DNA of 64,000 nucleotides from Acidobacteriota bacterium (GTDB lineage Bacteria > Acidobacteriota > Holophagae > Holophagales > Holophagaceae): positions 1-64,000 of the forward strand of contig JACPYP010000020.1 in NCBI GenBank assembly GCA_016195985.1, given 5' to 3'. Of the stretch, positions 1-64,000 are shown piece by piece. A program made the translations under genes and the position numbers. A model generated the notes under the pieces. It saw only the letters and a program-made list of their open reading frames with translations. It did not search any database and was not told the DNA's origin. Each line of letters starts with the position of its first letter. Within the stretch, counting starts at the first letter, position 1.

Positions 1-138
1 AGCAGCCTGGGTTCCACCGCCTCCGAGACCATCACCTACACCAACACCTCCGCCACCGCCACGGTGTTCTACATCAAGGTGATCGCCTACGCCGGCTCCA
101 GCACCACCACGCCCTACAACCTCGCCCTCACCCGCTGA
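1..138 (+). CDS. C-terminus of a secreted protein, PPC-like domain (partial)
   Basis: The frame opens at base 1 and ends at TGA 136-138, so only the last 45 residues are visible and the gene begins outside the window. They are rich in Ser, Thr and Tyr and contain alternating beta-strand patterns (FYIKVIAYAG, then PYNLALTR). This resembles the end of a bacterial pre-peptidase C-terminal (PPC) domain, a beta-sandwich found at the end of secreted peptidases and other exported proteins. The role of the whole protein cannot be told. A perfect hairpin follows the stop. Confidence 0.5.
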   Translation, partial: SSLGSTASETITYTNTSATATVFYIKVIAYAGSSTTTPYNLALTR

Positions 139-154
139 GGCTGCTCCGCCACAC

Positions 155-184
155 AAAACAGGGCCGCTCCTGCGGCCCTGTTTT
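155..184. terminator. Bidirectional intrinsic terminator
   Basis: A perfect 13-bp inverted repeat (155-167 and 172-184) encloses a TCCT loop. The stem has a GC-rich core flanked by A4 and T4, so it can terminate both the upstream + strand gene and the convergent recN. Confidence 0.85.
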
Positions 185-189
185 CTTGT

Positions 190-1881
190 TCAGCCCTCCA
201 GCAGCACCTTGGCGTGCTCCAAGGCCTCGGGGCGGTCCGGGTGGCCCGACAGCAGCCGCGCCAGTTCCCGGTTGCGGGCCTCGCCCGCCACCCAGCTGAG
301 CGCGCTCCGGGTGCGCCCCCCTTCGGTCTCCTTGTTCAAGCGCCCGTGGCGGTCCGCCCGCGCGGCCACCTGGGCCAGGTGGGTCACGGCCAGCACCTGG
401 TGGGCCCGGCCCAGTTCGGCCACGGCCTTCCCCACCGCCAGGGCCGTTTCGCCGCCCAGGCCCGAATCCACTTCATCCAGCACCAGCGTCAAGCTGTCCC
501 GCCGGTTCGAGGCCGGGGAGCCCAGCGACAATCCGGCCCCGACCAGGGCCAGCATGAGGCGGCTCAGTTCACCGCCCGAGGCGATCTTGGCCAGGGGCCG
601 GAATCCTTCGCCGGGATTGGGCTCGATCCAAATGGCCAGGGCCGAAAACCCCGAGGCGGCCACCCGCACGGAGCGCCCGCTCTGCTGGACGGGGCTGCCG
701 GATTCCTCGGCCAGGGACAGGCGCAACTGGATGCGCGCCCCCTTCATGCCCAGGCGGCCCAGACGCTTCTGAACCTCGGCCTCCAGCTTGGGGATGGCCT
801 CCGCGCGCCGCCCGTGCAGGGCTTCGGCGGCGGCGCGGTAGGTTTCCGCCACCCTGGCCAGGGCCCGTTCCAGATCCTTGATGGAGGCTTCCCCCGAAAG
901 CAGGGAGCGCTGCTCGTCACGAAGGGCTGCGGCGCGGCCGGGCAACTCCTCCGGTTCGCAGCGCTGGCGCCGGGCCAGGCGCTCGTAGGAGGCCAGGCGG
1001 GCCTCCATGGCCTCGATGCGGTCCGCTCCCGCGCCGGCCCAGCGCTGAGCCTGGTCCTGGGCCAGGGCCAGGAGATCCTCCAGCTCCAGCGCCGCGGAGC
1101 GAAGCCGGTCCTGCTCTGCCGCGGCATCGGGCCAGTGGGCCACGGCGCGCATGAGGGCCTTGTGGGCCAGCTCCACCTGGGGCACACCCACATGCAAAGC
1201 CTCCGCCGCCTCGCGGAAGGCCTGCTCCAGATGCACGGCGTGGCGCAGGGGCTCGCGGTCCTCCTTGAGCTGGGCCCATTCGCCAGGTTTGGGCGCCAGC
1301 TTGTCGAGGTCCGCCAGGGCTTCCGCCAGCTGCTCGAGGCGCTGCTCCCGCTCGGCCTCGCTGCGGCGCCGCGCCTTGAGGGCCCCTTCCGCCTCGCGCA
1401 CGGCGGCGGCCTCGGCCTCCAGGGCCGGTTCCAGGCCCAGCACCTCGTCGATGAGCGCCAGGTGCCGGTCCTCCCCCAGCAGGGACTGATGGTCGTGTTG
1501 GCTGGTGAGACGCATCCAAAGGCGGCCCGCGTCGCGCAGATCCGCCAGGGAACAGCTGGCCCCGTTGATCCAGGCCCGGCTGCGGCCCGGACCCACCTCG
1601 CGGCGGAGCACCACGGGCTGCTCTTCGGGCAGGCCGCGCTCGGCCAGGAAAGCCTGCCAGGCTTCGAAACGGCCCTCCACCACGGCCTCGACCGTGGCCC
1701 GGTCCGATCCGTGGCGCACCAGTTCGGCATCCCCCCGGGCGCCCACCAGCAGGGACAGGGCATCCACCAGCAGGGACTTGCCCGCCCCGGTTTCGCCCGT
1801 GAGCACCGTGAAGCCCTCCCCCCAATCCAGGGACAGGTCTTCCACCAGGGCCAGGTTCTGGATGCGGAGCGAGGAGAGCAT
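190..1881 (-). CDS. recN: DNA repair protein RecN
   Basis: RecN is an SMC-like ATPase that tethers DNA ends during recombinational double-strand break repair in the cytoplasm. The 563 residues match the usual RecN length. An N-terminal head half contains Walker A (GETGAGKS, residues 29-36). A long charged coiled-coil centre follows (about 150-360). The C-terminal head half has a signature-like region (IASGGELSRLMLA) and Walker B (LVLDEVDSGLGG). The start is the ATG at 1881, with only a weak upstream Shine-Dalgarno. The gene ends convergently against the shared terminator at 155-184 and stands alone as a transcription unit. Confidence 0.95.
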   Translation of the reverse strand: MLSSLRIQNLALVEDLSLDWGEGFTVLTGETGAGKSLLVDALSLLVGARGDAELVRHGSDRATVEAVVEGRFEAWQAFLAERGLPEEQPVVLRREVGPGRSRAWINGASCSLADLRDAGRLWMRLTSQHDHQSLLGEDRHLALIDEVLGLEPALEAEAAAVREAEGALKARRRSEAEREQRLEQLAEALADLDKLAPKPGEWAQLKEDREPLRHAVHLEQAFREAAEALHVGVPQVELAHKALMRAVAHWPDAAAEQDRLRSAALELEDLLALAQDQAQRWAGAGADRIEAMEARLASYERLARRQRCEPEELPGRAAALRDEQRSLLSGEASIKDLERALARVAETYRAAAEALHGRRAEAIPKLEAEVQKRLGRLGMKGARIQLRLSLAEESGSPVQQSGRSVRVAASGFSALAIWIEPNPGEGFRPLAKIASGGELSRLMLALVGAGLSLGSPASNRRDSLTLVLDEVDSGLGGETALAVGKAVAELGRAHQVLAVTHLAQVAARADRHGRLNKETEGGRTRSALSWVAGEARNRELARLLSGHPDRPEALEHAKVLLEG

Positions 1882-1933
1882 CCGACCAGTCTAGCGGGGC
1901 TGTGGCTCAGGACGATCCGCGACCTCCCTACGG

Positions 1934-1967
1934 CATCACATTGATGGGTGATCTCTTCAATGTGATG
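1934..1967. promoter_or_regulatory. Inverted repeat in the recN/kinase intergenic region
   Basis: The 259-base gap between divergent recN and the kinase gene contains a perfect 11-bp inverted repeat: CATCACATTGA at 1934-1944 and its complement at 1957-1967, with a 12-base spacer. There is no T-run, so it looks more like an operator than a terminator. A second small palindrome (CGGTT-CAA-AACCG) lies near 1997-2009. No convincing -35/-10 pair was seen. Confidence 0.45.
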
Positions 1968-2140
1968 GGTGCCGTGCAGAGCGGCGGCTTGGTCAACGGT
2001 TCAAAACCGCTCAGACAATGACCTTAAGAAGATGGAACAGAATCTGCTCCGTCCCTGAAGGTTCATGGTCCTCCCGCAAATCCTTCGCGGTTGAAGTTGC
2101 GTTTCTCAGAGGGCGAGATGGTCGAGGCTAAGGCGGTGCT

Positions 2141-4057
2141 GTGCCCAACGACAAAAAGACAGAACAGGCGCTACGAGCCTCCGAGCTCTCCTATCGACGG
2201 CTTTTCGAGGCGGCCCAGGACGGCATCCTGATCCTGGAGGCTCGAACGGGGCGCGTACAGGATGCGAACCCCTTTCTGGTCAAGCTGCTTGGCATCCCCC
2301 TCCAGGAAATGCTGGGGAAAACCGTTGGTGAGCTGAGTCCCTTCCGGGATCTGCTGTCCAACCAGATCATGCTGGAGCGTCTGCAGCAGAATGGCTATAT
2401 CCGCTACGAGGACCTGCCCCTGGAAACCAAGGATGGCCGCAGGATCGCGGTGGAATTCGTCAGCAATGTCTACCAGTCCGGCGACGATACGGTGATCCAA
2501 TGCAACATTCGCGACATCACGGCGCGGAAGAAAGCGGAAGCGTCCAACACCCGCTTGGCGATGGCGGTGGAACAGGCCGCCGAGACCATCATGATCACCG
2601 ATACCCGGGGCGTGATCCTCTATGTCAACCCAGCCTTCGAGAAGACCTCGGGGTACAGCGAGACGGAGGCCCTGGGCCGGCAACCTCGAATCCTTAAAAG
2701 TGACAAACAGGACGATGCGTTCTACCGGAACCTCTGGGCCAGCCTGGAGCGAGGCGAGCGATGGGAGGGCCATTTCATCAACCGGCGCAAGGATGCCACC
2801 CTCTATGAAGAGGACGCCACCATCTCTCCGGTGCGCGATACCGCCGGAACCATCGTCAACTACGTGGCCATCAAGCGGGACGTCACCCGGGAAGTCCAGC
2901 TCGAGGCCCAGTTTCGCCAGGCACAAAAAATGGAGGCCATCGGCCAGCTCGCGGGGGGCGTGGCCCATGATTTCAACAACCTCCTGGCCGTCATCCAGAT
3001 GCAGACGGATCTCTTGGGTTTCGCAGGCGATCTCAGCCAGGCTCAGGCCCAATCCATCAAGGAAATTGTCACCTGCGTGGACCGGGCGACCGATTTAACC
3101 CGGCAGCTGTTGTTGTTCAGCCGCCGGGAAGCCTTTCAACCGGTACCCCTGGATTTGAACGAAGCCATCCAGAGCACCATCAACATGCTGAAGCGCATCA
3201 TCAGGGAAGATGTCGAAATGCAGTTCACGTTCGCAGCTGGGCCCCTGCTCCTGCTGGCAGACCCGGGCATGTTGAATCAAATCCTGCTGAACCTTGCCGT
3301 GAACGCCCGGGACGCCATGCCCCAAGGCGGCAGGTTGCTCATCGAGACCTCGACCGCGGATTTCGACGACCTGGCTGTAGCTCAATCCGTCAAGGTGCAG
3401 ATCGGGGCGTTCGTCTGCCTCAGCGTGAGCGACACCGGGTGCGGCATCGCCCCGGACATCCTTCCCCACATCTTTGAGCCATTCTTTACGACCAAGGCCG
3501 TCGGCAAAGGAACGGGTCTGGGCTTGGCCACGGTATTCGGCATCGTCCAGCAGCACCAGGGTTGGGCCAACGTCTATACGGAAGCAGATCGGGGGACGAT
3601 GTTCCGGATCTACCTTCCCCGATTGGCGGGCGAAGCCGTCGCGGAGTACGCCCCGGCGCTGCTTCAGCCCCTGCGTGGCGGAACCGAGACGGTCCTGCTA
3701 GTGGAAGACGAACCAGCCTTGCGCCTTGCCGTGGGCAAGGCCCTTTCCCAGCTGGGCTACCACATCCTCGAGGCGGCCAGCGGCATCAAGGCCCTGGCGG
3801 TTTGGCGGCAGCACCAACAAAACATACACCTGCTTCTGACCGACCTGGTGATGCCCGATGGGCTCTCGGGAAAGGATCTGGCCGACTTGCTTCTGAAAGA
3901 AAACCCCGCCCTGAAGGTGGTCTACATGAGCGGCTACAGCGCCGAGGTGGTTGACAAGGATTTCCCCATCCAGGAACGCATCCATTTCCTCAACAAGCCC
4001 TTCTCCCTCAAGCAGCTCGCACAGATCCTCCGGACCTGCGTGGAAACCCCGGCCTAG
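2141..4057 (+). CDS. PAS-PAS hybrid sensor histidine kinase with receiver
   Basis: Cytoplasmic hybrid kinase of 638 residues with no membrane segment. Two PAS domains (about 15-125 and 135-255) are each followed by a PAC-like stretch. The HisKA box is [11 protein letters not shown] with phospho-acceptor His276. The HATPase has N, G1 (DTGCGI) and G2 (GKGTGLGL) boxes around 380-500. A C-terminal receiver (about 520-635) has phospho-acceptor Asp568 in LLTDLVMPD. The PAS2-HisKA-HATPase-REC order is typical of NtrB-like hybrid kinases that pass phosphate on through a phosphotransfer protein or regulate in trans. The start is GTG at 2141 without a strong Shine-Dalgarno, and no in-frame ATG lies nearby upstream. 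The stop overlaps the stop of the convergent lipoprotein gene by four bases. No response regulator is adjacent, so the target is unknown. Confidence 0.9.
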
Positions 4058-6357
4058 TTGCTCCCATTCCCGCTCACTGTGTTGTCGCTGACGGTAACCG
4101 TCGAGTCGGCGACGATCTGCCAGATGCCCGGCCCCGCGTTGCCCGTCACCGTGTTCCCGGTGATGGTGGAACCGCCGCAATCGGAGATGAGGATGCCCAC
4201 CCCGGTCCAGTACTCGGACCCGGACACCCGAAGGGTCCCCTTCACCGTGTTGCCCTTCACCGTCGTGTGGGTGGCGCGGTCCGTGAGCCGGATCCCCTCG
4301 CCGGTGTTGTTCAGCACCTGGTTGTTGGTGACCTGCACGCCGTCGAACACCGTGATGTTGACGGCCTGCTTGTAGCCTCCACCAGAGGGACTCAATCCGT
4401 TCCCGTTCACCAGATTCTGGTCGAAGACGATGTTCGTCCCGAAGGCTGACCCCGCGAAGGGCGTTCCGCACTGGAACCCGCCCCCGGCGTTGTTCGTGAG
4501 GGTGCAGCCGGTGATGGTGACGTTGTTCGCGGTTTCGCCGCTGTTCGGCTCCACGTTGATGCCCGTCTCCGGCGGCGTGCCCGTGGTGTTCTTGAAGGTG
4601 GACTGCTTCACCACCAGGCCGTCCACGCTGGTGATCGACAGCCCCTGCCGCCGGTTGTGGTCCGAGGTCACGTTGCACAGGGTCACGCGGGTGCTCTGGA
4701 AACCCACGTAGAAGCCATCCCCCCAGCAATCCTGCACCGTGACCCCATCCACCACCACCTGGTCCGAGCCGCTGATGGAAATCCCCATCCCCCACTCCCC
4801 GCCCGTGCCCTGGTGGGCGCCCCGGTCTCCCAGCAGGGTTCCCCCGGCGATGGTCACGCGGCTGACGTTCTTGACGCTGAGAATGGCGTAGTTGGACGCC
4901 GCGTTGGGAATGGCCTTCAGGACGGCGCCCGATCCGAGGCGCAGGGTCAGGTTGCTGCCGACCAGGATGCCGGCGCCGCCCTGGGCCAGCGCGTTGACCA
5001 TGTAGGTGCCGTCCGGGATCAACACCGTCCCCCCGGAACCGGCCATGGCGTTCACCGCCGCCTGGATGGCCGCCGTGTCGTCCGCCGACCCGTCCCCCTT
5101 CGCGCCGTAAGGCGCATTCCGCACATTCACGGTCCCGTCGGAGGCGGGGGCCGGAGCGCACCCGCTCTGGACGGAGATGGCCGAAACGCCTGATTTCGTC
5201 GCATCGGCGCTGCTCGTGGCCGTCACGATATCGCTGCCGCTGCTTCCCGGCGCCGTGTAGAGCCCCTTGGCATCGACGCTTCCCCGCTGGGCCGACCAGA
5301 CCACGCTCCGGCTGTAGTCCCCGGTGCCCGCCACCGTCGCGGTGAATGATTTCTGCTCGGAGGGCGCGAGGATCCAGGAAGCGGGGCTGACCGCCACTCC
5401 GGTGATGGTGGGCTTGCCAGGCTCGACGGGCGTGACCGTCACCGCCGCGACTCCGGTCTTGGCGCTGTTTTGCACGCTGGTGGCGGTCACCAGATCGCTG
5501 CCGCTGGTGGCGGGCGCCGTGTAGACGCCCCCGCTGGTGATGCTGCCCCGCTGCGCGGACCATGTGACCGCCGTGCTGTAGGAGCCCGTGCCTGAAACCG
5601 TGGCGGTGAACTGGCCCTGGGCCCCGGCGGCCAGGCTCAGCGTTCCAGGATTCACGGCCACGGCGGTGACACTGCCCGGATCCGCCACGGTGACGGCGGC
5701 CATGGCGCCCTTCGCCGTAGCCACCACGCTGGTGGCTTTGACGGTGTGGCTGCCCGTGGCTGCCGGGGCTGTATAGGTGACGGTTCCGCCTGTCCCGGCC
5801 AGCGTTCCCGTGGTGGCGTTGCCGCCCGTGACGCCGTCCACGGTCCAGGTGACGGCCGTGTTGGCCGATCCGCTCACGGTGGCCGTGAAGGGCTGGGAGG
5901 CTCCCGGACCAAGCGTCACCGCCGCCGGGTTCAGGGCCACCTGCACCGAGGCCGTCACTGTCACATCCATGGAGGCGCTCTTGGCCGTGTCCGCCACGCT
6001 GGTGGCCTGGACGGTGTGGCTGCCCGCGGCCGCCGGAGCCGTGTAGGTGGCGGTCCCGCCCGTCCCCGTCAGCGTTCCCGTGGTGGCATTGCCGCCGGCG
6101 ACGCCATCCACAGTCCAGGTCACCGCGGTGTTGACCGATCCGCTCACGGTGGCCGTGAAGAGGACCGTGCCCCCCGGGGCGACGGGCGTTTTCGGAGTCG
6201 CGTCCAGGCTGATGCTCACGGAGGTGGCGGGGGCCTTGGCGGGAACGCTCTCCCCGCCGCAGCCGAGCGCCAGGCCAAGAACCAGACCGGGCACCGGGGC
6301 GGCCACGAGTTCCCAGATTGGCGGATGGACATTCCCGGTTCGCACTGGAGACCTCAC
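4054..6357 (-). CDS. Lipoprotein with four Ig-like repeats and a right-handed beta-helix
   Basis: Exported protein of 767 residues. The N-terminus has a hydrophobic stretch ending in LGLALGCGGE, a probable lipobox with Cys at about residue 33. Four bacterial Ig-like repeats follow (about 45-385). Each carries a VTW core and the phrase TYTAP or VYTAP, then ATS and a VTV-type end. The second half begins VRNAPYGAKGDGSADD, the signature of pectate-lyase-3/polygalacturonase-like beta-helices, and continues as helix coils rich in N-x-V-T-x-x-x. No catalytic residues can be assigned. Surface glycan or extracellular polymer binding or cleavage is plausible from the family, not shown. The start is GTG at 6357, and other starts are possible. 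The gene overlaps the upstream kinase stop by four bases. Confidence 0.8.
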   Translation of the reverse strand: MRSPVRTGNVHPPIWELVAAPVPGLVLGLALGCGGESVPAKAPATSVSISLDATPKTPVAPGGTVLFTATVSGSVNTAVTWTVDGVAGGNATTGTLTGTGGTATYTAPAAAGSHTVQATSVADTAKSASMDVTVTASVQVALNPAAVTLGPGASQPFTATVSGSANTAVTWTVDGVTGGNATTGTLAGTGGTVTYTAPAATGSHTVKATSVVATAKGAMAAVTVADPGSVTAVAVNPGTLSLAAGAQGQFTATVSGTGSYSTAVTWSAQRGSITSGGVYTAPATSGSDLVTATSVQNSAKTGVAAVTVTPVEPGKPTITGVAVSPASWILAPSEQKSFTATVAGTGDYSRSVVWSAQRGSVDAKGLYTAPGSSGSDIVTATSSADATKSGVSAISVQSGCAPAPASDGTVNVRNAPYGAKGDGSADDTAAIQAAVNAMAGSGGTVLIPDGTYMVNALAQGGAGILVGSNLTLRLGSGAVLKAIPNAASNYAILSVKNVSRVTIAGGTLLGDRGAHQGTGGEWGMGISISGSDQVVVDGVTVQDCWGDGFYVGFQSTRVTLCNVTSDHNRRQGLSITSVDGLVVKQSTFKNTTGTPPETGINVEPNSGETANNVTITGCTLTNNAGGGFQCGTPFAGSAFGTNIVFDQNLVNGNGLSPSGGGYKQAVNITVFDGVQVTNNQVLNNTGEGIRLTDRATHTTVKGNTVKGTLRVSGSEYWTGVGILISDCGGSTITGNTVTGNAGPGIWQIVADSTVTVSDNTVSGNGSN
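5740..6170 (-). repeat. Tandem Ig-domain coding repeats
   Basis: Two adjacent Ig-like domains of the lipoprotein are very similar at DNA level. Bases 5778-5889 and 6049-6160 align along about 112 bases with an offset of 271, differing at scattered, largely third-position sites. This points to recent internal duplication; the other two domains are more diverged. Confidence 0.75.
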
Positions 6358-6509
6358 CTGGGCTGAGTGGAGCTCTTAGAAAAAAGAGTGATGGGCCGGA
6401 TCCATAAAATCTTAATCCAATTCCCAGGGATGAACAGGCCAAGGTGTCTTCGAGTCTGGGAGCGGCCCCCAGCCGCCCCCGCCGGTCATACTGGCCTCTG
6501 GAGGAAGAC

Positions 6510-7508
6510 ATGCATTACCGGAAGCCCTGCGGCAGTGTTCTGGAGGCCATCGGCAACACGCCCTTGGTCCGGTTGCGCCGCGTCGTCGAGAACCTTCCGG
6601 TGGAGGTCTTCGCCAAGCTCGAATTCATGAACCCCATGGGCAGCAGCAAAGACCGCATTTCGAAGTACATGATCGAAGCTGCGGAACGCGACGGACGCCT
6701 GAAGCCCGGCGACATGATCATCGAGAACTCCTCGGGCAACACGGCCATGGGCCTGGCTCTCATGGCCATCCAGAAGGGCTACAAGCTCAAGGCAGTGGTG
6801 CGCGACACCATCTCCCAGGAAAAACTGAACCAGCTGCTGGCCCTCGGCGTGCTCGTCCACAAGGTGGACACCAGCCTGCCGCCCGAGCACCCGGACAGCT
6901 ACAACAACATCACGCCGCGCCTGGCCCGGGAGACACCGAACTGCTACTTCCCCGACCAGCACGGCAACCGCGAGAACAACGCCGCCCACTACCACGGCAC
7001 CGGCCCGGAAATCTGGGAGCAGATGGAAGGCCGCATCGACTATCTGGTGGCCGGAGCAGGCACCGGCGGCACCATCGGCGGGGTGGGCCGCTATCTGAAG
7101 GAGAAAGATCCCCGCATCCAGGTGGTGGCCGTGGATCCCGTGGGCTCCGTATTCTCGCCCCACTTCCGCGGCGAGCCGAATCCGAAGGCAGGCCCCTACA
7201 AGCTGGAAGGGTTGGGCGACGAATTCCTCATCCACACCATGGATTTCGAAGTCATCGACGCCATGCACCAGATCACGGACCAGCAGGCCTTCCGGATGGC
7301 GAGGCGGCTGGTCAAGGAAGAGGGCATCCTCGGCGGCGGCTCCAGCGGCGCGGCCCTGTGGGCGGTGCTGCAGGTGGCGAAGGCCCTGCCCCCCATGGAC
7401 CGCCCGGCCCGCATCGTCACCGTGTTCCCCGATGGCGCCGGCCGCTACCTCAGCAGCGTCTTCAACGATGATTGGCTGGCGGAGCGCGGCCTGCTGGGGG
7501 AGGCATGA
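6510..7508 (+). CDS. Cystathionine beta-synthase-like PLP enzyme (catalytic domain only)
   Basis: Fold-type II PLP enzyme of 332 residues. It has the N-terminal phrase AIGNTPLVRL and the PLP lysine in GSSKDR (Lys47). A Ser/Asn/Thr substrate loop (NSSGNTAMG) and the phosphate-binding glycine loop GAGTGGTIGG follow. The C-terminal part (YKLEGLGDEF, EGILGGGSSGAAL) resembles cystathionine beta-synthase more than CysK, but the regulatory CBS domains are absent. It probably condenses serine or an activated serine with homocysteine or sulfide; a cysteine synthase role is the main alternative. I chose ATG 6510, which has GGAGG at 6500-6504, over an upstream in-frame start at 6444. It is the first gene of the sulfur island. 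Confidence 0.8.
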   Translation: MHYRKPCGSVLEAIGNTPLVRLRRVVENLPVEVFAKLEFMNPMGSSKDRISKYMIEAAERDGRLKPGDMIIENSSGNTAMGLALMAIQKGYKLKAVVRDTISQEKLNQLLALGVLVHKVDTSLPPEHPDSYNNITPRLARETPNCYFPDQHGNRENNAAHYHGTGPEIWEQMEGRIDYLVAGAGTGGTIGGVGRYLKEKDPRIQVVAVDPVGSVFSPHFRGEPNPKAGPYKLEGLGDEFLIHTMDFEVIDAMHQITDQQAFRMARRLVKEEGILGGGSSGAALWAVLQVAKALPPMDRPARIVTVFPDGAGRYLSSVFNDDWLAERGLLGEA

Positions 7509-7515
7509 AAGGCTT

Positions 7516-7593
7516 CACCACGGAGCCACGCTCGCCGCTTGCCCAGGCACGGCACCTCCGTGACACCTCCGTGGATTCCGTACCTCCGTGGTG
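7516..7593. repeat. Palindromic repeat element built on the word CCTCCGTG
   Basis: The ends are a perfect 10-bp inverted repeat (CACCACGGAG at 7516-7525, its complement at 7584-7593). The inside repeats CACG/CTCCGTG words, including three CCTCCGTG copies on the right arm. It fills the gap between the CBS-like gene and the E1-beta gene and could fold into one long imperfect hairpin. Confidence 0.6.
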
Positions 7594-7620
7594 TCTCTTG
7601 CTCTTGAAAGGCCGCTCCGC

Positions 7621-8583
7621 ATGACCGCCTTCTCCGGCACCTACGTCGAGGCCATCCGCCAGGCGCTCTTCGACGCCATGGAGGCCGACGGGCGCGTCTG
7701 CTGTCTGGGCGAGGACATCGGCGTCTACGGCGGCGCCTTCCGCGCCACGGAGGGGCTGCTGGAGCGCTTCGGCAAGGACCGCGTCCTGGACACCCCCATC
7801 TCGGAACAGGCCATCGCGGGCGCCGCCATCGGCGCGGCCCTCATGGGCCAGCGGCCCGTGGCGGAATTCCAGTTCATGGATTTCGCGCTGCTGGCCTCGG
7901 ATCTCATGGTGAACTTCGCGGCCAAGGCCCACTGGCGCTGGGGCGCCACCGTGCCCGCCGTGTTCCGCGGGCCCTCGGGCGCTGGCAACGGCGGCGGCCC
8001 CTTCCACAGCCAGAATCCCGAAGGCCATTTCCTGGGCAGCCCGGGCCTGAAGGTGGTGGCGCCAGGCACCGTGCGCGACGCCTACGCCCTGCTCCGCGCC
8101 GCCATCGACGACCCGGACCCCGTGCTCTTCTTCGAGCACAAGCACCTCTACCGCCGCCTGAAGGACCAGTGGGACGAGGCCCCCACCGCCCGCCTGGGCG
8201 AGGCCGCCTTGCGCAAGGACGGCGCCGCCGCCTGCATCATCACCTACGGAGCCGCGCAGCACGTGGCGCTGGAAGCCGTGGCCGGCCTCGACGTGGCCGT
8301 GCTGGACCTGCGCACCCTCTGGCCCCTGGATGATTCGGCCATCGAGGCCCTGGCCCGGCGCACCCACCGCGTGCTGGTGCTTACGGAGGCCTCGCGCACC
8401 TACGGCCCTGGTGCCGAACTGGCGGCCCGCATCGGCGAAACCTGCTTCCCTTGGCTGGACGCCCCCGTGCTGCGGCTGGGCGCCGCCGACACCCCCACGC
8501 CCGCCAGCCCGCCCCTGGAGGCCGCCTACCTGCCCAGCGTGGCCTCGGTGCGCGCCGAAGTGGCCCGGCTGATCGCCTGGTAG
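7621..8583 (+). CDS. 2-oxoacid dehydrogenase E1 component, beta subunit (orphan)
   Basis: 320 residues matching the beta subunit of thiamine-dependent E1 in pyruvate, branched-chain 2-oxoacid or acetoin dehydrogenase complexes. Seen motifs are GEDIGVYGG, DTPISEQAIAG, a FMDF phrase, a FRGPSG potassium-site region and the C-terminal transketolase domain with RTLWPLD. The ATG at 7621 aligns with family starts; an upstream in-frame GTG at 7588 lies inside a palindromic repeat and was not used. E1-alpha, E2 and E3 genes are not adjacent, which is unusual because alpha and beta are normally paired. Substrate cannot be inferred. The partner subunit must be elsewhere in the genome if the enzyme functions. 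Confidence 0.85.
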   Translation: MTAFSGTYVEAIRQALFDAMEADGRVCCLGEDIGVYGGAFRATEGLLERFGKDRVLDTPISEQAIAGAAIGAALMGQRPVAEFQFMDFALLASDLMVNFAAKAHWRWGATVPAVFRGPSGAGNGGGPFHSQNPEGHFLGSPGLKVVAPGTVRDAYALLRAAIDDPDPVLFFEHKHLYRRLKDQWDEAPTARLGEAALRKDGAAACIITYGAAQHVALEAVAGLDVAVLDLRTLWPLDDSAIEALARRTHRVLVLTEASRTYGPGAELAARIGETCFPWLDAPVLRLGAADTPTPASPPLEAAYLPSVASVRAEVARLIAW

Positions 8584-8618
8584 GCAGGCCGCCGAGCCTT
8601 GTTTTTGCCAGCAGCGCC

Positions 8619-8648
8619 TTGACGGCGCCCGGCATCATCGGCCATGCT
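8619..8648 (+). promoter_or_regulatory. Candidate promoter of the metF-fd-metH operon
   Basis: TTGACG at 8619-8624 is followed after 18 bases by CATGCT at 8643-8648. The -10 is poor, but the position just upstream of the S-box fits. Confidence 0.3.
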
Positions 8649-8673
8649 GGGCTCTTGATCTTTGGCAGTCCAA

Positions 8674-8797
8674 GAGCGTTATCCAGAAAGGTGGAGGGAA
8701 AGGCCCTGTGAAACCTTGGCAACCTGCTTATGCAAGGTGCCAATTCCTGCCCCCGGCGTGCCCATGGCACATTCCGGGGGGAAGATACCGAATGTCG
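8674..8797 (+). ncRNA. SAM-I (S-box) riboswitch
   Basis: The conserved S-box core is present in order: CCAGAAAGGTGGAGGG, GGCCCTGTGAAACC, TTGGCAACC, then AAGGTGCCAATTCCTGC, a GC-rich P4 hairpin (about 8751-8780) and GATA closing P1. This class binds S-adenosylmethionine and turns off methionine genes when SAM is high. Unlike the other two S-boxes in the window, no intrinsic terminator follows. Confidence 0.93.
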
Positions 8798-8818
8798 CAG
8801 ACTGACCTTAGCCAACCT

Positions 8819-8856
8819 GGATGCCGATCGACGGGCTGCCCTGCTTAGGCGCATCC
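8819..8856 (+). promoter_or_regulatory. Hairpin covering the metF-fusion ribosome binding region
   Basis: GGATGC (8819-8824) can pair with GCATCC (8851-8856), directly next to the ATG at 8857. The weak Shine-Dalgarno (TAGG, 8846-8849) lies inside the hairpin. This is a candidate translational expression platform for the S-box just upstream. Confidence 0.4.
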
Positions 8857-10725
8857 ATGACCCTACCGACTTTCAGGCAGGCCCTTGAGGCCGGCGAGTG
8901 TTTTCTCTTCGACGGAAGCACGGCCACGGCCCTGCACGACCGCGGCATCACGCTGCAGCGCAGCTTCGAGGAATGCAACCTCAAGTCGCCGGACCTGCTG
9001 CTGGCCATCCACGGGGAATTCCTCGCCGCGGGCGCCACGGTGCTCACCACCAACACCTGGGGCGCGGGCCGCCTGAAGCTGGCCGCCCGGGGCCTCGAGG
9101 GCGATCTCGGCGCCATCAACCGCGCCGGAGTGGAACTGGCCAAGCGCGCCATCGCGCAGCAGAATTCGCAGGCCTGGGTGGCGGGATGCATCGGCCCCCT
9201 GGGCGTGCGCATCGAACCCTGGGGGCCCACCTCCTACGACGAGGCCCGCGCCACCTTCCGCGAGCAGGCCCTGCCCCTCATCGAGGCGGGCGCGGACCTC
9301 CTCGTGCTGGAGGGCTTCGAGGATCTCAACGAGATCCACCAGGCCATCCTCGCCGTGCAGGAGCTGAGCGACCTTCCCATCGCTGCCCTCATGACCACCA
9401 ACGAAGACGGCCAGGCCCTCTTCGGCGCCGAGCCGGACTGGTTCATCAAGCAGCTGGACGGCTGGGGCGCGGACCTGGTGGGCCTCATCGGCGGCAACGG
9501 GCCCGCGCCCCATCTCCGCCTGCTGGAGCGCCTCAAGGCGGTCACCGCCAAGCCCATCGCCCTCATGCCCAACCCAGGCCTGCCCCACATGGTGGACGGC
9601 CGCCTCATCTACGGCGCCAGCCCCGAGTATCTCGGCGGCTTCGCCGGGCGCGCCCTGGCCGCGGGCGCCCGGGCCGTGGGCGGCTGCAGCGGCACCACCG
9701 CCGCCCACATCCGCGCCATGCGCAGCGCCTTCCGCCAGGAGCGGGCCTTCGTACAGGGCGGAGGCGGCTTCGAAATCAAACCCCACGAGCAGCCGCAGCC
9801 TGAGGTGCCCTTCGCCTTCCGCAGCCGCTTCAGCCTCAAACTGGCCCAGAACGAGTTCATCCACACCGTGGAACTGGTGCCGCCCAAGGGCATGGAATAC
9901 GACAAGCTGCTGGCCAAGACGCGCCAGTGCCGGGCGCTGGGCGTGGACGCCATCAACGTGCCCGACGGCCCCCGCGCCATGGCGCGCATGAGCGCGTTGG
10001 CCACGGCCCTCATCATCGAGCAGCAGGTGGGGCTGGAGACCATCCTTCATTACGCCTGCCGCGACCGGAACCTGCTGGGCATGCAGAGCGACCTGCTGGG
10101 CGCCGCCGGCCTGGGCCTGCGCAACCTCCTGGCGGTCACGGGAGATCCACCGAAGCTGGGGCCTTACCCCCAGGCCACCGCGGTCTTCGACGTGGATGCC
10201 ATCGGCCTGGTGAACATGCTCAAGCGCCTGAACACCGGCCTGGATCTGGGCGGCGCCAGCATCGGCAAGCCCACCTCGTTCAGCGTGGGTGTGGGCGCCA
10301 ATCCCGTGGCGGCCGACATGGAGCGCGAGAAGGCCCGTTTCCGCTACAAGGTGGAGGCCGGGGCCCAGTGGGCCATCACCCAGCCCGTCTTCGACGCGGA
10401 CACCCTCTTCCGCTTCCTGGATTTCACAGAGTCGCTGGACAGCAAGGGCGGCCTGCCCATCATCGCAGGCATCTGGCCTCTCAAGAGCCTGCGCAACGCC
10501 GAGTTCATGGCCAACGAGGTGCCCGGCGCCTACGTGCCCAAGTCAGTGCTGGCCCGCATGGCCAAATGGCCCGGCGGGGAAGACCAGCTGAAGGAAGGCC
10601 TCGACATCGCCCGCGAAGTCATCGAACTGATCCGTCCCCGCGTGCGCGGCCTGCAGCTCTCCGCGCCCTTCGGCCAGGTCGAGCTGGTGGCGCCCCTGCT
10701 GCCGAAACTGGAGGCCCCATGGTGA
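8857..10725 (+). CDS. metF: Homocysteine S-methyltransferase-like / methylenetetrahydrofolate reductase fusion
   Basis: 622-residue fusion with the YitJ-type architecture. Residues about 5-295 form a homocysteine methyltransferase-like barrel. Residues about 325-610 form an FAD-dependent 5,10-methylenetetrahydrofolate reductase with HTVELVPPKG, LLAVTGDPP and WAITQPVFD. The reductase supplies 5-methyl-THF to MetH two genes downstream. In the methyltransferase domain, the loop that is GLNC in MetH reads GLIG (residue 212 is Gly) and the GGCC pair reads GGCS (only Cys277 remains). Two of three zinc ligands are therefore missing, and this half may be inactive or repurposed. ATG 8857 is preferred to ATG 8821, since family homology starts right after it. 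It overlaps the ferredoxin gene by seven bases. SAM-dependent control through the S-box is expected. Confidence 0.9.
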   Translation: MTLPTFRQALEAGECFLFDGSTATALHDRGITLQRSFEECNLKSPDLLLAIHGEFLAAGATVLTTNTWGAGRLKLAARGLEGDLGAINRAGVELAKRAIAQQNSQAWVAGCIGPLGVRIEPWGPTSYDEARATFREQALPLIEAGADLLVLEGFEDLNEIHQAILAVQELSDLPIAALMTTNEDGQALFGAEPDWFIKQLDGWGADLVGLIGGNGPAPHLRLLERLKAVTAKPIALMPNPGLPHMVDGRLIYGASPEYLGGFAGRALAAGARAVGGCSGTTAAHIRAMRSAFRQERAFVQGGGGFEIKPHEQPQPEVPFAFRSRFSLKLAQNEFIHTVELVPPKGMEYDKLLAKTRQCRALGVDAINVPDGPRAMARMSALATALIIEQQVGLETILHYACRDRNLLGMQSDLLGAAGLGLRNLLAVTGDPPKLGPYPQATAVFDVDAIGLVNMLKRLNTGLDLGGASIGKPTSFSVGVGANPVAADMEREKARFRYKVEAGAQWAITQPVFDADTLFRFLDFTESLDSKGGLPIIAGIWPLKSLRNAEFMANEVPGAYVPKSVLARMAKWPGGEDQLKEGLDIAREVIELIRPRVRGLQLSAPFGQVELVAPLLPKLEAPW

Positions 10726-11003
10726 AGGTCCATTTCCGCCTCGAGGACATGCTGGTGGAAGCGCCGGCGGGCACGCCCTTGCAGGCCATCGCCGATGCGG
10801 CCGGGGCCGACATCACCTTCGGTTGCCGCACCGGCTCCTGCGGCACCTGCCGCGTGCGGGTCGTGGAAGGGCTCAGGCACTGCAGCGAACCCGGCTCCGA
10901 GGAACGCGATTTCCTGAAGGGCCTCGGATCGCCTGCCGACGAGCGACTGGCCTGCCAGGTGGCTGTCCACGGCGACATCGCCATCGACTATCTGGGACTT
11001 TAG
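10719..11003 (+). CDS. [2Fe-2S] plant-type ferredoxin
   Basis: 94-residue ferredoxin of the plant/xylene-monooxygenase type. The cluster-binding pattern is CRTGSCGTC (C-x4-C-x2-C), with the fourth cysteine near residue 80 in LACQV. It is soluble and cytoplasmic, with no targeting sequence. It starts inside the end of the MTHFR fusion (7-base overlap) and is followed 24 bases later by metH, so all three are co-transcribed. The placement suggests it donates electrons either to the flavin of MTHFR or to the reactivation domain of MetH, which in E. coli is served by flavodoxin. That role is inference. It could also serve the ferredoxin-type sulfite reductase encoded further downstream. Confidence 0.88.
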   Translation: MVKVHFRLEDMLVEAPAGTPLQAIADAAGADITFGCRTGSCGTCRVRVVEGLRHCSEPGSEERDFLKGLGSPADERLACQVAVHGDIAIDYLGL

Positions 11004-11027
11004 CCGCAGCAGACATGAGGTTTTTCC

Positions 11028-14000
11028 ATGACCAGCATTGAGACCCTGCTCCGCGACAAAGTGCTGCTGCTGGATGGCGGCATGGGCACGCAGATCTTCG
11101 CGCGAAAACCCACGGCGGATGATTACGGCAGCGCCGCCCTGGAAGGCTGCGTGGACCTGCTAGTGGAACGGCGGCCCCAGTGGATACGCGAGATCCATGA
11201 GAGCTATTTCAGGGCCGGCGCCGACGCGGTGGAAACCAACACCTTCGGCGCCAACCCCCTGGTGCTGAGCGAATTCGGCCTGGCCGACAAGGCTTACGCC
11301 CTCAACGTGCAGGCCGCCTCCCTCGCCAAGGAAGTGGCTCGCAGCTTCGACCGCCCCCGCTTCGTGGTGGGCTCCGTGGGCCCCGGCACCAAGCTCATCA
11401 CTCTGGGGCATGTGAGCTATGCCGACCTCCTGGCCTCATACCGGGTGCAGATGGACGGCCTGCTGGATGGCGGCGCCGATGCCATCCTCATTGAAACCTG
11501 CCAGGACCTGGGCCAGATCAAGGTGGCCGTGCGCGCCGCCCGCGAGGCCATGGCAGCCAAACAACGGAAGGTTCCCCTCTGGGTGCAGGCCACGGTGGAA
11601 ACCACGGGCACCCTGCTGGTGGGCTCCGACATTTCCGCCGTGCTCACCAGCGTGGAGCCCCTGGGCATCGATGTGCTGGGACTCAACTGCGCCACGGGCC
11701 CCGACGAGATGCACCAGCACCTGCAGGCCCTCTGCGAATCCAGCCCCTTCCGCATCAGCTGCCTGCCCAACGCCGGCCTGCCCGAGAACCGCGGCGGCCA
11801 GGTGGTCTACCCTCTGGATCCTGCGGGCTTCGCGCCCAAGGTGCTGCATGCCGCTGCCGAATTCGGCCTCTCCATCGTGGGCGGATGCTGCGGCACCACT
11901 CCCGACCACATCCGCGCATTGGCGCCCGGTGTGGACAAGCTGAACGCCCCCAAACGCGATCCCAGGCTGGAGCGCAGCGCCGCCAGCCTCTACCAGAGCA
12001 CCACACTCAAGCAGGAACCCGCGCCCCTCATCGTGGGCGAGCGCACCAATGCGAACGGCTCGAAGAAATTCCGCGATCTGCTGGCCGCAGAGGATTGGGA
12101 CGGCATGATCGCCCTGGCCAAGGAGCAGCAGCGCGAAGGCGCCCACCTGCTGGACCTTTGCGTGGCCTACGTGGGCCGGGACGAGGTGCGCGACGCCGAC
12201 GAACTGCTGAGCCGTCTCGTCTCCCAGATCACCCTGCCCCTCATGATCGACAGCACCGAATTCCCCGTCATCGAAAGGGCCCTGCAGCGCTCTCCGGGCA
12301 AATGCGTCATCAACTCCATCAACTTCGAGGACGGCGAAGCCAAGGCCAGGGCCATTCTCGATCTGTGCAAGACCTACGGCGCCGCCGTGGTGGCCCTCAC
12401 CATCGACGAGCGCGGCATGGCCAAGAGCCGCGAACAGAAGCTGGAAGTGGCCAAGCGCCTCTATGCCCTGGCGGTGGGCGAGTACGGCCTCGACCCCGGC
12501 GATCTCATCATCGATCCGCTCACCTTCACCCTGGGCAGCGGCGATGAGGAATTCCGCGGCTCCGCCATCGAGACGCTGGAAGCCCTGAAGCTCATCAAGG
12601 CCGAGCTGCCTGGCGTCATGACCATTCTCGGCGTGAGCAATGTGAGCTTCGGCCTCAACCCCGCCACCCGCCACATCCTCAATGCCTTGATGCTCTATCA
12701 CGGCGTGAAGTTCGGCCTGGACATGGCCATCTTCAACGCGTCGAAGGTCATTCCCGTGGCCAAGATCGATCCCGACGACCGGAAGATCGTGGAGGATCTC
12801 CTCTTCGACCGCCGCGCCGAGGGCTACGATCCCCTCAAGGCCCTCATGGCCCGCTTCAGCGACCGCAAGGCTGCCGTGGCGGACGATCACCGCGCTGACC
12901 TGCCCGTACTGGAGCGCCTCCACCGCGGCATTCTGGATGGGGAGAAGCAGGCCATCCTGGCGGACGTGGACGAGGCCCTGAAGGATCACGACCCCCTGAA
13001 ACTCATCAACGAGACCCTGCTGGCCGCCATGAAAGTGGTGGGCGAGCGCTTCGGCGCCGGGGAGATGCAGCTGCCCTTCGTGCTGGAGAGCGCCGAGGCC
13101 ATGAAGGCCGCCATCCGCCGCATCGAGCCGCATCTGCCCAAGGAATCCAACTACCAGAAGGGCCGCATCCTCTTGGCCACGGTGAAGGGCGATGTGCACG
13201 ACATCGGCAAGAACCTGGTGGACATCATCCTCAGCAACAACGGCTTCGAGGTGAAGAACCTGGGCATCAAGCAGCCCATCGAAGCCATTCTGAAGGAATA
13301 CGAAACCTGGCCCGCCGACGCCATCGGCCTTTCGGGCCTGCTGGTGAAATCCACGGTGATCATGAAGGAGAACCTCCACTTCATGGAATCGCTGGATCTG
13401 AAGGTGCCCGTCATCCTGGGCGGCGCGGCCCTCACCCGCGACTACGTGGAGGGCGACTGCCGCCGCAGCTACCGCGGTTCCGTCTACTACGCCGAAGACG
13501 CCTTCGAGGGCCTGCGCCACATGCAGGCCCTGGCCGCAGGCGACACGGCCGTGCCCCCGCCGGTGTCGCCCACCCAGTCTGGCGATGCCATCACCGTCAT
13601 CCGCCGAGGCGGCGCGTCCGTAGCCCTGACAGCGGCAGGCCAGAGCAGCTGGGTGCGCCATGAGGCGGCCGTTCCGACCCCGCCCTTCTGGGGGGTGCGG
13701 GAGCTGGCGGACGCACCCGTGGACCTCTTTGAGCATCTGGATGATTTCGCCCTCATCCGCAACCGCTGGGGCTTCAGCCAGGGGGCCCAAAGCGACGAAG
13801 CCTTCGCCGCCGTGCTCAAGGACAAGGCCGAACCGCAGCTGGCCTACTGGCAGGACCGCCTGGCCAAGGATCCCCTCTTCCGGCCCAGGGCCCGCTACGG
13901 CTACTTCCCGGTGCGCGCCGAGGGAGATGCGCTGCGGGTTTTCGATCCCACGGATCCCTCGCAGACCCTCGCCGTGCTTGCCTTCCCCAGGCAGACCGCC

Positions 14001-14450
14001 GGGCGGCGCTTGTGCATCAGCGACTTCTTCCGCGCCGACGCCACCGACGTGCTGGCCATGCAGCTGGTCACCCTGGGCCAGGCGGCGGCAGACCATGCGG
14101 CCAAGCTCTACAAAGAGGACGGCTACGCAGACTACTTCGCCTTCCATGGCTTGGCCACGGAGCTCACCGAAGCCTACGCGGAACGGCTTCACGCCCGCAT
14201 CCGGCGGGAGCTGGGCATCGCCGCGAAGGATCTCCCGGGTCGCGCCCTCTTCGCCCAGGGCTACCAGGGCTCCCGCTATTCCTACGGATACCCCGCCTGC
14301 CCGGACTTGGAAGGCAATGGCCCCATCCTGGACCTGCTGCGCGGCGCCGAGATCGGCGTAACCCTCAGCGACAGCCACCAGATGGATCCCGAATACAGCA
14401 CCAGCGCCCTGGTGGCCTGGCATCCCCAGGCCCGCTATTTCTCGATTTAG
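11028..14450 (+). CDS. metH: Cobalamin-dependent methionine synthase MetH
   Basis: Transfers the methyl group of 5-methyl-THF to homocysteine through cob(I)alamin. At 1140 residues it has all four modules. The homocysteine domain (about 1-310) has zinc cysteines Cys221 (GLNCATGP), Cys287 and Cys288 (GGCCGTT). The pterin domain (about 335-600) contains GERTNANGSKKF. The cap and B12 domains (about 625-870) contain the axial-ligand motif DVHDIGKN with His724. The C-terminal AdoMet-dependent reactivation domain (about 895-1140) contains RYSYGYPACPDLE. The start ATG has GAGG seven bases upstream. It is the last gene of the S-box-controlled operon. Presence of the reactivation domain means a low-potential electron donor is needed; the adjacent ferredoxin is a candidate. 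Confidence 0.97.
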   Translation: MTSIETLLRDKVLLLDGGMGTQIFARKPTADDYGSAALEGCVDLLVERRPQWIREIHESYFRAGADAVETNTFGANPLVLSEFGLADKAYALNVQAASLAKEVARSFDRPRFVVGSVGPGTKLITLGHVSYADLLASYRVQMDGLLDGGADAILIETCQDLGQIKVAVRAAREAMAAKQRKVPLWVQATVETTGTLLVGSDISAVLTSVEPLGIDVLGLNCATGPDEMHQHLQALCESSPFRISCLPNAGLPENRGGQVVYPLDPAGFAPKVLHAAAEFGLSIVGGCCGTTPDHIRALAPGVDKLNAPKRDPRLERSAASLYQSTTLKQEPAPLIVGERTNANGSKKFRDLLAAEDWDGMIALAKEQQREGAHLLDLCVAYVGRDEVRDADELLSRLVSQITLPLMIDSTEFPVIERALQRSPGKCVINSINFEDGEAKARAILDLCKTYGAAVVALTIDERGMAKSREQKLEVAKRLYALAVGEYGLDPGDLIIDPLTFTLGSGDEEFRGSAIETLEALKLIKAELPGVMTILGVSNVSFGLNPATRHILNALMLYHGVKFGLDMAIFNASKVIPVAKIDPDDRKIVEDLLFDRRAEGYDPLKALMARFSDRKAAVADDHRADLPVLERLHRGILDGEKQAILADVDEALKDHDPLKLINETLLAAMKVVGERFGAGEMQLPFVLESAEAMKAAIRRIEPHLPKESNYQKGRILLATVKGDVHDIGKNLVDIILSNNGFEVKNLGIKQPIEAILKEYETWPADAIGLSGLLVKSTVIMKENLHFMESLDLKVPVILGGAALTRDYVEGDCRRSYRGSVYYAEDAFEGLRHMQALAAGDTAVPPPVSPTQSGDAITVIRRGGASVALTAAGQSSWVRHEAAVPTPPFWGVRELADAPVDLFEHLDDFALIRNRWGFSQGAQSDEAFAAVLKDKAEPQLAYWQDRLAKDPLFRPRARYGYFPVRAEGDALRVFDPTDPSQTLAVLAFPRQTAGRRLCISDFFRADATDVLAMQLVTLGQAAADHAAKLYKEDGYADYFAFHGLATELTEAYAERLHARIRRELGIAAKDLPGRALFAQGYQGSRYSYGYPACPDLEGNGPILDLLRGAEIGVTLSDSHQMDPEYSTSALVAWHPQARYFSI

Positions 14451-14527
14451 CGAGGGACGGAAACCGGATGTGCGTGGATTCCGCCGGCCTCTGCTACTGT
14501 CGTCGGAATCCCCAACCCGGAGGCACC

Positions 14528-15211
14528 ATGAAGCCGCACCTCGTCCTGCCCCTGCTCGCCCTCGCCGCGTCGATGACCGCCGCGGCCCAGCAGCCTGCGC
14601 CCGCCGCCCCGGCCGCTCCCGCGGCCCAGCCCGCCCCGGCGCCCCGCCCCGCCGCCAGCCCCAAGGCCCAGGCCGCCACCCAGGTGGCCGGCAAGTGGGC
14701 CGAACCCAAACCCGGTGCCGCCCCCCGCTACCAGGACGGCAAGTGGATCACCGTGGACTACAGCGCCCCCATCCTCCGCGGCCGCGCCGAGATCTTCGGC
14801 AAAGGCGCCGATTTCGGAAAGGGCGTCTCCGGCGGCGATCCCGTGTGGCGGGCCGGCGCCAACCAGACCACCCGCTTCAAGACCGAAGTGCCCCTCGTCA
14901 TCGGCGGCAAGACCATCGCCGCCGGGGAGTACAGCCTCTTCGTGGATCTGAAGGAGGGGGCCTGGACCTTCATCCTCTCCTCCCAGCCCGCCCTCTCGAA
15001 GTGGGATGCCAATGAAAAGAAGGCCACCTGGGGCGCCACCAACTACGATCCCAAATTCGACGTGGTGCGCGCTCCCATGAAGCTGGTCAAAGGCCACCTT
15101 TCCCTGGACCAGCTCACCTTCTCGTTCGTGAACATGACCCAGCAGGGCGGCAGCCTGGCCCTGGCCTGGGACACCCAGAACGCCAGCGTCGACTTCAAGG
15201 TCGCCCACTAG
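14528..15211 (+). CDS. Exported DUF2911 family protein
   Basis: 227 residues. A signal peptide (about 1-21, ending ASMTAAA) is followed by a long Ala/Pro-rich linker (about 22-60) and a DUF2911 domain (about 75-227). Family-like phrases include YSAPILRGR, DPVWRAGANQTT and LVIGGKTIAAGEYSLF. DUF2911 proteins are common in Acidobacteria and Bacteroidetes; their function is unknown. GGAGG at 14519-14523 sets the ATG. It lies 77 bases after metH with no terminator seen between them, so read-through from the methionine operon is possible, though a functional link is not implied. Confidence 0.8.
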   Translation: MKPHLVLPLLALAASMTAAAQQPAPAAPAAPAAQPAPAPRPAASPKAQAATQVAGKWAEPKPGAAPRYQDGKWITVDYSAPILRGRAEIFGKGADFGKGVSGGDPVWRAGANQTTRFKTEVPLVIGGKTIAAGEYSLFVDLKEGAWTFILSSQPALSKWDANEKKATWGATNYDPKFDVVRAPMKLVKGHLSLDQLTFSFVNMTQQGGSLALAWDTQNASVDFKVAH

Positions 15212-15335
15212 GTTCTAGCCGGCCAGGCCCCCACGCTGCGCTGCGGCGACCAAGCCAATCGACATCCGCGTCCTCCCGGGCAGGCCCGCCGGGGGGACGC
15301 GTTGCGTAGGGGCCCAGGAAAAGAGGGGAATCCGC

Positions 15336-15434
15336 CTTAATGATTACTCAACTTATTTAGTTTTATAAATGCTGCAAATATCTACAAATTGGCCAAAAAT
15401 AAGCCTTGAAAAAGAGCATTGGATTGATTATCTT
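15336..15434 (+). promoter_or_regulatory. AT-rich promoter region of the sulfate assimilation operon
   Basis: The 486-base gap 15212-15697 holds no gene. Its middle is strikingly AT-rich for this genome. TTGAAA (15406-15411), a 17-base spacer and TATCTT (15429-15434) form a good sigma-70-like promoter, predicting a start near 15441, about 40 bases before the S-box. Confidence 0.55.
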
Positions 15435-15482
15435 TTCATCAGACCTCGCGGGGTCATGACACCGGAATCCTTGCCAGCTCCA

Positions 15483-15596
15483 TAGCGCGCTATCCAGAAA
15501 GGTGGAGGGACGGGCCCTGTGAAACCTTGGCAACCTGCGAAAGCAAGGTGCCAATTCCTGCCGGCGGCTTTGGCCACCGGGTAGATGCCGAGCTGT
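15483..15596 (+). ncRNA. SAM-I (S-box) riboswitch before the sulfate operon
   Basis: All conserved S-box blocks are present (CCAGAAAGGTGGAGGGAC, GGGCCCTGTGAAACC, TTGGCAACC, AAGGTGCCAATTCCTGCC). P1 is closed by the complementary flanks AGCGCGCTATC and GATGCCGAGCT. Its core is nearly identical to the S-box before metY. It ties sulfate uptake and reduction to the SAM level, not only to cysteine. Confidence 0.95.
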
Positions 15597-15610
15597 CCAC
15601 ATCGACAGAC

Positions 15611-15641
15611 AGGGCCCGAACTTATCGGGCCCTCGTTATTT
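15611..15641 (+). terminator. Riboswitch-linked terminator before cobA
   Basis: A perfect 9-bp stem (AGGGCCCGA / TCGGGCCCT, 15611-15619 and 15625-15633) with a five-base loop is followed by a T-rich run. It lies just after P1 of the S-box, as expected for a transcription-attenuating expression platform. Confidence 0.8.
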
Positions 15642-15697
15642 GGATCGCGCCGGAGCGGCGAGGGCCCGCGCCCCGCTCCCGTTGCCCAGGAACCGCC

Positions 15698-16555
<858 letters not shown>

Positions 16556-17065
16556 GCTCCGGTCGCTGCTTCCGACCGGCGCCACCCTCCGCGCCGTGGC
16601 CACCCGCTTTTCCGGCCCTTTCCGCCAGGAGGCCGAAGGCCGCGCGGTGCACCTTCTGGAGCGCCCCTTCGAGTCCGGCGATCTGGACGGAACCCACCTC
16701 GTGGTCTCCGCCACCAACGATCCCGAAACCAACGCCCGCATCGCCGCCCAGTGCCGCCAGCGCGGCATCTGGATCAACGCCGTGGACGATCCCGCCTCCT
16801 GCGATGCGCTTTTCGCCAGCACCCTCCGCCGAGGCCCCTGGACTCTGGCCATTTCCACCGAGGGCGCCTTCGCCGGCCTGTCCCGCGCCCTCCGCCTGGC
16901 CCTGGAAGACCTCATCCCCGACGATCCCAGCCTGCAGGCCCTCGTCGATCTCCGGGCCCGGGCCCGGCAACTGCCCCCCGAGGTCCGCAGCCGCGCCCTC
17001 CTGACCTTGCTCGACAACTTCCACACGGCCTGCTTCCCGCCTCCCCCTTCCCTTCCGGAGTCCCC

Positions 17066-18718
17066 ATGAGCGTCGCCCCCGCCGAGCATCCCGCCGAGGC
17101 CCTCAAGCGCGAATCGCGGCACCTGCGGGGCGCCCTGGCCGAAGAACTGGCCAGCGGCGCCGAGGGTTTCAGCAAGGATTCGGAAACCCTGCTGAAATTC
17201 CACGGCCTCTACCAGCAGAAGAACCGCGACAAGGCCCCGGAAACCCCCAAGCATCCCGTGCTCATGGTGCGGGGGCGCATCCCCGGCGGCCGCCTGGAAG
17301 CCGCCCAGTACCAGGCCTGGGACCGCATCGCCGACACCTTCGGCGACGGCAGCCTGCGCATCACGACGCGGCAGAGCCTCGAGCTGCACGGCGTGGTGAA
17401 GGGCGATGTGAAGGCCGCGCTGCAGGCCCTCCACGCGGCGCTGCAAACCACCCAGGGCGCCTGCGGCGACGTGGTGCGCAACGTCACCCAGGCGCCCAAT
17501 CCCTGGGGCCGCGCCGATCTGGCCCAGCTCGACGCCGTGGCCGAGCGGCTGTCGAACCATTTCCGCTCCCGCGCCAAGGCCTACGCCGAAGTGTGGCTGG
17601 AAGGCGAAAAGGTGGAGGCGGCCACCGAATCCGAGCCCGTGCTGGGGGAGGCCTACCTGCCCCGGAAGTTCAAGATCTCCCTCACGGCGGCGGGCGAGAA
17701 CGCCGTGGACATCTACACCAACGATCTGGCCTTCGCGGCCACCTTCAAGGAGGGCGCCATCGACGGGTATTTCGTGCTGGCCGGCGGCGGCATGGGCATG
17801 ACCCACAACGACGCCACCACCTTCCCCCGTCTGGCCGATCTCCTGGGCTGGATTCCGGCGCACGCCGCGCTGAAGGTGGCCGAAGCCGTCGTCGCCATCC
17901 ACCGCGACCATGGCAACCGCGGCGACCGCCGCCGCGCGCGCCTCAAGTACGTGGTCGCTCAGCGGGGCCTGGAATGGTTGCGCGCCGAGGTGGAAACCCG
18001 CGCGGGCTTGATCTTCATCGACCGCGACCTGCCGCCCTGGCGCACCACCTCCACCCTGGGCTGGCTTCCGCGCGCCGACGGCACCTGGGCCCTGGGCCTG
18101 CACACGCTTTCAGGCCGCGTGGCCGGCCCTCTCAAGGCCGCCCTGCGGGAGCTGGTCGAACGGTTCCGGCTGGCCGTGCAGTTCACGCCCGATCAGGACG
18201 CCATCCTCATCGGCGTTCCCGATCCAGCCAGGGGCGAGGTGGATGCGTTCTTCAAAGCGCGCGGCCTCGATATCCACAGCCCGGCGCCCCTCTTCGACCG
18301 CGCCCTGGCCTGCGTGGCGCTTCCTTACTGCGGCCTGGCCATCACCGAGGCGGAGCGGGCCCTGCCCGAGCTGATGGCGCTTCTCCAGTCCCGGCTCGAA
18401 GATCACGGCCTGGCGGAGCGCGCCCCCGTGTTCCGCGTGGCGGGCTGCGCCAACGGCTGCTCCCGGCCTTACGCCGCCGAGCTCGCCCTGGTGGGCCAAA
18501 CCCCAGGCAAGTACGCCCTCTACCTCGGAGGCCATGTGGAAGGCACCCGGCTGGCCCAGGAAGTGCTCCAGAAGGTGTCCATCGAAGCCTTGGGGCCCCT
18601 GCTGGATAAACTCTTCACCCTCTGGAAGGCGGAGGGCCAGGCCGGCGAAAGGCTCGGCGATTTCGCCGTCCGCTACGGCCTCGACGCGCTGAAGCAGCGG
18701 CTGGAGGTGCAGCCTTGA
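17066..18718 (+). CDS. cysI: Sulfite reductase hemoprotein
   Basis: Reduces sulfite to sulfide with six electrons at a siroheme coupled to a [4Fe-4S] cluster. At 550 residues it has the duplicated ferredoxin-like/siroheme halves. All four cluster ligands are visible: Cys416 and Cys422 in ACVALPYCGLAI, Cys461 and Cys465 in GCANGCSRPY. The N-terminal half contains the substrate-binding region ITTRQSLELHG. No cysJ flavoprotein gene is present in the window, so electrons probably come from ferredoxin or another donor. ATGA overlap with the preceding gene; an internal GGAGG near its end serves cysH. Nitrite reductase is the main alternative, but the operon strongly favours sulfite. Confidence 0.93.
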   Translation: MSVAPAEHPAEALKRESRHLRGALAEELASGAEGFSKDSETLLKFHGLYQQKNRDKAPETPKHPVLMVRGRIPGGRLEAAQYQAWDRIADTFGDGSLRITTRQSLELHGVVKGDVKAALQALHAALQTTQGACGDVVRNVTQAPNPWGRADLAQLDAVAERLSNHFRSRAKAYAEVWLEGEKVEAATESEPVLGEAYLPRKFKISLTAAGENAVDIYTNDLAFAATFKEGAIDGYFVLAGGGMGMTHNDATTFPRLADLLGWIPAHAALKVAEAVVAIHRDHGNRGDRRRARLKYVVAQRGLEWLRAEVETRAGLIFIDRDLPPWRTTSTLGWLPRADGTWALGLHTLSGRVAGPLKAALRELVERFRLAVQFTPDQDAILIGVPDPARGEVDAFFKARGLDIHSPAPLFDRALACVALPYCGLAITEAERALPELMALLQSRLEDHGLAERAPVFRVAGCANGCSRPYAAELALVGQTPGKYALYLGGHVEGTRLAQEVLQKVSIEALGPLLDKLFTLWKAEGQAGERLGDFAVRYGLDALKQRLEVQP

Positions 18719-19485
18719 GCCCGAACCCCGATCAGGGCCGGCGGTTGGCCCTCCACGAAGTCATGGATCTCAACGCCCGCTTCAGGGGCGCCAGCGCGGA
18801 ACAGGTGCTGGCCTTCGCCGCCGAGGCCTTCGGCGGACGCCTGGCCTTCGCCTGCAGCCTGGGGTTGGAGGACGTGGCCGTGACTGATCTCCTCTCCCGT
18901 CTGCCGAGCCCCCCGCGCATCTTCTTCCTGGACACGGGCCGCCTGAACCCCGAAACCTACGACACCCTGTCGGCCCTCCGCCGCCGCTACCACCTGCCCA
19001 TCGAAACCTACTTTCCCCGCCACGAAGCCGTGGAAGCCTACGTCAACAGCCACGGCCCCAACGCCTTCTATCAGACCCTGGAGCTGCGGAAAGCCTGCTG
19101 CGCCATCCGCAAGCTGGAACCCCTCGCCAGAGCCCTGGAAGGCGCCGACGCCTGGATCACGGGCCTGCGCAGCGAGCAGGCCCCCACCCGCACGGGCCTG
19201 GAGCGCTTCGAGATCGACAACGCCCACGGCGGCATCCTCAAAATCAACCCTCTGGCCGATTGGAGCCTGCAGCAGACCTGGGATCACGTGCGCGCCCACG
19301 AGGTGCCCTACAACCGCCTCCACGACCAGGGTTTCCCCAGCATCGGCTGCGCCCCCTGCACCCGGGCCGTGGGTCCCGGCGAAGACATCCGCGCCGGCCG
19401 CTGGTGGTGGGAGACCCCCGAGCACAAGGAATGCGGCCTGCACGCCCGGAACCCCGCCCCCAATCCCCCTCAGGAAAACCAATGA
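18715..19485 (+). CDS. cysH: Adenylylsulfate (APS) reductase, CysH family
   Basis: Reduces activated sulfate to sulfite. 256 residues. The PP-loop region (FACSLGLED), LDTGRLNPETY and the iron-sulfur cysteines Cys128-Cys129 (KACCAIRK) and Cys212-x2-Cys215 (GCAPCTRAV) are visible, plus the C-terminal catalytic Cys in KECGLH. The paired CC and CxxC mark the [4Fe-4S] APS-type rather than PAPS-type enzyme, which agrees with the lack of a CysC kinase in the operon. The start is TTG at 18715, chosen because GGAGG (18703-18707) stands seven bases before it; it overlaps the cysI stop. Confidence 0.93.
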   Translation: MSPNPDQGRRLALHEVMDLNARFRGASAEQVLAFAAEAFGGRLAFACSLGLEDVAVTDLLSRLPSPPRIFFLDTGRLNPETYDTLSALRRRYHLPIETYFPRHEAVEAYVNSHGPNAFYQTLELRKACCAIRKLEPLARALEGADAWITGLRSEQAPTRTGLERFEIDNAHGGILKINPLADWSLQQTWDHVRAHEVPYNRLHDQGFPSIGCAPCTRAVGPGEDIRAGRWWWETPEHKECGLHARNPAPNPPQENQ

Positions 19486-20396
19486 CCGCCGCCGCGCCCA
19501 CGCTCTCCCACCTCGATTGGCTCGAGGCCGAAGCCATCCACATCCTCCGCGAAGTGGCCGGCCAGTGCGCCAACCCCGTGCTGCTCTTCAGCGGCGGCAA
19601 GGACAGCCTCGTGCTGCTGCGCCTCGCCGAAAAAGCCTTCCGCCCCGGCCGCTTCCCCTTCCCCCTGCTGCACATCGACACGGGGCACAACTACGAAGAA
19701 GTGACCGCCTTCCGCGACCGGCGCGCCGCCGAGCTGGGCGAGCGCCTCATCGTGCGCAGCCTGGAGGATTCCATCCGGCAAGGGCGCATCGCGCTGAAGT
19801 CCCCGATGGAAGCCCGCAACCGCCACCAGAGCGTGACCCTGCTGGACGCCATCGCCGAATTCGGCTTCGACGCCTGCATCGGCGGCGCCCGCCGCGACGA
19901 GGAGAAGGCCCGGGCCAAGGAGCGCATCTTCTCCTTCCGCGATGCCTTCGGCCAGTGGGATCCCAAGAACCAGCGGCCCGAATTGTGGGACCTCTACAAC
20001 GCCCGCATCGATGCCGGCGAAAACATCCGGGCCTTCCCCATCTCCAATTGGACCGAGCTGGACATCTGGCAGTACATCGAACGCGAAGGCCTGGCCCTGC
20101 CCAGCATCTACTTCGCCCACGAGCGCGAGGTGGCGGTGCGCAAGGACGGCGCCCTGGTGCCCGTCACCCCGCTCACGCCCGCGAAGCCCGGCGATGACGT
20201 GCAGCGCCTCTCCGTGCGCTTCCGCACCGTGGGCGACATCACTTGCACGGCTCCAGTGAGGAGTACGGCCCGCACCGTGGCCGAGATCCTCCTGGAAACC
20301 GCCACCACCGAGCTCACCGAACGGGGCGCCACCCGCCTGGACGACCAGACCAGCGAAGCCTCCATGGAGCAGCGCAAGAAGGAGGGCTACTTCTGA
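19482..20396 (+). CDS. cysD: Sulfate adenylyltransferase subunit 2
   Basis: Forms APS from ATP and sulfate together with the GTPase CysN. 304 residues. The PP-loop SGGKDS is near residue 38. Further family motifs are HIDTGHNYEE, GGARRDEEKARAKER and FPISNWTELDIWQYI, with the conserved C-terminal end RKKEGYF. Start and stop are overlapped with neighbours (ATGA with cysH, TGATG with cysN), indicating translational coupling along the operon. Confidence 0.96.
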   Translation: MTAAAPTLSHLDWLEAEAIHILREVAGQCANPVLLFSGGKDSLVLLRLAEKAFRPGRFPFPLLHIDTGHNYEEVTAFRDRRAAELGERLIVRSLEDSIRQGRIALKSPMEARNRHQSVTLLDAIAEFGFDACIGGARRDEEKARAKERIFSFRDAFGQWDPKNQRPELWDLYNARIDAGENIRAFPISNWTELDIWQYIEREGLALPSIYFAHEREVAVRKDGALVPVTPLTPAKPGDDVQRLSVRFRTVGDITCTAPVRSTARTVAEILLETATTELTERGATRLDDQTSEASMEQRKKEGYF

Positions 20397-21676
20397 TGGC
20401 CACCGCCACCCTCGCCTCCGGGCCCGACACCCGCGCCGACCTGGGCGTGCTCCGCTTCCTCACCTGCGGCAGCGTGGATGACGGCAAGAGCACCCTCATC
20501 GGCCGCCTGCTCTACGACAGCAAGGCCATCCTGGCGGACGCCCTCCAGGCCATCGAACGCACCAGCAGGAAGCGCGGCCACGCGGAGGTGGATCTGAGCC
20601 TCCTCACGGACGGCCTCCAGGCCGAGCGCGAACAGGGCATCACCATCGACGTGGCCTACCGCTACTTCAGCACGGGCCAGCGCAGCTTCATCATCGCCGA
20701 CGCCCCCGGCCACGAGCAGTACACCCGCAACATGGTCACCGCCGCCAGCACCGCCGACTTGGCGCTGATCCTCGTGGATGCCCGCAAGGGCGTGCTCACC
20801 CAGACTCGCCGCCACCTCACCCTGGCCCACCTCGTGGGCATCCGCCACCTAGTGGTGGTGGTGAACAAGATGGATCTCGTGGGCTACGACCAGGCCGTGT
20901 TCGAACGCATCCGCGCCGAGGTGCTGGCCTTCGCCGGGGAGCTGGGCGCCGAGGATCTCGTCTTCCTGCCCCTCTCCGCCCTCGCGGGGGATCTGGTGGT
21001 GGAGCGCGGGGGCAACCTGCCCTGGTACGGGGGCCCCACCCTCGTCGAGCTGCTGGAATCCGCGGCCCTGGAAGATGGGCGAGAGGAGCTGCCCTTCCGC
21101 CTCTCCGTCCAATGGGTGATCCGCCCCCACCAGGATTTCCGCGGCTACGCGGGACGGGTGGCAGCCGGCCGCGTGAAGGTGGGCGACGCTCTCACAGTGC
21201 TGCCCTCGGACCGCCGCAGCCGCGTGAAGGCCATCCACCTGGGCGGAGCGAGGCTCGACGAAGCCGTTGCCGGCCAGAGCGTCATCCTGGAACTGGAGGA
21301 TGACCTCGACATTTCCCGGGGCGACCTCCTCGCCGACGCGGGACGGCCGCCACTCCCGGCCCGCAGCCTGGACGCGGATCTCTGCTGGCTGTCCGAAGCG
21401 CCCTCGCGCCCGGGGGGCCGCTACCTGCTGCGCCACGGCAGCCGCGAAACCCGCGCCATCCTCCATGGAACGGCCCACCGCCTGGACCTCGACAGCCTCC
21501 AGCGGGAACCAGAAACGCGCCTGGCCATGAACGACATCGCGCAGCTCAGCCTGACATTGCAGCAGCCCCTGTCCGTCGACCCCTACCGGGAGATCCGCGC
21601 CACCGGCGCCTTCATCCTCGTCGACGAGACCACCCACGCCACTGTGGCCGCGGGCTTCATCCGCGGCGCGGAGTAG
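20396..21676 (+). CDS. cysN: Sulfate adenylyltransferase subunit 1 (GTPase)
   Basis: EF-Tu-like GTPase that drives APS synthesis by CysD. 426 residues. The P-loop GSVDDGKST is at 25-33. Switch regions are [13 protein letters not shown] and DAPGHEQY, and the guanine motif is NKMD. Two beta-barrel domains follow. It is not fused to an APS kinase (CysC), unlike NodQ-type proteins, consistent with direct APS reduction by CysH. AGGAGG-type Shine-Dalgarno lies within the end of cysD. Twenty-seven bases after the stop a short Cys-containing ORF begins. Confidence 0.96.
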
Positions 21677-21703
21677 CCCCGCTCCCCCATTCAAGGAGAC
21701 GCC

Positions 21704-21787
21704 ATGCGCTGTCCCTGTCGAAGCCGCATCCACGCTGACCTTCCACCCCTTGCGCTCCACTCGCCACATCCGCCTACTTCGGACTGA
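21704..21787 (+). CDS. 27-codon ORF before sbp, possible leader peptide
   Basis: An ATG with an ideal AAGGAG (21693-21698, five-base spacing) opens a 27-codon frame beginning [13 protein letters not shown] and ending four bases before the sbp start codon. Cys codons 3 and 5 are both TGT, the less expected Cys codon for such GC-rich DNA. sbp itself has no recognisable Shine-Dalgarno, so sbp translation may be coupled to this ORF. Short Cys-rich upstream ORFs that sense cysteine are known in mycobacteria, and many actinobacterial sulfur genes have leaders with a related R-x-H-x-DL motif. Expression here is inferred from the ribosome site and position only. No protein function is proposed. Confidence 0.5.
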
Positions 21788-21791
21788 ACCC

Positions 21792-22787
21792 ATGAACCGT
21801 CGCGCCCGCAGCTTCACCCTCCTCGCCCTTCTCACCTTCGCCCTCGGCCTCCAGGCCCAGAATGTGAAGCTTCTCAACGTGTCCTACGATCCCACCCGGG
21901 AGCTGTACCAGGATGTCAACGCCGCCTTCGCCAAGCAGTGGAAGGCCAAGACCGGCCAGACCGTCACCATCAACCAATCCCACGGCGGCAGCGGCAAGCA
22001 GGCCCGCGCCGTCATCGACGGGCTTCAAGCGGACGTCGTGACCCTCGCCCTGGCCGGCGACATCGATGCCTTGGCCGAAAAGGGCGGCCTGCTGCCCGCC
22101 GACTGGCAGAAGAAACTGCCCCAGAACAGCACGCCCTACACCTCGACCATCCTCTTCCTGGTGCGCAAGGGGAACCCCAAGGGCATCAGGGACTGGAACG
22201 ACCTGGTCCGCCCCGGCATCCAGGTGATCCAGCCCAATCCCAAGACCAGCGGCGGCGCGCGCTGGAACTACCTCGCCGAGTACGGCCAGGCCCTGCGCGC
22301 GCCCGGCGGCAGTGACGCCAAGGCCAAGGCCTACGTCGCCGCGGTCTACCGCAACGTGCCCGTGCTGGATTCCGGCGCCCGGGGGAGCACGACCACCTTC
22401 ATCGAGCGCGGCATCGGCGATGTGCTGGTGACCTGGGAGAACGAAGCTTTCCTGGCCCTCGAAGGTCCCGCCAAGAACAAGTTCGACATCGTGGTGCCCC
22501 CCGTCAGCATCCTGGCCGAACCCCCCGTGGCCCTGGTGGAGAAGGTGGCCGCCAGGCGTGGCACCACGGCCGTGGCCAAGGACTACCTGGACTACCTCTA
22601 CAGCGACGAAGGCCAGCGCATCGTGGCCAGGCACCACTTCCGGCCCCGCAACGAGAAGGCCGCCAGCCACGCTTTCCCCAACCTGAAACGCTTCACCATC
22701 GACGAAGCCTTCGGTGGGTGGAAGAAGGCCCACGACGTCCATTTCAAGGATGGCGGCCTCTTCGACCAGATCTCGATCATCCGCTAG
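21792..22787 (+). CDS. sbp: Sulfate ABC transporter substrate-binding protein
   Basis: Binds sulfate (or thiosulfate) in the periplasm for delivery to CysTWA. 331 residues. Signal peptide about 1-22 ([15 protein letters not shown]). The mature part starts with [15 protein letters not shown], typical of Sbp/CysP, and contains [14 protein letters not shown] and [16 protein letters not shown], which form the sulfate pocket. It follows the 27-codon ORF by four bases and has no Shine-Dalgarno of its own. Sulfate versus thiosulfate specificity cannot be decided from sequence. Confidence 0.96.
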
Positions 22788-22794
22788 GCCCAGC

Positions 22795-23613
22795 ATGGCA
22801 TCTCCCACCCGCTCCCTCCCGGGCTTCGGCCTCAGCCTGGGCCTCACCCTGGCCTACCTCAGCGCCATCGTGCTGCTGCCGCTCGCGGCCCTGGTCGTGA
22901 AGGCCAGCGGAGCGACCGCGGCCCAGGTGTGGCACACCGTCTCCGATCCCCGCGTGCTGGCCTCCCTGCGGCTGAGCCTCCTGGCCAGCCTGGGAGGGGC
23001 CCTGCTGAACCTGGTGTTCGGCGTGCTCGTGGCCTGGGTCCTGGTGCGCTACACCTTCCCGGGCCAGCGGGTGGTGGACGCCATGGTGGACCTGCCCTTC
23101 GCCCTGCCCACCGCCGTGGCGGGCATCGCCCTCACCAAGCTCTACGCCCCCGAAGGATGGCTCGGCCACCTGCTGCCCTTCAAGGTCGCCTACACGCCGC
23201 TGGGCGTGCTGGTGGCCCTCACCTTCATCGGCCTGCCCTTCGTGGTGCGCACCGTGCAGCCCGTGCTGGAGGAACTGGACGCCCAGGAAGAGGAGGCCGC
23301 CGCCTGCCTGGGCGCCAGCCGCTTCCAGATCCTGCGGCGGGTGGTGCTGCCGCACCTGGCCCCCGCCCTGCTCTCGGGCTTCACGCTGGCCTTCGCCCGG
23401 GCCCTGGGCGAGTACGGATCGGTGGTGTTCATCAGCGGCAACCTGCCCTTCCGCACGGAGATCCCGCCCCTGCTCATCATCAGCAAGCTGGAGCAGTACG
23501 ACTACATCGGCGCCACGGTCCTCGCCACCCTGCTGCTGCTGATCTCCTTTGCGCTGCTCTTCGCCATCAACCGCCTGCAGGCCAGGCTCCGCCCGGGAGC
23601 CGCCCGTGGCTGA
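22795..23613 (+). CDS. cysT: Sulfate ABC transporter permease CysT
   Basis: Inner-membrane permease, 272 residues with about six hydrophobic segments. The cytoplasmic EAA loop reads EEEAAACLGASRFQILRRV, the site that contacts the CysA ATPase. The N-terminal half carries the family phrase DLPFALPTAVAGIAL. It starts seven bases after sbp and overlaps cysW by eight bases. With CysW it forms the heterodimeric sulfate channel. Confidence 0.95.
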   Translation: MASPTRSLPGFGLSLGLTLAYLSAIVLLPLAALVVKASGATAAQVWHTVSDPRVLASLRLSLLASLGGALLNLVFGVLVAWVLVRYTFPGQRVVDAMVDLPFALPTAVAGIALTKLYAPEGWLGHLLPFKVAYTPLGVLVALTFIGLPFVVRTVQPVLEELDAQEEEAAACLGASRFQILRRVVLPHLAPALLSGFTLAFARALGEYGSVVFISGNLPFRTEIPPLLIISKLEQYDYIGATVLATLLLLISFALLFAINRLQARLRPGAARG

Positions 23614-24475
23614 ATCCTCCCGCCTCTCGGCCGCCCGCCAGGAATCGCGGCCCGTCCGCTGGCTGCTCATCCTCGCGGCCCTGGGCTACCTCGCCCTCTT
23701 CCTCCTGGCGCCCCTGGCGGCGGTCTTCGCCGAGGCCTTCAAGCAGGGCGCCGCCGCCTACTTCAAGGCCTTCGAGGATGCAGAGGCCTGGCACGCCATC
23801 CGCCTTTCCCTGCTGGCCATGGGCATCGCCGTGGCCCTCAATACGGCCTTCGGCCTCACGGCGGCCTGGCTGCTGGGCAAGTTCGACTTCCGGGGCCGGA
23901 ACCTGCTCACCAGCCTCATCGACCTGCCCTTCGCGGTATCCCCGGTGATCTCGGGCCTGATCTTCGTGCTGCTCTTCGGCGCCCAGGGCTGGTTCGGCCC
24001 CTGGCTGGCGGACCGCGACATCCGCCTCATCTTCGCCACACCGGGCATCGTGCTGGCCACCACCTTCGTGACCTTCCCCTTCGTGGCCCGCGAGCTCACG
24101 CCCGTCATGCTGGCCAAGGGCTGCGACCAAGAGGAAGCCGCCCGCATGCTGGGCGCCAGCGGCTGGCAAACCTTCTGGCGCGTCACCCTGCCCTCCGTGA
24201 AGTGGGGCCTGCTCTACGGCGTCATCCTCTGCAGCGCCCGCGCCATGGGCGAGTTCGGCGCCGTGAGCGTGGTGTCGGGCCACATCCGCGGTGAGACCAA
24301 CACCCTGCCCCTCCACATCGAGACCCTCTACAACGAGTACCAGTTTGTGGCCGCCTTCGCCTGCGCCTCGGCCCTCAGCCTGCTGGCCTTGGTGACCCTG
24401 GCCCTCAAGGCTTTCGCCGAACGCCGCCGCGACCTAGATCTGAATCCGGATTTGAAACAAGAGACTGCCCCATGA
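23606..24475 (+). CDS. cysW: Sulfate ABC transporter permease CysW
   Basis: Second permease subunit, 289 residues, about six membrane helices. It has the phrase [15 protein letters not shown] and the EAA loop [19 protein letters not shown]. CysW-typical ending includes [15 protein letters not shown] and [13 protein letters not shown]. It starts at GTG 23606, inside the end of cysT; the first in-frame alternative would remove the N-terminal hydrophilic tail only. It ends in an ATGA overlap with cysA. Confidence 0.95.
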
Positions 24476-25557
24476 GCATCCACATCGATTCCGTCTCCAA
24501 GCAGTTCGGCAGTTTCGCCGCCCTCCAGGATGTGTCCCTGGCCATTCCCGAAGGCCAGTTGGTGGCCCTGCTGGGGCCCTCGGGCTCGGGCAAGACCACC
24601 CTGCTGCGCATCATCGCCGGCCTGGAGGCCCCCGACGCAGGCGGCGTACGGATCCACGGCGACGCGAAACCCTCGATCCACGCCAGACGCAAGGTGGGTT
24701 TCGTCTTCCAGCACTACGCGCTCTTCAGCCACATGACCGTCTTCGAGAACGTCGCCTTCGGCCTGCGTGTGCGGCCCCGCTGGGACCGGCCTTCCAAGGC
24801 CGCGATCAAGGAGCGCGTGCAGAAGGTGCTCGCCATGGTGCATCTGGATTGGGCCGGGCACCGCATGCCGGACCAGCTCAGCGGCGGCCAGCGCCAACGG
24901 GTGGCCCTGGCCCGGGCCCTGGCCATCGAACCCGAGGTGCTGCTGCTGGACGAGCCCTTCGGCGCCCTGGACGCGCAGGTCCGCGCGGAGCTGCGCCAGT
25001 GGCTGCGGCGCCTCCACGAACAGACGGGCCTCACCTCCGTCTTCGTCACCCACGATCAGGAGGAGGCCATGGAGGTGGCGGATCGCATCGTCGTCCTCCA
25101 CGAGGGCCGCATCGAGCAGGACGGCACGCCTCAGGAGGTCTACGACCACCCTGCCACGTCCTTCATCTACCAGTTCATCGGCCAGGTGAACCGCTTTCGC
25201 GGCCGCATCCGCGACGGCCACTTCCAGGTGGGCGACGCTTCCGTGTCCGTGGCTGGACACCCCCATGAGGAAGGCACCCGGGTGGAGGGCTACCTGCGGC
25301 CCCACGACCTGGACCTCGCCCTGGAACGGAGCCCCGGCGCCCTTCCGGCCACCATCACCCGCATCCAGTCCACGGGCCCCCTGGCCCGGGTGCGCCTGGC
25401 CGCCGCCCACGACCAGTCCGATCTGGAAGCCCACCTGAGCACCGAGGACCTGGCCCAGCTGAGCCTCGCCGTGGGCCAGAAGATCTTCGTGAAGCCCCGC
25501 CGCCTCGATCTCTTCCCGGACACGTCGCCCGCCACCGCGGAGGATTGGGTGATCTGA
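24472..25557 (+). CDS. cysA: Sulfate ABC transporter ATP-binding protein
   Basis: 361-residue ATPase of the sulfate importer. Walker [10 protein letters not shown] is at 35-43. The Q-loop is VFQHYALF, the signature [15 protein letters not shown], Walker [12 protein letters not shown] and the switch His is in [10 protein letters not shown]. The C-terminal extension (about 240-361) is the TOBE-like regulatory domain common in CysA. It is the last gene of the operon. No simple terminator follows, but a 110-base palindromic element starts 32 bases downstream. Confidence 0.96.
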
Positions 25558-25589
25558 GCGGCGCCGTCTCAGCGTGGCGCAGGGATTTC

Positions 25590-25699
25590 AAGATCCCCCC
25601 GAAGGACGCGAAGGGAAAGGCAAGGGCACGAAGGTGGAAAGCACCCCTTCGTGGACTTCCTGCGCCCGCAGCGCGCCTTCGTGATCTCGTGGGGATCTT
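25590..25699. repeat. Palindromic repeat element built on the word ACGAAGG
   Basis: A 110-base imperfect palindrome with perfect 9-bp ends (AAGATCCCC at 25590-25598 and its complement at 25691-25699). The left arm holds repeated CGAAGG words and the right arm their complements CCTTCG. It separates convergent cysA and the molybdopterin oxidoreductase gene and may act as a terminator for both. Confidence 0.6.
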
Positions 25700-25701
25700 T
25701 T

Positions 25702-27714
<2,013 letters not shown>

Positions 27715-27747
27715 GGGAACCTCGCAGTTGGAGAAGACCCGGGCCCC

Positions 27748-27775
27748 TTGACCCGATCCAGGGATATGCCACACT
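27748..27775 (+). promoter_or_regulatory. Candidate promoter of the metY operon
   Basis: TTGACC (27748-27753), a 16-base spacer and CACACT (27770-27775) lie about 30 bases before the S-box. Confidence 0.4.
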
Positions 27776-27803
27776 TGATGTTCGTACGAGATCTTTGTCA
27801 GTT

Positions 27804-27920
27804 CCATAGCGAGTTATCCAGAAAGGTGGAGGGACGGGCCCTGTGAAACCTTGGCAACCTGCGAAAGCAAGGTGCCAATTCCTGCCGCGATCGATTGATT
27901 GCGGAGAGATGTCGAGCTGT
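27804..27920 (+). ncRNA. SAM-I (S-box) riboswitch before metY
   Basis: It has the same conserved blocks as the S-box at 15483. From the CCATAGCG leader through CCTGCCG the two differ at only two positions, in the P1 strand. P1 is closed by GAGAGATGTCGAGCTGT. It controls metY-metA-lysC. Confidence 0.95.
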
Positions 27921-27937
27921 GTCGAGACTGACTACAC

Positions 27938-27980
27938 GCCGAAGGGGCCCGAGAAATCGGGCCCCTTCGGCTATTCCTGG
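27938..27980 (+). terminator. Riboswitch-linked terminator before metY
   Basis: A perfect 15-bp stem (27938-27952 and 27957-27971) is capped by a GAAA tetraloop and followed by a short T-containing stretch. The location, just after the S-box, makes it the transcriptional expression platform. Confidence 0.82.
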
Positions 27981-28034
27981 ACTTGCTTGGACGGCAGAGC
28001 CTCGGCTTTCTCCCCTTCTCTTCCAGGAGCCGCC

Positions 28035-29321
28035 ATGAGCGCCGCGCAACCCCACATCGAAACCATCGCCCTCCACGGCGGCCAGGTCGCCGACAGCGAC
28101 ACCAAGAGCCGGGCCCTGCCCATCTACCAGACCACCAGCTACGTGTTCGATTCTGCCGAGCACGGCGCGGCGCTCTTCAACCTGGAAGTGCCCGGCAACA
28201 TCTACACCCGCATCATGAACCCCACGACCGCCGTGCTGGAGACGCGCGTGGCCCAGCTGGAAGGCGGCATCGCGGGCCTGGCGGTGGCCTCGGGCCAGGC
28301 GGCCATCACCCTCACCCTCAACACCCTGCTGCGCGGCGGCGACCACATCGTGGCCGGCGACAACCTCTACGGCGGCACCTACAACCTGCTGCACCACACC
28401 CTTCCCCGCAACGGCATCACCACCACCTTCGTGGACTCCACGAAGCCCGAGGCCTTCCGCGCGGCCCTCACGCCCCAGACCCGCGCCATCTACATCGAGG
28501 CCCTGGGCAATCCCAAGCTGGACGTGCCCGAATTCGAAGCCATCGCCGCCATCGCCAGGGAAGCGGGCGTGCCCCTCATCGTGGACAACACCCTGCCCAG
28601 CCCCTACCTGGTGAATCCCTTGGCCCTGGGCGCCCACATCGTCGTGCACAGCGCCACGAAATTCCTGGGCGGCCACGGCACTTCCGTGGCGGGCGTCATC
28701 GTGGACGGCGGCACCTTCGACTGGACGAACGGCAAGTTCCCGGAGTTCACCGAGCCCTTCGCCGCCTACCACGGCGCCGTGCTGGCGGATCTCGCGGGTC
28801 CCGCGGCCTTCATCACCAAGGCCCGCATCGAGGGCCTGCGCGACACCGGCGCCGCCCTCAGCCCCTTCAACGCCTTCCTCATCCTGCAGGGCATCGAGAC
28901 CCTGCACCTGCGGCTGGAGCGCCACGGCGAGAACGCCCTGGCCGTGGCCCAGTGGCTGGAGAAGCATCCCAAGGTGGCCTGGGTGAACTACCCCGGCCTC
29001 CCCGGCAACGCCAACCACGCTTCGGCCAGCCGCTACTTCCGCAAGGGTGCGGGCTTCGGCGGCATCCTCACCTTCGGCGTGAAGGGGGGCCTGGAGGCCG
29101 GCAAGGCCGTCATCAACGGCGTGCAGCTCTTCTCGCGGCTGGCCAACGTGGGCGACGCCAAGAGCCTCATCATCCATCCAGCCAGCACCACCCACCAGCA
29201 GCTGTCGGCCGCCGAGCGCGAGGCCACCGGCGTCACCGAGGACCTGATCCGCCTCTCCGTGGGCCTGGAAAACATCCAGGACCTCATCGCGGACCTGGAT
29301 CTCGCCCTCGCCAAGGCCTGA
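28035..29321 (+). CDS. metY: O-acetylhomoserine sulfhydrylase
   Basis: PLP enzyme (428 residues) that makes homocysteine directly from O-acetylhomoserine and sulfide. Cys/Met metabolism family motifs are [37 protein letters not shown] and the PLP lysine in [11 protein letters not shown] (Lys209). The long insert [16 protein letters not shown] after the lysine is typical of MetY rather than MetB/MetC. AGGA precedes the ATG. It is the first gene behind the S-box, followed 10 bases later by metA, which supplies the acetylated substrate. Confidence 0.96.
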
Positions 29322-29331
29322 GGAACTCCCC

Positions 29332-30267
29332 ATGCCCGTGAAGATTCCCAGCTCCCTGCCCGCCCGGGGCGTCCTCGAAGCGGAGAACGTGTTCCTCATC
29401 GAGGAGCACCAGGCCCTCCAGCAGGACATCCGTCCCCTGCGCATCGCCATCCTCAACCTGATGCCCACCAAGGTGGCCACGGAGACTCAGCTCCTCCGGC
29501 TGCTGGGCAACTCGCCGCTGCAGCTGGAGGTCACGCTGCTGCACATGTCCTCCCACACCTCGAAGAACACCTCGGCTGAGCACCTGCTGGAGCACTACGC
29601 CTCCTTCGAGGAGGTGCGCCACCAGCGCTTCGACGGCCTCATCGTCACCGGAGCGCCGGTGGAAACCTTGCCCTTCGAGGCGGTGGACTACTGGCCGGAG
29701 CTGACCCAGGTGCTGGACTGGGCGAAGACGAACGTCTTCTCCTCCTTCTTCATCTGCTGGGGCGCCCAGGCGGCCCTACACCACTACCATGGCGTGCCCA
29801 AATTCCCCCTGCCCGAGAAAAAGTTCGGCGTGTTCTCGCATCAGTTGAAGGTGCGCAACGAGCGCCTGGTGCAGGGTTTCGACGACGAGTTCTTCGCGCC
29901 CCACTCCCGCCACACCGAAACGCGGCGCGAGGACATTCTGGCGCGGCCCGAGCTGGTGCTCCTGGCGGAATCCGAAGAGGCCGGGGTGTACCTGGTGCAG
30001 TCCGCGGACCGGCGGCGCGTCTTCGTCACAGGCCATTCGGAATACGATCCATGCACCCTGCAGGGCGAGTACGCGCGGGACCTCGGCAAGGGCCTGCCCA
30101 TCGGCATCCCCTGCAACTACTTCCCGGGCGACGATCCCACCCGCGAGCCGCTGGTGCGCTGGCGGGGCCACTCCAACCTGCTGTTCTCGAACTGGCTCAA
30201 CTACTTCGTCTACCAGGAAGCGCCCTTCGACCTGGAACGCCCGGATGGGAAAGGAAAGCAGGCATGA
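29332..30267 (+). CDS. metA: Homoserine O-acetyltransferase (MetA family)
   Basis: Activates homoserine for MetY. 311 residues of the class-I glutamine-amidotransferase-like MetA family. The nucleophile is Cys142 (FICWGAQA); the catalytic His is in VTGHSEYDP. Residue 111 is Glu (GAPVETL). In characterised MetA enzymes Glu at this site selects acetyl-CoA and Gly selects succinyl-CoA, so acetyl transfer is predicted, matching the OAH-using MetY next door. GAGGA before the ATG; ATGA overlap with lysC. Confidence 0.95.
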
Positions 30268-31640
30268 CCTTGAAGGTTCTCAAATTCGGCGGCAGCTCCG
30301 TGGGCAGCGCCGAGGCCCTCCGCCGCGCCGCGGGCATCGTCCGGGAGGAACTGCCCTCGGGCGGCCTGGTGGTGGTGTCAGCCCTCAAGGGCACCACGGA
30401 TCAGATCATCGACGCCTGCGCCGCCGCGGGCCGCGGCGACCTGCCCCTGGCCCAATCCGTCCTCGCGGCCCTGCAGGCGCGGCACCTCGGCGTGGCCACG
30501 GAACTGGGCCATCTGGAAGCCGTGCGGCCCGCCTGGGAGCCCCTCTTCGGGCGCCTGGAGCAGCTGCTCACGGGCATGGCCATGCTGGGAGAGGCCACGG
30601 CCCGGGCCCGCGACGCGGCCCTGGCCGTGGGCGAGACGCTGTCCGCGAACCTGGCCGCCTTCTGCTTCGGCGCCATTTTCAAGGATGTGCGCGAGGTCAT
30701 GAAGACCGATGCCCGCTTCGGTAAGGCCCGGCCCCAGCTGGACGAGCTTCGGACGGCCGCCGCCCCCTGGCGCCAAGCCCTCAGCGAAGGCGCCCTGTGG
30801 GTGACCCAGGGGTTCCTGGGATCTTCGCCCGAAGGGATCAGCACCACCCTGGGCCGCGGCGGTTCCGACACCAGCGCCACCCTGCTGGGCGAGGCGCTGG
30901 ATGCCCAGGAAGTGCAGATCTGGACCGACGTGGACGGCGTCCTCACCGCCGACCCCAGCCTGGTGAAGGAAGCGCGGCCCATCCCCCAGATGAGCCTGGG
31001 CGAGGCCGAAGCCCTGAGTGCCTTCGGCGCCAAGGTGCTGCACGCGGATTCGCTGGCTCCGGGGGGCCGCGCGGGATTCCGCCTGGTGGTGGCCAACACG
31101 CTGCGCCCCGGCGCTTCCCGCACCGTGATCCTGCCCCATCCCCCAAGCCGCCCGGCCGGGGCCGTCACCTCCGTGGCCTACAAGGAGGGCATCAGCCTCC
31201 TGCGCTTTCCGGCCTCCGCGGGGCTGGAGCCGCCCCTGGAAGCGGCCCGCAGCCTGGAGGAAGCCGGCGCCCTGCGCTTCGGCCTCATCGCCAGCCCCGC
31301 GGGCACCCTGCTGGCGGTGCGGCCGGAAACCCATGCGGCCACCGAGGTGCTGGGTACCCTGGCCAGTACGGGCGCCGCCTCGGGCCTGAGCTGTGAATCC
31401 GGCTGGGCCGTGGTGGCCCTGGTGGGCGAAGGCCTGCGGGCCGATCCCGTCGCCGCCCTGCGCCACCTGGCCGCCCTGGGGCAGGAGCCCGTGGGCGGGC
31501 TGCTCACGGGCAGCAGCACGGTATCGATCGCCTTCCTCGTTCCCGAATCCCGGCTGGGCGATCTCATCCCCCGCCTCCACGACCGCTGTGTGCTCGGCAC
31601 CCAAGATCACCGCGTGCCAGGCACGCTGGAGCAGCCATGA
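30264..31640 (+). CDS. lysC: Aspartate kinase
   Basis: Phosphorylates aspartate, the first step to homoserine, lysine and threonine. 458 residues. Kinase motifs are [15 protein letters not shown] at the N-terminus, a T-DAR-region ([10 protein letters not shown]), [13 protein letters not shown] and [13 protein letters not shown]. Two ACT-type regulatory domains occupy about 310-445 and could bind an end-product amino acid. It is in the same SAM-controlled operon as metY and metA, so this copy is probably dedicated to methionine supply; another aspartate kinase may exist elsewhere. ATGA overlaps with both neighbours. Confidence 0.93.
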
Positions 31641-32342
31641 CCCTCGATCTTTCCCGCCACCGCATCCTCGTCACCGGCGGCAGCCGCGGCATCGGCGCCG
31701 CCACGGTGCGCCTGCTCGCGGGCCTGGGCGCCCGCGTGGCCTTCACCTACCTCCGCCGCGAAGACGAGGCCCTGCGTCTGCAGGCCGAACTCACGGACCA
31801 GGGACGCACCGTCCTGGCCATCCGGGCCGATCAGCGCCGCCGCGAGGATGCGCAGGTGGCCGTGGCCACGGTGGAAGCCGCCTGGGGCGGCCTCGACGCC
31901 TTCGTGGGCAACGCCGGCATCTGGGCCGCCACCCCGGCGGAACTGGAAGACGAAAGCGTGCTGCTGGACATCCTGGAAACCAACGTGACCGGCCTCTTCC
32001 GCTGGCACGCCGAGGTGATCCCGGCCCTCAAGCGCGCCGGGGGCGGCAACCTGGTGCTGCTCTCCAGCACCGCGGGCCAGCGCGGCGAATCCGGCCACGG
32101 GGCCTATGCCGCCAGCAAAGGCGCGGTCATCTCCCTGGTGAAATCCCTGGCCCCGGAACTGGGCCCCCACGGCATCCGCGTGAACGCCGTAGCCCCGGGC
32201 TGGGTGGATACGGACATGAGCGCCTCGGCCCTGCGCGCCGACACCGCCCAGCGGGCCCGCATCGCGGCCAACTTCCCCCTGGGCCGCCGCCATCACCGGC
32301 GAAGTGCTCAACGTCAACGGAGGCACCGTCCTCTGCGGCTAG
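31637..32342 (+). pseudogene. SDR family oxidoreductase, disrupted by an internal deletion
   Basis: A FabG-like short-chain dehydrogenase. The Rossmann motif TGGSRGIG, NAGIW, the catalytic Ser (LLSSTAG) with YAASK, and GWVDTDM are intact. After FPLGR (around 32285) the frame fails. The expected C-terminus AAITGEVLNVNGGTVLCG continues immediately in another frame and stops at TAG 32340-32342. About 22 codons that normally hold the PEEIA...FL segment are missing, with a shift of frame. In the original frame the ORF runs on as a basic unrelated tail to 32419. It is translationally coupled to lysC by ATGA. Either a genuine pseudogene or an assembly error; an intact relative lies at 32711. Confidence 0.75.
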
Positions 32343-32372
32343 AGGAGGGCCTCATTTTCAGGGACCCTCCTC
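32342..32372. terminator. Hairpin after the broken SDR gene
   Basis: GAGGAGGG (32342-32349) pairs with CCCTCCTC (32365-32372), with a smaller inner CCT/AGG stem. No strong T-run follows, so termination efficiency is uncertain. It also covers the stop of a small ORF on the opposite strand. Confidence 0.4.
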
Positions 32373-32601
32373 AGCCCTGGCGCAGCAGCCAAGCAGTGAG
32401 CCGGGAATGGAAGTCCTGAGGATCCTCTAAGTCCGAGGGACGCAACCGGGCGGGGTGGGATGGATCCCCCACCACCAGGGGGGCCGCCTCCAGCAGGTTC
32501 GGCAGGCGCTGCCCATCGGGCAGGGACCAAAGGGCCCCCCGGGCGTCGGCATCCCTGGGCTCAGACCCTTGCCGCCGCTCACCCCGAGTCTCACAGACCA
32601 T
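32371..32601 (-). CDS. Small hypothetical protein (76 aa)
   Basis: An open frame of 76 codons occupies the gap between two SDR genes on the opposite strand. It has an ATG at 32601 with GGGAG six bases upstream, and a TTAGAT-like -10 just before that. The product is hydrophilic, with a plausible folded half (GQRLPNLLEAAPLVVGD, then LEDPQDFHSRLTAWLL). It has no transmembrane segment or known motif. I do not recognise the family. Without homologues this could be chance coding in GC-rich DNA. Confidence 0.4.
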   Translation of the reverse strand: MVCETRGERRQGSEPRDADARGALWSLPDGQRLPNLLEAAPLVVGDPSHPARLRPSDLEDPQDFHSRLTAWLLRQG

Positions 32602-32710
32602 TCCATTTCTCCCGTGGAATCTAAAAGATAGGCCTTCCGCCTCCCCGCGCCAGCCTTCCCCTGGCACCCTCTAGGAGCATGTCCAAACCCTCGCTTGGCG
32701 GGAGGCTCCC

Positions 32711-33469
32711 ATGGTCCGAACGATCCTCATCACCGGCGGCTCCCGGGGCATTGGCCGGGCCTGCGCCCTGCACCTGGCCCGCAGCGAGGCGGCCCGCCTG
32801 ATCCTGCTGGGCCGGGATGTCGCCGCCCTGGAAGCCACCGCCGAAACCATCCGCCGGGCCGGAGGCAGCGCCGAAACCCACAGCGCCGATGTGACCGACC
32901 GAACCCGGCTGGCGGAGGTGGCCGGGGCCCTGCCCCCCCTGCATGGCCTGGTGGCCGCGGCGGGCATTTCAGGCATGACGCCCGTGGATGGAGATGGAGA
33001 CACAGATGCCTTCTTCGACCAGATCCTGGGCGCGGACCTCACGGGCCCCTGGAACACCGTGCGGGCCTGCCTGCCCCGGATGGGCGCCGGAGGCCGTATC
33101 GTGCTGGTGTCCAGCGTGCTGGGCCGCTTCGGGGTGCCGGGCTACGGGGCCTATTGCGCCGCCAAGCACGGCCTCATCGGCCTGGCCAAGGCCCTGGCGC
33201 TCGAACTCATCGACCGCGGCATCGTGGTGAACGCCGTGGCGCCGGGCTGGGTGGACACAGACATGGCCCAGACCGGCATCCGCCAGATCGCCGCCGCCAC
33301 GGGCCAGACCGAGGCTGCGTTCCGCGCCCAGGCCGAGGCGGCCGTGCCCGTGAAGCGCTTCTTCCGGCCCGAGGAGATCGCTTGCGGCATCGCCTGGCTG
33401 CTGGACCCGGCCAACACCATGCAGGTGGGCCAGTGCCTCAACCTGGATGGTGGAGCCGTGCAGGCCTGA
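32711..33469 (+). CDS. SDR family NAD(P)-dependent oxidoreductase
   Basis: 252-residue classical short-chain dehydrogenase. The cofactor motif is TGGSRGIG, NAG is replaced by AAAGISG, and the catalytic Ser (LVSSVLG), Tyr and Lys (YGAYCAAKHG) are present. The C-terminus is the normal GQCLNLDGGAVQA. It most resembles 3-oxoacyl-ACP reductase-like SDRs; the substrate is unknown. GGAGG (32701-32705) sets the ATG. It is close in sequence style to the disrupted SDR upstream and forms a pair with the DUF4126 gene three bases downstream. Confidence 0.85.
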   Translation: MVRTILITGGSRGIGRACALHLARSEAARLILLGRDVAALEATAETIRRAGGSAETHSADVTDRTRLAEVAGALPPLHGLVAAAGISGMTPVDGDGDTDAFFDQILGADLTGPWNTVRACLPRMGAGGRIVLVSSVLGRFGVPGYGAYCAAKHGLIGLAKALALELIDRGIVVNAVAPGWVDTDMAQTGIRQIAAATGQTEAAFRAQAEAAVPVKRFFRPEEIACGIAWLLDPANTMQVGQCLNLDGGAVQA

Positions 33470-33472
33470 CCG

Positions 33473-34420
33473 ATGACCTCCTTGCAGACCCTCGCCGCCA
33501 TCCTGGGCCTCTCCACGGTCTCGGGCATCAACCTCTACCTCACGGTGCTCCTGGTGGGCCTGGGCCAGCGGCTCGGCTGGATCCACGGCCTGCCGCCGGA
33601 CTTGGCCGTCCTCAGCCACCCCCTGGTGCTCGGCGCGGCGGGGCTGCTCTTCCTCCTGGAGTTCCTGGCGGACAAAGTGCCTTTCGTCACGCCGATCTGG
33701 GACGGGATCCACACCTTCATCCGGCCCGCGGGAGGGGCCCTGCTGGCCCTGGGCGCGGCGGCGGACCTGCACCCCGCGGCCAGGGCGCTCGCCGCGCTGG
33801 CCGGCGGCACCATCGCCCTCAGCACCCACGGCAGCAAGATGGGCCTGCGCCTGCTGGCCCACGCCGCGCCCGAGCCCGCCAGCCACAGCGCCATCAGCGT
33901 GGCGGAGGATGTGGGCGTGGTGGCCCTGCTGGCCCTGGCCTACAGCCACCCCGCCCTCGCCCTGGGAGCCCTGGCCGCGATCCTGCTGGCCACGGCCCTG
34001 TTGCTGCCCCTGCTCTGGCGCAGCCTGGTGCTGGCCCTGCACGGCTGCCGCAGCGCGCTGCGCGCCCTGGCTGGCACCAACAGCCGGCCCGAACCCGTTC
34101 CCTGGGTGGAGCTGACCGCCCTGGAATGGAGCCCCCTGTCCGGAGGCACATCTCTGGCGCTGCCCTGTTTCGCCCGGCGAGTGAAGGGGGTGCCCCGCTT
34201 CCAGCCGGCCTACCTGGCGCTCATGGGGGGCCAGTGGCACCTGATCTACCGGCGCTGGTTCCGCATCCGCTGCCTGCCCTTCGAGGGCGGCCCCGTACGG
34301 ATGTTCCCGGGCCTTCCCTGGGACCGGGTCGTGTTCTTCAGGGAAGGGAAACCCCACCTCCTGCTCCTCGGCCGCGAGTGGCGCCGGGCCTTCCAGGATG
34401 AGACCGGCGCCCAGGGCTGA
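33473..34420 (+). CDS. DUF4126 family membrane protein
   Basis: 315 residues. The first 200 carry several hydrophobic segments and DUF4126 hallmarks: SGINLYLTVLLVGL at the N-terminus, then a glycine-rich helix (GGTIALSTHGSKMGLRLL) and a SVAEDVG motif. The last third is soluble and ends with aromatic-rich strands. Function is unknown. It starts three bases after the SDR stop, so the two are co-transcribed. Confidence 0.75.
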   Translation: MTSLQTLAAILGLSTVSGINLYLTVLLVGLGQRLGWIHGLPPDLAVLSHPLVLGAAGLLFLLEFLADKVPFVTPIWDGIHTFIRPAGGALLALGAAADLHPAARALAALAGGTIALSTHGSKMGLRLLAHAAPEPASHSAISVAEDVGVVALLALAYSHPALALGALAAILLATALLLPLLWRSLVLALHGCRSALRALAGTNSRPEPVPWVELTALEWSPLSGGTSLALPCFARRVKGVPRFQPAYLALMGGQWHLIYRRWFRIRCLPFEGGPVRMFPGLPWDRVVFFREGKPHLLLLGREWRRAFQDETGAQG

Positions 34421-34475
34421 GCCGCTCTTCCCGAGACCCGCCATCTGATCCACCATGTGGGACCGAGGTTCTTTC

Positions 34476-36545
34476 ATGCGCCGACTGATCTCCCCCCTGG
34501 CCCTCTGTCTGGTTGTCCCCGCGCTGGTGGCAGCCGCTCCCAAACAAGGAGGTGCGCAAGGAGGCGCGGTCTCCCATGGCCTCGATGTGGCGGGCATGGA
34601 CCGCCGCGTGGCACCCGGCGAGGATTTCTACGCCTACGCCAACGGCGGCTGGGCGAAGCGCACAGTGATCCCCGCCGATCGTGGCGCTTTCGGCGTGGGC
34701 GACGAAGTGACGGACCTCACGGACAAGCGCACGGCCGCCCTCATCAAGGCCGCGGCGGCCTCCAAGGCGTCCGCGGGCTCGGACCTGCGCAAGATCGGCG
34801 ACTACTACACCAGCTTCATGGATGAAAAGGGCATCGAGACGAAGGGCCTGAACCCCTTGGCGCCCGCCTTCAAGGCCATCGCCGCCATCCAGAACCGTCA
34901 GCAGCTGGCCCAGTACCTGGGCACCACCCTGCGGGCGGACGTGGACGTGCTGAACGCCACCAACTACTACACGGCGAACCTCTTCGGCCTTTGGGTGGCC
35001 CAGGATCTGGACGAGCCCACCCGCTACTCGCCCTTCCTCCTCCAGGGCGGCCTGGGCCTGCCGGAACGCAGCTACTACTTGGATCCCGCGGCGGGCATGG
35101 CCGCGATCCGAACCCAGTATCTGGCCCACGTCACGGCCATGCTGAAGCTGGCGGGCCTCGCCGATCCCGCGGCCCGCGCCGCCGCCGTGGTGGAGCTGGA
35201 AACCCGCATGGCCAAGGTCCACGCCAGCCGCGAAGCGTCCGGGGATGTGCTGAAGGGCAATAACCATTGGACCCGCGCCGATTTTGCCGCCAAGGCCCCC
35301 GGGCTGGACTGGGAAGCCTTCTTCGGCGCCGCCCAGCTGAAGCAGGCCGAGACCTTCGTGGTCTGGCAGCCCGCGGCCTTCACGGGGCTGTCGGCCCTGA
35401 CCGCCGAGGCTCCCCTCGACACCTGGAAGGACTACCTCACCTTCCACGCCATCCAGAGCCGCGCGCAGGTGCTGCCCAAGGCCGTGGCGAACCAGTCCTT
35501 CTCCTTCTACGGCAAGGTGCTCAACGGCGCCACCCAGCCTCGGCCCCGCTGGCGGATCGGCGTGGCCTCCACCAACCTGGCCCTGGGCGAAGTGGTGGGC
35601 AAGGCCTACGTCGCCAAGTATTTCCCGCCCGCCGAAAAGGCCCGGGCCGAGAAGATGGTGGCTCACATCATCAAGGCCTTCCGCGCCCGCATCGAGCATC
35701 TGGATTGGATGTCCCCAGCGACCAAGGCCAAGGCCATCGCCAAGCTGGCCGCCCTCAAAGTGGGCGTAGGCTATCCGGACCGGTGGCAGGACTACAGCGG
35801 GCTGGAGATCCAGACCGGCGACGCCTTCGGCAACATGGACCGCGCGGAGCGCTTCGAATACCTGCGCAATGTGAAGAAGCTCGGCCAGCCCATCGACCGC
35901 ACGGAATGGGTGATGACGCCCCAGACCGTGAACGCCGTGAACCTGCCGGTGATGAACGCCCTCAACTTCCCCGCGGCCATCCTGCAGCCGCCCTACTTCG
36001 ATTCCAAGCGGCCCATGGTCATGGACTACGGCTCCATCGGCGCCGTCATCGGCCACGAGATCAGCCACAGCTTCGATGATTCCGGATCGCTCTTCGACGC
36101 CACGGGCAAGCTGAACAACTGGTGGACGCCCGAGGATCTCAAGCACTTCGAGGCCTCCGCGAACCAGCTGGTGAAGCAGTTCGACGCCTACCGGCCCTTC
36201 CCGGACATCCACATCAACGGCAAACAGACCCTCGGCGAAAACATCGCCGACGTGGCGGGCCTGGCCGCCGCCTACGACGCCTACCGCCTCTCCCTGGACG
36301 ACAAGCCCGCGCCGAAGGTGCACGGGTTCACCGGCGACCAGCAGTTCTTCCTCAGCTACGCCCAGAGCTGGCGCGAGAAGACCCGCGAGCCCCGGCTCCG
36401 CCAGCAGATCCTCACCGACGGCCACGCCCCCGCCGAGTACCGGCCCTTCACCGTGCGCAACCTGGACAGCTGGTACGAGGCCTTCCAGGTGAAGCCCGGC
36501 CAGGCCCTCTACCTCGAGCCCAAGGACCGCGTGAAGGTCTGGTAG
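34476..36545 (+). CDS. M13 family zinc metallopeptidase (neprilysin/PepO-like)
   Basis: 689 residues, exported: signal peptide MRRLISPLALCLVVPALVAAA. The N-terminal M13 domain begins GLDVAGMDRRVAPGEDFY. The C-terminal peptidase domain has the zinc site HEISH (527-531) with the third ligand Glu in GENIADVAGL, and the family-typical end RVKVW. It cleaves oligopeptides outside the cytoplasm. ATG 34476 has CGAGG seven bases upstream and gives a clean signal peptide, so it is preferred to ATG 34455. It runs convergently into the tricorn-like gene. Confidence 0.95.
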   Translation: MRRLISPLALCLVVPALVAAAPKQGGAQGGAVSHGLDVAGMDRRVAPGEDFYAYANGGWAKRTVIPADRGAFGVGDEVTDLTDKRTAALIKAAAASKASAGSDLRKIGDYYTSFMDEKGIETKGLNPLAPAFKAIAAIQNRQQLAQYLGTTLRADVDVLNATNYYTANLFGLWVAQDLDEPTRYSPFLLQGGLGLPERSYYLDPAAGMAAIRTQYLAHVTAMLKLAGLADPAARAAAVVELETRMAKVHASREASGDVLKGNNHWTRADFAAKAPGLDWEAFFGAAQLKQAETFVVWQPAAFTGLSALTAEAPLDTWKDYLTFHAIQSRAQVLPKAVANQSFSFYGKVLNGATQPRPRWRIGVASTNLALGEVVGKAYVAKYFPPAEKARAEKMVAHIIKAFRARIEHLDWMSPATKAKAIAKLAALKVGVGYPDRWQDYSGLEIQTGDAFGNMDRAERFEYLRNVKKLGQPIDRTEWVMTPQTVNAVNLPVMNALNFPAAILQPPYFDSKRPMVMDYGSIGAVIGHEISHSFDDSGSLFDATGKLNNWWTPEDLKHFEASANQLVKQFDAYRPFPDIHINGKQTLGENIADVAGLAAAYDAYRLSLDDKPAPKVHGFTGDQQFFLSYAQSWREKTREPRLRQQILTDGHAPAEYRPFTVRNLDSWYEAFQVKPGQALYLEPKDRVKVW

Positions 36546-36563
36546 GCGGATCCCGGAAAAGCA

Positions 36564-36591
36564 GGGCGCGGCCTCCTTCGAGGCCGCGCCC
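36564..36591. terminator. Convergent terminator between M13 and tricorn genes
   Basis: A perfect 11-bp GC-rich stem (36564-36574 and 36581-36591) with a CCTTCG loop. The T-rich tail is on the minus-strand side (TGCTTTTCC), so it mainly serves the tricorn gene. Confidence 0.65.
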
Positions 36592-36602
36592 GGTTCGTTC
36601 GG

Positions 36603-39600
36603 CTACTTGGTCCGCACCGGATAGGGCGGGCGGGTCAGCTTCTGGGGCGGGTTCTTCTTCAGCTCGGCCTTGATGAGCTCGATGGCCTTTTCCAGCTGGG
36701 GGTCGCGGCCCGCGAGAACATCCTTGGGCAGCTGCTCCACTTCGACGTCCGGTGCCACGCCTTCGTTCTCCACCACCCAGCCCTTCTCGGTCCAGATGGC
36801 GAGGTTAGGGGCGGTGATGTTGCCGCCGTCCATGAGCGTGGGGAAGCCCAGGATGCCCACCAGCCCGCCCCAGGTGGGACGGCCCACCAGGGGGCCCAGG
36901 CCGAACTTGCGGAACATCCAGGGCAGCAGATCGCCGCCGGAACCGGCCGTTTCATCCACCAGCATGACCTTGGGGCCCTGGATGGAGGCCTGGGGCGTCT
37001 TCAAGTCCTGGCCGTAGCGCATGGCCCACATGGCGATGAAGGGGCGCCGCAGCAGGTCGATGTAGTAGTCCGCCACCTGGCCGCCGCCGTTGTAGCGCTC
37101 GTCGATGATCACGGCATCCTTCTGGGCCTGGGGATAGAAGTACCGCTTGAAGTAGGTATGGCCCAGGGTGGTGGTGTTGGGCACGTAGACGTAGGCGGCC
37201 TTGCCTTCCGTGGCCTCCTGCACCTTGCGGAGGTTGCCCTCCACCCAGTCGCGGTTGCGCAATCCCGCTTCGCTTTCGATGGGCACCACAGTCACCGTGC
37301 GGGCGTCTTTGCCCGAAGGATCGCTGCCGACGGACAGCTCCACCAGCTTGCCCGCCGTGTTTTCCAGGCGGGCGAAGAGGTTCTCGGGCGCCTTCAGGTC
37401 GCGGCCGTTGATGGCCAGCAGGTATTCGCCGGCCTTCACGTTGACGCCGGGCTCCGTGAGAGGGGAACGCAGCTCCGGATTCCAGTTGAGGCCGCCGAAG
37501 ATCTTCGTGAAGCGGTAGCGGCCGTCGGCCACCTCCACGTCGGCCCCCAGAAGGCCGCCGGGAACGGCCTTGCCGGTGTCGGGCAGGTCGCCGCCGCCGC
37601 CGCGGTGATGGCCCACGGCCAGTTCCGAGCACATCCACTGGATCACCCGGTTCAGATCCGCGCGGGTGGCCACATCGGGCAGGAAGGCCGCGTACTTGGC
37701 CTTCATGGCCTTCCAGTCGGCGCCGTGCATGTTGGTGGCGTAGAAGAAATCCCGGTTGATGCGCCAGACCTCGTCGAGGATCTGCGCCCATTCCTGGCGG
37801 GGCTCCACCTTCACCTGCAGCGCGTCCAGGGCCAGCTTGCCCTTGCCCGCTTCGGGCTTGCCCGTGGCAGGAATGACCGTGGCCGCTTCCTTCAGGCGGT
37901 AGACCAGCTTCTTGCCGTCCGCCGAAAGGCTGTATCGGTCGGCCTTCTCCACCAGCACGGTCTCCTCGCGCTTCTTCAGGTCGAAGCGGCAGAGGGCCAT
38001 GGCCTCGCCCCGGTTGAAGCGGTTCGTGCCGCCGCTCTGCCGCAGGTAGTAGAGGCTGCCCTCCTCGCCCGCGGCCAGATCGGCGAAGAATGCGGCCTTG
38101 GCCGCCTCGATGGGAAGGATGCGTTCCGCCAGCCCCTCGAAGTCGATGCGGACCTTCACCTCGGCCTTGCCGTTCTTCTTGTCCTTGTCCCGATCCTTGT
38201 CCCTATCCTTGTCATCGGCCTTGGTGGGCCCCGTCTCCTCGTCGCTCTCCTTGGCCAGGGGCGAAGGGGTGTCCTTGGCCAGCACCATGAGGTAGAGGTT
38301 CCCGCGCATCAGCGCGTCGGCATTGGACTGGGCGAACCAGTCGCGGACTGGCCCGGCCTCCGTGCTGGCGGTGAAGTAGAGGTACTTGCCGCTGCGGTCG
38401 AAGACCGGCTCTCCCGCATCGGCCAGACCATCGGTGAGGGCCCGGGACTTGTCCTCTTCCACGGAGTAGACGTGGATGCCCTGCATGCCGGATTCCGTGT
38501 TGCGGGTGTAGACGAGGTAGCGGGAATCCGGCGACCAGTTGTGGGTGAGCGTGGGGGAGGGCGTGTACAGCAGCTCGCTGGAGACGGCCTTGGCGGCGCC
38601 GCTGCCTAGATCGAGGATGTAGAGGGCCTGGGCGTTGTCCGTGTAGGCCAGGCGCTTGCCGTCCGGCGACCACTTGAGGTCCGCGTAGAAACCCGCGCCC
38701 TTCAGGACGTAGGTGCGGATCGGGCCCTTGCCGTCCTGGGCCTGCACCTTGAGGGCGTACTCCCCGCCCGCGTCCGAGAAGTAGGCGATGGCCTTGCCGT
38801 CCGGCGACCAGACGGGGTTCCGCTCGTGGCTGCCGGGTGCGTTCGAGAGGTTGCGGGCATCGCCCTTTTCCGCGGGAATGCTCAGGATCTCGCCCCGGAA
38901 CTCCACGGCCAGCCGGTTTCCCGAGGGAGACAGATCCAGGTTCCGTGCCCACTTGGCCCCGGCGGCCCAGCGGCTGCGGGTTTCGGGCAGATCCGCGGCC
39001 ACGGCCACTTTCAGGCGGGCGCTGCGGCCCGTGGCGGGATCGAAGCGGTGCAGCCAGCCCGCCTGCTCGTAGACGATCTGCCCCGCCCCGTGGCTGGCGT
39101 CCTGGATGGGGAAGTCCGCGTGCTGGGTGTGCTGCGCCACCTGCTTGGTGGCCACGTCATAGCTGAAGAGGTTGAATTCGCCCGCGCGGTCGGACAGGAA
39201 GTAGACCTTCCCGCCGATCCACATGGGGTCGATGTCGTTGCACCGGCCCTCCACCTGCGGGATCTGGACCACCTCGTGGTCCTTCACGCCGTAGATCCAG
39301 AGCCGCGAGGCCGTGCCGCCCCGGTAGTGCTTCCACTGGCGGAAGGCGTCGGACAGCGGGTTGTAGACGATGTGGCTTCCATCGGGGCTGTAGGTGGCCC
39401 GGGCCGCGTTGGGAATGGGCAGCTTCGTGGGCATGCCGCCGGCCAGAGGCACGGTGAAGAGCTGGGTGTGGCGGGTGGTGTGCACCGAGCGGCCCGAGGT
39501 GAAGAGCACGGCCTTGCCGTCCGGCGTCCAGTCCTGCACCACATCAGCGCCCGGGTGCCAGGTGAGGCGCCGGGGTTCGCCGCCGGCGGCGGGGATCACC

Positions 39601-39890
39601 CAGACATCCGCATTGCCTTCCAGCACAGCGGTGTAGGCGATCCAGACGCCATCCGGGCTGAAGCGGGGCATGCCCACGCAGCCGCCCCGGGTGGTGAGCC
39701 GCCGGGCCGCGCCGCCCTCGGGATTGCTGGTCCACAGGTCCCCTGCGTAGAGGAAGGCCAGCTGCTTCGCGCTGGCCGCGGGCTGGGACACCAGCCGGGT
39801 GTCTTGAAGGTCGATGGCCCCCAGAGGATGAGCCTGGCCCAAGGCTAGGATCAGGGCCATGGGGCTCAGAAGGGCGTTTCGAGGGCGCAT
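36603..39890 (-). CDS. Tricorn-type protease (S41 family)
   Basis: 1095 residues with a probable signal peptide (PMALILALGQAHPLGA). Two beta-propellers (about 35-330 and 330-620) have repeated SPDGK/WSPDG strands like TolB/WD40. Then come a helical C1 domain, a PDZ domain (about 790-880) and an S41 peptidase core. The nucleophile is Ser984 in ETAGSGGDLLPW. A His of the tetrad lies in SELAVGHHRGGG and the late acidic residue in VENEGVAP. It degrades peptides, probably in the periplasm. A Lys/Asp-rich linker (KDRDKDRDKDKK) near residue 565 separates the propeller and the C1 domain and is encoded by short tandem repeats. AGGAGG before ATG 39890 sets the start; the longer frame to 39956 was not used. 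Confidence 0.92.
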   Translation of the reverse strand: MRPRNALLSPMALILALGQAHPLGAIDLQDTRLVSQPAASAKQLAFLYAGDLWTSNPEGGAARRLTTRGGCVGMPRFSPDGVWIAYTAVLEGNADVWVIPAAGGEPRRLTWHPGADVVQDWTPDGKAVLFTSGRSVHTTRHTQLFTVPLAGGMPTKLPIPNAARATYSPDGSHIVYNPLSDAFRQWKHYRGGTASRLWIYGVKDHEVVQIPQVEGRCNDIDPMWIGGKVYFLSDRAGEFNLFSYDVATKQVAQHTQHADFPIQDASHGAGQIVYEQAGWLHRFDPATGRSARLKVAVAADLPETRSRWAAGAKWARNLDLSPSGNRLAVEFRGEILSIPAEKGDARNLSNAPGSHERNPVWSPDGKAIAYFSDAGGEYALKVQAQDGKGPIRTYVLKGAGFYADLKWSPDGKRLAYTDNAQALYILDLGSGAAKAVSSELLYTPSPTLTHNWSPDSRYLVYTRNTESGMQGIHVYSVEEDKSRALTDGLADAGEPVFDRSGKYLYFTASTEAGPVRDWFAQSNADALMRGNLYLMVLAKDTPSPLAKESDEETGPTKADDKDRDKDRDKDKKNGKAEVKVRIDFEGLAERILPIEAAKAAFFADLAAGEEGSLYYLRQSGGTNRFNRGEAMALCRFDLKKREETVLVEKADRYSLSADGKKLVYRLKEAATVIPATGKPEAGKGKLALDALQVKVEPRQEWAQILDEVWRINRDFFYATNMHGADWKAMKAKYAAFLPDVATRADLNRVIQWMCSELAVGHHRGGGGDLPDTGKAVPGGLLGADVEVADGRYRFTKIFGGLNWNPELRSPLTEPGVNVKAGEYLLAINGRDLKAPENLFARLENTAGKLVELSVGSDPSGKDARTVTVVPIESEAGLRNRDWVEGNLRKVQEATEGKAAYVYVPNTTTLGHTYFKRYFYPQAQKDAVIIDERYNGGGQVADYYIDLLRRPFIAMWAMRYGQDLKTPQASIQGPKVMLVDETAGSGGDLLPWMFRKFGLGPLVGRPTWGGLVGILGFPTLMDGGNITAPNLAIWTEKGWVVENEGVAPDVEVEQLPKDVLAGRDPQLEKAIELIKAELKKNPPQKLTRPPYPVRTK

Positions 39891-40009
39891 GGGGCCTCCT
39901 ATATAACAAGACGATGTATGACCTCCACCATGCGCCCCGGCTCCAGGCCGGGTCAAGACCAGTTCAAGGGTTGGAGGCGCTAGGCTAAGGAGTCACGCAC
40001 GGAGTCCCC

Positions 40010-40603
40010 ATGTCGCTTCTCGATTCCTCCCGCAGCATCCTGGTGCTCATCGATTTCCAGGGCAAGCTCGTGCACATGGTGCACCGGCCCGCCATGGTGC
40101 TGGAAACCGCCCGCCGCCTCATGCGCCTGGCTGATCTGTTCGCCGTGCCCGTGGTGCTGACCGAACAGTATCCCAAGGGCATCGGCCCCACGGAGGAGGG
40201 CCTGAAGGCCCTCTACGACGGCCTCAGCACGCCCAAATACTTCCTGGAGAAGACCGCCTTCGGATGCTGCGGCGACGCGGGGTTCGAGGGCCTGCTCCAG
40301 CAGGCGCGGCCGGGGCTCCCGGCGGAAAAACGCCAGGTGGTCATCGCCGGCATCGAGGCCCATGTGTGCGTCATGCAGACGGTGCTGGAGCTGCTGGCTT
40401 CGGGCCACGAGGTGCACCTCTGCTGGGACGGCATCAGCGGCCGGGGCGAGGAGTACCGCCGCCACGCCATGGAACGCATGGCCGCCGCCGGGGCCGTCAT
40501 CACCAACCACGAATCCGTGGCCTTCGAGTGGGCCCGCGACAAGAACCATCCCCAGTTCAAGGCGCTTTCGGCGCTAATGAAGGAAGGCCAGCCCCAGGGC
40601 TAG
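40010..40603 (+). CDS. Isochorismatase-like cysteine hydrolase
   Basis: 197 residues. The three catalytic positions are visible: Asp in LIDFQGKL, a Lys in the TAFGCCG/EKTAF region, and the nucleophile Cys120 in GIEAHVCVMQT. This subgroup (YcaC-like/isochorismatase domain family) hydrolyses small amides or vinyl ethers; the substrate is unknown. GGAG precedes the ATG. It is divergent from the tricorn gene across a 119-base intergenic region that contains an AT-rich TTATAT patch next to the tricorn start. It ends seven bases from the convergent kinase gene. Confidence 0.85.
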   Translation: MSLLDSSRSILVLIDFQGKLVHMVHRPAMVLETARRLMRLADLFAVPVVLTEQYPKGIGPTEEGLKALYDGLSTPKYFLEKTAFGCCGDAGFEGLLQQARPGLPAEKRQVVIAGIEAHVCVMQTVLELLASGHEVHLCWDGISGRGEEYRRHAMERMAAAGAVITNHESVAFEWARDKNHPQFKALSALMKEGQPQG

Positions 40604-40610
40604 CTAGGGC

Positions 40611-42728
<2,118 letters not shown>

Positions 42729-42903
42729 CCACTCGCTCCCGGCCATCCTTTCGGCCAAAGGGAGGGCGACCTTGTGTCTGGGCCCGGGGTCTCGCGCCGT
42801 CCTCCATGGCATCCGTTGCCGGGGGCGGCCTGCCGCCTCCATGATGGACGTGGGCCGATGAACCGGCATCAGGCCCCGGCGCCGCCGCCCAACGAGGAGC
42901 CCC

Positions 42904-43509
42904 ATGCCACGCATCCACGGCCGCGCCGTCCCCGCCCTGTTTCCCGAGCAGGGCCCCGTGTCGGCCATGCTCTTCGGGGAAGCGCCAGGGCCTCGCGGCG
43001 CCGATCAGTCGGGCCTCCCCTTCTGGGGAGATGGCGCGGGCATCACGGTCTACCGGGCCCTGGCCGCCACGGGCCGGGCCGATGTGCCGGAAGCCGCCTG
43101 GGAGGATTGGGACGGCGGACGTTTCCGCGCCCTGGGCCTCGTTCCGAGGCTGCGCGGCACGGCCCTCAGCAACGCCTATCCTGCCTGCCCCACCAAGGAT
43201 GGCGAGCATTTCCACGCCCCTTCCAACCGCGACCTGACGGCCCCCGCCAACCTGTCCCGCCTGTCCGAGGAACTGGGTCGGGCCATGGTGGGCCGGACCT
43301 CGCCGCTGCGGGTCATCGCCTTCGGCAAGCGCGCCGAGTGGGTGCTGAGCCGCCTGCCCGAGGCCGGAGCCTTCGAGCTGCACGCCCTGCCCCACCCCAG
43401 CGCCCAGGGCCTGCTCCAGGGCGCGCCGAACCGCGGCAAGGGGTTGAAACTGGAGGGTCTGAGGGCCGCCTGGCAGAAGCGGCTGGTGGATCTGCTGGAC
43501 ACGCGATGA
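42904..43509 (+). CDS. Uracil-DNA glycosylase superfamily protein
   Basis: 201 residues. Motif A reads GEAPGPRG...[10 protein letters not shown], close to family 4/5 UDGs. The C-terminal motif is PHPSAQG (the HPS loop that inserts into DNA). The [4Fe-4S] cysteines of family 4/5 enzymes are absent: there is only one cysteine (YPACPTK). It is probably a glycosylase on uracil or another deaminated base, but it may belong to a poorly studied UDG branch. GAGGAG before ATG 42904. It is an apparent single gene, divergent from the kinase. Confidence 0.75.
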
Positions 43510-43526
43510 ACGGGGGCAGGGGCCCC

Positions 43527-43568
43527 CTTAACAATTCTTAACCTATGGATCCCTTGCCCATCCCTTAA
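43527..43568 (+). promoter_or_regulatory. Direct repeats before the M16 peptidase gene
   Basis: CTTAAC occurs twice with a ten-base period (43527-43532, 43537-43542), and CTTAAG follows near 43563. A direct repeat of one helical turn before a gene is operator-like. The regulator is unknown, and no clear -35/-10 pair was assigned. Confidence 0.3.
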
Positions 43569-43614
43569 GCTGAGGGCCACCCCCCCGAGGGATCTTTCAC
43601 AGTTTGGAGGCACC

Positions 43615-46434
43615 ATGCCCTTCTCCCGTCGATTCACGCTGCCCCTGTGCGGGGCCCTGGCCTTCGCGCTGGTGGCAGGAGAGGCCTCCAAGCCTGCGAC
43701 CACGCCGGCCGCGAAAGTCGCCTCCAAGGGCAAGGCCGCCAAGCCCGCCGCGGCCCTGGCAGCCCCGGTGAAGGGCCCCTCGGTGGAAGGCATCACGGAA
43801 TACCGCCTGGCCAATGGCCTGCGGGTGCTTCTCTTCCCCGATCCCAGCAAGCCCACCATCACCACCAACATCACCTACCTCGTGGGCAGCCGCCATGAGA
43901 ACTACGGCGAGACGGGCATGGCCCACCTGCTGGAGCACATGGTCTTCAAGGGCACCCCGGACCATCCGAACGTGCCCAAGCTGCTGAACGAGCTGGGCGG
44001 CGATTTCAACGGCACCACCTTCCTCGACCGCACCAACTACTACATCTCCTTCCCCGCCACGGAAGAGAATCTGGCCAAGGCCCTCGATCTCGAGGCCGAC
44101 CGCATGCAGAACAGCAACTTCACGGCCAAGACGCTGTGGGGCGAGGACGGCAAGAGCGGCGAGATGACCGTGGTGCGCAACGAATTCGAGAACGGCGAGA
44201 ACAACCCGATCCGGGTCTCCCTGCAGCGCATCCAGTCCGTGGCCTTCGACTGGCACAACTACGGCAAGTCCACCATCGGAGCCCGCACGGACATCGAGAA
44301 GGTGAACGTGGAGCACCTCCGCGCCTTCTACCACCGCTACTACGCGCCCGACAACGCCATCCTCGTGGTGGCGGGGAAATTCGATGAGGCCAAGACCCTC
44401 GAGCGCATCAACCGGACCTTCGGCCCCCTGAAGAACCCGGCGCGTTCCCTGGAACCCACCTACACGCTGGACCCCATCCAGGACGGCGAGCGCAGCGTCA
44501 CCATCCGCCGCGTGGGCGGGACCCCCCTGCTCATGGCCGGCTACCACGTGGGTCCTGGCTTCGCCGCCAGCCGCACGCAGCTGGACCTGGCCGCCTCCAT
44601 CCTCGCGGATGCGCCCGGGGGCCGGTTGTACAAGGCCCTGGTGGAAACCAAGCTGGCGGCCCAGGTCTTCCCCATCGGGTTCACGACCTACGAACCCGGC
44701 CTGCTGATGTTCGGCGTGATGCTGCCCAAGGATGGCGATGTCGAGAAGGCCCGCCAGGTGCTGCTGGCCGAGCTGGAGGGACTGAAGGACAAACCCTTCA
44801 CCGCGGTGGAACTGGAGCGGGCCCAGGCCAAGGTCCGCAAGGCCGTGGACCAGACCTTCTCCGACACCAAGACCCTCGCCGTGGCCCTCAGCGACAGCAT
44901 GGCCGCCGGGGACTGGCGCCATCTCTTCTTCGACCGGGACTGGGCCCTGGCCGCCAAGCTGGACCAGGTGCAGGCCGCCGCCGTGAACGCCTTCAAGACC
45001 AGCAACCGCACCCTGGCCCAGTACATCCCCACGGAGAGCCCCGACCGCACGGACATCCCCGCCGCGGAAGACATCGCCTCCCTGGTGAAGGGCTACACCG
45101 GCAAAGCGGTCATGGCCCAGGGCGAGAGCTTTGACGCCAGCCCCGAGAACGTGGATGCCCGCACTCAGCGCTTCACCGCCGCCAACGGGCTGAAGGGCGC
45201 CCTCCTCTCCAGGAAGACCAAGGGCGCCATGGTGGCCGCGCAGATCACGCTGCGCTTCGGCCGCGAGGCCGACCTGATGGACAAGAAGTCCGTGCCCGGC
45301 ATGGCGGGCGCCATGCTCATGCGCGGCACGACCAAGCACAGCCGCCAGGAACTGAGCGATGCCTTCGACAAGATGCGCGCCCAGGTTTCCGTCAGCGGCA
45401 CGGCGACGTCCGCCACGGCCAACCTCACGGTGCCCCGCGAGAACCTGGCGGCGGCCCTCAAGCTCGTAGCCGAGGTGCTGCGCGAGCCGGCCTTCCCCGC
45501 CGTCGAGCTGGAAACCCTGGTGAAGCAGCAGGCCACCGGCATTGAAGCCCAGCGCAACGAACCCCAGGCCAAGGCCATGGAGTTCGTGGGCCAGGCCTTC
45601 GAGGCCTACCCGGCAGGCCACCCCTCCGCCTACCGCGGGCCCGACGCCCGCCTGGAGGAGCTCAAGGCCCTCAAGGTCGAAGACCTCAAGGCCTTCCACG
45701 AAACCTTCTACGGGGCCAACCACGCCAGCTTCACCGCCTCCGGCGATTTCGACGCCGCCGAAACCCGGAAACTGGTGGAGGAGGCCTTCGGTTCCTGGTC
45801 CTCCAAGGCCGCCTATGAACGCATTCCGGGCCGCCTGAAGGTGCCCTCCCCCGCGAACAAGGCCATCGAGACGCCCGACAAGAAGGGCGCCTTCTTCATG
45901 GCCCAGGTCCGGTGGGCCATGAAGGACACCGATGCGGACTACCCCGCCTTCCTCATGGCGAACCAGATCCTGGGTGGAGGCGCTCTCAAGAGCCGCCTCG
46001 CCGACCGGCTGCGGCAGAAGGAAGGCTTCAGCTACGGCGCGGGTTCCTTCGCCAGCGTCAATCCCCTGGACCCCCTCGCCATCTGGCAGGCCTACGCCAT
46101 CTACGCCCCGGAAAACGCCGCCAAGCTGGAAGCGGCCTTCAATGACGAAATCCAGAAGGCCCTGAAGGACGGGTTCACCCAGGAGGAGTTGGCCTTCGCC
46201 CGCACCAGCTGGCTGCAGGGCGAGAAGACGGACCGCCAGGAGGACCGCGCCATCGCATCCTGGCTGAGCCGGAGCCTCTACCTGGGCCGGTCCGTGCGCT
46301 TTGAAGCGGAACTGGAAGCCAAGGTGGCCGCCCTCAAGCTCGAAGAGGTCAATGCCGCCCTCCGCAAGTACCTCCACCCGGAAGCCTTCGTGGTGGTCAA
46401 GGCCGGCGACTTCGCCAAGTCCGCCAAGAAGTAG
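43615..46434 (+). CDS. M16 family zinc metallopeptidase, two-module
   Basis: 939 residues with a signal peptide (about 1-22, ending FALVAG) and an Ala/Lys-rich linker. The first M16 module (about 60-470) has the inverted zinc motif HLLEH (104-108) and the downstream Glu in VVRNEFENGEN. The second module (about 510-935) lacks the zinc motif but keeps the fold, as in pitrilysin and PqqL-like periplasmic peptidases. It probably degrades peptides in the periplasm. GGAGG stands before the ATG. A strong terminator follows 16 bases after the stop. Confidence 0.94.
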   Translation: MPFSRRFTLPLCGALAFALVAGEASKPATTPAAKVASKGKAAKPAAALAAPVKGPSVEGITEYRLANGLRVLLFPDPSKPTITTNITYLVGSRHENYGETGMAHLLEHMVFKGTPDHPNVPKLLNELGGDFNGTTFLDRTNYYISFPATEENLAKALDLEADRMQNSNFTAKTLWGEDGKSGEMTVVRNEFENGENNPIRVSLQRIQSVAFDWHNYGKSTIGARTDIEKVNVEHLRAFYHRYYAPDNAILVVAGKFDEAKTLERINRTFGPLKNPARSLEPTYTLDPIQDGERSVTIRRVGGTPLLMAGYHVGPGFAASRTQLDLAASILADAPGGRLYKALVETKLAAQVFPIGFTTYEPGLLMFGVMLPKDGDVEKARQVLLAELEGLKDKPFTAVELERAQAKVRKAVDQTFSDTKTLAVALSDSMAAGDWRHLFFDRDWALAAKLDQVQAAAVNAFKTSNRTLAQYIPTESPDRTDIPAAEDIASLVKGYTGKAVMAQGESFDASPENVDARTQRFTAANGLKGALLSRKTKGAMVAAQITLRFGREADLMDKKSVPGMAGAMLMRGTTKHSRQELSDAFDKMRAQVSVSGTATSATANLTVPRENLAAALKLVAEVLREPAFPAVELETLVKQQATGIEAQRNEPQAKAMEFVGQAFEAYPAGHPSAYRGPDARLEELKALKVEDLKAFHETFYGANHASFTASGDFDAAETRKLVEEAFGSWSSKAAYERIPGRLKVPSPANKAIETPDKKGAFFMAQVRWAMKDTDADYPAFLMANQILGGGALKSRLADRLRQKEGFSYGAGSFASVNPLDPLAIWQAYAIYAPENAAKLEAAFNDEIQKALKDGFTQEELAFARTSWLQGEKTDRQEDRAIASWLSRSLYLGRSVRFEAELEAKVAALKLEEVNAALRKYLHPEAFVVVKAGDFAKSAKK

Positions 46435-46450
46435 TTCCAGCGAGGCAAAA

Positions 46451-46481
46451 AGGGAGCGGCCCAGGGCCGCTCCCTTTTTTT
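46451..46481 (+). terminator. Strong intrinsic terminator after the M16 gene
   Basis: An 11-bp stem (46451-46461 and 46465-46475) with a CAG loop is preceded by an A-run and followed by TTTTTT. Confidence 0.92.
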
Positions 46482-46567
46482 GGCTAGGGAACGCAGGCGT
46501 TCCGTGTTCTGCTGGTTGTCCGCTTGGCGTTGATCAGGGACGCGGGGCGATGATGGAGGGCGTCGCC

Positions 46568-48139
46568 ATGGCACGCATCGAACGGGAATGGCAGGCGGAA
46601 CATGAGAGCGCCGCATTGGCTTCGGAACTGCACCGGGTGATGGTGATCAGCCACCGCCAGGCCAAGGGCTTCATCGATTGCAGCTGCGTCACGGTCAATG
46701 GCGAGATCGTGCAGAAGCACGGCCATCGCCTGAAGACGGGGGACGCCATCAAGGTTTCCTTCGACCCCGAGCAGACCTACGAGGTGCTGCCGCCCGCCCG
46801 CAAGCTGCAAGCCGGCCCCTTCGAAACGCTCTGGGAAGACACCCACCTGCTGTTCGTCTTCAAGCCCGCCGGGCTGCTCACGGTGCCCACCGAACAGGCC
46901 GGCGAGGCCAGCCTGGCTGAGGCCATCACCGAATCCTACCGGCGGCGCGGTTTCAAGCGGTTCCAACTCTACATCGTGCACCGTCTCGACCGCTTCACCA
47001 GCGGCGTGCTGGTCTTCGCCAAAACCCCCGAGGCCCTGCACGGCCTCAAGAAGCACTTCGAGCTGCACCGCCTCCAGCGCGTCTACTTCGCCGTTCTCGT
47101 GGGCGAACTGCCCGAGAACAGCGGCACCCTGGCCGGCCACCTCATCGAGCATGCCAAGTCCCTGAAGATGTCCGTAGCCACGGCCCGCAAGGGGCCTGGC
47201 GGCGGCAAGCGCATGCCCGCGGGCGCCAAGGAGGCCGTGACCCATTACCGCGTCATCGAGCGGCTGCCGGGCCACACCGTGGTGGAGGTCAAGCTTGAGA
47301 CCGGCCGCCGCAACCAGATCCGGGTGCAGTTCGCGGACCGCGGCTTCCCCCTGCTGGGCGACCAGGTCTACGGCACGGAGAGCCCTCTGCTTGACCGTCA
47401 GGCCCTGCACGCCGAATTGCTGGGTTTCAAACATCCCGTCACCGAGGAACAGGTCACGGTGACGGCCCCCATGCCCGCGGACATGGAGGCCGCCCTCAAA
47501 GCCCTGCGCAATCAAGCACGCATCCAGCGGGCCGCCTCCGGCGCCAAGGGCGAGGAGGGCATCTTCCGGCCCGCCGAAAGCTGGGATCACAAGCTCAAGC
47601 GCGTGGCCCGCGCCAAGCGCTACGAGGATCGTGATGAAGCCCCGGCACGACCCGCTGGACGATCCACGGACCGAGCGACGGCCCCGCGCCGTGAGGACAG
47701 CGGCGAACGGCCCCGGCGCGGTTTCGGCGCCACGGACCGCCCTGCTCGTCCCCGTTCCGAGGTCCGCGACGAGCGGCCCCGCCGCAGCTCCGCCCCTTCC
47801 GAGCGCCCCGCACGCCCCCGGCGCGAGGACGGCGAGGCCCGCCCCCGCGCTGCCTTCAACCGCGAGGACCGTCCCGCCCGTCCCCGTTCCGAAGGCCCTG
47901 ACGAGCGGCCCCGCCGCAGCTTCGGCGCCTCCGAGCGCCCCGCACGCCCCCGCCGCGAGGACGGCGAGGCCCGCCCCCGCGCTGCCTTCAACCGCGGGGA
48001 CCGCCCGGCCCGTCCCCGTTCCGAAGGCCCTGACGAGCGGCCCCGCCGCAACTCCGGCGCTGCCGGCCGACCCGCTGGTCCACGCCGGGAGGGCCCCAGC
48101 GGCCGACCCGGGACCAAGGGGAAACCCCGGAAACCCTGA
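46568..48139 (+). CDS. RluA-family pseudouridine synthase with S4 domain and repetitive basic tail
   Basis: 523 residues. An S4 RNA-binding domain (about 15-75, VTVNGEIV...GD) and the RluA catalytic core with HRLDRFTSG (catalytic Asp141) isomerise uridines in rRNA or tRNA. From about residue 355 the protein is a disordered Arg/Pro-rich tail. It consists of two near-perfect 44-residue repeats plus a degenerate third, with recurring RPARPR and DERPRR phrases. Basic tails on RNA enzymes usually bind rRNA. GGAGGG (46555-46560) selects ATG 46568; the long upstream frame overlapping the terminator was rejected. The target site cannot be predicted. Confidence 0.9.
   Translation: MARIEREWQAEHESAALASELHRVMVISHRQAKGFIDCSCVTVNGEIVQKHGHRLKTGDAIKVSFDPEQTYEVLPPARKLQAGPFETLWEDTHLLFVFKPAGLLTVPTEQAGEASLAEAITESYRRRGFKRFQLYIVHRLDRFTSGVLVFAKTPEALHGLKKHFELHRLQRVYFAVLVGELPENSGTLAGHLIEHAKSLKMSVATARKGPGGGKRMPAGAKEAVTHYRVIERLPGHTVVEVKLETGRRNQIRVQFADRGFPLLGDQVYGTESPLLDRQALHAELLGFKHPVTEEQVTVTAPMPADMEAALKALRNQARIQRAASGAKGEEGIFRPAESWDHKLKRVARAKRYEDRDEAPARPAGRSTDRATAPRREDSGERPRRGFGATDRPARPRSEVRDERPRRSSAPSERPARPRREDGEARPRAAFNREDRPARPRSEGPDERPRRSFGASERPARPRREDGEARPRAAFNRGDRPARPRSEGPDERPRRNSGAAGRPAGPRREGPSGRPGTKGKPRKP
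47804..48067 (+). repeat. Tandem 132-base coding repeat in the pseudouridine synthase tail
   Basis: Two consecutive 132-base units begin at 47804 and 47936 with the same CGCCCCGCACGCCC start and are nearly identical. A shorter, more diverged unit precedes them at about 47700-47803. The unit length is a multiple of three, so copy number can change without breaking the frame. Confidence 0.85.
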
Positions 48140-48225
48140 CGGGCACCCCCTTCGGCGGTCCGTGCACTGGGCCCCACGCTCATATCCATGAGACCTTTCC
48201 CCAGCACTTGCGACATCCTGTTGCC

Positions 48226-48675
48226 ATGGCCGCCCCACTTGGTTTCCTGCTCGCATCGCTCCTGACCGCCCAGGTGGAGCCAGCCCTTCAGCCCACCCTC
48301 GACCTCCGGACGGAACTTGGATCGGATTCCGCCTCGCGGATCCAGCTGGCGCCCCGGGGCTGCTTTGAGGGTCTGATCCTCGGCGCGGCGGCCCGCCCGA
48401 CGACCACGGGACGTACGGGCCAGGCCACCGTGGAGGTATGGGACCTCCTCCCACCGGCTTCGCCCCGGCGCGAGGCCTTCGCCCTCTACCTGACGTCCTT
48501 GCGCGAACGGCTCTCCAAGGCCTGGCTGGCGCCACCGCCCAGCCACGGGTTCATCGAGCTGGGCGAGATCATGCTCAACGATCCCAGTTCGCCCCAGAAG
48601 CTGGATCTCACCAAGGTGAAATCCCTGCAGGATCGCTTCAACCCACTGCCTCCCAACGGATCGCCGGTGAAGTGA
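48226..48675 (+). CDS. Secreted protein of unknown function, paralogue A
   Basis: 149 residues with a signal peptide-like N-terminus (MAAPLGFLLASLLTAQVEP). I do not recognise the family. It is clearly related to the next gene: both have LGSD-x-A-x-x-IQL-x-P-x-G near the N-terminus, ATVEVWD in the middle, PPSHG, and an identical type of C-terminus (SLQ-x-RFN-x-LPPNGSPV). ATG 48226 gives the cleanest signal peptide; no Shine-Dalgarno is visible, and TTG 48208 is an alternative start. The GTGGAG motif-like context gives no clue to function. Confidence 0.6.
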   Translation: MAAPLGFLLASLLTAQVEPALQPTLDLRTELGSDSASRIQLAPRGCFEGLILGAAARPTTTGRTGQATVEVWDLLPPASPRREAFALYLTSLRERLSKAWLAPPPSHGFIELGEIMLNDPSSPQKLDLTKVKSLQDRFNPLPPNGSPVK

Positions 48676-48718
48676 GCCGGGGCCGGAACCCGGCCCGGAT
48701 CCACAACATCCCTATTCC

Positions 48719-49198
48719 ATGCACCCACTTCCCTGGCTCCTGGCACCGGTCTTCCTGGCCGCGCAGGGGCCCAGCGCAGAGGCTCTGGCCCTTGGAGGGC
48801 GGCCCCCGCTGGGTTCCGACCCTGCGGCTCAGATCCAGCTGGTACCCACTGGAAGCTGGGCCGGACTGATGCTGAGCGTCACCGCCAAACCCGCCCTCGC
48901 CCCGCCGCCCCGTCGCCGCCGGATGGCCGAGGCCACGGTGGAGGTCTGGGATGTGGCCTTCCGGGAAACCCCAAGGCAGGAGACCTTCCGCCTGTTCCGC
49001 GAGGCGCTGCTCCAAAGCATCCGGGGCATCTGGCGCTTCGCTCCGCCCTCGCACGGACGCATCGATGCCGGCATCCGGGCCGGGAACGGCAGTGGAACCG
49101 GAACGGATGTCGCCATGGTCCAGTCCCTGCAGCAGCGATTCAATTCGCTTCCGCCCAACGGCTCGCCCGTGGCACCGGGCGCCACCAGCTACAGGTGA
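48719..49198 (+). CDS. Secreted protein of unknown function, paralogue B
   Basis: 159 residues with a signal peptide (MHPLPWLLAPVFLAAQG). Shares LGSDPAAQIQLVPTGSW, ATVEVWDV, the PR-x-E-x-F-x-LFR helix, PPSHGRI and SLQQRFNSLPPNGSPV with paralogue A, so the pair arose by tandem duplication. It differs by an Arg-rich insert (PPPRRRR) and a Gly/Thr-rich stretch. No cysteines, no known domain. No Shine-Dalgarno is seen. The 3' end overlaps the convergent dehydratase gene by ten bases. Confidence 0.6.
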   Translation: MHPLPWLLAPVFLAAQGPSAEALALGGRPPLGSDPAAQIQLVPTGSWAGLMLSVTAKPALAPPPRRRRMAEATVEVWDVAFRETPRQETFRLFREALLQSIRGIWRFAPPSHGRIDAGIRAGNGSGTGTDVAMVQSLQQRFNSLPPNGSPVAPGATSYR

Positions 49199-49497
49199 TC
49201 CATGTAGAGCCGGTCGAGGGCCTCGGCCAGGTCCAGGTCCCGCTGGGTGATGCCCTGGCTCACATGGGTCATGAGCACCGCCACCACCCACCGGTAGCCC
49301 AGGGTGAGGTCCGGATGATGATTCACGCGCTCCGCATGTTCGGCGGCGGCCACCACGAAGCCGAGGCCCCGCGGGTAGGCGGAGAACACATAGCGCCGCC
49401 GCAGCGTCAGGCCATGTGAATCGCCCTGAGCCACCCAATCGGGATGGCGTTCCAGAAAGGCCTCCATGGCCTCAGGGCTGACCAGATCCTTGGACAT
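49189..49497 (-). CDS. phhB: Pterin-4a-carbinolamine dehydratase
   Basis: 102 residues, a full-length PCD/DCoH. The family motif is in AERVNHHPDLTLGYRWV, with the conserved His-His-Pro, and the C-terminal GITQRDLDLAEALD helix is present. It dehydrates 4a-hydroxytetrahydrobiopterin (or the folate analogue) after aromatic amino acid hydroxylation; in many bacteria it supports PhhA, which is not in this window. hppD, another tyrosine pathway gene, is about 12 kb away. Start is ATG 49497 with a GGGGGA site. Confidence 0.85.
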   Translation of the reverse strand: MSKDLVSPEAMEAFLERHPDWVAQGDSHGLTLRRRYVFSAYPRGLGFVVAAAEHAERVNHHPDLTLGYRWVVAVLMTHVSQGITQRDLDLAEALDRLYMDHL

Positions 49498-49598
49498 GCT
49501 TTCCCCCCTGGTGCATCCTAGGAGGTTGTCCAAGTAATCGATAGGGGCCCCCACCCATCATGTGGACAGCCTCCTAGCTGTTGTCTTCGAGTCGCGCC

Positions 49599-50357
49599 AT
49601 GCCCTTCAATCAGCCCCCCCTGCTCGGCCGCATCGCCTTCGTCACCGGATCTTCCCGGGGCATCGGGCGGGCCATCGCCGTGGAGCTGGGCCGTTGGGGC
49701 GCCGATGTGGTGGTCCACGCCCAGAAGAGCCTGGACTTGGCCGAAGCCGTGGCGGCGGAGGTCCGCGGGCTGGGGCGGCGCTCCGTGGCCGTGCTGGCGG
49801 ATGTGCGGGTGAAGGCTGAACTGGAGGCCGCGGCGGACCGGGTGAAGGCGGAGCTGGGGCCGGTGGACATCCTGGTGAACAACGTGGGCACCCGGAAGGA
49901 CGGCCCCTTCATCCTCATGGGCGACGAGAAGTGGGAGGAGGTCATGAACGTGAATCTCCGCGGCACCGTCTACGCCACCAAGGCCTTCGTGAGGGGCATG
50001 ATGAACCGGAAATGGGGGCGCATCGTCAACATCGTGAGTCCCACCGGCATCATCGGCCAGGCAGGCCAGACCAACTACGGGGCCAGCAAGGGCGCCATCA
50101 TCGCCCTCACCAAGAGCCTGGCCCGGGAGATGGCTCCCTTCGGCGTGCTGGTGAATGCCGTGAACCCGGGCCTGATCCACACGGAGCTCACGCAGGATGT
50201 GCCGGAGGAGAAGCGCCGCGAGATGCTGGCCCCGACCATCCTCAAGCGGGAAGGCGAGCCCGAAGAGGTGGCGGGCGTGGTGGCTTTCCTCTGCTCCGAC
50301 TGGGCCAGCTACATGAGCGGCCAGATCATCAATGTGGACGGGGGGTTGTGCCCTTAA
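49599..50357 (+). CDS. SDR family oxidoreductase (FabG-like)
   Basis: 252 residues. Cofactor motif TGSSRGIGRAIA, then NNVGTRKDGP in place of NNAG. The catalytic site is IVSPTGIIGQ with Tyr/Lys in TNYGASKGA, and the end is GQIINVDGGLCP. The substitution and length fit 3-oxoacyl-ACP reductase-like or polyketide ketoreductase-like SDRs. It overlaps the convergent kinase gene by four bases at the 3' end. The start ATG 49599 is chosen from family alignment; the frame continues upstream to 49581, and the Shine-Dalgarno is weak. Confidence 0.85.
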   Translation: MPFNQPPLLGRIAFVTGSSRGIGRAIAVELGRWGADVVVHAQKSLDLAEAVAAEVRGLGRRSVAVLADVRVKAELEAAADRVKAELGPVDILVNNVGTRKDGPFILMGDEKWEEVMNVNLRGTVYATKAFVRGMMNRKWGRIVNIVSPTGIIGQAGQTNYGASKGAIIALTKSLAREMAPFGVLVNAVNPGLIHTELTQDVPEEKRREMLAPTILKREGEPEEVAGVVAFLCSDWASYMSGQIINVDGGLCP

Positions 50358-51550
50358 CGTTCTAGCTGCATCTCCCTGACAAGCGGAATCTCCACCAGGA
50401 AAGCGGCGCCCTGGCCCAGCTGGCTTTCGATCCACACGGAACCGCCGTGGAGTTCCACCATCTGCTTGACGATGGAAAGGCCAAGGCCGGTGCTGTACTC
50501 GCCCCCGGTGGGCTGTGCGGAAAGGCGCTGGAAGGGGTTGAAGGCCAGGGCCACGTCCTCTGCCGACAGGCCCGGCCCCTCGTCCCGCACTTCGATGCGC
50601 ACCCGCTCCACGCCATCGGCGATGCGGAGGCCCAGTTCCACCCGGACCGTGCTTCCCCATGCCGAATACTTGATGGCGTTGTTCACCAGATTGTCCACGG
50701 CCTGCGAGATCCGGATCTGGTCGAGCATCCCCCAGCACTCGGCGGCGAAACGCTCCACGTAGACCAAGCGGATGTCCTTGCTCTCGGCGTAGGCTTCGTT
50801 CTCCCGGATCACGCCGTGGACCAGGCCTCCCAGGTTGATCATCTCCAGAGACAGGCTGACTTCGCCCAGCTCCTGGACCGCCGCGTCCAACAGACTGTTG
50901 ATGATCTGGATCATCTTCTGGACCATGTCGTGGACGCGCGAGGCCTGGCCGACCGCGGCTTCGCGGATCTGGCCGGCGAGGGCTTCTTCGCGCATGCGGT
51001 CCACCATGAGCAGGATGCCGCTCAGCGGATTCTTGAGATCGTGGACCGCCACGGCCAGAAGGCGGGTCTTCATGCGGTTGGCCTGGCGCAGCTGCTCGTT
51101 CACGGCCTGCAGCTGGGCCCCCATGGATTCCACGCGCCGGGTGTATTCCCGTTCCAGATCGTGGTTCCGCTTCCGCTCGAGGCAGGCGGAAATGCGGGCC
51201 TTCAGAAGCTGCTGGTTGATGGGCTTGGGCAGGTAGTCCTGGGCGCCCAGCTGGATGCATTTCAGCACCGTGTCCTGTTCATTCAGCGCCGAAAGCATGA
51301 TGACCGGCACACGCCTGAGGACCGGATCGCCATGCATGGCCTCGATGACCTGAACGCCATCCATGCCAGGCATCATCACATCCAGCAGCACCGTGTCGTA
51401 GGCCGTCCGGCGCATCTGCTCCAGGGCCGCCGCCCCATCCACGGCCGAATCCACCAGGTAGCCTTCGCGTTCGAGGAGGCGCGTCAACACTTCCCGGTTG
51501 AATTCGGCGTCATCCACCACGAGGATGCGGGCGGCCCCAGTCTGGCTCAT
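50354..51550 (-). CDS. Receiver-histidine kinase protein
   Basis: 398 residues. An N-terminal receiver (about 8-125) has phospho-acceptor Asp in LLDVMMPGMDG and Lys in PKPIN. A coiled coil (about 130-170) precedes a HisKA with VHDLKNPLSGI, and the HATPase has N box (NNAIKYS), G1 (DEGPGL) and G2 (STGLGLSIV). REC before kinase suggests that phosphate arriving from another kinase controls this kinase. Start ATG 51550 has GGAGG and lies in an ATGA overlap with the preceding receiver gene. It is the last gene of a four-gene signalling operon. Confidence 0.9.
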   Translation of the reverse strand: MSQTGAARILVVDDAEFNREVLTRLLEREGYLVDSAVDGAAALEQMRRTAYDTVLLDVMMPGMDGVQVIEAMHGDPVLRRVPVIMLSALNEQDTVLKCIQLGAQDYLPKPINQQLLKARISACLERKRNHDLEREYTRRVESMGAQLQAVNEQLRQANRMKTRLLAVAVHDLKNPLSGILLMVDRMREEALAGQIREAAVGQASRVHDMVQKMIQIINSLLDAAVQELGEVSLSLEMINLGGLVHGVIRENEAYAESKDIRLVYVERFAAECWGMLDQIRISQAVDNLVNNAIKYSAWGSTVRVELGLRIADGVERVRIEVRDEGPGLSAEDVALAFNPFQRLSAQPTGGEYSTGLGLSIVKQMVELHGGSVWIESQLGQGAAFLVEIPLVREMQLER

Positions 51551-51924
51551 CGGCCCTCCTTCCCCTCCAGGAGGGCCCGGATCTTGCCGACCAGCCGGGC
51601 CAGATCCGCGGGTTTGGTGTCGTAATCGTCGCATCCGGCCGCGAAGGCTGCTTCCTGGTCCGAGGTGAGCACACGGGCGGTGAGGGCCACCACGGGAATG
51701 CGGGCAGTGGCGGGATCAGCCTTGATCCGCCGCGTGGCCTCGAACCCGTCCATGCCAGGAAGGCCGAGGTCCATCAGCACCAGGTCCGGCAGCCGCTCCT
51801 TGCAGGCCCGCACACCCTCTTCGCCGTCTTCCGCCATGATCACCGTGAAGCCGCGCCGCTCCAGCAGGCGGGAGATGGCATCCCGGTTCATCTCGTTGTC
51901 TTCCACCAGCAGAAGCGTCGTCAT
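51547..51924 (-). CDS. Single-domain response regulator
   Basis: 125-residue CheY-like receiver with LVEDNEMNRD at the acidic pocket, phospho-acceptor Asp in LVLMDLGLPGMDG and Lys in DTKPADL. There is no output domain. It sits between a hybrid kinase and a receiver-kinase, with ATGA overlaps on both sides, so it is probably a shuttle in their phosphorelay. Confidence 0.92.
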   Translation of the reverse strand: MTTLLLVEDNEMNRDAISRLLERRGFTVIMAEDGEEGVRACKERLPDLVLMDLGLPGMDGFEATRRIKADPATARIPVVALTARVLTSDQEAAFAAGCDDYDTKPADLARLVGKIRALLEGKEGR

Positions 51925-54281
51925 GGGTGGGCTCCCTTCCGGTTTCCGGCCAGACCGCGGTTGACCGCGCGCCGCACTTCCTCGACCAGCTCGATCTTGG
52001 TGTACATCCCTTTCTGGAGCACCGCGGCGACCTGCGCCTGGCGGAGCTGCTCGCGCTCCTTGGCGCTGAGATCGCGGGCGGTCACCACGATAACGGGAAT
52101 GGCAGCCCAGTCCGGGTTCTGCTGCTTCTCCGCCAGGAAACTGAAGCCGTCCATGCCGGGCATCAGCAGATCCAGCAGGATCAGCCGGGGTTTTTCCTGG
52201 CGCAGCTGGTCCAGGGCCGCGCGGCCATCCAAAGCCGGCCAGGAGTCCCAGCCTTCGGCCAGCAGGCTGCGACGCAGGAGCTGCTGGCTCTCCACGTCGT
52301 CGTCCACCACCAGGACCCTGCCGAGGGGATGATCCAGCCGGAACCGCTTCAGCGCTTCGGACAAACGGACCCGGTCGATGGGCTTGAAAAGGTAGTCCGC
52401 CGCGCCGAGGGCCAGGCCCTTTTCCGCCTCTTCCAGGATGGTCAGCATGACGACGGGGATTCCCTCCAGATCCGGATCGGCCTTGAGGGCTTTCAGCACG
52501 GTCCAGCCATCCACCTGCGGCATCATGACGTCGAGCAGGATCAGCCCGGGACGGAGCTCCGAAGCCAAGCGCAGGCCTTCAATCCCGTCGTGGGCCACGG
52601 CCACCTGGTGGCCATCCAGCGCCAACAGGCGGGACAGGGCGTTGAGCAGGAAGGGGTCGTCATCCACGAGCAGAATGGGCCCCTGGCCGGGGGAAGACGG
52701 AACCTTTTCCGGGGGCGGGAGTTCCGGAGCCGGTTCCTGAAGGGTGAGGGGAAGCACCATCGTGAAGACCGATCCCTGGCCCAGCGCGCTGTGGAGGCGA
52801 ATATCCCCGCCCAGCAGCTGGCAGAACCGGCGGCTGAGGGCCAGCCCCAGCCCGGTGCCTCCGTACTGCCGGGTGGTGCTCTCCTGGGCCTGGATGAACT
52901 CGTGGAAAATCCGGGTCTGCTGCTCGGGACTGATGCCGATGCCCGTGTCCTCCACGGCGATGTGGAGCCATTCCTCCTCCGGCCTTTCGGTCCGGGCCAG
53001 GAAAGCCCGCACGGTGATTCGCCCATGCTGCGTGAATTTGCAGGCGTTGCTCAACAGATTGAACAGCGACTGCCGCACCTTGGTGGCATCAGACACCATG
53101 GTGCCCAGGGCCGGGGCCGCCTCCAGTTCAAGGGTGTTCCCGTTCTGCGCCGCCAGGGGCCCGACGGTGCCGATCACATCTTCGATCAGGGGCAGGATGT
53201 CGATGGAATCCCGATTGAGGGTCATCTTCCCGGCTTCGATCTTGGACAGGTCCAGCACATCATTGATGAGGCTCAGCAGGTGGCGGCCCGAGGTTTCGAT
53301 GCGCTGGATGTCCGCCAGGATCCCCTCGTGGCCGCCTTCTTCCGATTCTTCGCGGATGAGTTCGCTGTAGAGCAGGATCGCATTGAGGGGCGTCCGCAAC
53401 TCGTGGCTCATGTTGGCCAGGAAGGCGCTCTTGGCTTTGTTCGAAACGTCGGCCCGCTCCTTGGCCACCAGCAGCTCGTTGTTGGCGCTCACCAGTTCCG
53501 CGGTGCGGGCCGCCACCTGGCCCTCCAGCTGCCACCGGTGGTCCTCCAGCCGCTCATCCTGCTCCTGGATGCGCGCCAGCATGCCGTTGAAGGCGCGGAC
53601 CAGCACGGCCAGCTCGTCCTTGGAGGGAACCTCCCGCGCCCGCAGGCTAAAATCCGCGGTCTGCGAGACCGCGAAGGCCACGTCGGCCAGATCCCTCACG
53701 GGGGCCGTGATCACGTGGGCCCAGCGGCGGCCCAAAAACCACACCGGCAGGCCGACAAGGGTCAGCACCGCCACAAGGAAGAGGGTCGTGAAAGCCATCT
53801 TCTTGCCACGGTCGGCCTGGTCCATCTCCAGGAAGAGGCTGCCGACGATGCGGCCCTCGGGCGTGTAGATGCGCTTGCTGGCGCGGATGCGCCCCGCCTC
53901 GAACCAGACCCGGTCCTCCTGCCCCACCCTGATGCGGGAGGGCGCTGCCGCCAGCGCCGGATAGCTCGTCAGCAGGGCGCCCGTGGCGTTGTAGACCCGG
54001 GCTTCAGTGATGTGGCCGTGGGCCTTGAGGCCCTTGAGGACCTCCACCGAGGCCCCGGCATCATCGAAGGTGACTGGCAGCGCCACGTTGACCGAAATGA
54101 TCTCCGCCAGGGAACTCAGGGCCCGGGCATCGGCCTTCCGCGAAACGAAATCCTCGAAGGTGAGGAATGCCGTGGCCCCCAGGACCAGCGCCATGGCCGT
54201 GAGGCCTATGACCAGGAACATGACCTTCCGCCGCAGGGAAGTCTTCGGATGCGCCAGGAGCTTCCGGAACACGGACCTCAT
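51921..54281 (-). CDS. Membrane hybrid histidine kinase with HAMP and two receivers
   Basis: 786 residues. TM1 (about 18-40), a periplasmic sensor of about 115 residues resembling CHASE8, TM2 (about 165-187) and a HAMP domain (about 188-240) come first. A coiled coil follows, then HisKA with LANMSHELRTPLNA and HATPase (N box LLSNACKFT, G boxes DTGIGI and GGTGLGLAL). Two receivers end the protein: about 535-650 (LILLDVMMPQVDG) and about 660-780 (LILLDLLMPGMDG). CHASE8-HAMP proteins are commonly paired with YfiR-like periplasmic proteins, as here: the YfiR-like gene is directly upstream with an ATGA overlap. The sensor therefore probably reads the state of that protein. Confidence 0.92.
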   Translation of the reverse strand: MRSVFRKLLAHPKTSLRRKVMFLVIGLTAMALVLGATAFLTFEDFVSRKADARALSSLAEIISVNVALPVTFDDAGASVEVLKGLKAHGHITEARVYNATGALLTSYPALAAAPSRIRVGQEDRVWFEAGRIRASKRIYTPEGRIVGSLFLEMDQADRGKKMAFTTLFLVAVLTLVGLPVWFLGRRWAHVITAPVRDLADVAFAVSQTADFSLRAREVPSKDELAVLVRAFNGMLARIQEQDERLEDHRWQLEGQVAARTAELVSANNELLVAKERADVSNKAKSAFLANMSHELRTPLNAILLYSELIREESEEGGHEGILADIQRIETSGRHLLSLINDVLDLSKIEAGKMTLNRDSIDILPLIEDVIGTVGPLAAQNGNTLELEAAPALGTMVSDATKVRQSLFNLLSNACKFTQHGRITVRAFLARTERPEEEWLHIAVEDTGIGISPEQQTRIFHEFIQAQESTTRQYGGTGLGLALSRRFCQLLGGDIRLHSALGQGSVFTMVLPLTLQEPAPELPPPEKVPSSPGQGPILLVDDDPFLLNALSRLLALDGHQVAVAHDGIEGLRLASELRPGLILLDVMMPQVDGWTVLKALKADPDLEGIPVVMLTILEEAEKGLALGAADYLFKPIDRVRLSEALKRFRLDHPLGRVLVVDDDVESQQLLRRSLLAEGWDSWPALDGRAALDQLRQEKPRLILLDLLMPGMDGFSFLAEKQQNPDWAAIPVIVVTARDLSAKEREQLRQAQVAAVLQKGMYTKIELVEEVRRAVNRGLAGNRKGAHP

Positions 54282-54817
54282 GGGCCGGCCCCGGAGGCGC
54301 GGATGATGCGGGCCAGCGACAGGAGGCGGGAGCCCAGGGTCAGACCGGCTCCCTGGGCGGCTTCAGGGCAGGCGGCCAGCCGAACATAGCCCTCTTCCAG
54401 CAGGAGGTTGAGCATGACGCCCCGCTTGGCCAGGGCCGGGTCGTCGGACAGCGTCAGCACTTCCCGGCCGCGTATCCAAGCGAAGATGCCATCGAGGCGC
54501 CTCCCCTCGGAGGAACAGATGAAAAGGGCATGGCACCCTTCCGCCTCCCGCACCTGGGAGACGTACCGGATCTTGATGGGCCGGTGGTGGACGGTCAGGC
54601 TGCGGGCCCCTTCATCCAAGTGGTAGCCGAATGGCGAATCCCCCAGTACCGCGATGACGAAGGGGCCTTCTTTCCAACCGCGCTCGCCGGCCCACTGGAT
54701 GTAGGGAAGCACCATCAGCAGGATCCGGGCCTTGGTTTCGTACTCGGGCGGAGCGGGCGCCACGGGAGCCGGAGCCATCAGGGCCGCGAGGCAGAAGGCC
54801 GGGAGGAACCAGCTCAT
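54278..54817 (-). CDS. YfiR-like periplasmic regulator (DUF4154)
   Basis: 179 residues. Signal peptide (MSWFLPAFCLAALMAPAPVA) followed by a DUF4154/YfiR domain: YETKARILLMVLPYIQW, VIAVLGDSPFG, CHALFICSSEG and VLTLSDDPALAKRGVMLNL. In Pseudomonas YfiR binds the periplasmic part of the diguanylate cyclase YfiN and represses it; here the next gene encodes a kinase with a similar membrane layout, so it likely controls that kinase. It is the first gene of the operon, and ATG 54817 (GGGGGG upstream) is chosen over 54856. Confidence 0.8.
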   Translation of the reverse strand: MSWFLPAFCLAALMAPAPVAPAPPEYETKARILLMVLPYIQWAGERGWKEGPFVIAVLGDSPFGYHLDEGARSLTVHHRPIKIRYVSQVREAEGCHALFICSSEGRRLDGIFAWIRGREVLTLSDDPALAKRGVMLNLLLEEGYVRLAACPEAAQGAGLTLGSRLLSLARIIRASGAGP

Positions 54818-55122
54818 CGGCCCCCCCACGCCGAGCCAGCCCTCTGCCGAAGGCATGGAGCGGGGATGAGCGCTGGCCGGGATCGCATGGGCGCTGGAGG
54901 CATCCTTCAGCTCGGAAGATTGAACGGGGCATCAACGGGTTTGCTACTAGGGTCACATGAATGACGTTTCGGACGGGATGATTTGGCCCATAAGAACTTG
55001 CCAAGCCATTTCTGGGCTTCCGGAAGGATTTTGACGCATTCTTCCCTCCGGCCCCACGGCCAGACGGCCCCTTCCCGGCCGCCGCCCGAAAACCGACCGG
55101 AAACCTGATGGAACCGGGCTGG
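54818..55122. other. Intergenic region before the YfiR operon
   Basis: About 305 bases between the start of the YfiR-like gene and the end of folD, both on the minus strand. The segment 54940-55040 is the least GC-rich part and should hold the promoter of the signalling operon, but I could not fix a -35/-10 pair. No convincing folD terminator, repeat or small gene was seen. Confidence 0.5.
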
Positions 55123-56037
55123 CTAGACCTCCCGATTCGCCGCCGCCAGGGCATTGGTCAGCAGCCCGGCGATGGTCAGGGGCCCCACGCCCCCGGGCAC
55201 AGGGGTCACCGCCGAAGCCACGGCCATGGCCTCGCCGTAGCGCACATCGCCGCACAGCACCCCGCCCTTGGTCCGGAGAGTGTCCAGCTTCTTGGGTTCC
55301 TGGGCGAAAATCCGCCCGCCGAGGATCTCGTCCTCCACCCGGTTGATGCCCACGTCCACCACCACTGCGCCTGGCTTGATCCATGAGCCCTCCACCAGAC
55401 CGGGCCGGCCCACCGCGGCCACGAGCAGGTCGGCTTCGCGGCAGATCCCCGCCAAATCCTTGGTCCGGCTGTGGGCGATGGTGACGGTGGCGTGCTGCTC
55501 CAGAAGCATCAGGGCCATGGGCTTGCCCACGATCTCGCTGCGCCCCAGCACCACGGCCCGGATGCCCTTGAGTTCCACGCCGTGATGCGCCAGCAGGGAC
55601 ATGCAGGCGCTGGGCGTGCAGGGCCTCAGGCCCGGCAGGCCCTCCAGCAGCAGGCCCTGGTTCACAGGGTGGAAGCCGTCCACATCCTTGGCCGGGCTGA
55701 TGCGATGCAGGGCCCGCTTGGAATCGAGCCCCTGGGGCAGGGGCAGCTGCACGAGGATGCCGTCCACCCCGGAATCAGCGTTCAGGCGGTCGATGAGGGC
55801 GTCCAGATCCGCCTGAGCCGTGTCCGCCGGGAGCCGGTGCTCGATGGAGGTGATGCCCACCTTGGCGCAGGCCGCTGACTTGTTGCGCACATAGACCTGG
55901 CTGGCCGGATCCTCGCCCACCAGCACCACCGCCAAGCCTGGAGCCCGCAGGCCCTTGGCCAGCCGGACCTCCACGCCCTGCCGGACCGTCTCCAGCATGC
56001 GGTCCGCGTGAGCCTTGCCGTCCAGGATCGTGGCCAT
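55123..56037 (-). CDS. folD: Bifunctional methylenetetrahydrofolate dehydrogenase/cyclohydrolase
   Basis: 304 residues. Interconverts methylene-, methenyl- and 10-formyl-THF in the cytoplasm. The catalytic Lys lies in YVRNKSAACAK. Further motifs are GILVQLPLP, PAKDVDGFHP, the NADP loop VLGRSEIVGKP and the closing TPVPGGVGPLTIA. It supplies methylene-THF, the substrate of the MTHFR fusion far upstream. It is a monocistronic gene, divergent from the rimP operon. Confidence 0.97.
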   Translation of the reverse strand: MATILDGKAHADRMLETVRQGVEVRLAKGLRAPGLAVVLVGEDPASQVYVRNKSAACAKVGITSIEHRLPADTAQADLDALIDRLNADSGVDGILVQLPLPQGLDSKRALHRISPAKDVDGFHPVNQGLLLEGLPGLRPCTPSACMSLLAHHGVELKGIRAVVLGRSEIVGKPMALMLLEQHATVTIAHSRTKDLAGICREADLLVAAVGRPGLVEGSWIKPGAVVVDVGINRVEDEILGGRIFAQEPKKLDTLRTKGGVLCGDVRYGEAMAVASAVTPVPGGVGPLTIAGLLTNALAAANREV

Positions 56038-56212
56038 GGTTCCCCCTGACTCCCATTGAAGCCCACGGGGCCTGTGGATCTCATCAAGAATTCAAATATG
56101 GCGAGGGGTGACCCACAGCGGGCAACGACGCCCCACGAGGTGAAAGCCTGGGGACGGCTTCGCCGCCCCAGACGCGGGGGCCTGGGGGTGTCCGCGCAGC
56201 GGGCCCATAGGT

Positions 56213-56237
56213 CCCTGCCACGCACTGCGTGGCAGGG
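56213..56237. repeat. Near-perfect 25-base palindrome
   Basis: CCCTGCCACGCA (56213-56224) and its exact complement (56226-56237) are separated by one base. Flanking DNA (56150-56250) is also GC-rich and partly self-complementary. It could be a REP-like element or part of a terminator. It lies between divergent folD and the rimP promoter. Confidence 0.55.
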
Positions 56238-56264
56238 GGAACCCCCGGACAGCATTAACCTGCC

Positions 56265-56293
56265 TTGAGATTCCTGGGAAAAGGCGTTAGACT
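56265..56293 (+). promoter_or_regulatory. Promoter of rimP-nusA-infB
   Basis: TTGAGA (56265-56270), exactly 17 bases, then TAGACT (56288-56293). A start near 56300 would give a leader of about 85 bases before rimP. Confidence 0.55.
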
Positions 56294-56339
56294 CCAAGCT
56301 CAATTCGGCCATGGCTTCCCGTCTCGGGCGCCAAGACTG

Positions 56340-56362
56340 GGTGGGTTCGACCCACCTTTTTT
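56340..56362 (+). terminator. Leader terminator (attenuator) before rimP
   Basis: A 7-bp stem GGTGGGT/ACCCACC (56340-56346, 56350-56356) with loop TCG is followed by six T. It lies after the predicted promoter and before rimP, so every transcript of the operon must pass it. Confidence 0.8.
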
Positions 56363-56385
56363 GTTGTTTTGCCACCGGAGTGTCA

Positions 56386-56955
56386 GTGGATTTGAAGAAA
56401 GTGCAGGCTCCCCTTGAACGCCAGCTGGCCCTGCTGGGCTATGAACTGGTGCACCTGGAGACCGTCCGCGAAGGCAGGGACGAAATGCTGCGCCTCTACA
56501 TCGACCACCTCGATGCCGAAACCAGCCACCGCAAGGTGACGCTGGACGACTGCACCGCGGCCCACGAGGGCCTGCTGCTTTGGATGGACGTGGAGTTCCC
56601 CGACCTGCGGGAGCACCTCGGCGTGGAAGTGAGCAGCCCCGGCATGGAGCGCCCGCTGGTGAAGGCAGATCATTTCCGCCGCTTCGCGGGACGGCTCTGC
56701 CGCCTGCAGACCGCCGCGCCCATCAACGGGCAGAAGCGTTTCAAGGGCTGGATCGGCCCCGTGGAAGGCGGCAGCCTCACCCTCGAAGAGGACGGCGTGC
56801 TCAAGGCCGTGCCCATCGAATCCATCCAGAAGGCCCGCCTGGCGCCCTTCGACGAGGACAAGACCCCCCGGCCCAAGCACTTGACCGGCCGGTTCACTGA
56901 ACTGCCTGATGCCGATGGCGTAGAGACAAGCGCCATCGAGGAAGAGGAGGCCTGA
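56386..56955 (+). CDS. rimP: Ribosome maturation factor RimP
   Basis: 189 residues. Needed for 30S subunit maturation. The N-terminal domain starts LERQLALLGYELVHLE and the C-terminal Sm-like domain covers about 90-160. The family motif EVSSPGMERPL is clear. The start is GTG 56386, chosen because GGAG (56377-56380) is five bases before it; GTG 56380 is a less suitable alternative and the ATG at 56311 is upstream of the leader terminator. The C-terminus has an acidic tail (EEEEA). It begins the rimP-nusA-infB operon, one base from nusA. Confidence 0.93.
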   Translation: MDLKKVQAPLERQLALLGYELVHLETVREGRDEMLRLYIDHLDAETSHRKVTLDDCTAAHEGLLLWMDVEFPDLREHLGVEVSSPGMERPLVKADHFRRFAGRLCRLQTAAPINGQKRFKGWIGPVEGGSLTLEEDGVLKAVPIESIQKARLAPFDEDKTPRPKHLTGRFTELPDADGVETSAIEEEEA

Positions 56956-56956
56956 G

Positions 56957-58285
56957 ATGGCAAACGTCGCAACGACCTTTTTCGACAGCGTGAAGATGAT
57001 CGCCGCTGAAAAGGGCATCCCCGAAGAAGATGTGTTTGGCGCCGTGGAGGAAGCCCTCGCCAAGGCCGCGGACAAATACTTCAATGCCCAGGATTTCTAC
57101 GGCAACTTCCAGGCCCAGATGGACCGGGAGACCGGCGAGTTCCACGTCTACGCCCTCAAGCAGGTGGTGGCCGAAGTCGAGGAAGAGGATCTGGAGATCA
57201 GCCTGGCCGAAGCCCAGGTGCTGAACCCGGACGCCGCCGAGGGCGACACCCTCTGGCTGCCCCAGGACACCAGCCAGCTGGGTCGTATCGCAGCCCAGGC
57301 CGCCAAGCAGGTGCTGGTGCAGAAGGTCCGCGAGGCCGAGCGTGAGCGCATCTTCACCGAGTTCGCCGACCGCATCGGCGAGGTGGTGGTGGCCGAGGTC
57401 AAGCGCTTCGAGAAGAGCGCCATCATCCTCGAGATCGACCGGGTGGAGGCCATGCTGCGGCGCAGCGAGGCCCTGCGCGGCGACCGCTTCGACAAGGGCC
57501 AGCGCATCAAGGTGGTCATCGTCAGCGTGGACCGCAGCGCCAAGGATCCCCAGGTCCAGGTCAGCCGCACCGATCCCCGGCTGCTCATCAAGCTCTTCGA
57601 GAATGAAGTTCCCGAGATCCACGACGGAACCGTGGTGATCCGCAATTGCGTGCGCGAAGCCGGCGACCGCGCCAAGGTGGCCGTCCACAGCCTCGATCCC
57701 GATGTGGATCCCGTGGGTGCCTGCGTGGGCCTCAAGGGCAGCCGCGTTCAGGCCATCATCCGCGAGCTGAAGAACGAGAAGATCGACATCGTCCGCTATT
57801 CCGACGACCCGGCCCAGTTCATCGCCAACGCGCTGAACCCCGCCAAGGCCATCCGCGTCAACCTCGGCGATCCCGAGGGCCGCCGGGTGGAAGTGGTGGT
57901 CGACGACGAGCAGCTCAGTGTGGCCATCGGCAAGCGAGGCCAGAACGTGCGCCTCGCCGCCAAGCTCACGGGCTGGAACATCGACGTCCGCAGCGAGGCC
58001 GACAAGCGCCGCGAAGCGGAAGTCGCCATGGGCCTGGCCCTCCCCGAGGTCCACGCCGGTACCGACGAGGCGGGAGAATCCGCCTCCCCCGCCTCCAACC
58101 TCCTCGACACGCTCCAGGTCGAGGGTCTGGACGCCGCCCTGGCGGATCGCCTCGCCAATGCGGGCTATCCCGACGCCAAATCCCTTTACACTGTCACTGC
58201 CGAGCAGCTCATGCAGGTAGAGGGCATGGACCAGGATCTGGCCTTCCGTCTCATCGATGCCGTGCAGGCTTACTTCGGGGAGTAG
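56957..58285 (+). CDS. nusA: Transcription termination/antitermination factor NusA
   Basis: 442 residues. The N-terminal RNA-polymerase-binding domain covers about 1-125. Then come S1 (about 135-200), KH1 (about 205-275, [18 protein letters not shown]) and KH2 (about 280-350, [13 protein letters not shown]). One C-terminal helix-hairpin-helix-like repeat follows (about 375-440), as opposed to two acidic repeats in E. coli NusA. GAGGAGG lies before the ATG. NusA strengthens hairpin terminators, so the terminator in the leader of this operon may be a feedback device. Confidence 0.96.
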
Positions 58286-58343
58286 GCTGTAGTCCTGCAG
58301 CCCTTCCCGTTCCCCACCCCCCAGGCCGAGGTAGTCCGCTTAC

Positions 58344-61300
58344 ATGCTGCGCATCAACCAACTCGCCAAAGAGCTCGGAGTCGCTAATCAGGAGGTCATT
58401 GAGGCCTGCGAGAAGCGTCTGGGCCTCCAAGGGAAGAGCCACAGCTCCAACCTTACCGATGACCAGGCGGATCAGCTCCGCCGCGGCTTCCAGGGCAAGG
58501 GCAAAGGTGAGGACGAAGCCTCGCCTCTCGCCCTGCACAAGCCCTCCGCCGCCGTGAAGGTCGTGAAGGGGCCCGCCCCTTCCCATCAGCCGGAGCCCAA
58601 GCCCGAGCTTCAGGTCGAAGCGCCTCGCCCTGCTCCGGCCGTGCTCGTGAAGAAGGCCGAGCCGAAGCCGGAGGTCAAGCCGGAAGCGAAGCCCGAGCCT
58701 GAGGCCCCCAAGGCCGAGGCCCCGGCCCCCCCTGCCGCGACAGTCCCCGCATCGTCTCCATCGGCGTCCGAAGCTCCCGCCGCCCCGGCGGCTCAGGCCG
58801 CCCCCCCTGTCCCGGAAAGCCCAGCGGCAACTCCGGTCCGTCCTGCGGCCCCGGAGGCCCCTGTGGAGACTTTCTCCCGGCTCAAAATTTCCACTGCGGC
58901 ACCAGCCCCTCCCCCGCGCGAGGACAAGCCGGCCCGCTACATCCAGCTGCCCCCGGCGCGGCCCTCGGGGCCCGGCGCCCAGCGTCCCGCCCCCTCCCCA
59001 GCCCAGAACCCCTCCGGCGGCGGTCCCCGCCCCGAGGCTGGCGCTCGCCCCATCGTCCAGCGCCCTGGCCAGTCCCCCAGCAATGTCCAGCGATCGGGCA
59101 TGCCGCAAAAGGAAAAGGCCGTCCTGCAGATGGCCACCAACACCGGACGCGGCGAAGTCCGCCACGAGCCCCTGCCGCCGGCCGCGCCTTCGCGGCGTCC
59201 CTACATTCCCCCTGCCATCACTGAGATGCGTCCGGACCAAGGCTTCAGCCGCATCAAGACTTCGGATACTCCCGCGCCCCCGCCCCGCTCCACCGAACCC
59301 GCCCGCTACATCCAACTGCCCCAGGCGCGCCCTGCGCCCGGCAGCCGCCCCAGCGGACCCGGTGGCCGCCCAGGCGGACCCGGCGGCCGCGGCCCCGGTG
59401 GTCCCGGCAGCCGTCCCGGCGGACCTGGCGCCCGTCCCGGCGGGCCCGGCGGCCGTCCTGGCGGTCCCGGCCGTGGCCCAGGCGGTCCTGGCCGCGGCCC
59501 CTCCATTCCCGCCTCCGGTCCCATCGATCCCAACAGCCAGAAGGGCCCCGGTCGTGGCGCCCATGTGGGCGGCAAGAAGAAGAAGGGGGGCTACGTCCGG
59601 AGCAAGGAAGAGGAGCTCGACCTCAAGCTCCGCCAGCCCCGTTCCCGCGCCCAGCAGGTGGCCAGCGAGTACATCGAAGAGGAAATCGGCATCGTCATGC
59701 TGTCTGAGGGCGTGACGGTGAAGGAACTGGCCGAAAAGTGCAACCGGCCCGCCAAGGACGTGGTGGCCAAGCTGCTCCACCGCGGCATCTTCGCCACCAT
59801 CAACCAGCCCCTCGACACCGAGATGGCCAAGGACATCGCCCGCGAGTTCGGCTACCTGGCCGACATCGTTTCCTTCGAGGAGGATGTCCAGATCATGGCT
59901 GACGAATCCGCCGACGTGCAGGGCGAGAAGCGCCCCCGTCCCCCGGTCGTCACCATCATGGGCCACGTGGACCACGGCAAGACCTCGCTGCTGGACGCCA
60001 TCCGCAAGACGAAGGTGGCCGCAGGCGAAGCCGGCGGCATCACCCAGCACGTGGGCGCCTACCATGTGGACGTGAAGGATCCCAACAACGGCGAGATGCG
60101 CCAGGTGGTCTTCCTCGACACCCCGGGCCACGAAGCCTTCACCAAGATGCGCGCCCGCGGCGCCAAGGTCACGGACATCGCCATTCTGGTGGTGGCCGCC
60201 GACGACGGCGTCATGCCGCAGACCGTGGAATCCATCAACCACGCCAAGGCCGCCGACGTGCCCCTGGTGGTCGCCGTCAACAAGATCGACAAGCCCGGCG
60301 CCAACCCGGACAAGGTCCAGCAGGGCCTGCTCCAGCACAGCGTCCAGACCGAAGCCTACGGTGGCGATGTGCCCGCCGTGCTCGTGAGCGCCAAGACCAG
60401 ACAGGGCCTCGATGAGCTGTTGGAAACCCTCCTCCTCGTGGCGGACCTGAAGGAACTGAAGGCCGTCTACGACTGCCCCGCCGCCGGCTCCATCATTGAA
60501 GGCCGCCTGGACCGGGGCCGCGGCCCCGTGGCCACGGTGCTCGTGCAGAACGGCACCCTGAGGGCCGGCGACATCTTCGTGGCCGGCGCCACCATGGGCC
60601 GCGTCCGCGCCATGTTCGACGACCTGGGCCGCAAGGTCTCGGAAGCCGGACCCTCCAGCGCCGTGCAGATCCTCGGCTTCGAAGAGGTGCCCAGCGCCGG
60701 CGACAACTTCCAGGTGGTGGAGGACGAGGCCAAGGCCCGCACCATCGCCACCTTCCGCCAGGAGAAGGCTAAGCAGGCGGCCCAGCAGAAGCAGCGCGCC
60801 ACGCTGGAGACCCTGTTCAGCACCATCAAGGACGGACAGGTCAAAGAACTGCCCCTCATCATCAAGGCCGACACCCAGGGTTCCGTGGAATCCCTGGTGG
60901 GCCAGCTGGAGCGCCTCAGCACGGAGAAGGTGCGCGTGCGCATCATCCATAGCGCCGCCGGCACCGTCACTGAGAACGACGTGCTTCTGGCCGAGGCCTC
61001 CAAGGCCACCATCATCGGCTTCCACACCAAGGCCGAGAAGAAGACCGAAGAACTGGCCCGCGAAGAGGGCGTGGATCTGCGCTTCCACGACATCATCTAC
61101 AAGGTCACCGAGGAAATTGAACAAGCCATGGTGGGCATGCTGGATGCGACCGAAAAGGAAACCATCCACGGTCAGGCTGAAGTGCGCCAGCTCTTCAAGA
61201 TCGGCAAGAACGTCATCGCCGGCTCCTTCGTCACCGAGGGCAAGGTCCAGAAATCCTTCAAGGTGCGCGTCAAGCGGGGCGAAGAGGTCCTGTTCGAAGG

Positions 61301-61457
61301 CGGCCTGAAGAACCTGAAGCGCTTCAAGGAAGACGTGACCGAGGTGAAGAACGGCCTCGATTGCGGCATCTCCCTCGACGGCTTCGACGAGCTGAAGGAA
61401 GGCGACGTGTTCGAGTTCTACACCAAGGAAAAGGTCGTCGCCACCAGCCTGAGCTGA
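58344..61457 (+). CDS. infB: Translation initiation factor IF-2
   Basis: 1037 residues. The N-terminal IF2_N motif is followed by a very long Pro/Ala/Gly-rich region (about 70-420). It includes two copies of an FSR-[LI]-K...APAPPPR...PARYIQLP module and a run of GPGGRPGG-type repeats (about 335-390). The GTPase domain has G1 GHVDHGKT at 540-547, DTPGHEAF and [10 protein letters not shown]-Tu-like domain 2, IF-2 domain 3 and C-terminal domain 2 follow, ending [13 protein letters not shown]. It recruits fMet-tRNA to the 30S subunit. rbfA and truB, its usual downstream neighbours, are absent; a terminator follows. The ATG has a GAGG 12 bases upstream. Confidence 0.97.
59346..59510 (+). repeat. 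Low-complexity GGCCC-rich coding repeats in infB
   Basis: Imperfect repeats of about 18-24 bases encode [10 protein letters not shown]-like residues in the IF-2 linker. They are compositionally simple and in frame, so copy number can drift without harm. Confidence 0.7.
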
Positions 61458-61486
61458 ACCCGGTCCGCGCTTCGCGCCGATCCCCG

Positions 61487-61517
61487 ACGGGCCCGCATCG
61501 CGGGCCCGTTTTATTTT
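61487..61517 (+). terminator. Terminator after infB
   Basis: A perfect 10-bp stem ACGGGCCCGC/GCGGGCCCGT (61487-61496, 61500-61509) with loop ATC is followed by a T-rich stretch. Confidence 0.92.
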
Positions 61518-61531
61518 CACTCAAAAACGAC

Positions 61532-61561
61532 TCAATGGTATTCAAATACTGTTTTCATTGA
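61532..61561 (+). promoter_or_regulatory. Nested palindrome in the hppD promoter region
   Basis: TCAATG (61532-61537) pairs with CATTGA (61556-61561). Inside lies the palindrome GTATT-CA-AATAC. The whole 61520-61580 stretch is AT-rich in a GC-rich genome and is a likely operator/promoter of hppD. Confidence 0.45.
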
Positions 61562-61576
61562 ACTAACCATCAATAC

Positions 61577-61592
61577 TGTGATCCTCGTCACG
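61577..61592 (+). promoter_or_regulatory. CRP/FNR-like site before hppD
   Basis: TGTGA-N6-TCACG fits the TGTGA-N6-TCACA half-sites bound by CRP/FNR-family regulators at 9 of 10 fixed positions. It lies 45 bases before the hppD start codon, where it could repress or activate. Confidence 0.45.
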
Positions 61593-61636
61593 GGCCTAGC
61601 CTCGCACACTGGGAATCCCCCCACACAGGATCTCCC

Positions 61637-62746
61637 ATGTCCACGCCCAGCTTTGCCCTAAGCACTCCCATCGAAGCCAAGGCCGCCAGCAATCCCATGG
61701 GCCTCAGCCGCATCGACCATTTCCAGCTCACGGGTTCCATCGCCCGGCTGGAACCCCTCTACCGGAATCTGGGCTTCGCCCGGGTGGCCAGCGGCCAACC
61801 GTCCTGGGGCCGCCTGGTCCACCTGCGCCAGCAGCGCATGGACATCCTCATTTTCGAGGCGGACGCCACCCACCCCGCAGGACGCTACTTCCAGGCCCAC
61901 GGCGAGGGGGTCAGCGCCCTGAACTTCCTGGTGGAGGATCTGGATGCGGCCCTGGCCCATGCCAGGTCGAACCAGGCCCGAATCATGCTCGAGCCTGAAA
62001 GCCACCGCCTGGGCGACGGCAGCCTGCGTTTCGCGGCCATCCAGGGCGTGGGGGACGTCTGGAACTTCCTCATTGAGCGGAAGGGCTCCACGGAACCCTT
62101 CTGGCCCGGCCTTTCACCAGATCCGGCCCCGGCCTTCTGCGATCCCGGCCTGGTGCGCGTGGACCACCTCACCAACAACGTGGGCCCCGCCGAGATGGAG
62201 GCCCTGGTGTATTTCTACGAGCGCCTCTACGGCTTCGGAGTCACCCGTGAATTCCACATCCGCGGCGCCCTGGGCACCGGCCTGGATTCCAAAGTCGTCC
62301 AGAGCGCCAACAACCAGATCATCATTCCCATCAACCAGCCCACGGATGAGAAAAGCCAAGTGCAGGAGTACATCAACCGTCACAAAGGCCAGGGTGTCCA
62401 GCACATCGCCATGTCCACCAACGACATCTTCCACACCCTTCGCACCCTCCAGGCCCAGGGCCTCAAATTCCTGCGCGTGCCCGACACCTACTACGAACTG
62501 CTGCCCGGCCGCATCGCCAAGGGCGGCTACACCGTGCGCGAGGATCTCGGCCAAGTGAAGGAGATCGGCGTCCAGATCGATGGCGATGAAAGCGGCTACC
62601 TGCTGCAGATCTTCACCGAGGACCAGATCGGCCCGCTCTTCTTCGAGATCATTCAGCGGCGGGGGAACATGGGCTTCGGCGAGGGCAACTTCCAGGCTCT
62701 GTACGATTCCATCGAACTGGATCAGAAGAAGCGGGGCGTCCTCTAA
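61637..62746 (+). CDS. hppD: 4-hydroxyphenylpyruvate dioxygenase
   Basis: Converts 4-hydroxyphenylpyruvate to homogentisate in tyrosine degradation. 369 residues of the vicinal-oxygen-chelate fold. The three iron ligands are His177 (RVDHLTNNV), His256 (VQHIAMST) and Glu337 (FFEIIQRRG). The C-terminal gate helix reads FGEGNFQALYDSIE. The last 25 codons and the 3' flank are repeated downstream (62667-63080). Upstream lie a palindrome and a CRP/FNR-like site. No homogentisate dioxygenase gene is adjacent, and a pterin dehydratase of the same pathway lies 12 kb away. Confidence 0.96.
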   Translation: MSTPSFALSTPIEAKAASNPMGLSRIDHFQLTGSIARLEPLYRNLGFARVASGQPSWGRLVHLRQQRMDILIFEADATHPAGRYFQAHGEGVSALNFLVEDLDAALAHARSNQARIMLEPESHRLGDGSLRFAAIQGVGDVWNFLIERKGSTEPFWPGLSPDPAPAFCDPGLVRVDHLTNNVGPAEMEALVYFYERLYGFGVTREFHIRGALGTGLDSKVVQSANNQIIIPINQPTDEKSQVQEYINRHKGQGVQHIAMSTNDIFHTLRTLQAQGLKFLRVPDTYYELLPGRIAKGGYTVREDLGQVKEIGVQIDGDESGYLLQIFTEDQIGPLFFEIIQRRGNMGFGEGNFQALYDSIELDQKKRGVL

Positions 62747-63080
62747 CCCCGCCCCTGTTCCCCACGGCCGGGGCCCCTGCCCCTGCCTGCCCTGCTCGGA
62801 GAGGAGGGATTCCATCGAACTGGATCAGAAGAAGAGGGGCGTCCTCTAACCCGCCCCTGTTCCCCACGGCCGGGGCCCCTGCCCCTGCCTGCCCTGCTCG
62901 GAGAGGAGGCTGCACCGCAGCCTCCTCTTTATCCTTGCGACATGGGCTTCGGCGAGGGCAACTTCCAGGCTCTGTACGATTCCATCGAACTGGATCAGAA
63001 GAAGCGGGGCGTCCTCTAACCCCGCCCCTGTTCCCCACGGCCGGGGCCCCTGCCCCTGCCTGCCCTGCTCGGAGAGGAGG
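62667..63080 (+). repeat. Three copies of the hppD 3' end
   Basis: A 141-base segment covering the last 26 hppD codons and its 3' flank (62667-62807) recurs without a mismatch at 62940-63080. A shorter copy (62808-62909) of its last 103 bases is tandem to the first, with one substitution and one deleted C. Copy 2 runs into the hairpin terminator at 62903. All downstream copies keep the stop codon but have no start or ribosome site. The region 62747-63651 has no intact gene. Confidence 0.95.
62903..62930 (+). terminator. Terminator downstream of hppD
   Basis: An 11-bp stem GAGGAGGCTGC/GCAGCCTCCTC (62903-62913, 62917-62927) with loop ACC is followed by TTTAT. It closes the second copy of the repeated 3' end. 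Confidence 0.85.
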
Positions 63081-63186
63081 CTCGCCGAGTGGAAACACGG
63101 CGGCCTCACGCCAGCTCGGTGAACGCAGCGCCTTGTGGTTTCCCCAGCTTTTTCTTGGCGGATCCAGCCCCCGAAGCGCAGGTTGG

Positions 63187-63268
63187 CCACGGATGGCGCG
63201 GATTTACGCGGATTTGAATAGGGTGGTCACATATCCTTTGAATCCGTGTCAATCCGTTAAATCCGTGG
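63187..63268. repeat. Palindromic repeat element built on the word ACGGATT
   Basis: The left arm (CCACGGAT, then GCGGATTTACGCGGATTTGAA) mirrors the right arm (TTGAATCCGTGTCAATCCG, then AAATCCGTGG). The outer eight bases pair perfectly. It is a foldback of about 82 bases built from repeated ACGGATT words. Confidence 0.65.
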
Positions 63269-63331
63269 TTCCAATAGGCCCAGCGAGCATGGATTCATAC
63301 GAGGAAAGGAAAGCATCTGCCCCGTCCCATT

Positions 63332-63398
63332 CATCCCCTTCATCCTGGCTAATCAACTTCTTTTCTTTGGCCAGGATGGAGGAGATGAAGGGGATATG
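63332..63398. repeat. Palindromic repeat element built on CCTTCATCC
   Basis: CATCCCCTTCATCCTGGC (63332-63349) pairs with GCCAGGATGGAGGAGATGAAGGGG (63370-63393), allowing a small bulge. The loop is AT-rich. It lies 64 bases after the ACGGATT element and is a different sequence class. Confidence 0.6.
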
Positions 63399-63471
63399 GA
63401 CAAGGGCCGCCTGGCGCCCAGAAACCCGCCTTCCTGTGAATCCTTGGCGCTTCTCCGTTGTTGATCTCGTG

Positions 63472-63642
63472 CACTTCGGCGAAGGCAACCTCTTCGCCCT
63501 CCGGGCTCAGACCTCCCCTGGAACCGGCCGACCAGTACCATTCATCCGTTCCCCTGGGAGGGCTTGTCCGCCACCCACCGTCGTTCTCCAGGCTCAGTAC
63601 AGCTCCATTGAGCTGGATCAGAAGAAGCGGGGCGTGCTGTAG
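63472..63642 (+). pseudogene. Remnant of a second HPPD-like gene
   Basis: One frame reads HFGEGNLFALRAQ, then about 30 unrelated codons, then YSSIELDQKKRGVL with stop TAG at 63640-63642. This corresponds to the end of HPPD (GFGEGNFQALYDSIE...) interrupted by an insertion. The last 57 bases differ from the hppD tail mainly at third codon positions (ATT/ATC, GAG/GAA, GTG/GTC), so this copy came from a gene once under coding selection, unlike the near-identical copies at 62667-63080. No start or the rest of the enzyme is visible. Confidence 0.55.
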
Positions 63643-63651
63643 CCACTCGCT

Positions 63652-64000
63652 TCAGTTCGACGCCGCCGGGGCTTGGACGCCCCTCTTCCGCAGGTGCTCC
63701 AGGAGAGCGTCGGCGTAGGCCCGCAGGCAGGCTTGGCGGATGTCGGCCTCGCTTCGGGATTCCGGAGGCAGGGGCCGGAGGTGAGGTCTCAGATCCAGGG
63801 TCGGCGTGATCAGGCCGAACCCGAAGGGCACTTGATTCCACCTGGAAGCCACCACATCGTCCTTTTCACGGCTTCGCTCCAACACCTCCCAGTTCGCCTC
63901 GAAGTGCCAGGGCAGGTAACCCAGCTCTTTCAGCGTCTCCTGGTTGTGCTGGTACCAGATTGGACCGTAGCCCAGGCCCAGGATCCCACCCGCCCCCGCA
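63652..64000 (-). CDS. C-terminus of an unknown protein (partial)
   Basis: The frame is open from the window edge to TGA at 63652-63654, showing the last 115 residues. It starts GILGLGYGPIWYQHNQE, contains LGYLPWHFEANWEVLE and a late SEADIRQACLRAYADALLEHLRKRG helix, and has a hydrophilic end. I do not recognise the family. A fragment opening at GTG 63885 is only part of this longer frame. The gene start lies beyond base 64000. Confidence 0.6.
   Translation of the reverse strand, partial: AGAGGILGLGYGPIWYQHNQETLKELGYLPWHFEANWEVLERSREKDDVVASRWNQVPFGFGLITPTLDLRPHLRPLPPESRSEADIRQACLRAYADALLEHLRKRGVQAPAASN

Follow-up and report, generated by a model that had tools for sequence, protein, structure and literature searches.

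The window, a stretch of 64,000 nucleotides from a genome of the Holophagaceae (Acidobacteriota), contains a sulfate assimilation operon with a SAM riboswitch at its head, and within this operon, between cysN and sbp, lies a short open reading frame (ORF) with its own strong Shine-Dalgarno (SD) sequence and two early Cys codons (Table 1). Two further SAM riboswitches are found in the window, at 8676-8791 and 27811-27915, the latter preceding an O-acetylhomoserine sulfhydrylase-like gene.

Table 1. Coordinates of the leader ORF, its elements and the surrounding sulfate operon (window positions), and of the second leader found in the same genome
Feature	Position	Strand	Basis
SAM riboswitch, head of sulfate assimilation operon	15487..15591	+	Rfam RF00162, 79 bits
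cysN, directly upstream of leader	20396..21676	+	TIGR02034, E 2e-167
SD of leader ORF, AAGGAG	21693..21698	+	sequence; -8.0 kcal/mol to anti-SD
Leader ORF, 27 sense codons + TGA (21785-21787)	21704..21787	+	sequence; position kept in 8/9 genus loci
Cys codon TGT, codon 3 of leader	21710..21712	+	in-frame Cys kept across species
Cys codon TGT, codon 5 of leader	21716..21718	+	in-frame Cys kept across species
C-rich, G-poor unstructured spacer, leader 3' part up to sbp start	21728..21791	+	C 0.48, G 0.14
sbp, sulfate-binding protein, weak SD	21792..22787	+	NCBIfam NF008022, E 2.5e-143; SD -4.1 kcal/mol
cysT, cysW, cysA, remaining sulfate ABC transporter, downstream of leader	22795..25557	+	ORFs; synteny in 8 relatives
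MRCLCGC leader (L126), before serine O-acetyltransferase	G000 contig C20, ~136766-136876	-	

An earlier, sequence-only reading of this DNA had described an SD-led ORF of 27 codons with two early TGT codons, ending 4 nt before sbp, and every element of that description was confirmed: the leader TGA and the sbp ATG are separated by the four bases ACCC. It had also remarked that sbp has no visible SD and, indeed, just a weak GGA (-4.1 kcal/mol) was found there, although a weak SD is in itself not unusual in this operon, because cysD and cysA have SDs about as weak. The 27-residue peptide matched no model in Pfam or NCBIfam, and the ORF is best read as a predicted translated leader rather than a protein gene. 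Its 3' part, the spacer running up to sbp, ranks within roughly the highest 1% of the operon for C-G skew and has a fold z of +0.68, showing no structure beyond chance.

The leader is a recurrent feature of the genus. Of 47 genomes sampled, nine have a full-length sbp (two more matches were short and were left out), and eight of these nine operon-bearing loci have a short ORF with its own SD immediately behind cysN; as the window's genome (G000) and G030 are closely related, seven of the eight are counted as independent where it matters. Two or three Cys codons occur within codons 2-9 in seven of the eight leaders (G000, G030, G027, G015, G045, G041 and G043), and the leader starts at the cysN-sbp junction include MRCPCRSR.., MTCCSGPH.., MTRCCRPC.., MTRCRCTS.., MCRRCCRP and MTDSCRHC, the last two ending there in a stop codon. 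The eighth leader, in G006, has one Cys left (MRASCRSL..; MRASCRSLRAPSVRPILHLRHPYQGTP up to the stop) and lies at a cysN-porin junction, and G004 has the same operon with no leader in its cysN-sbp gap. The leaders run from 8 to 27 aa, and neither the Cys spacing nor any other residue is constant among species.

Several observations bear on whether these Cys codons are selected. Counted by frame over codons 2-9 of the seven independent loci, TGY triplets are distributed 15:0:0 (Fisher 1.7e-8), and when each of seven gaps was dinucleotide-shuffled, only 0-0.25% of the shuffles gave an ORF behind an SD with two Cys codons near its start. TGT, the rare Cys codon in the genes of the window (14/116 in long, high-GC3 ORFs), is the majority codon in the leaders (12/16; P 3e-7). 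In the nearest pair, G000 and G030, 40/42 nt are identical from the SD to codon 11 and 27/51 in the remainder, so the leader tail evolves like spacer. Close to the operon genes, in the 13-15 kb around each operon, the leader has no counterpart among intergenic SD-led ATG ORFs. The comparison of frame and Cys codons at the cysN-sbp gap, which the sequence-only reading had singled out, is thus favourable, both being kept while the surrounding DNA drifts; since the in-frame Cys codons persist and the tail does not, selection appears to act on the Cys codons at the leader start, a pattern seen within one genus. Outside the Holophagaceae, 73 sbp loci contained no such ORF (14 SD-led upstream ATGs, with 0 Cys in 111 codons), and a pattern search elsewhere in the family for copies of the leader starts of the other species returned, besides the known copy, only matches with 2-3 mismatches, judged from the matched letters to be chance. 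The peptide motif RSRIHADL, once thought to recall actinobacterial leaders, had to be abandoned as a family motif: it is kept by the nearest species, G030 (RSRIHAAL), is absent elsewhere and has no NCBIfam or Pfam match.

The gene order cysG, cysH, cysD, cysN, [leader], sbp, cysT, cysW, cysA is syntenic in eight relatives, with deviations in G006, where a porin gene stands between cysN and sbp, and in G004, which lacks the leader. The G006 gene, of Porin_O_P type and directly behind the leader (L098 / L237), suggests an outer-membrane channel for sulfate. In the longer cysN-sbp gaps (L004, L008, L009), the leader is preceded or replaced by a sequence that resembles a repeat (CACCACGAAGAC.. / TCTGCGCTCTCTGCG..). 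In three relatives (G041, G043 and G027) cysE is appended after cysA, and the leader there therefore precedes genes for both uptake and cysteine synthesis. The SAM riboswitch is present at the operon head only in G000, G030 and G006, and was not detected at this position in five relatives carrying a Cys leader, which makes the Cys leader the more widespread layer. The proposal of a second control layer inside a SAM-riboswitch operon could consequently apply only to this species and two neighbours, not to the five other leader carriers; likewise, control of transport only agrees with the gene layout in this genome and fails in the three relatives with cysE downstream.

We found no device by which all sbp leaders would act on the next gene. 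There is no intrinsic terminator within 21400-22000, no promoter-like site in the cysN-sbp gap and no conserved sequestering structure in the sbp-leader RNA, and the cost of opening the region around the start changes in no consistent way among the sbp leaders. Sequestration of the SD gained no support as a general mechanism at sbp, cognate pairing being no better than swapped pairing (permutation P 0.42). Pairings in G015 (TCCCTG with CAGGGA over the SD, P 0.10), in G006 (8 bp, CTTCGACA, P 0.001) and in G030 (7 bp, P 0.05) are suggestive but are placed at different sites.

A pattern search revealed a second Cys leader in the window's own genome, MRCLCGC followed by a stop (GGGAGGACC ATGCGCTGTCTGTGCGGCTGT TGA), upstream of a gene matching serine O-acetyltransferase (TIGR01172, E 3.5e-48, though below the model cut-off). 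Four sister copies, likewise ending in a stop, occur in two relatives: MRCLSCC in G006 (L198), upstream of the same serine O-acetyltransferase gene, and MRCLCCC three times in G030 (L195, L196, L197). Behind one G030 copy come, in this order, a gene of the DHDPS family, an O-acetylhomoserine sulfhydrylase-like gene and cysE; the others precede another DHDPS-family gene and a gene with a carboxypeptidase-regulatory-like domain, and these G030 genes may mark unrecognised sulfur metabolism. A TGCTAGGCT-like sequence, -10-like by eye, precedes four of the five sister leaders, and not clearly the second G030 copy. All five fold alike, into a long hairpin that pairs the leader ORF, around an inner stem, with the SD and ATG of the next start, which is cysE itself in G000 and an intermediate ORF in the other copies. 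This pairing is satisfied in 91% of cells, as against 32-45% when slid, and four pairs are changed on both sides; a covariance model, with 40 candidates per genome scored in 93 genomes of the class, matched just the five sister leaders, and the sister-leader model R1 did not match the sbp leaders. Single-sequence fold z values are -2.1, -2.1, -1.1, -0.8 and +0.6, only partly significant, and the sister leaders also respond unevenly in the stalled-ribosome opening test; the case for the structure therefore comes from the shared fold and the four-pair changes in five related copies. As a proposed mechanism for these leaders, pausing of a ribosome at their Cys codons would melt the hairpin, and the next start would become accessible. 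The SD-led short ORF before a sulfur gene and the in-frame, apparently selected Cys codons, both general features of Cys attenuators, are found at sbp, and a start-site pairing structure is conserved for the cysE-type leaders and not for the sbp leaders.

We consider it probable, though by no means certain, that the sbp leader is an operon-internal cysteine-sensing leader that acts through its own translation. The strong SD would load ribosomes just after cysN, and these would reach the Cys codons, mostly the rare TGT, within a few codons; when charged cysteinyl-tRNA is scarce they would pause there, and the pause would alter how often the weakly initiated sbp-cysTWA genes (with cysE in three relatives) are translated. 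Derepression of sbp-cysTWA on cysteine shortage would be the likelier sign. We infer pausing as the signal and derepression as the outcome because the sister leaders (MRCLCGC, MRCLCCC) have a conserved start-site hairpin; both the sign and the way in which the signal would reach sbp are putative, since the sbp leaders carry no sister hairpin, terminator or promoter. An attenuator would be expected to have more than two separated Cys codons, or the single one of G006, and this counts against cysteine sensing, as does the presence of the same operon without a leader in G004. An ORF that ends at the next start could also make sbp translation dependent on finishing the leader, with the opposite sign.

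This last arrangement is the core of an alternative that we regard as unlikely but worth keeping in sight, in which the leader is a reinitiation booster: its strong SD would recruit ribosomes which, having terminated on the sbp start or beside it, would begin again there and so offset the weak sbp SD, and through the Cys codons a cysteine shortage would lower sbp translation instead of raising it. Leader genes near structural genes have been proposed to raise expression in this way, Acidobacteria included (PMC4833913), and the leader SDs (-5.9 to -8.0 kcal/mol) are stronger than those of the next gene (-3.1 to -4.9 kcal/mol). The translational coupling to sbp suggested by the sequence-only reading fares unevenly: five of eight leaders end no more than 4 nt from the next start, three of them as ATGA overlaps, but this excess over shuffles reaches just P ~0.05, and in G027, G041 and G043 the stops are 30-91 nt upstream. 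Moreover, reinitiation by itself leaves the in-frame Cys and rare TGT codons unexplained, and it predicts an odd sign of response for a system that imports a precursor of cysteine. Rather improbable, in our judgement, is Rho-dependent attenuation, with the C-rich, G-poor spacer as a Rho loading site whose exposure is set by where the leader ribosome stalls. The spacers are pyrimidine-rich across loci (C 0.28-0.57, G 0.12-0.19), the window copy is extreme in C-G skew for its operon, and mycobacterial Cys leaders also have terminator-less, pyrimidine-rich spacers (PMC1262725); against this, G043 shows little skew (0.11), the region before cysD reaches 0.23 too, and a stall at codons 3-5 would expose the site and so cause termination at low cysteine.

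The remaining explanations concern the ORF itself. A small functional Cys peptide, binding metal or sulfur, would account for a Cys-rich N-terminus retained in seven species; it is very improbable given that neither length nor Cys spacing nor the rest of the sequence is constant, that the 3' part has diverged in the manner of non-coding DNA, that G006 retains a single Cys and that no protein family matches. That the ORF arose by chance in a gap rich in C, or that a DNA or RNA motif is conserved and reads as Cys incidentally, is hardly credible: short ORFs are common and the nearest pair shares DNA besides the codons, but the shuffles seldom yield such an ORF, the TGY triplets are frame-specific across otherwise unlike sequences, and the other junctions of the same loci have no ORF of this kind.

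Cysteine sensing by the leader being our preferred reading, the leader probably lets the cell gauge its cysteine supply during translation and tune sulfate uptake accordingly. On a broader view, which we advance tentatively and at a little short of even confidence, this Holophagaceae genus evolved, independently of Actinobacteria, a two-type set of cysteine-sensing leaders, one operon-internal and the other stand-alone, polycysteine and with a start-site hairpin, to which one sublineage adds the SAM riboswitch. If so, the operon-internal leader would separate the control of sulfate uptake from that of the upstream reduction genes, the stand-alone leaders would serve serine acetyltransferase and other genes, and one sublineage would read SAM and cysteine by two RNA-level devices in a single transcript. 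The locus represents a conserved Cys-leader case in Acidobacteriota, inside an operon rather than at its head, and the compact sister type supplies a clear structural hypothesis; the leader makes testable in what way bacteria part the control of sulfate uptake from that of sulfate reduction, and by what means an early two-codon sensor could work in the absence of an evident RNA switch.

Candidate Cys leader peptides have been predicted for cys operons of Mycobacterium and Propionibacterium and for cbs of Bifidobacterium (PMC1262725), and Cys leaders in mycobacteria have been seen by ribosome profiling (PMC4633059). The polycysteine short ORFs of mycobacteria are translation attenuators according to Canestrari et al. 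2020, as cited in PMC13236596 and PMC9094748; in the mechanism as cited there, the next SD is masked by pairing until a stalled ribosome releases it. No report of Cys leaders in Acidobacteriota was found in the literature searched, mostly open-access papers.

The sbp leader shares features with these and other systems, and also differs from each of them: (i) as far as the citing papers describe them, the mycobacterial polycysteine ORFs are, like both leader types here, short Cys-coding ORFs upstream of sulfur genes, and the hairpin of the cysE-type leaders resembles their SD-hiding pairing. However, the mycobacterial ORFs so described are leaderless and have Cys runs, whereas the sbp leader is SD-led and operon-internal with no promoter-like site found, has Cys at codons 3 and 5 of 27 with no run near the stop (the cysE-type MRCLCCC has one), has no conserved sequestering structure or family-model match, and belongs to another phylum. 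We do not claim membership of the mycobacterial type for it, because it lacks the Cys run near the stop and shows no sign of a leaderless start. (ii) The actinobacterial leaders of PMC1262725 have in common with the sbp leader the Cys codons, a sulfur gene downstream, a pyrimidine-rich spacer and no terminator hairpin; unlike it, they carry Cys runs near the stop codon and stand upstream of whole operons, in Actinobacteria. (iii) Classical attenuators of the trp/his type also have an ORF with codons for the end product of the pathway, but they act through a terminator/antiterminator pair, and none was found at the sbp leader. (iv) The SAM (S-box) riboswitch RF00162 heads the same operon in this genome, but reads SAM in RNA without translation. 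Taken together, the best reading is that the sbp leader works like the cysteine attenuators of Actinobacteria without being a member of their family.
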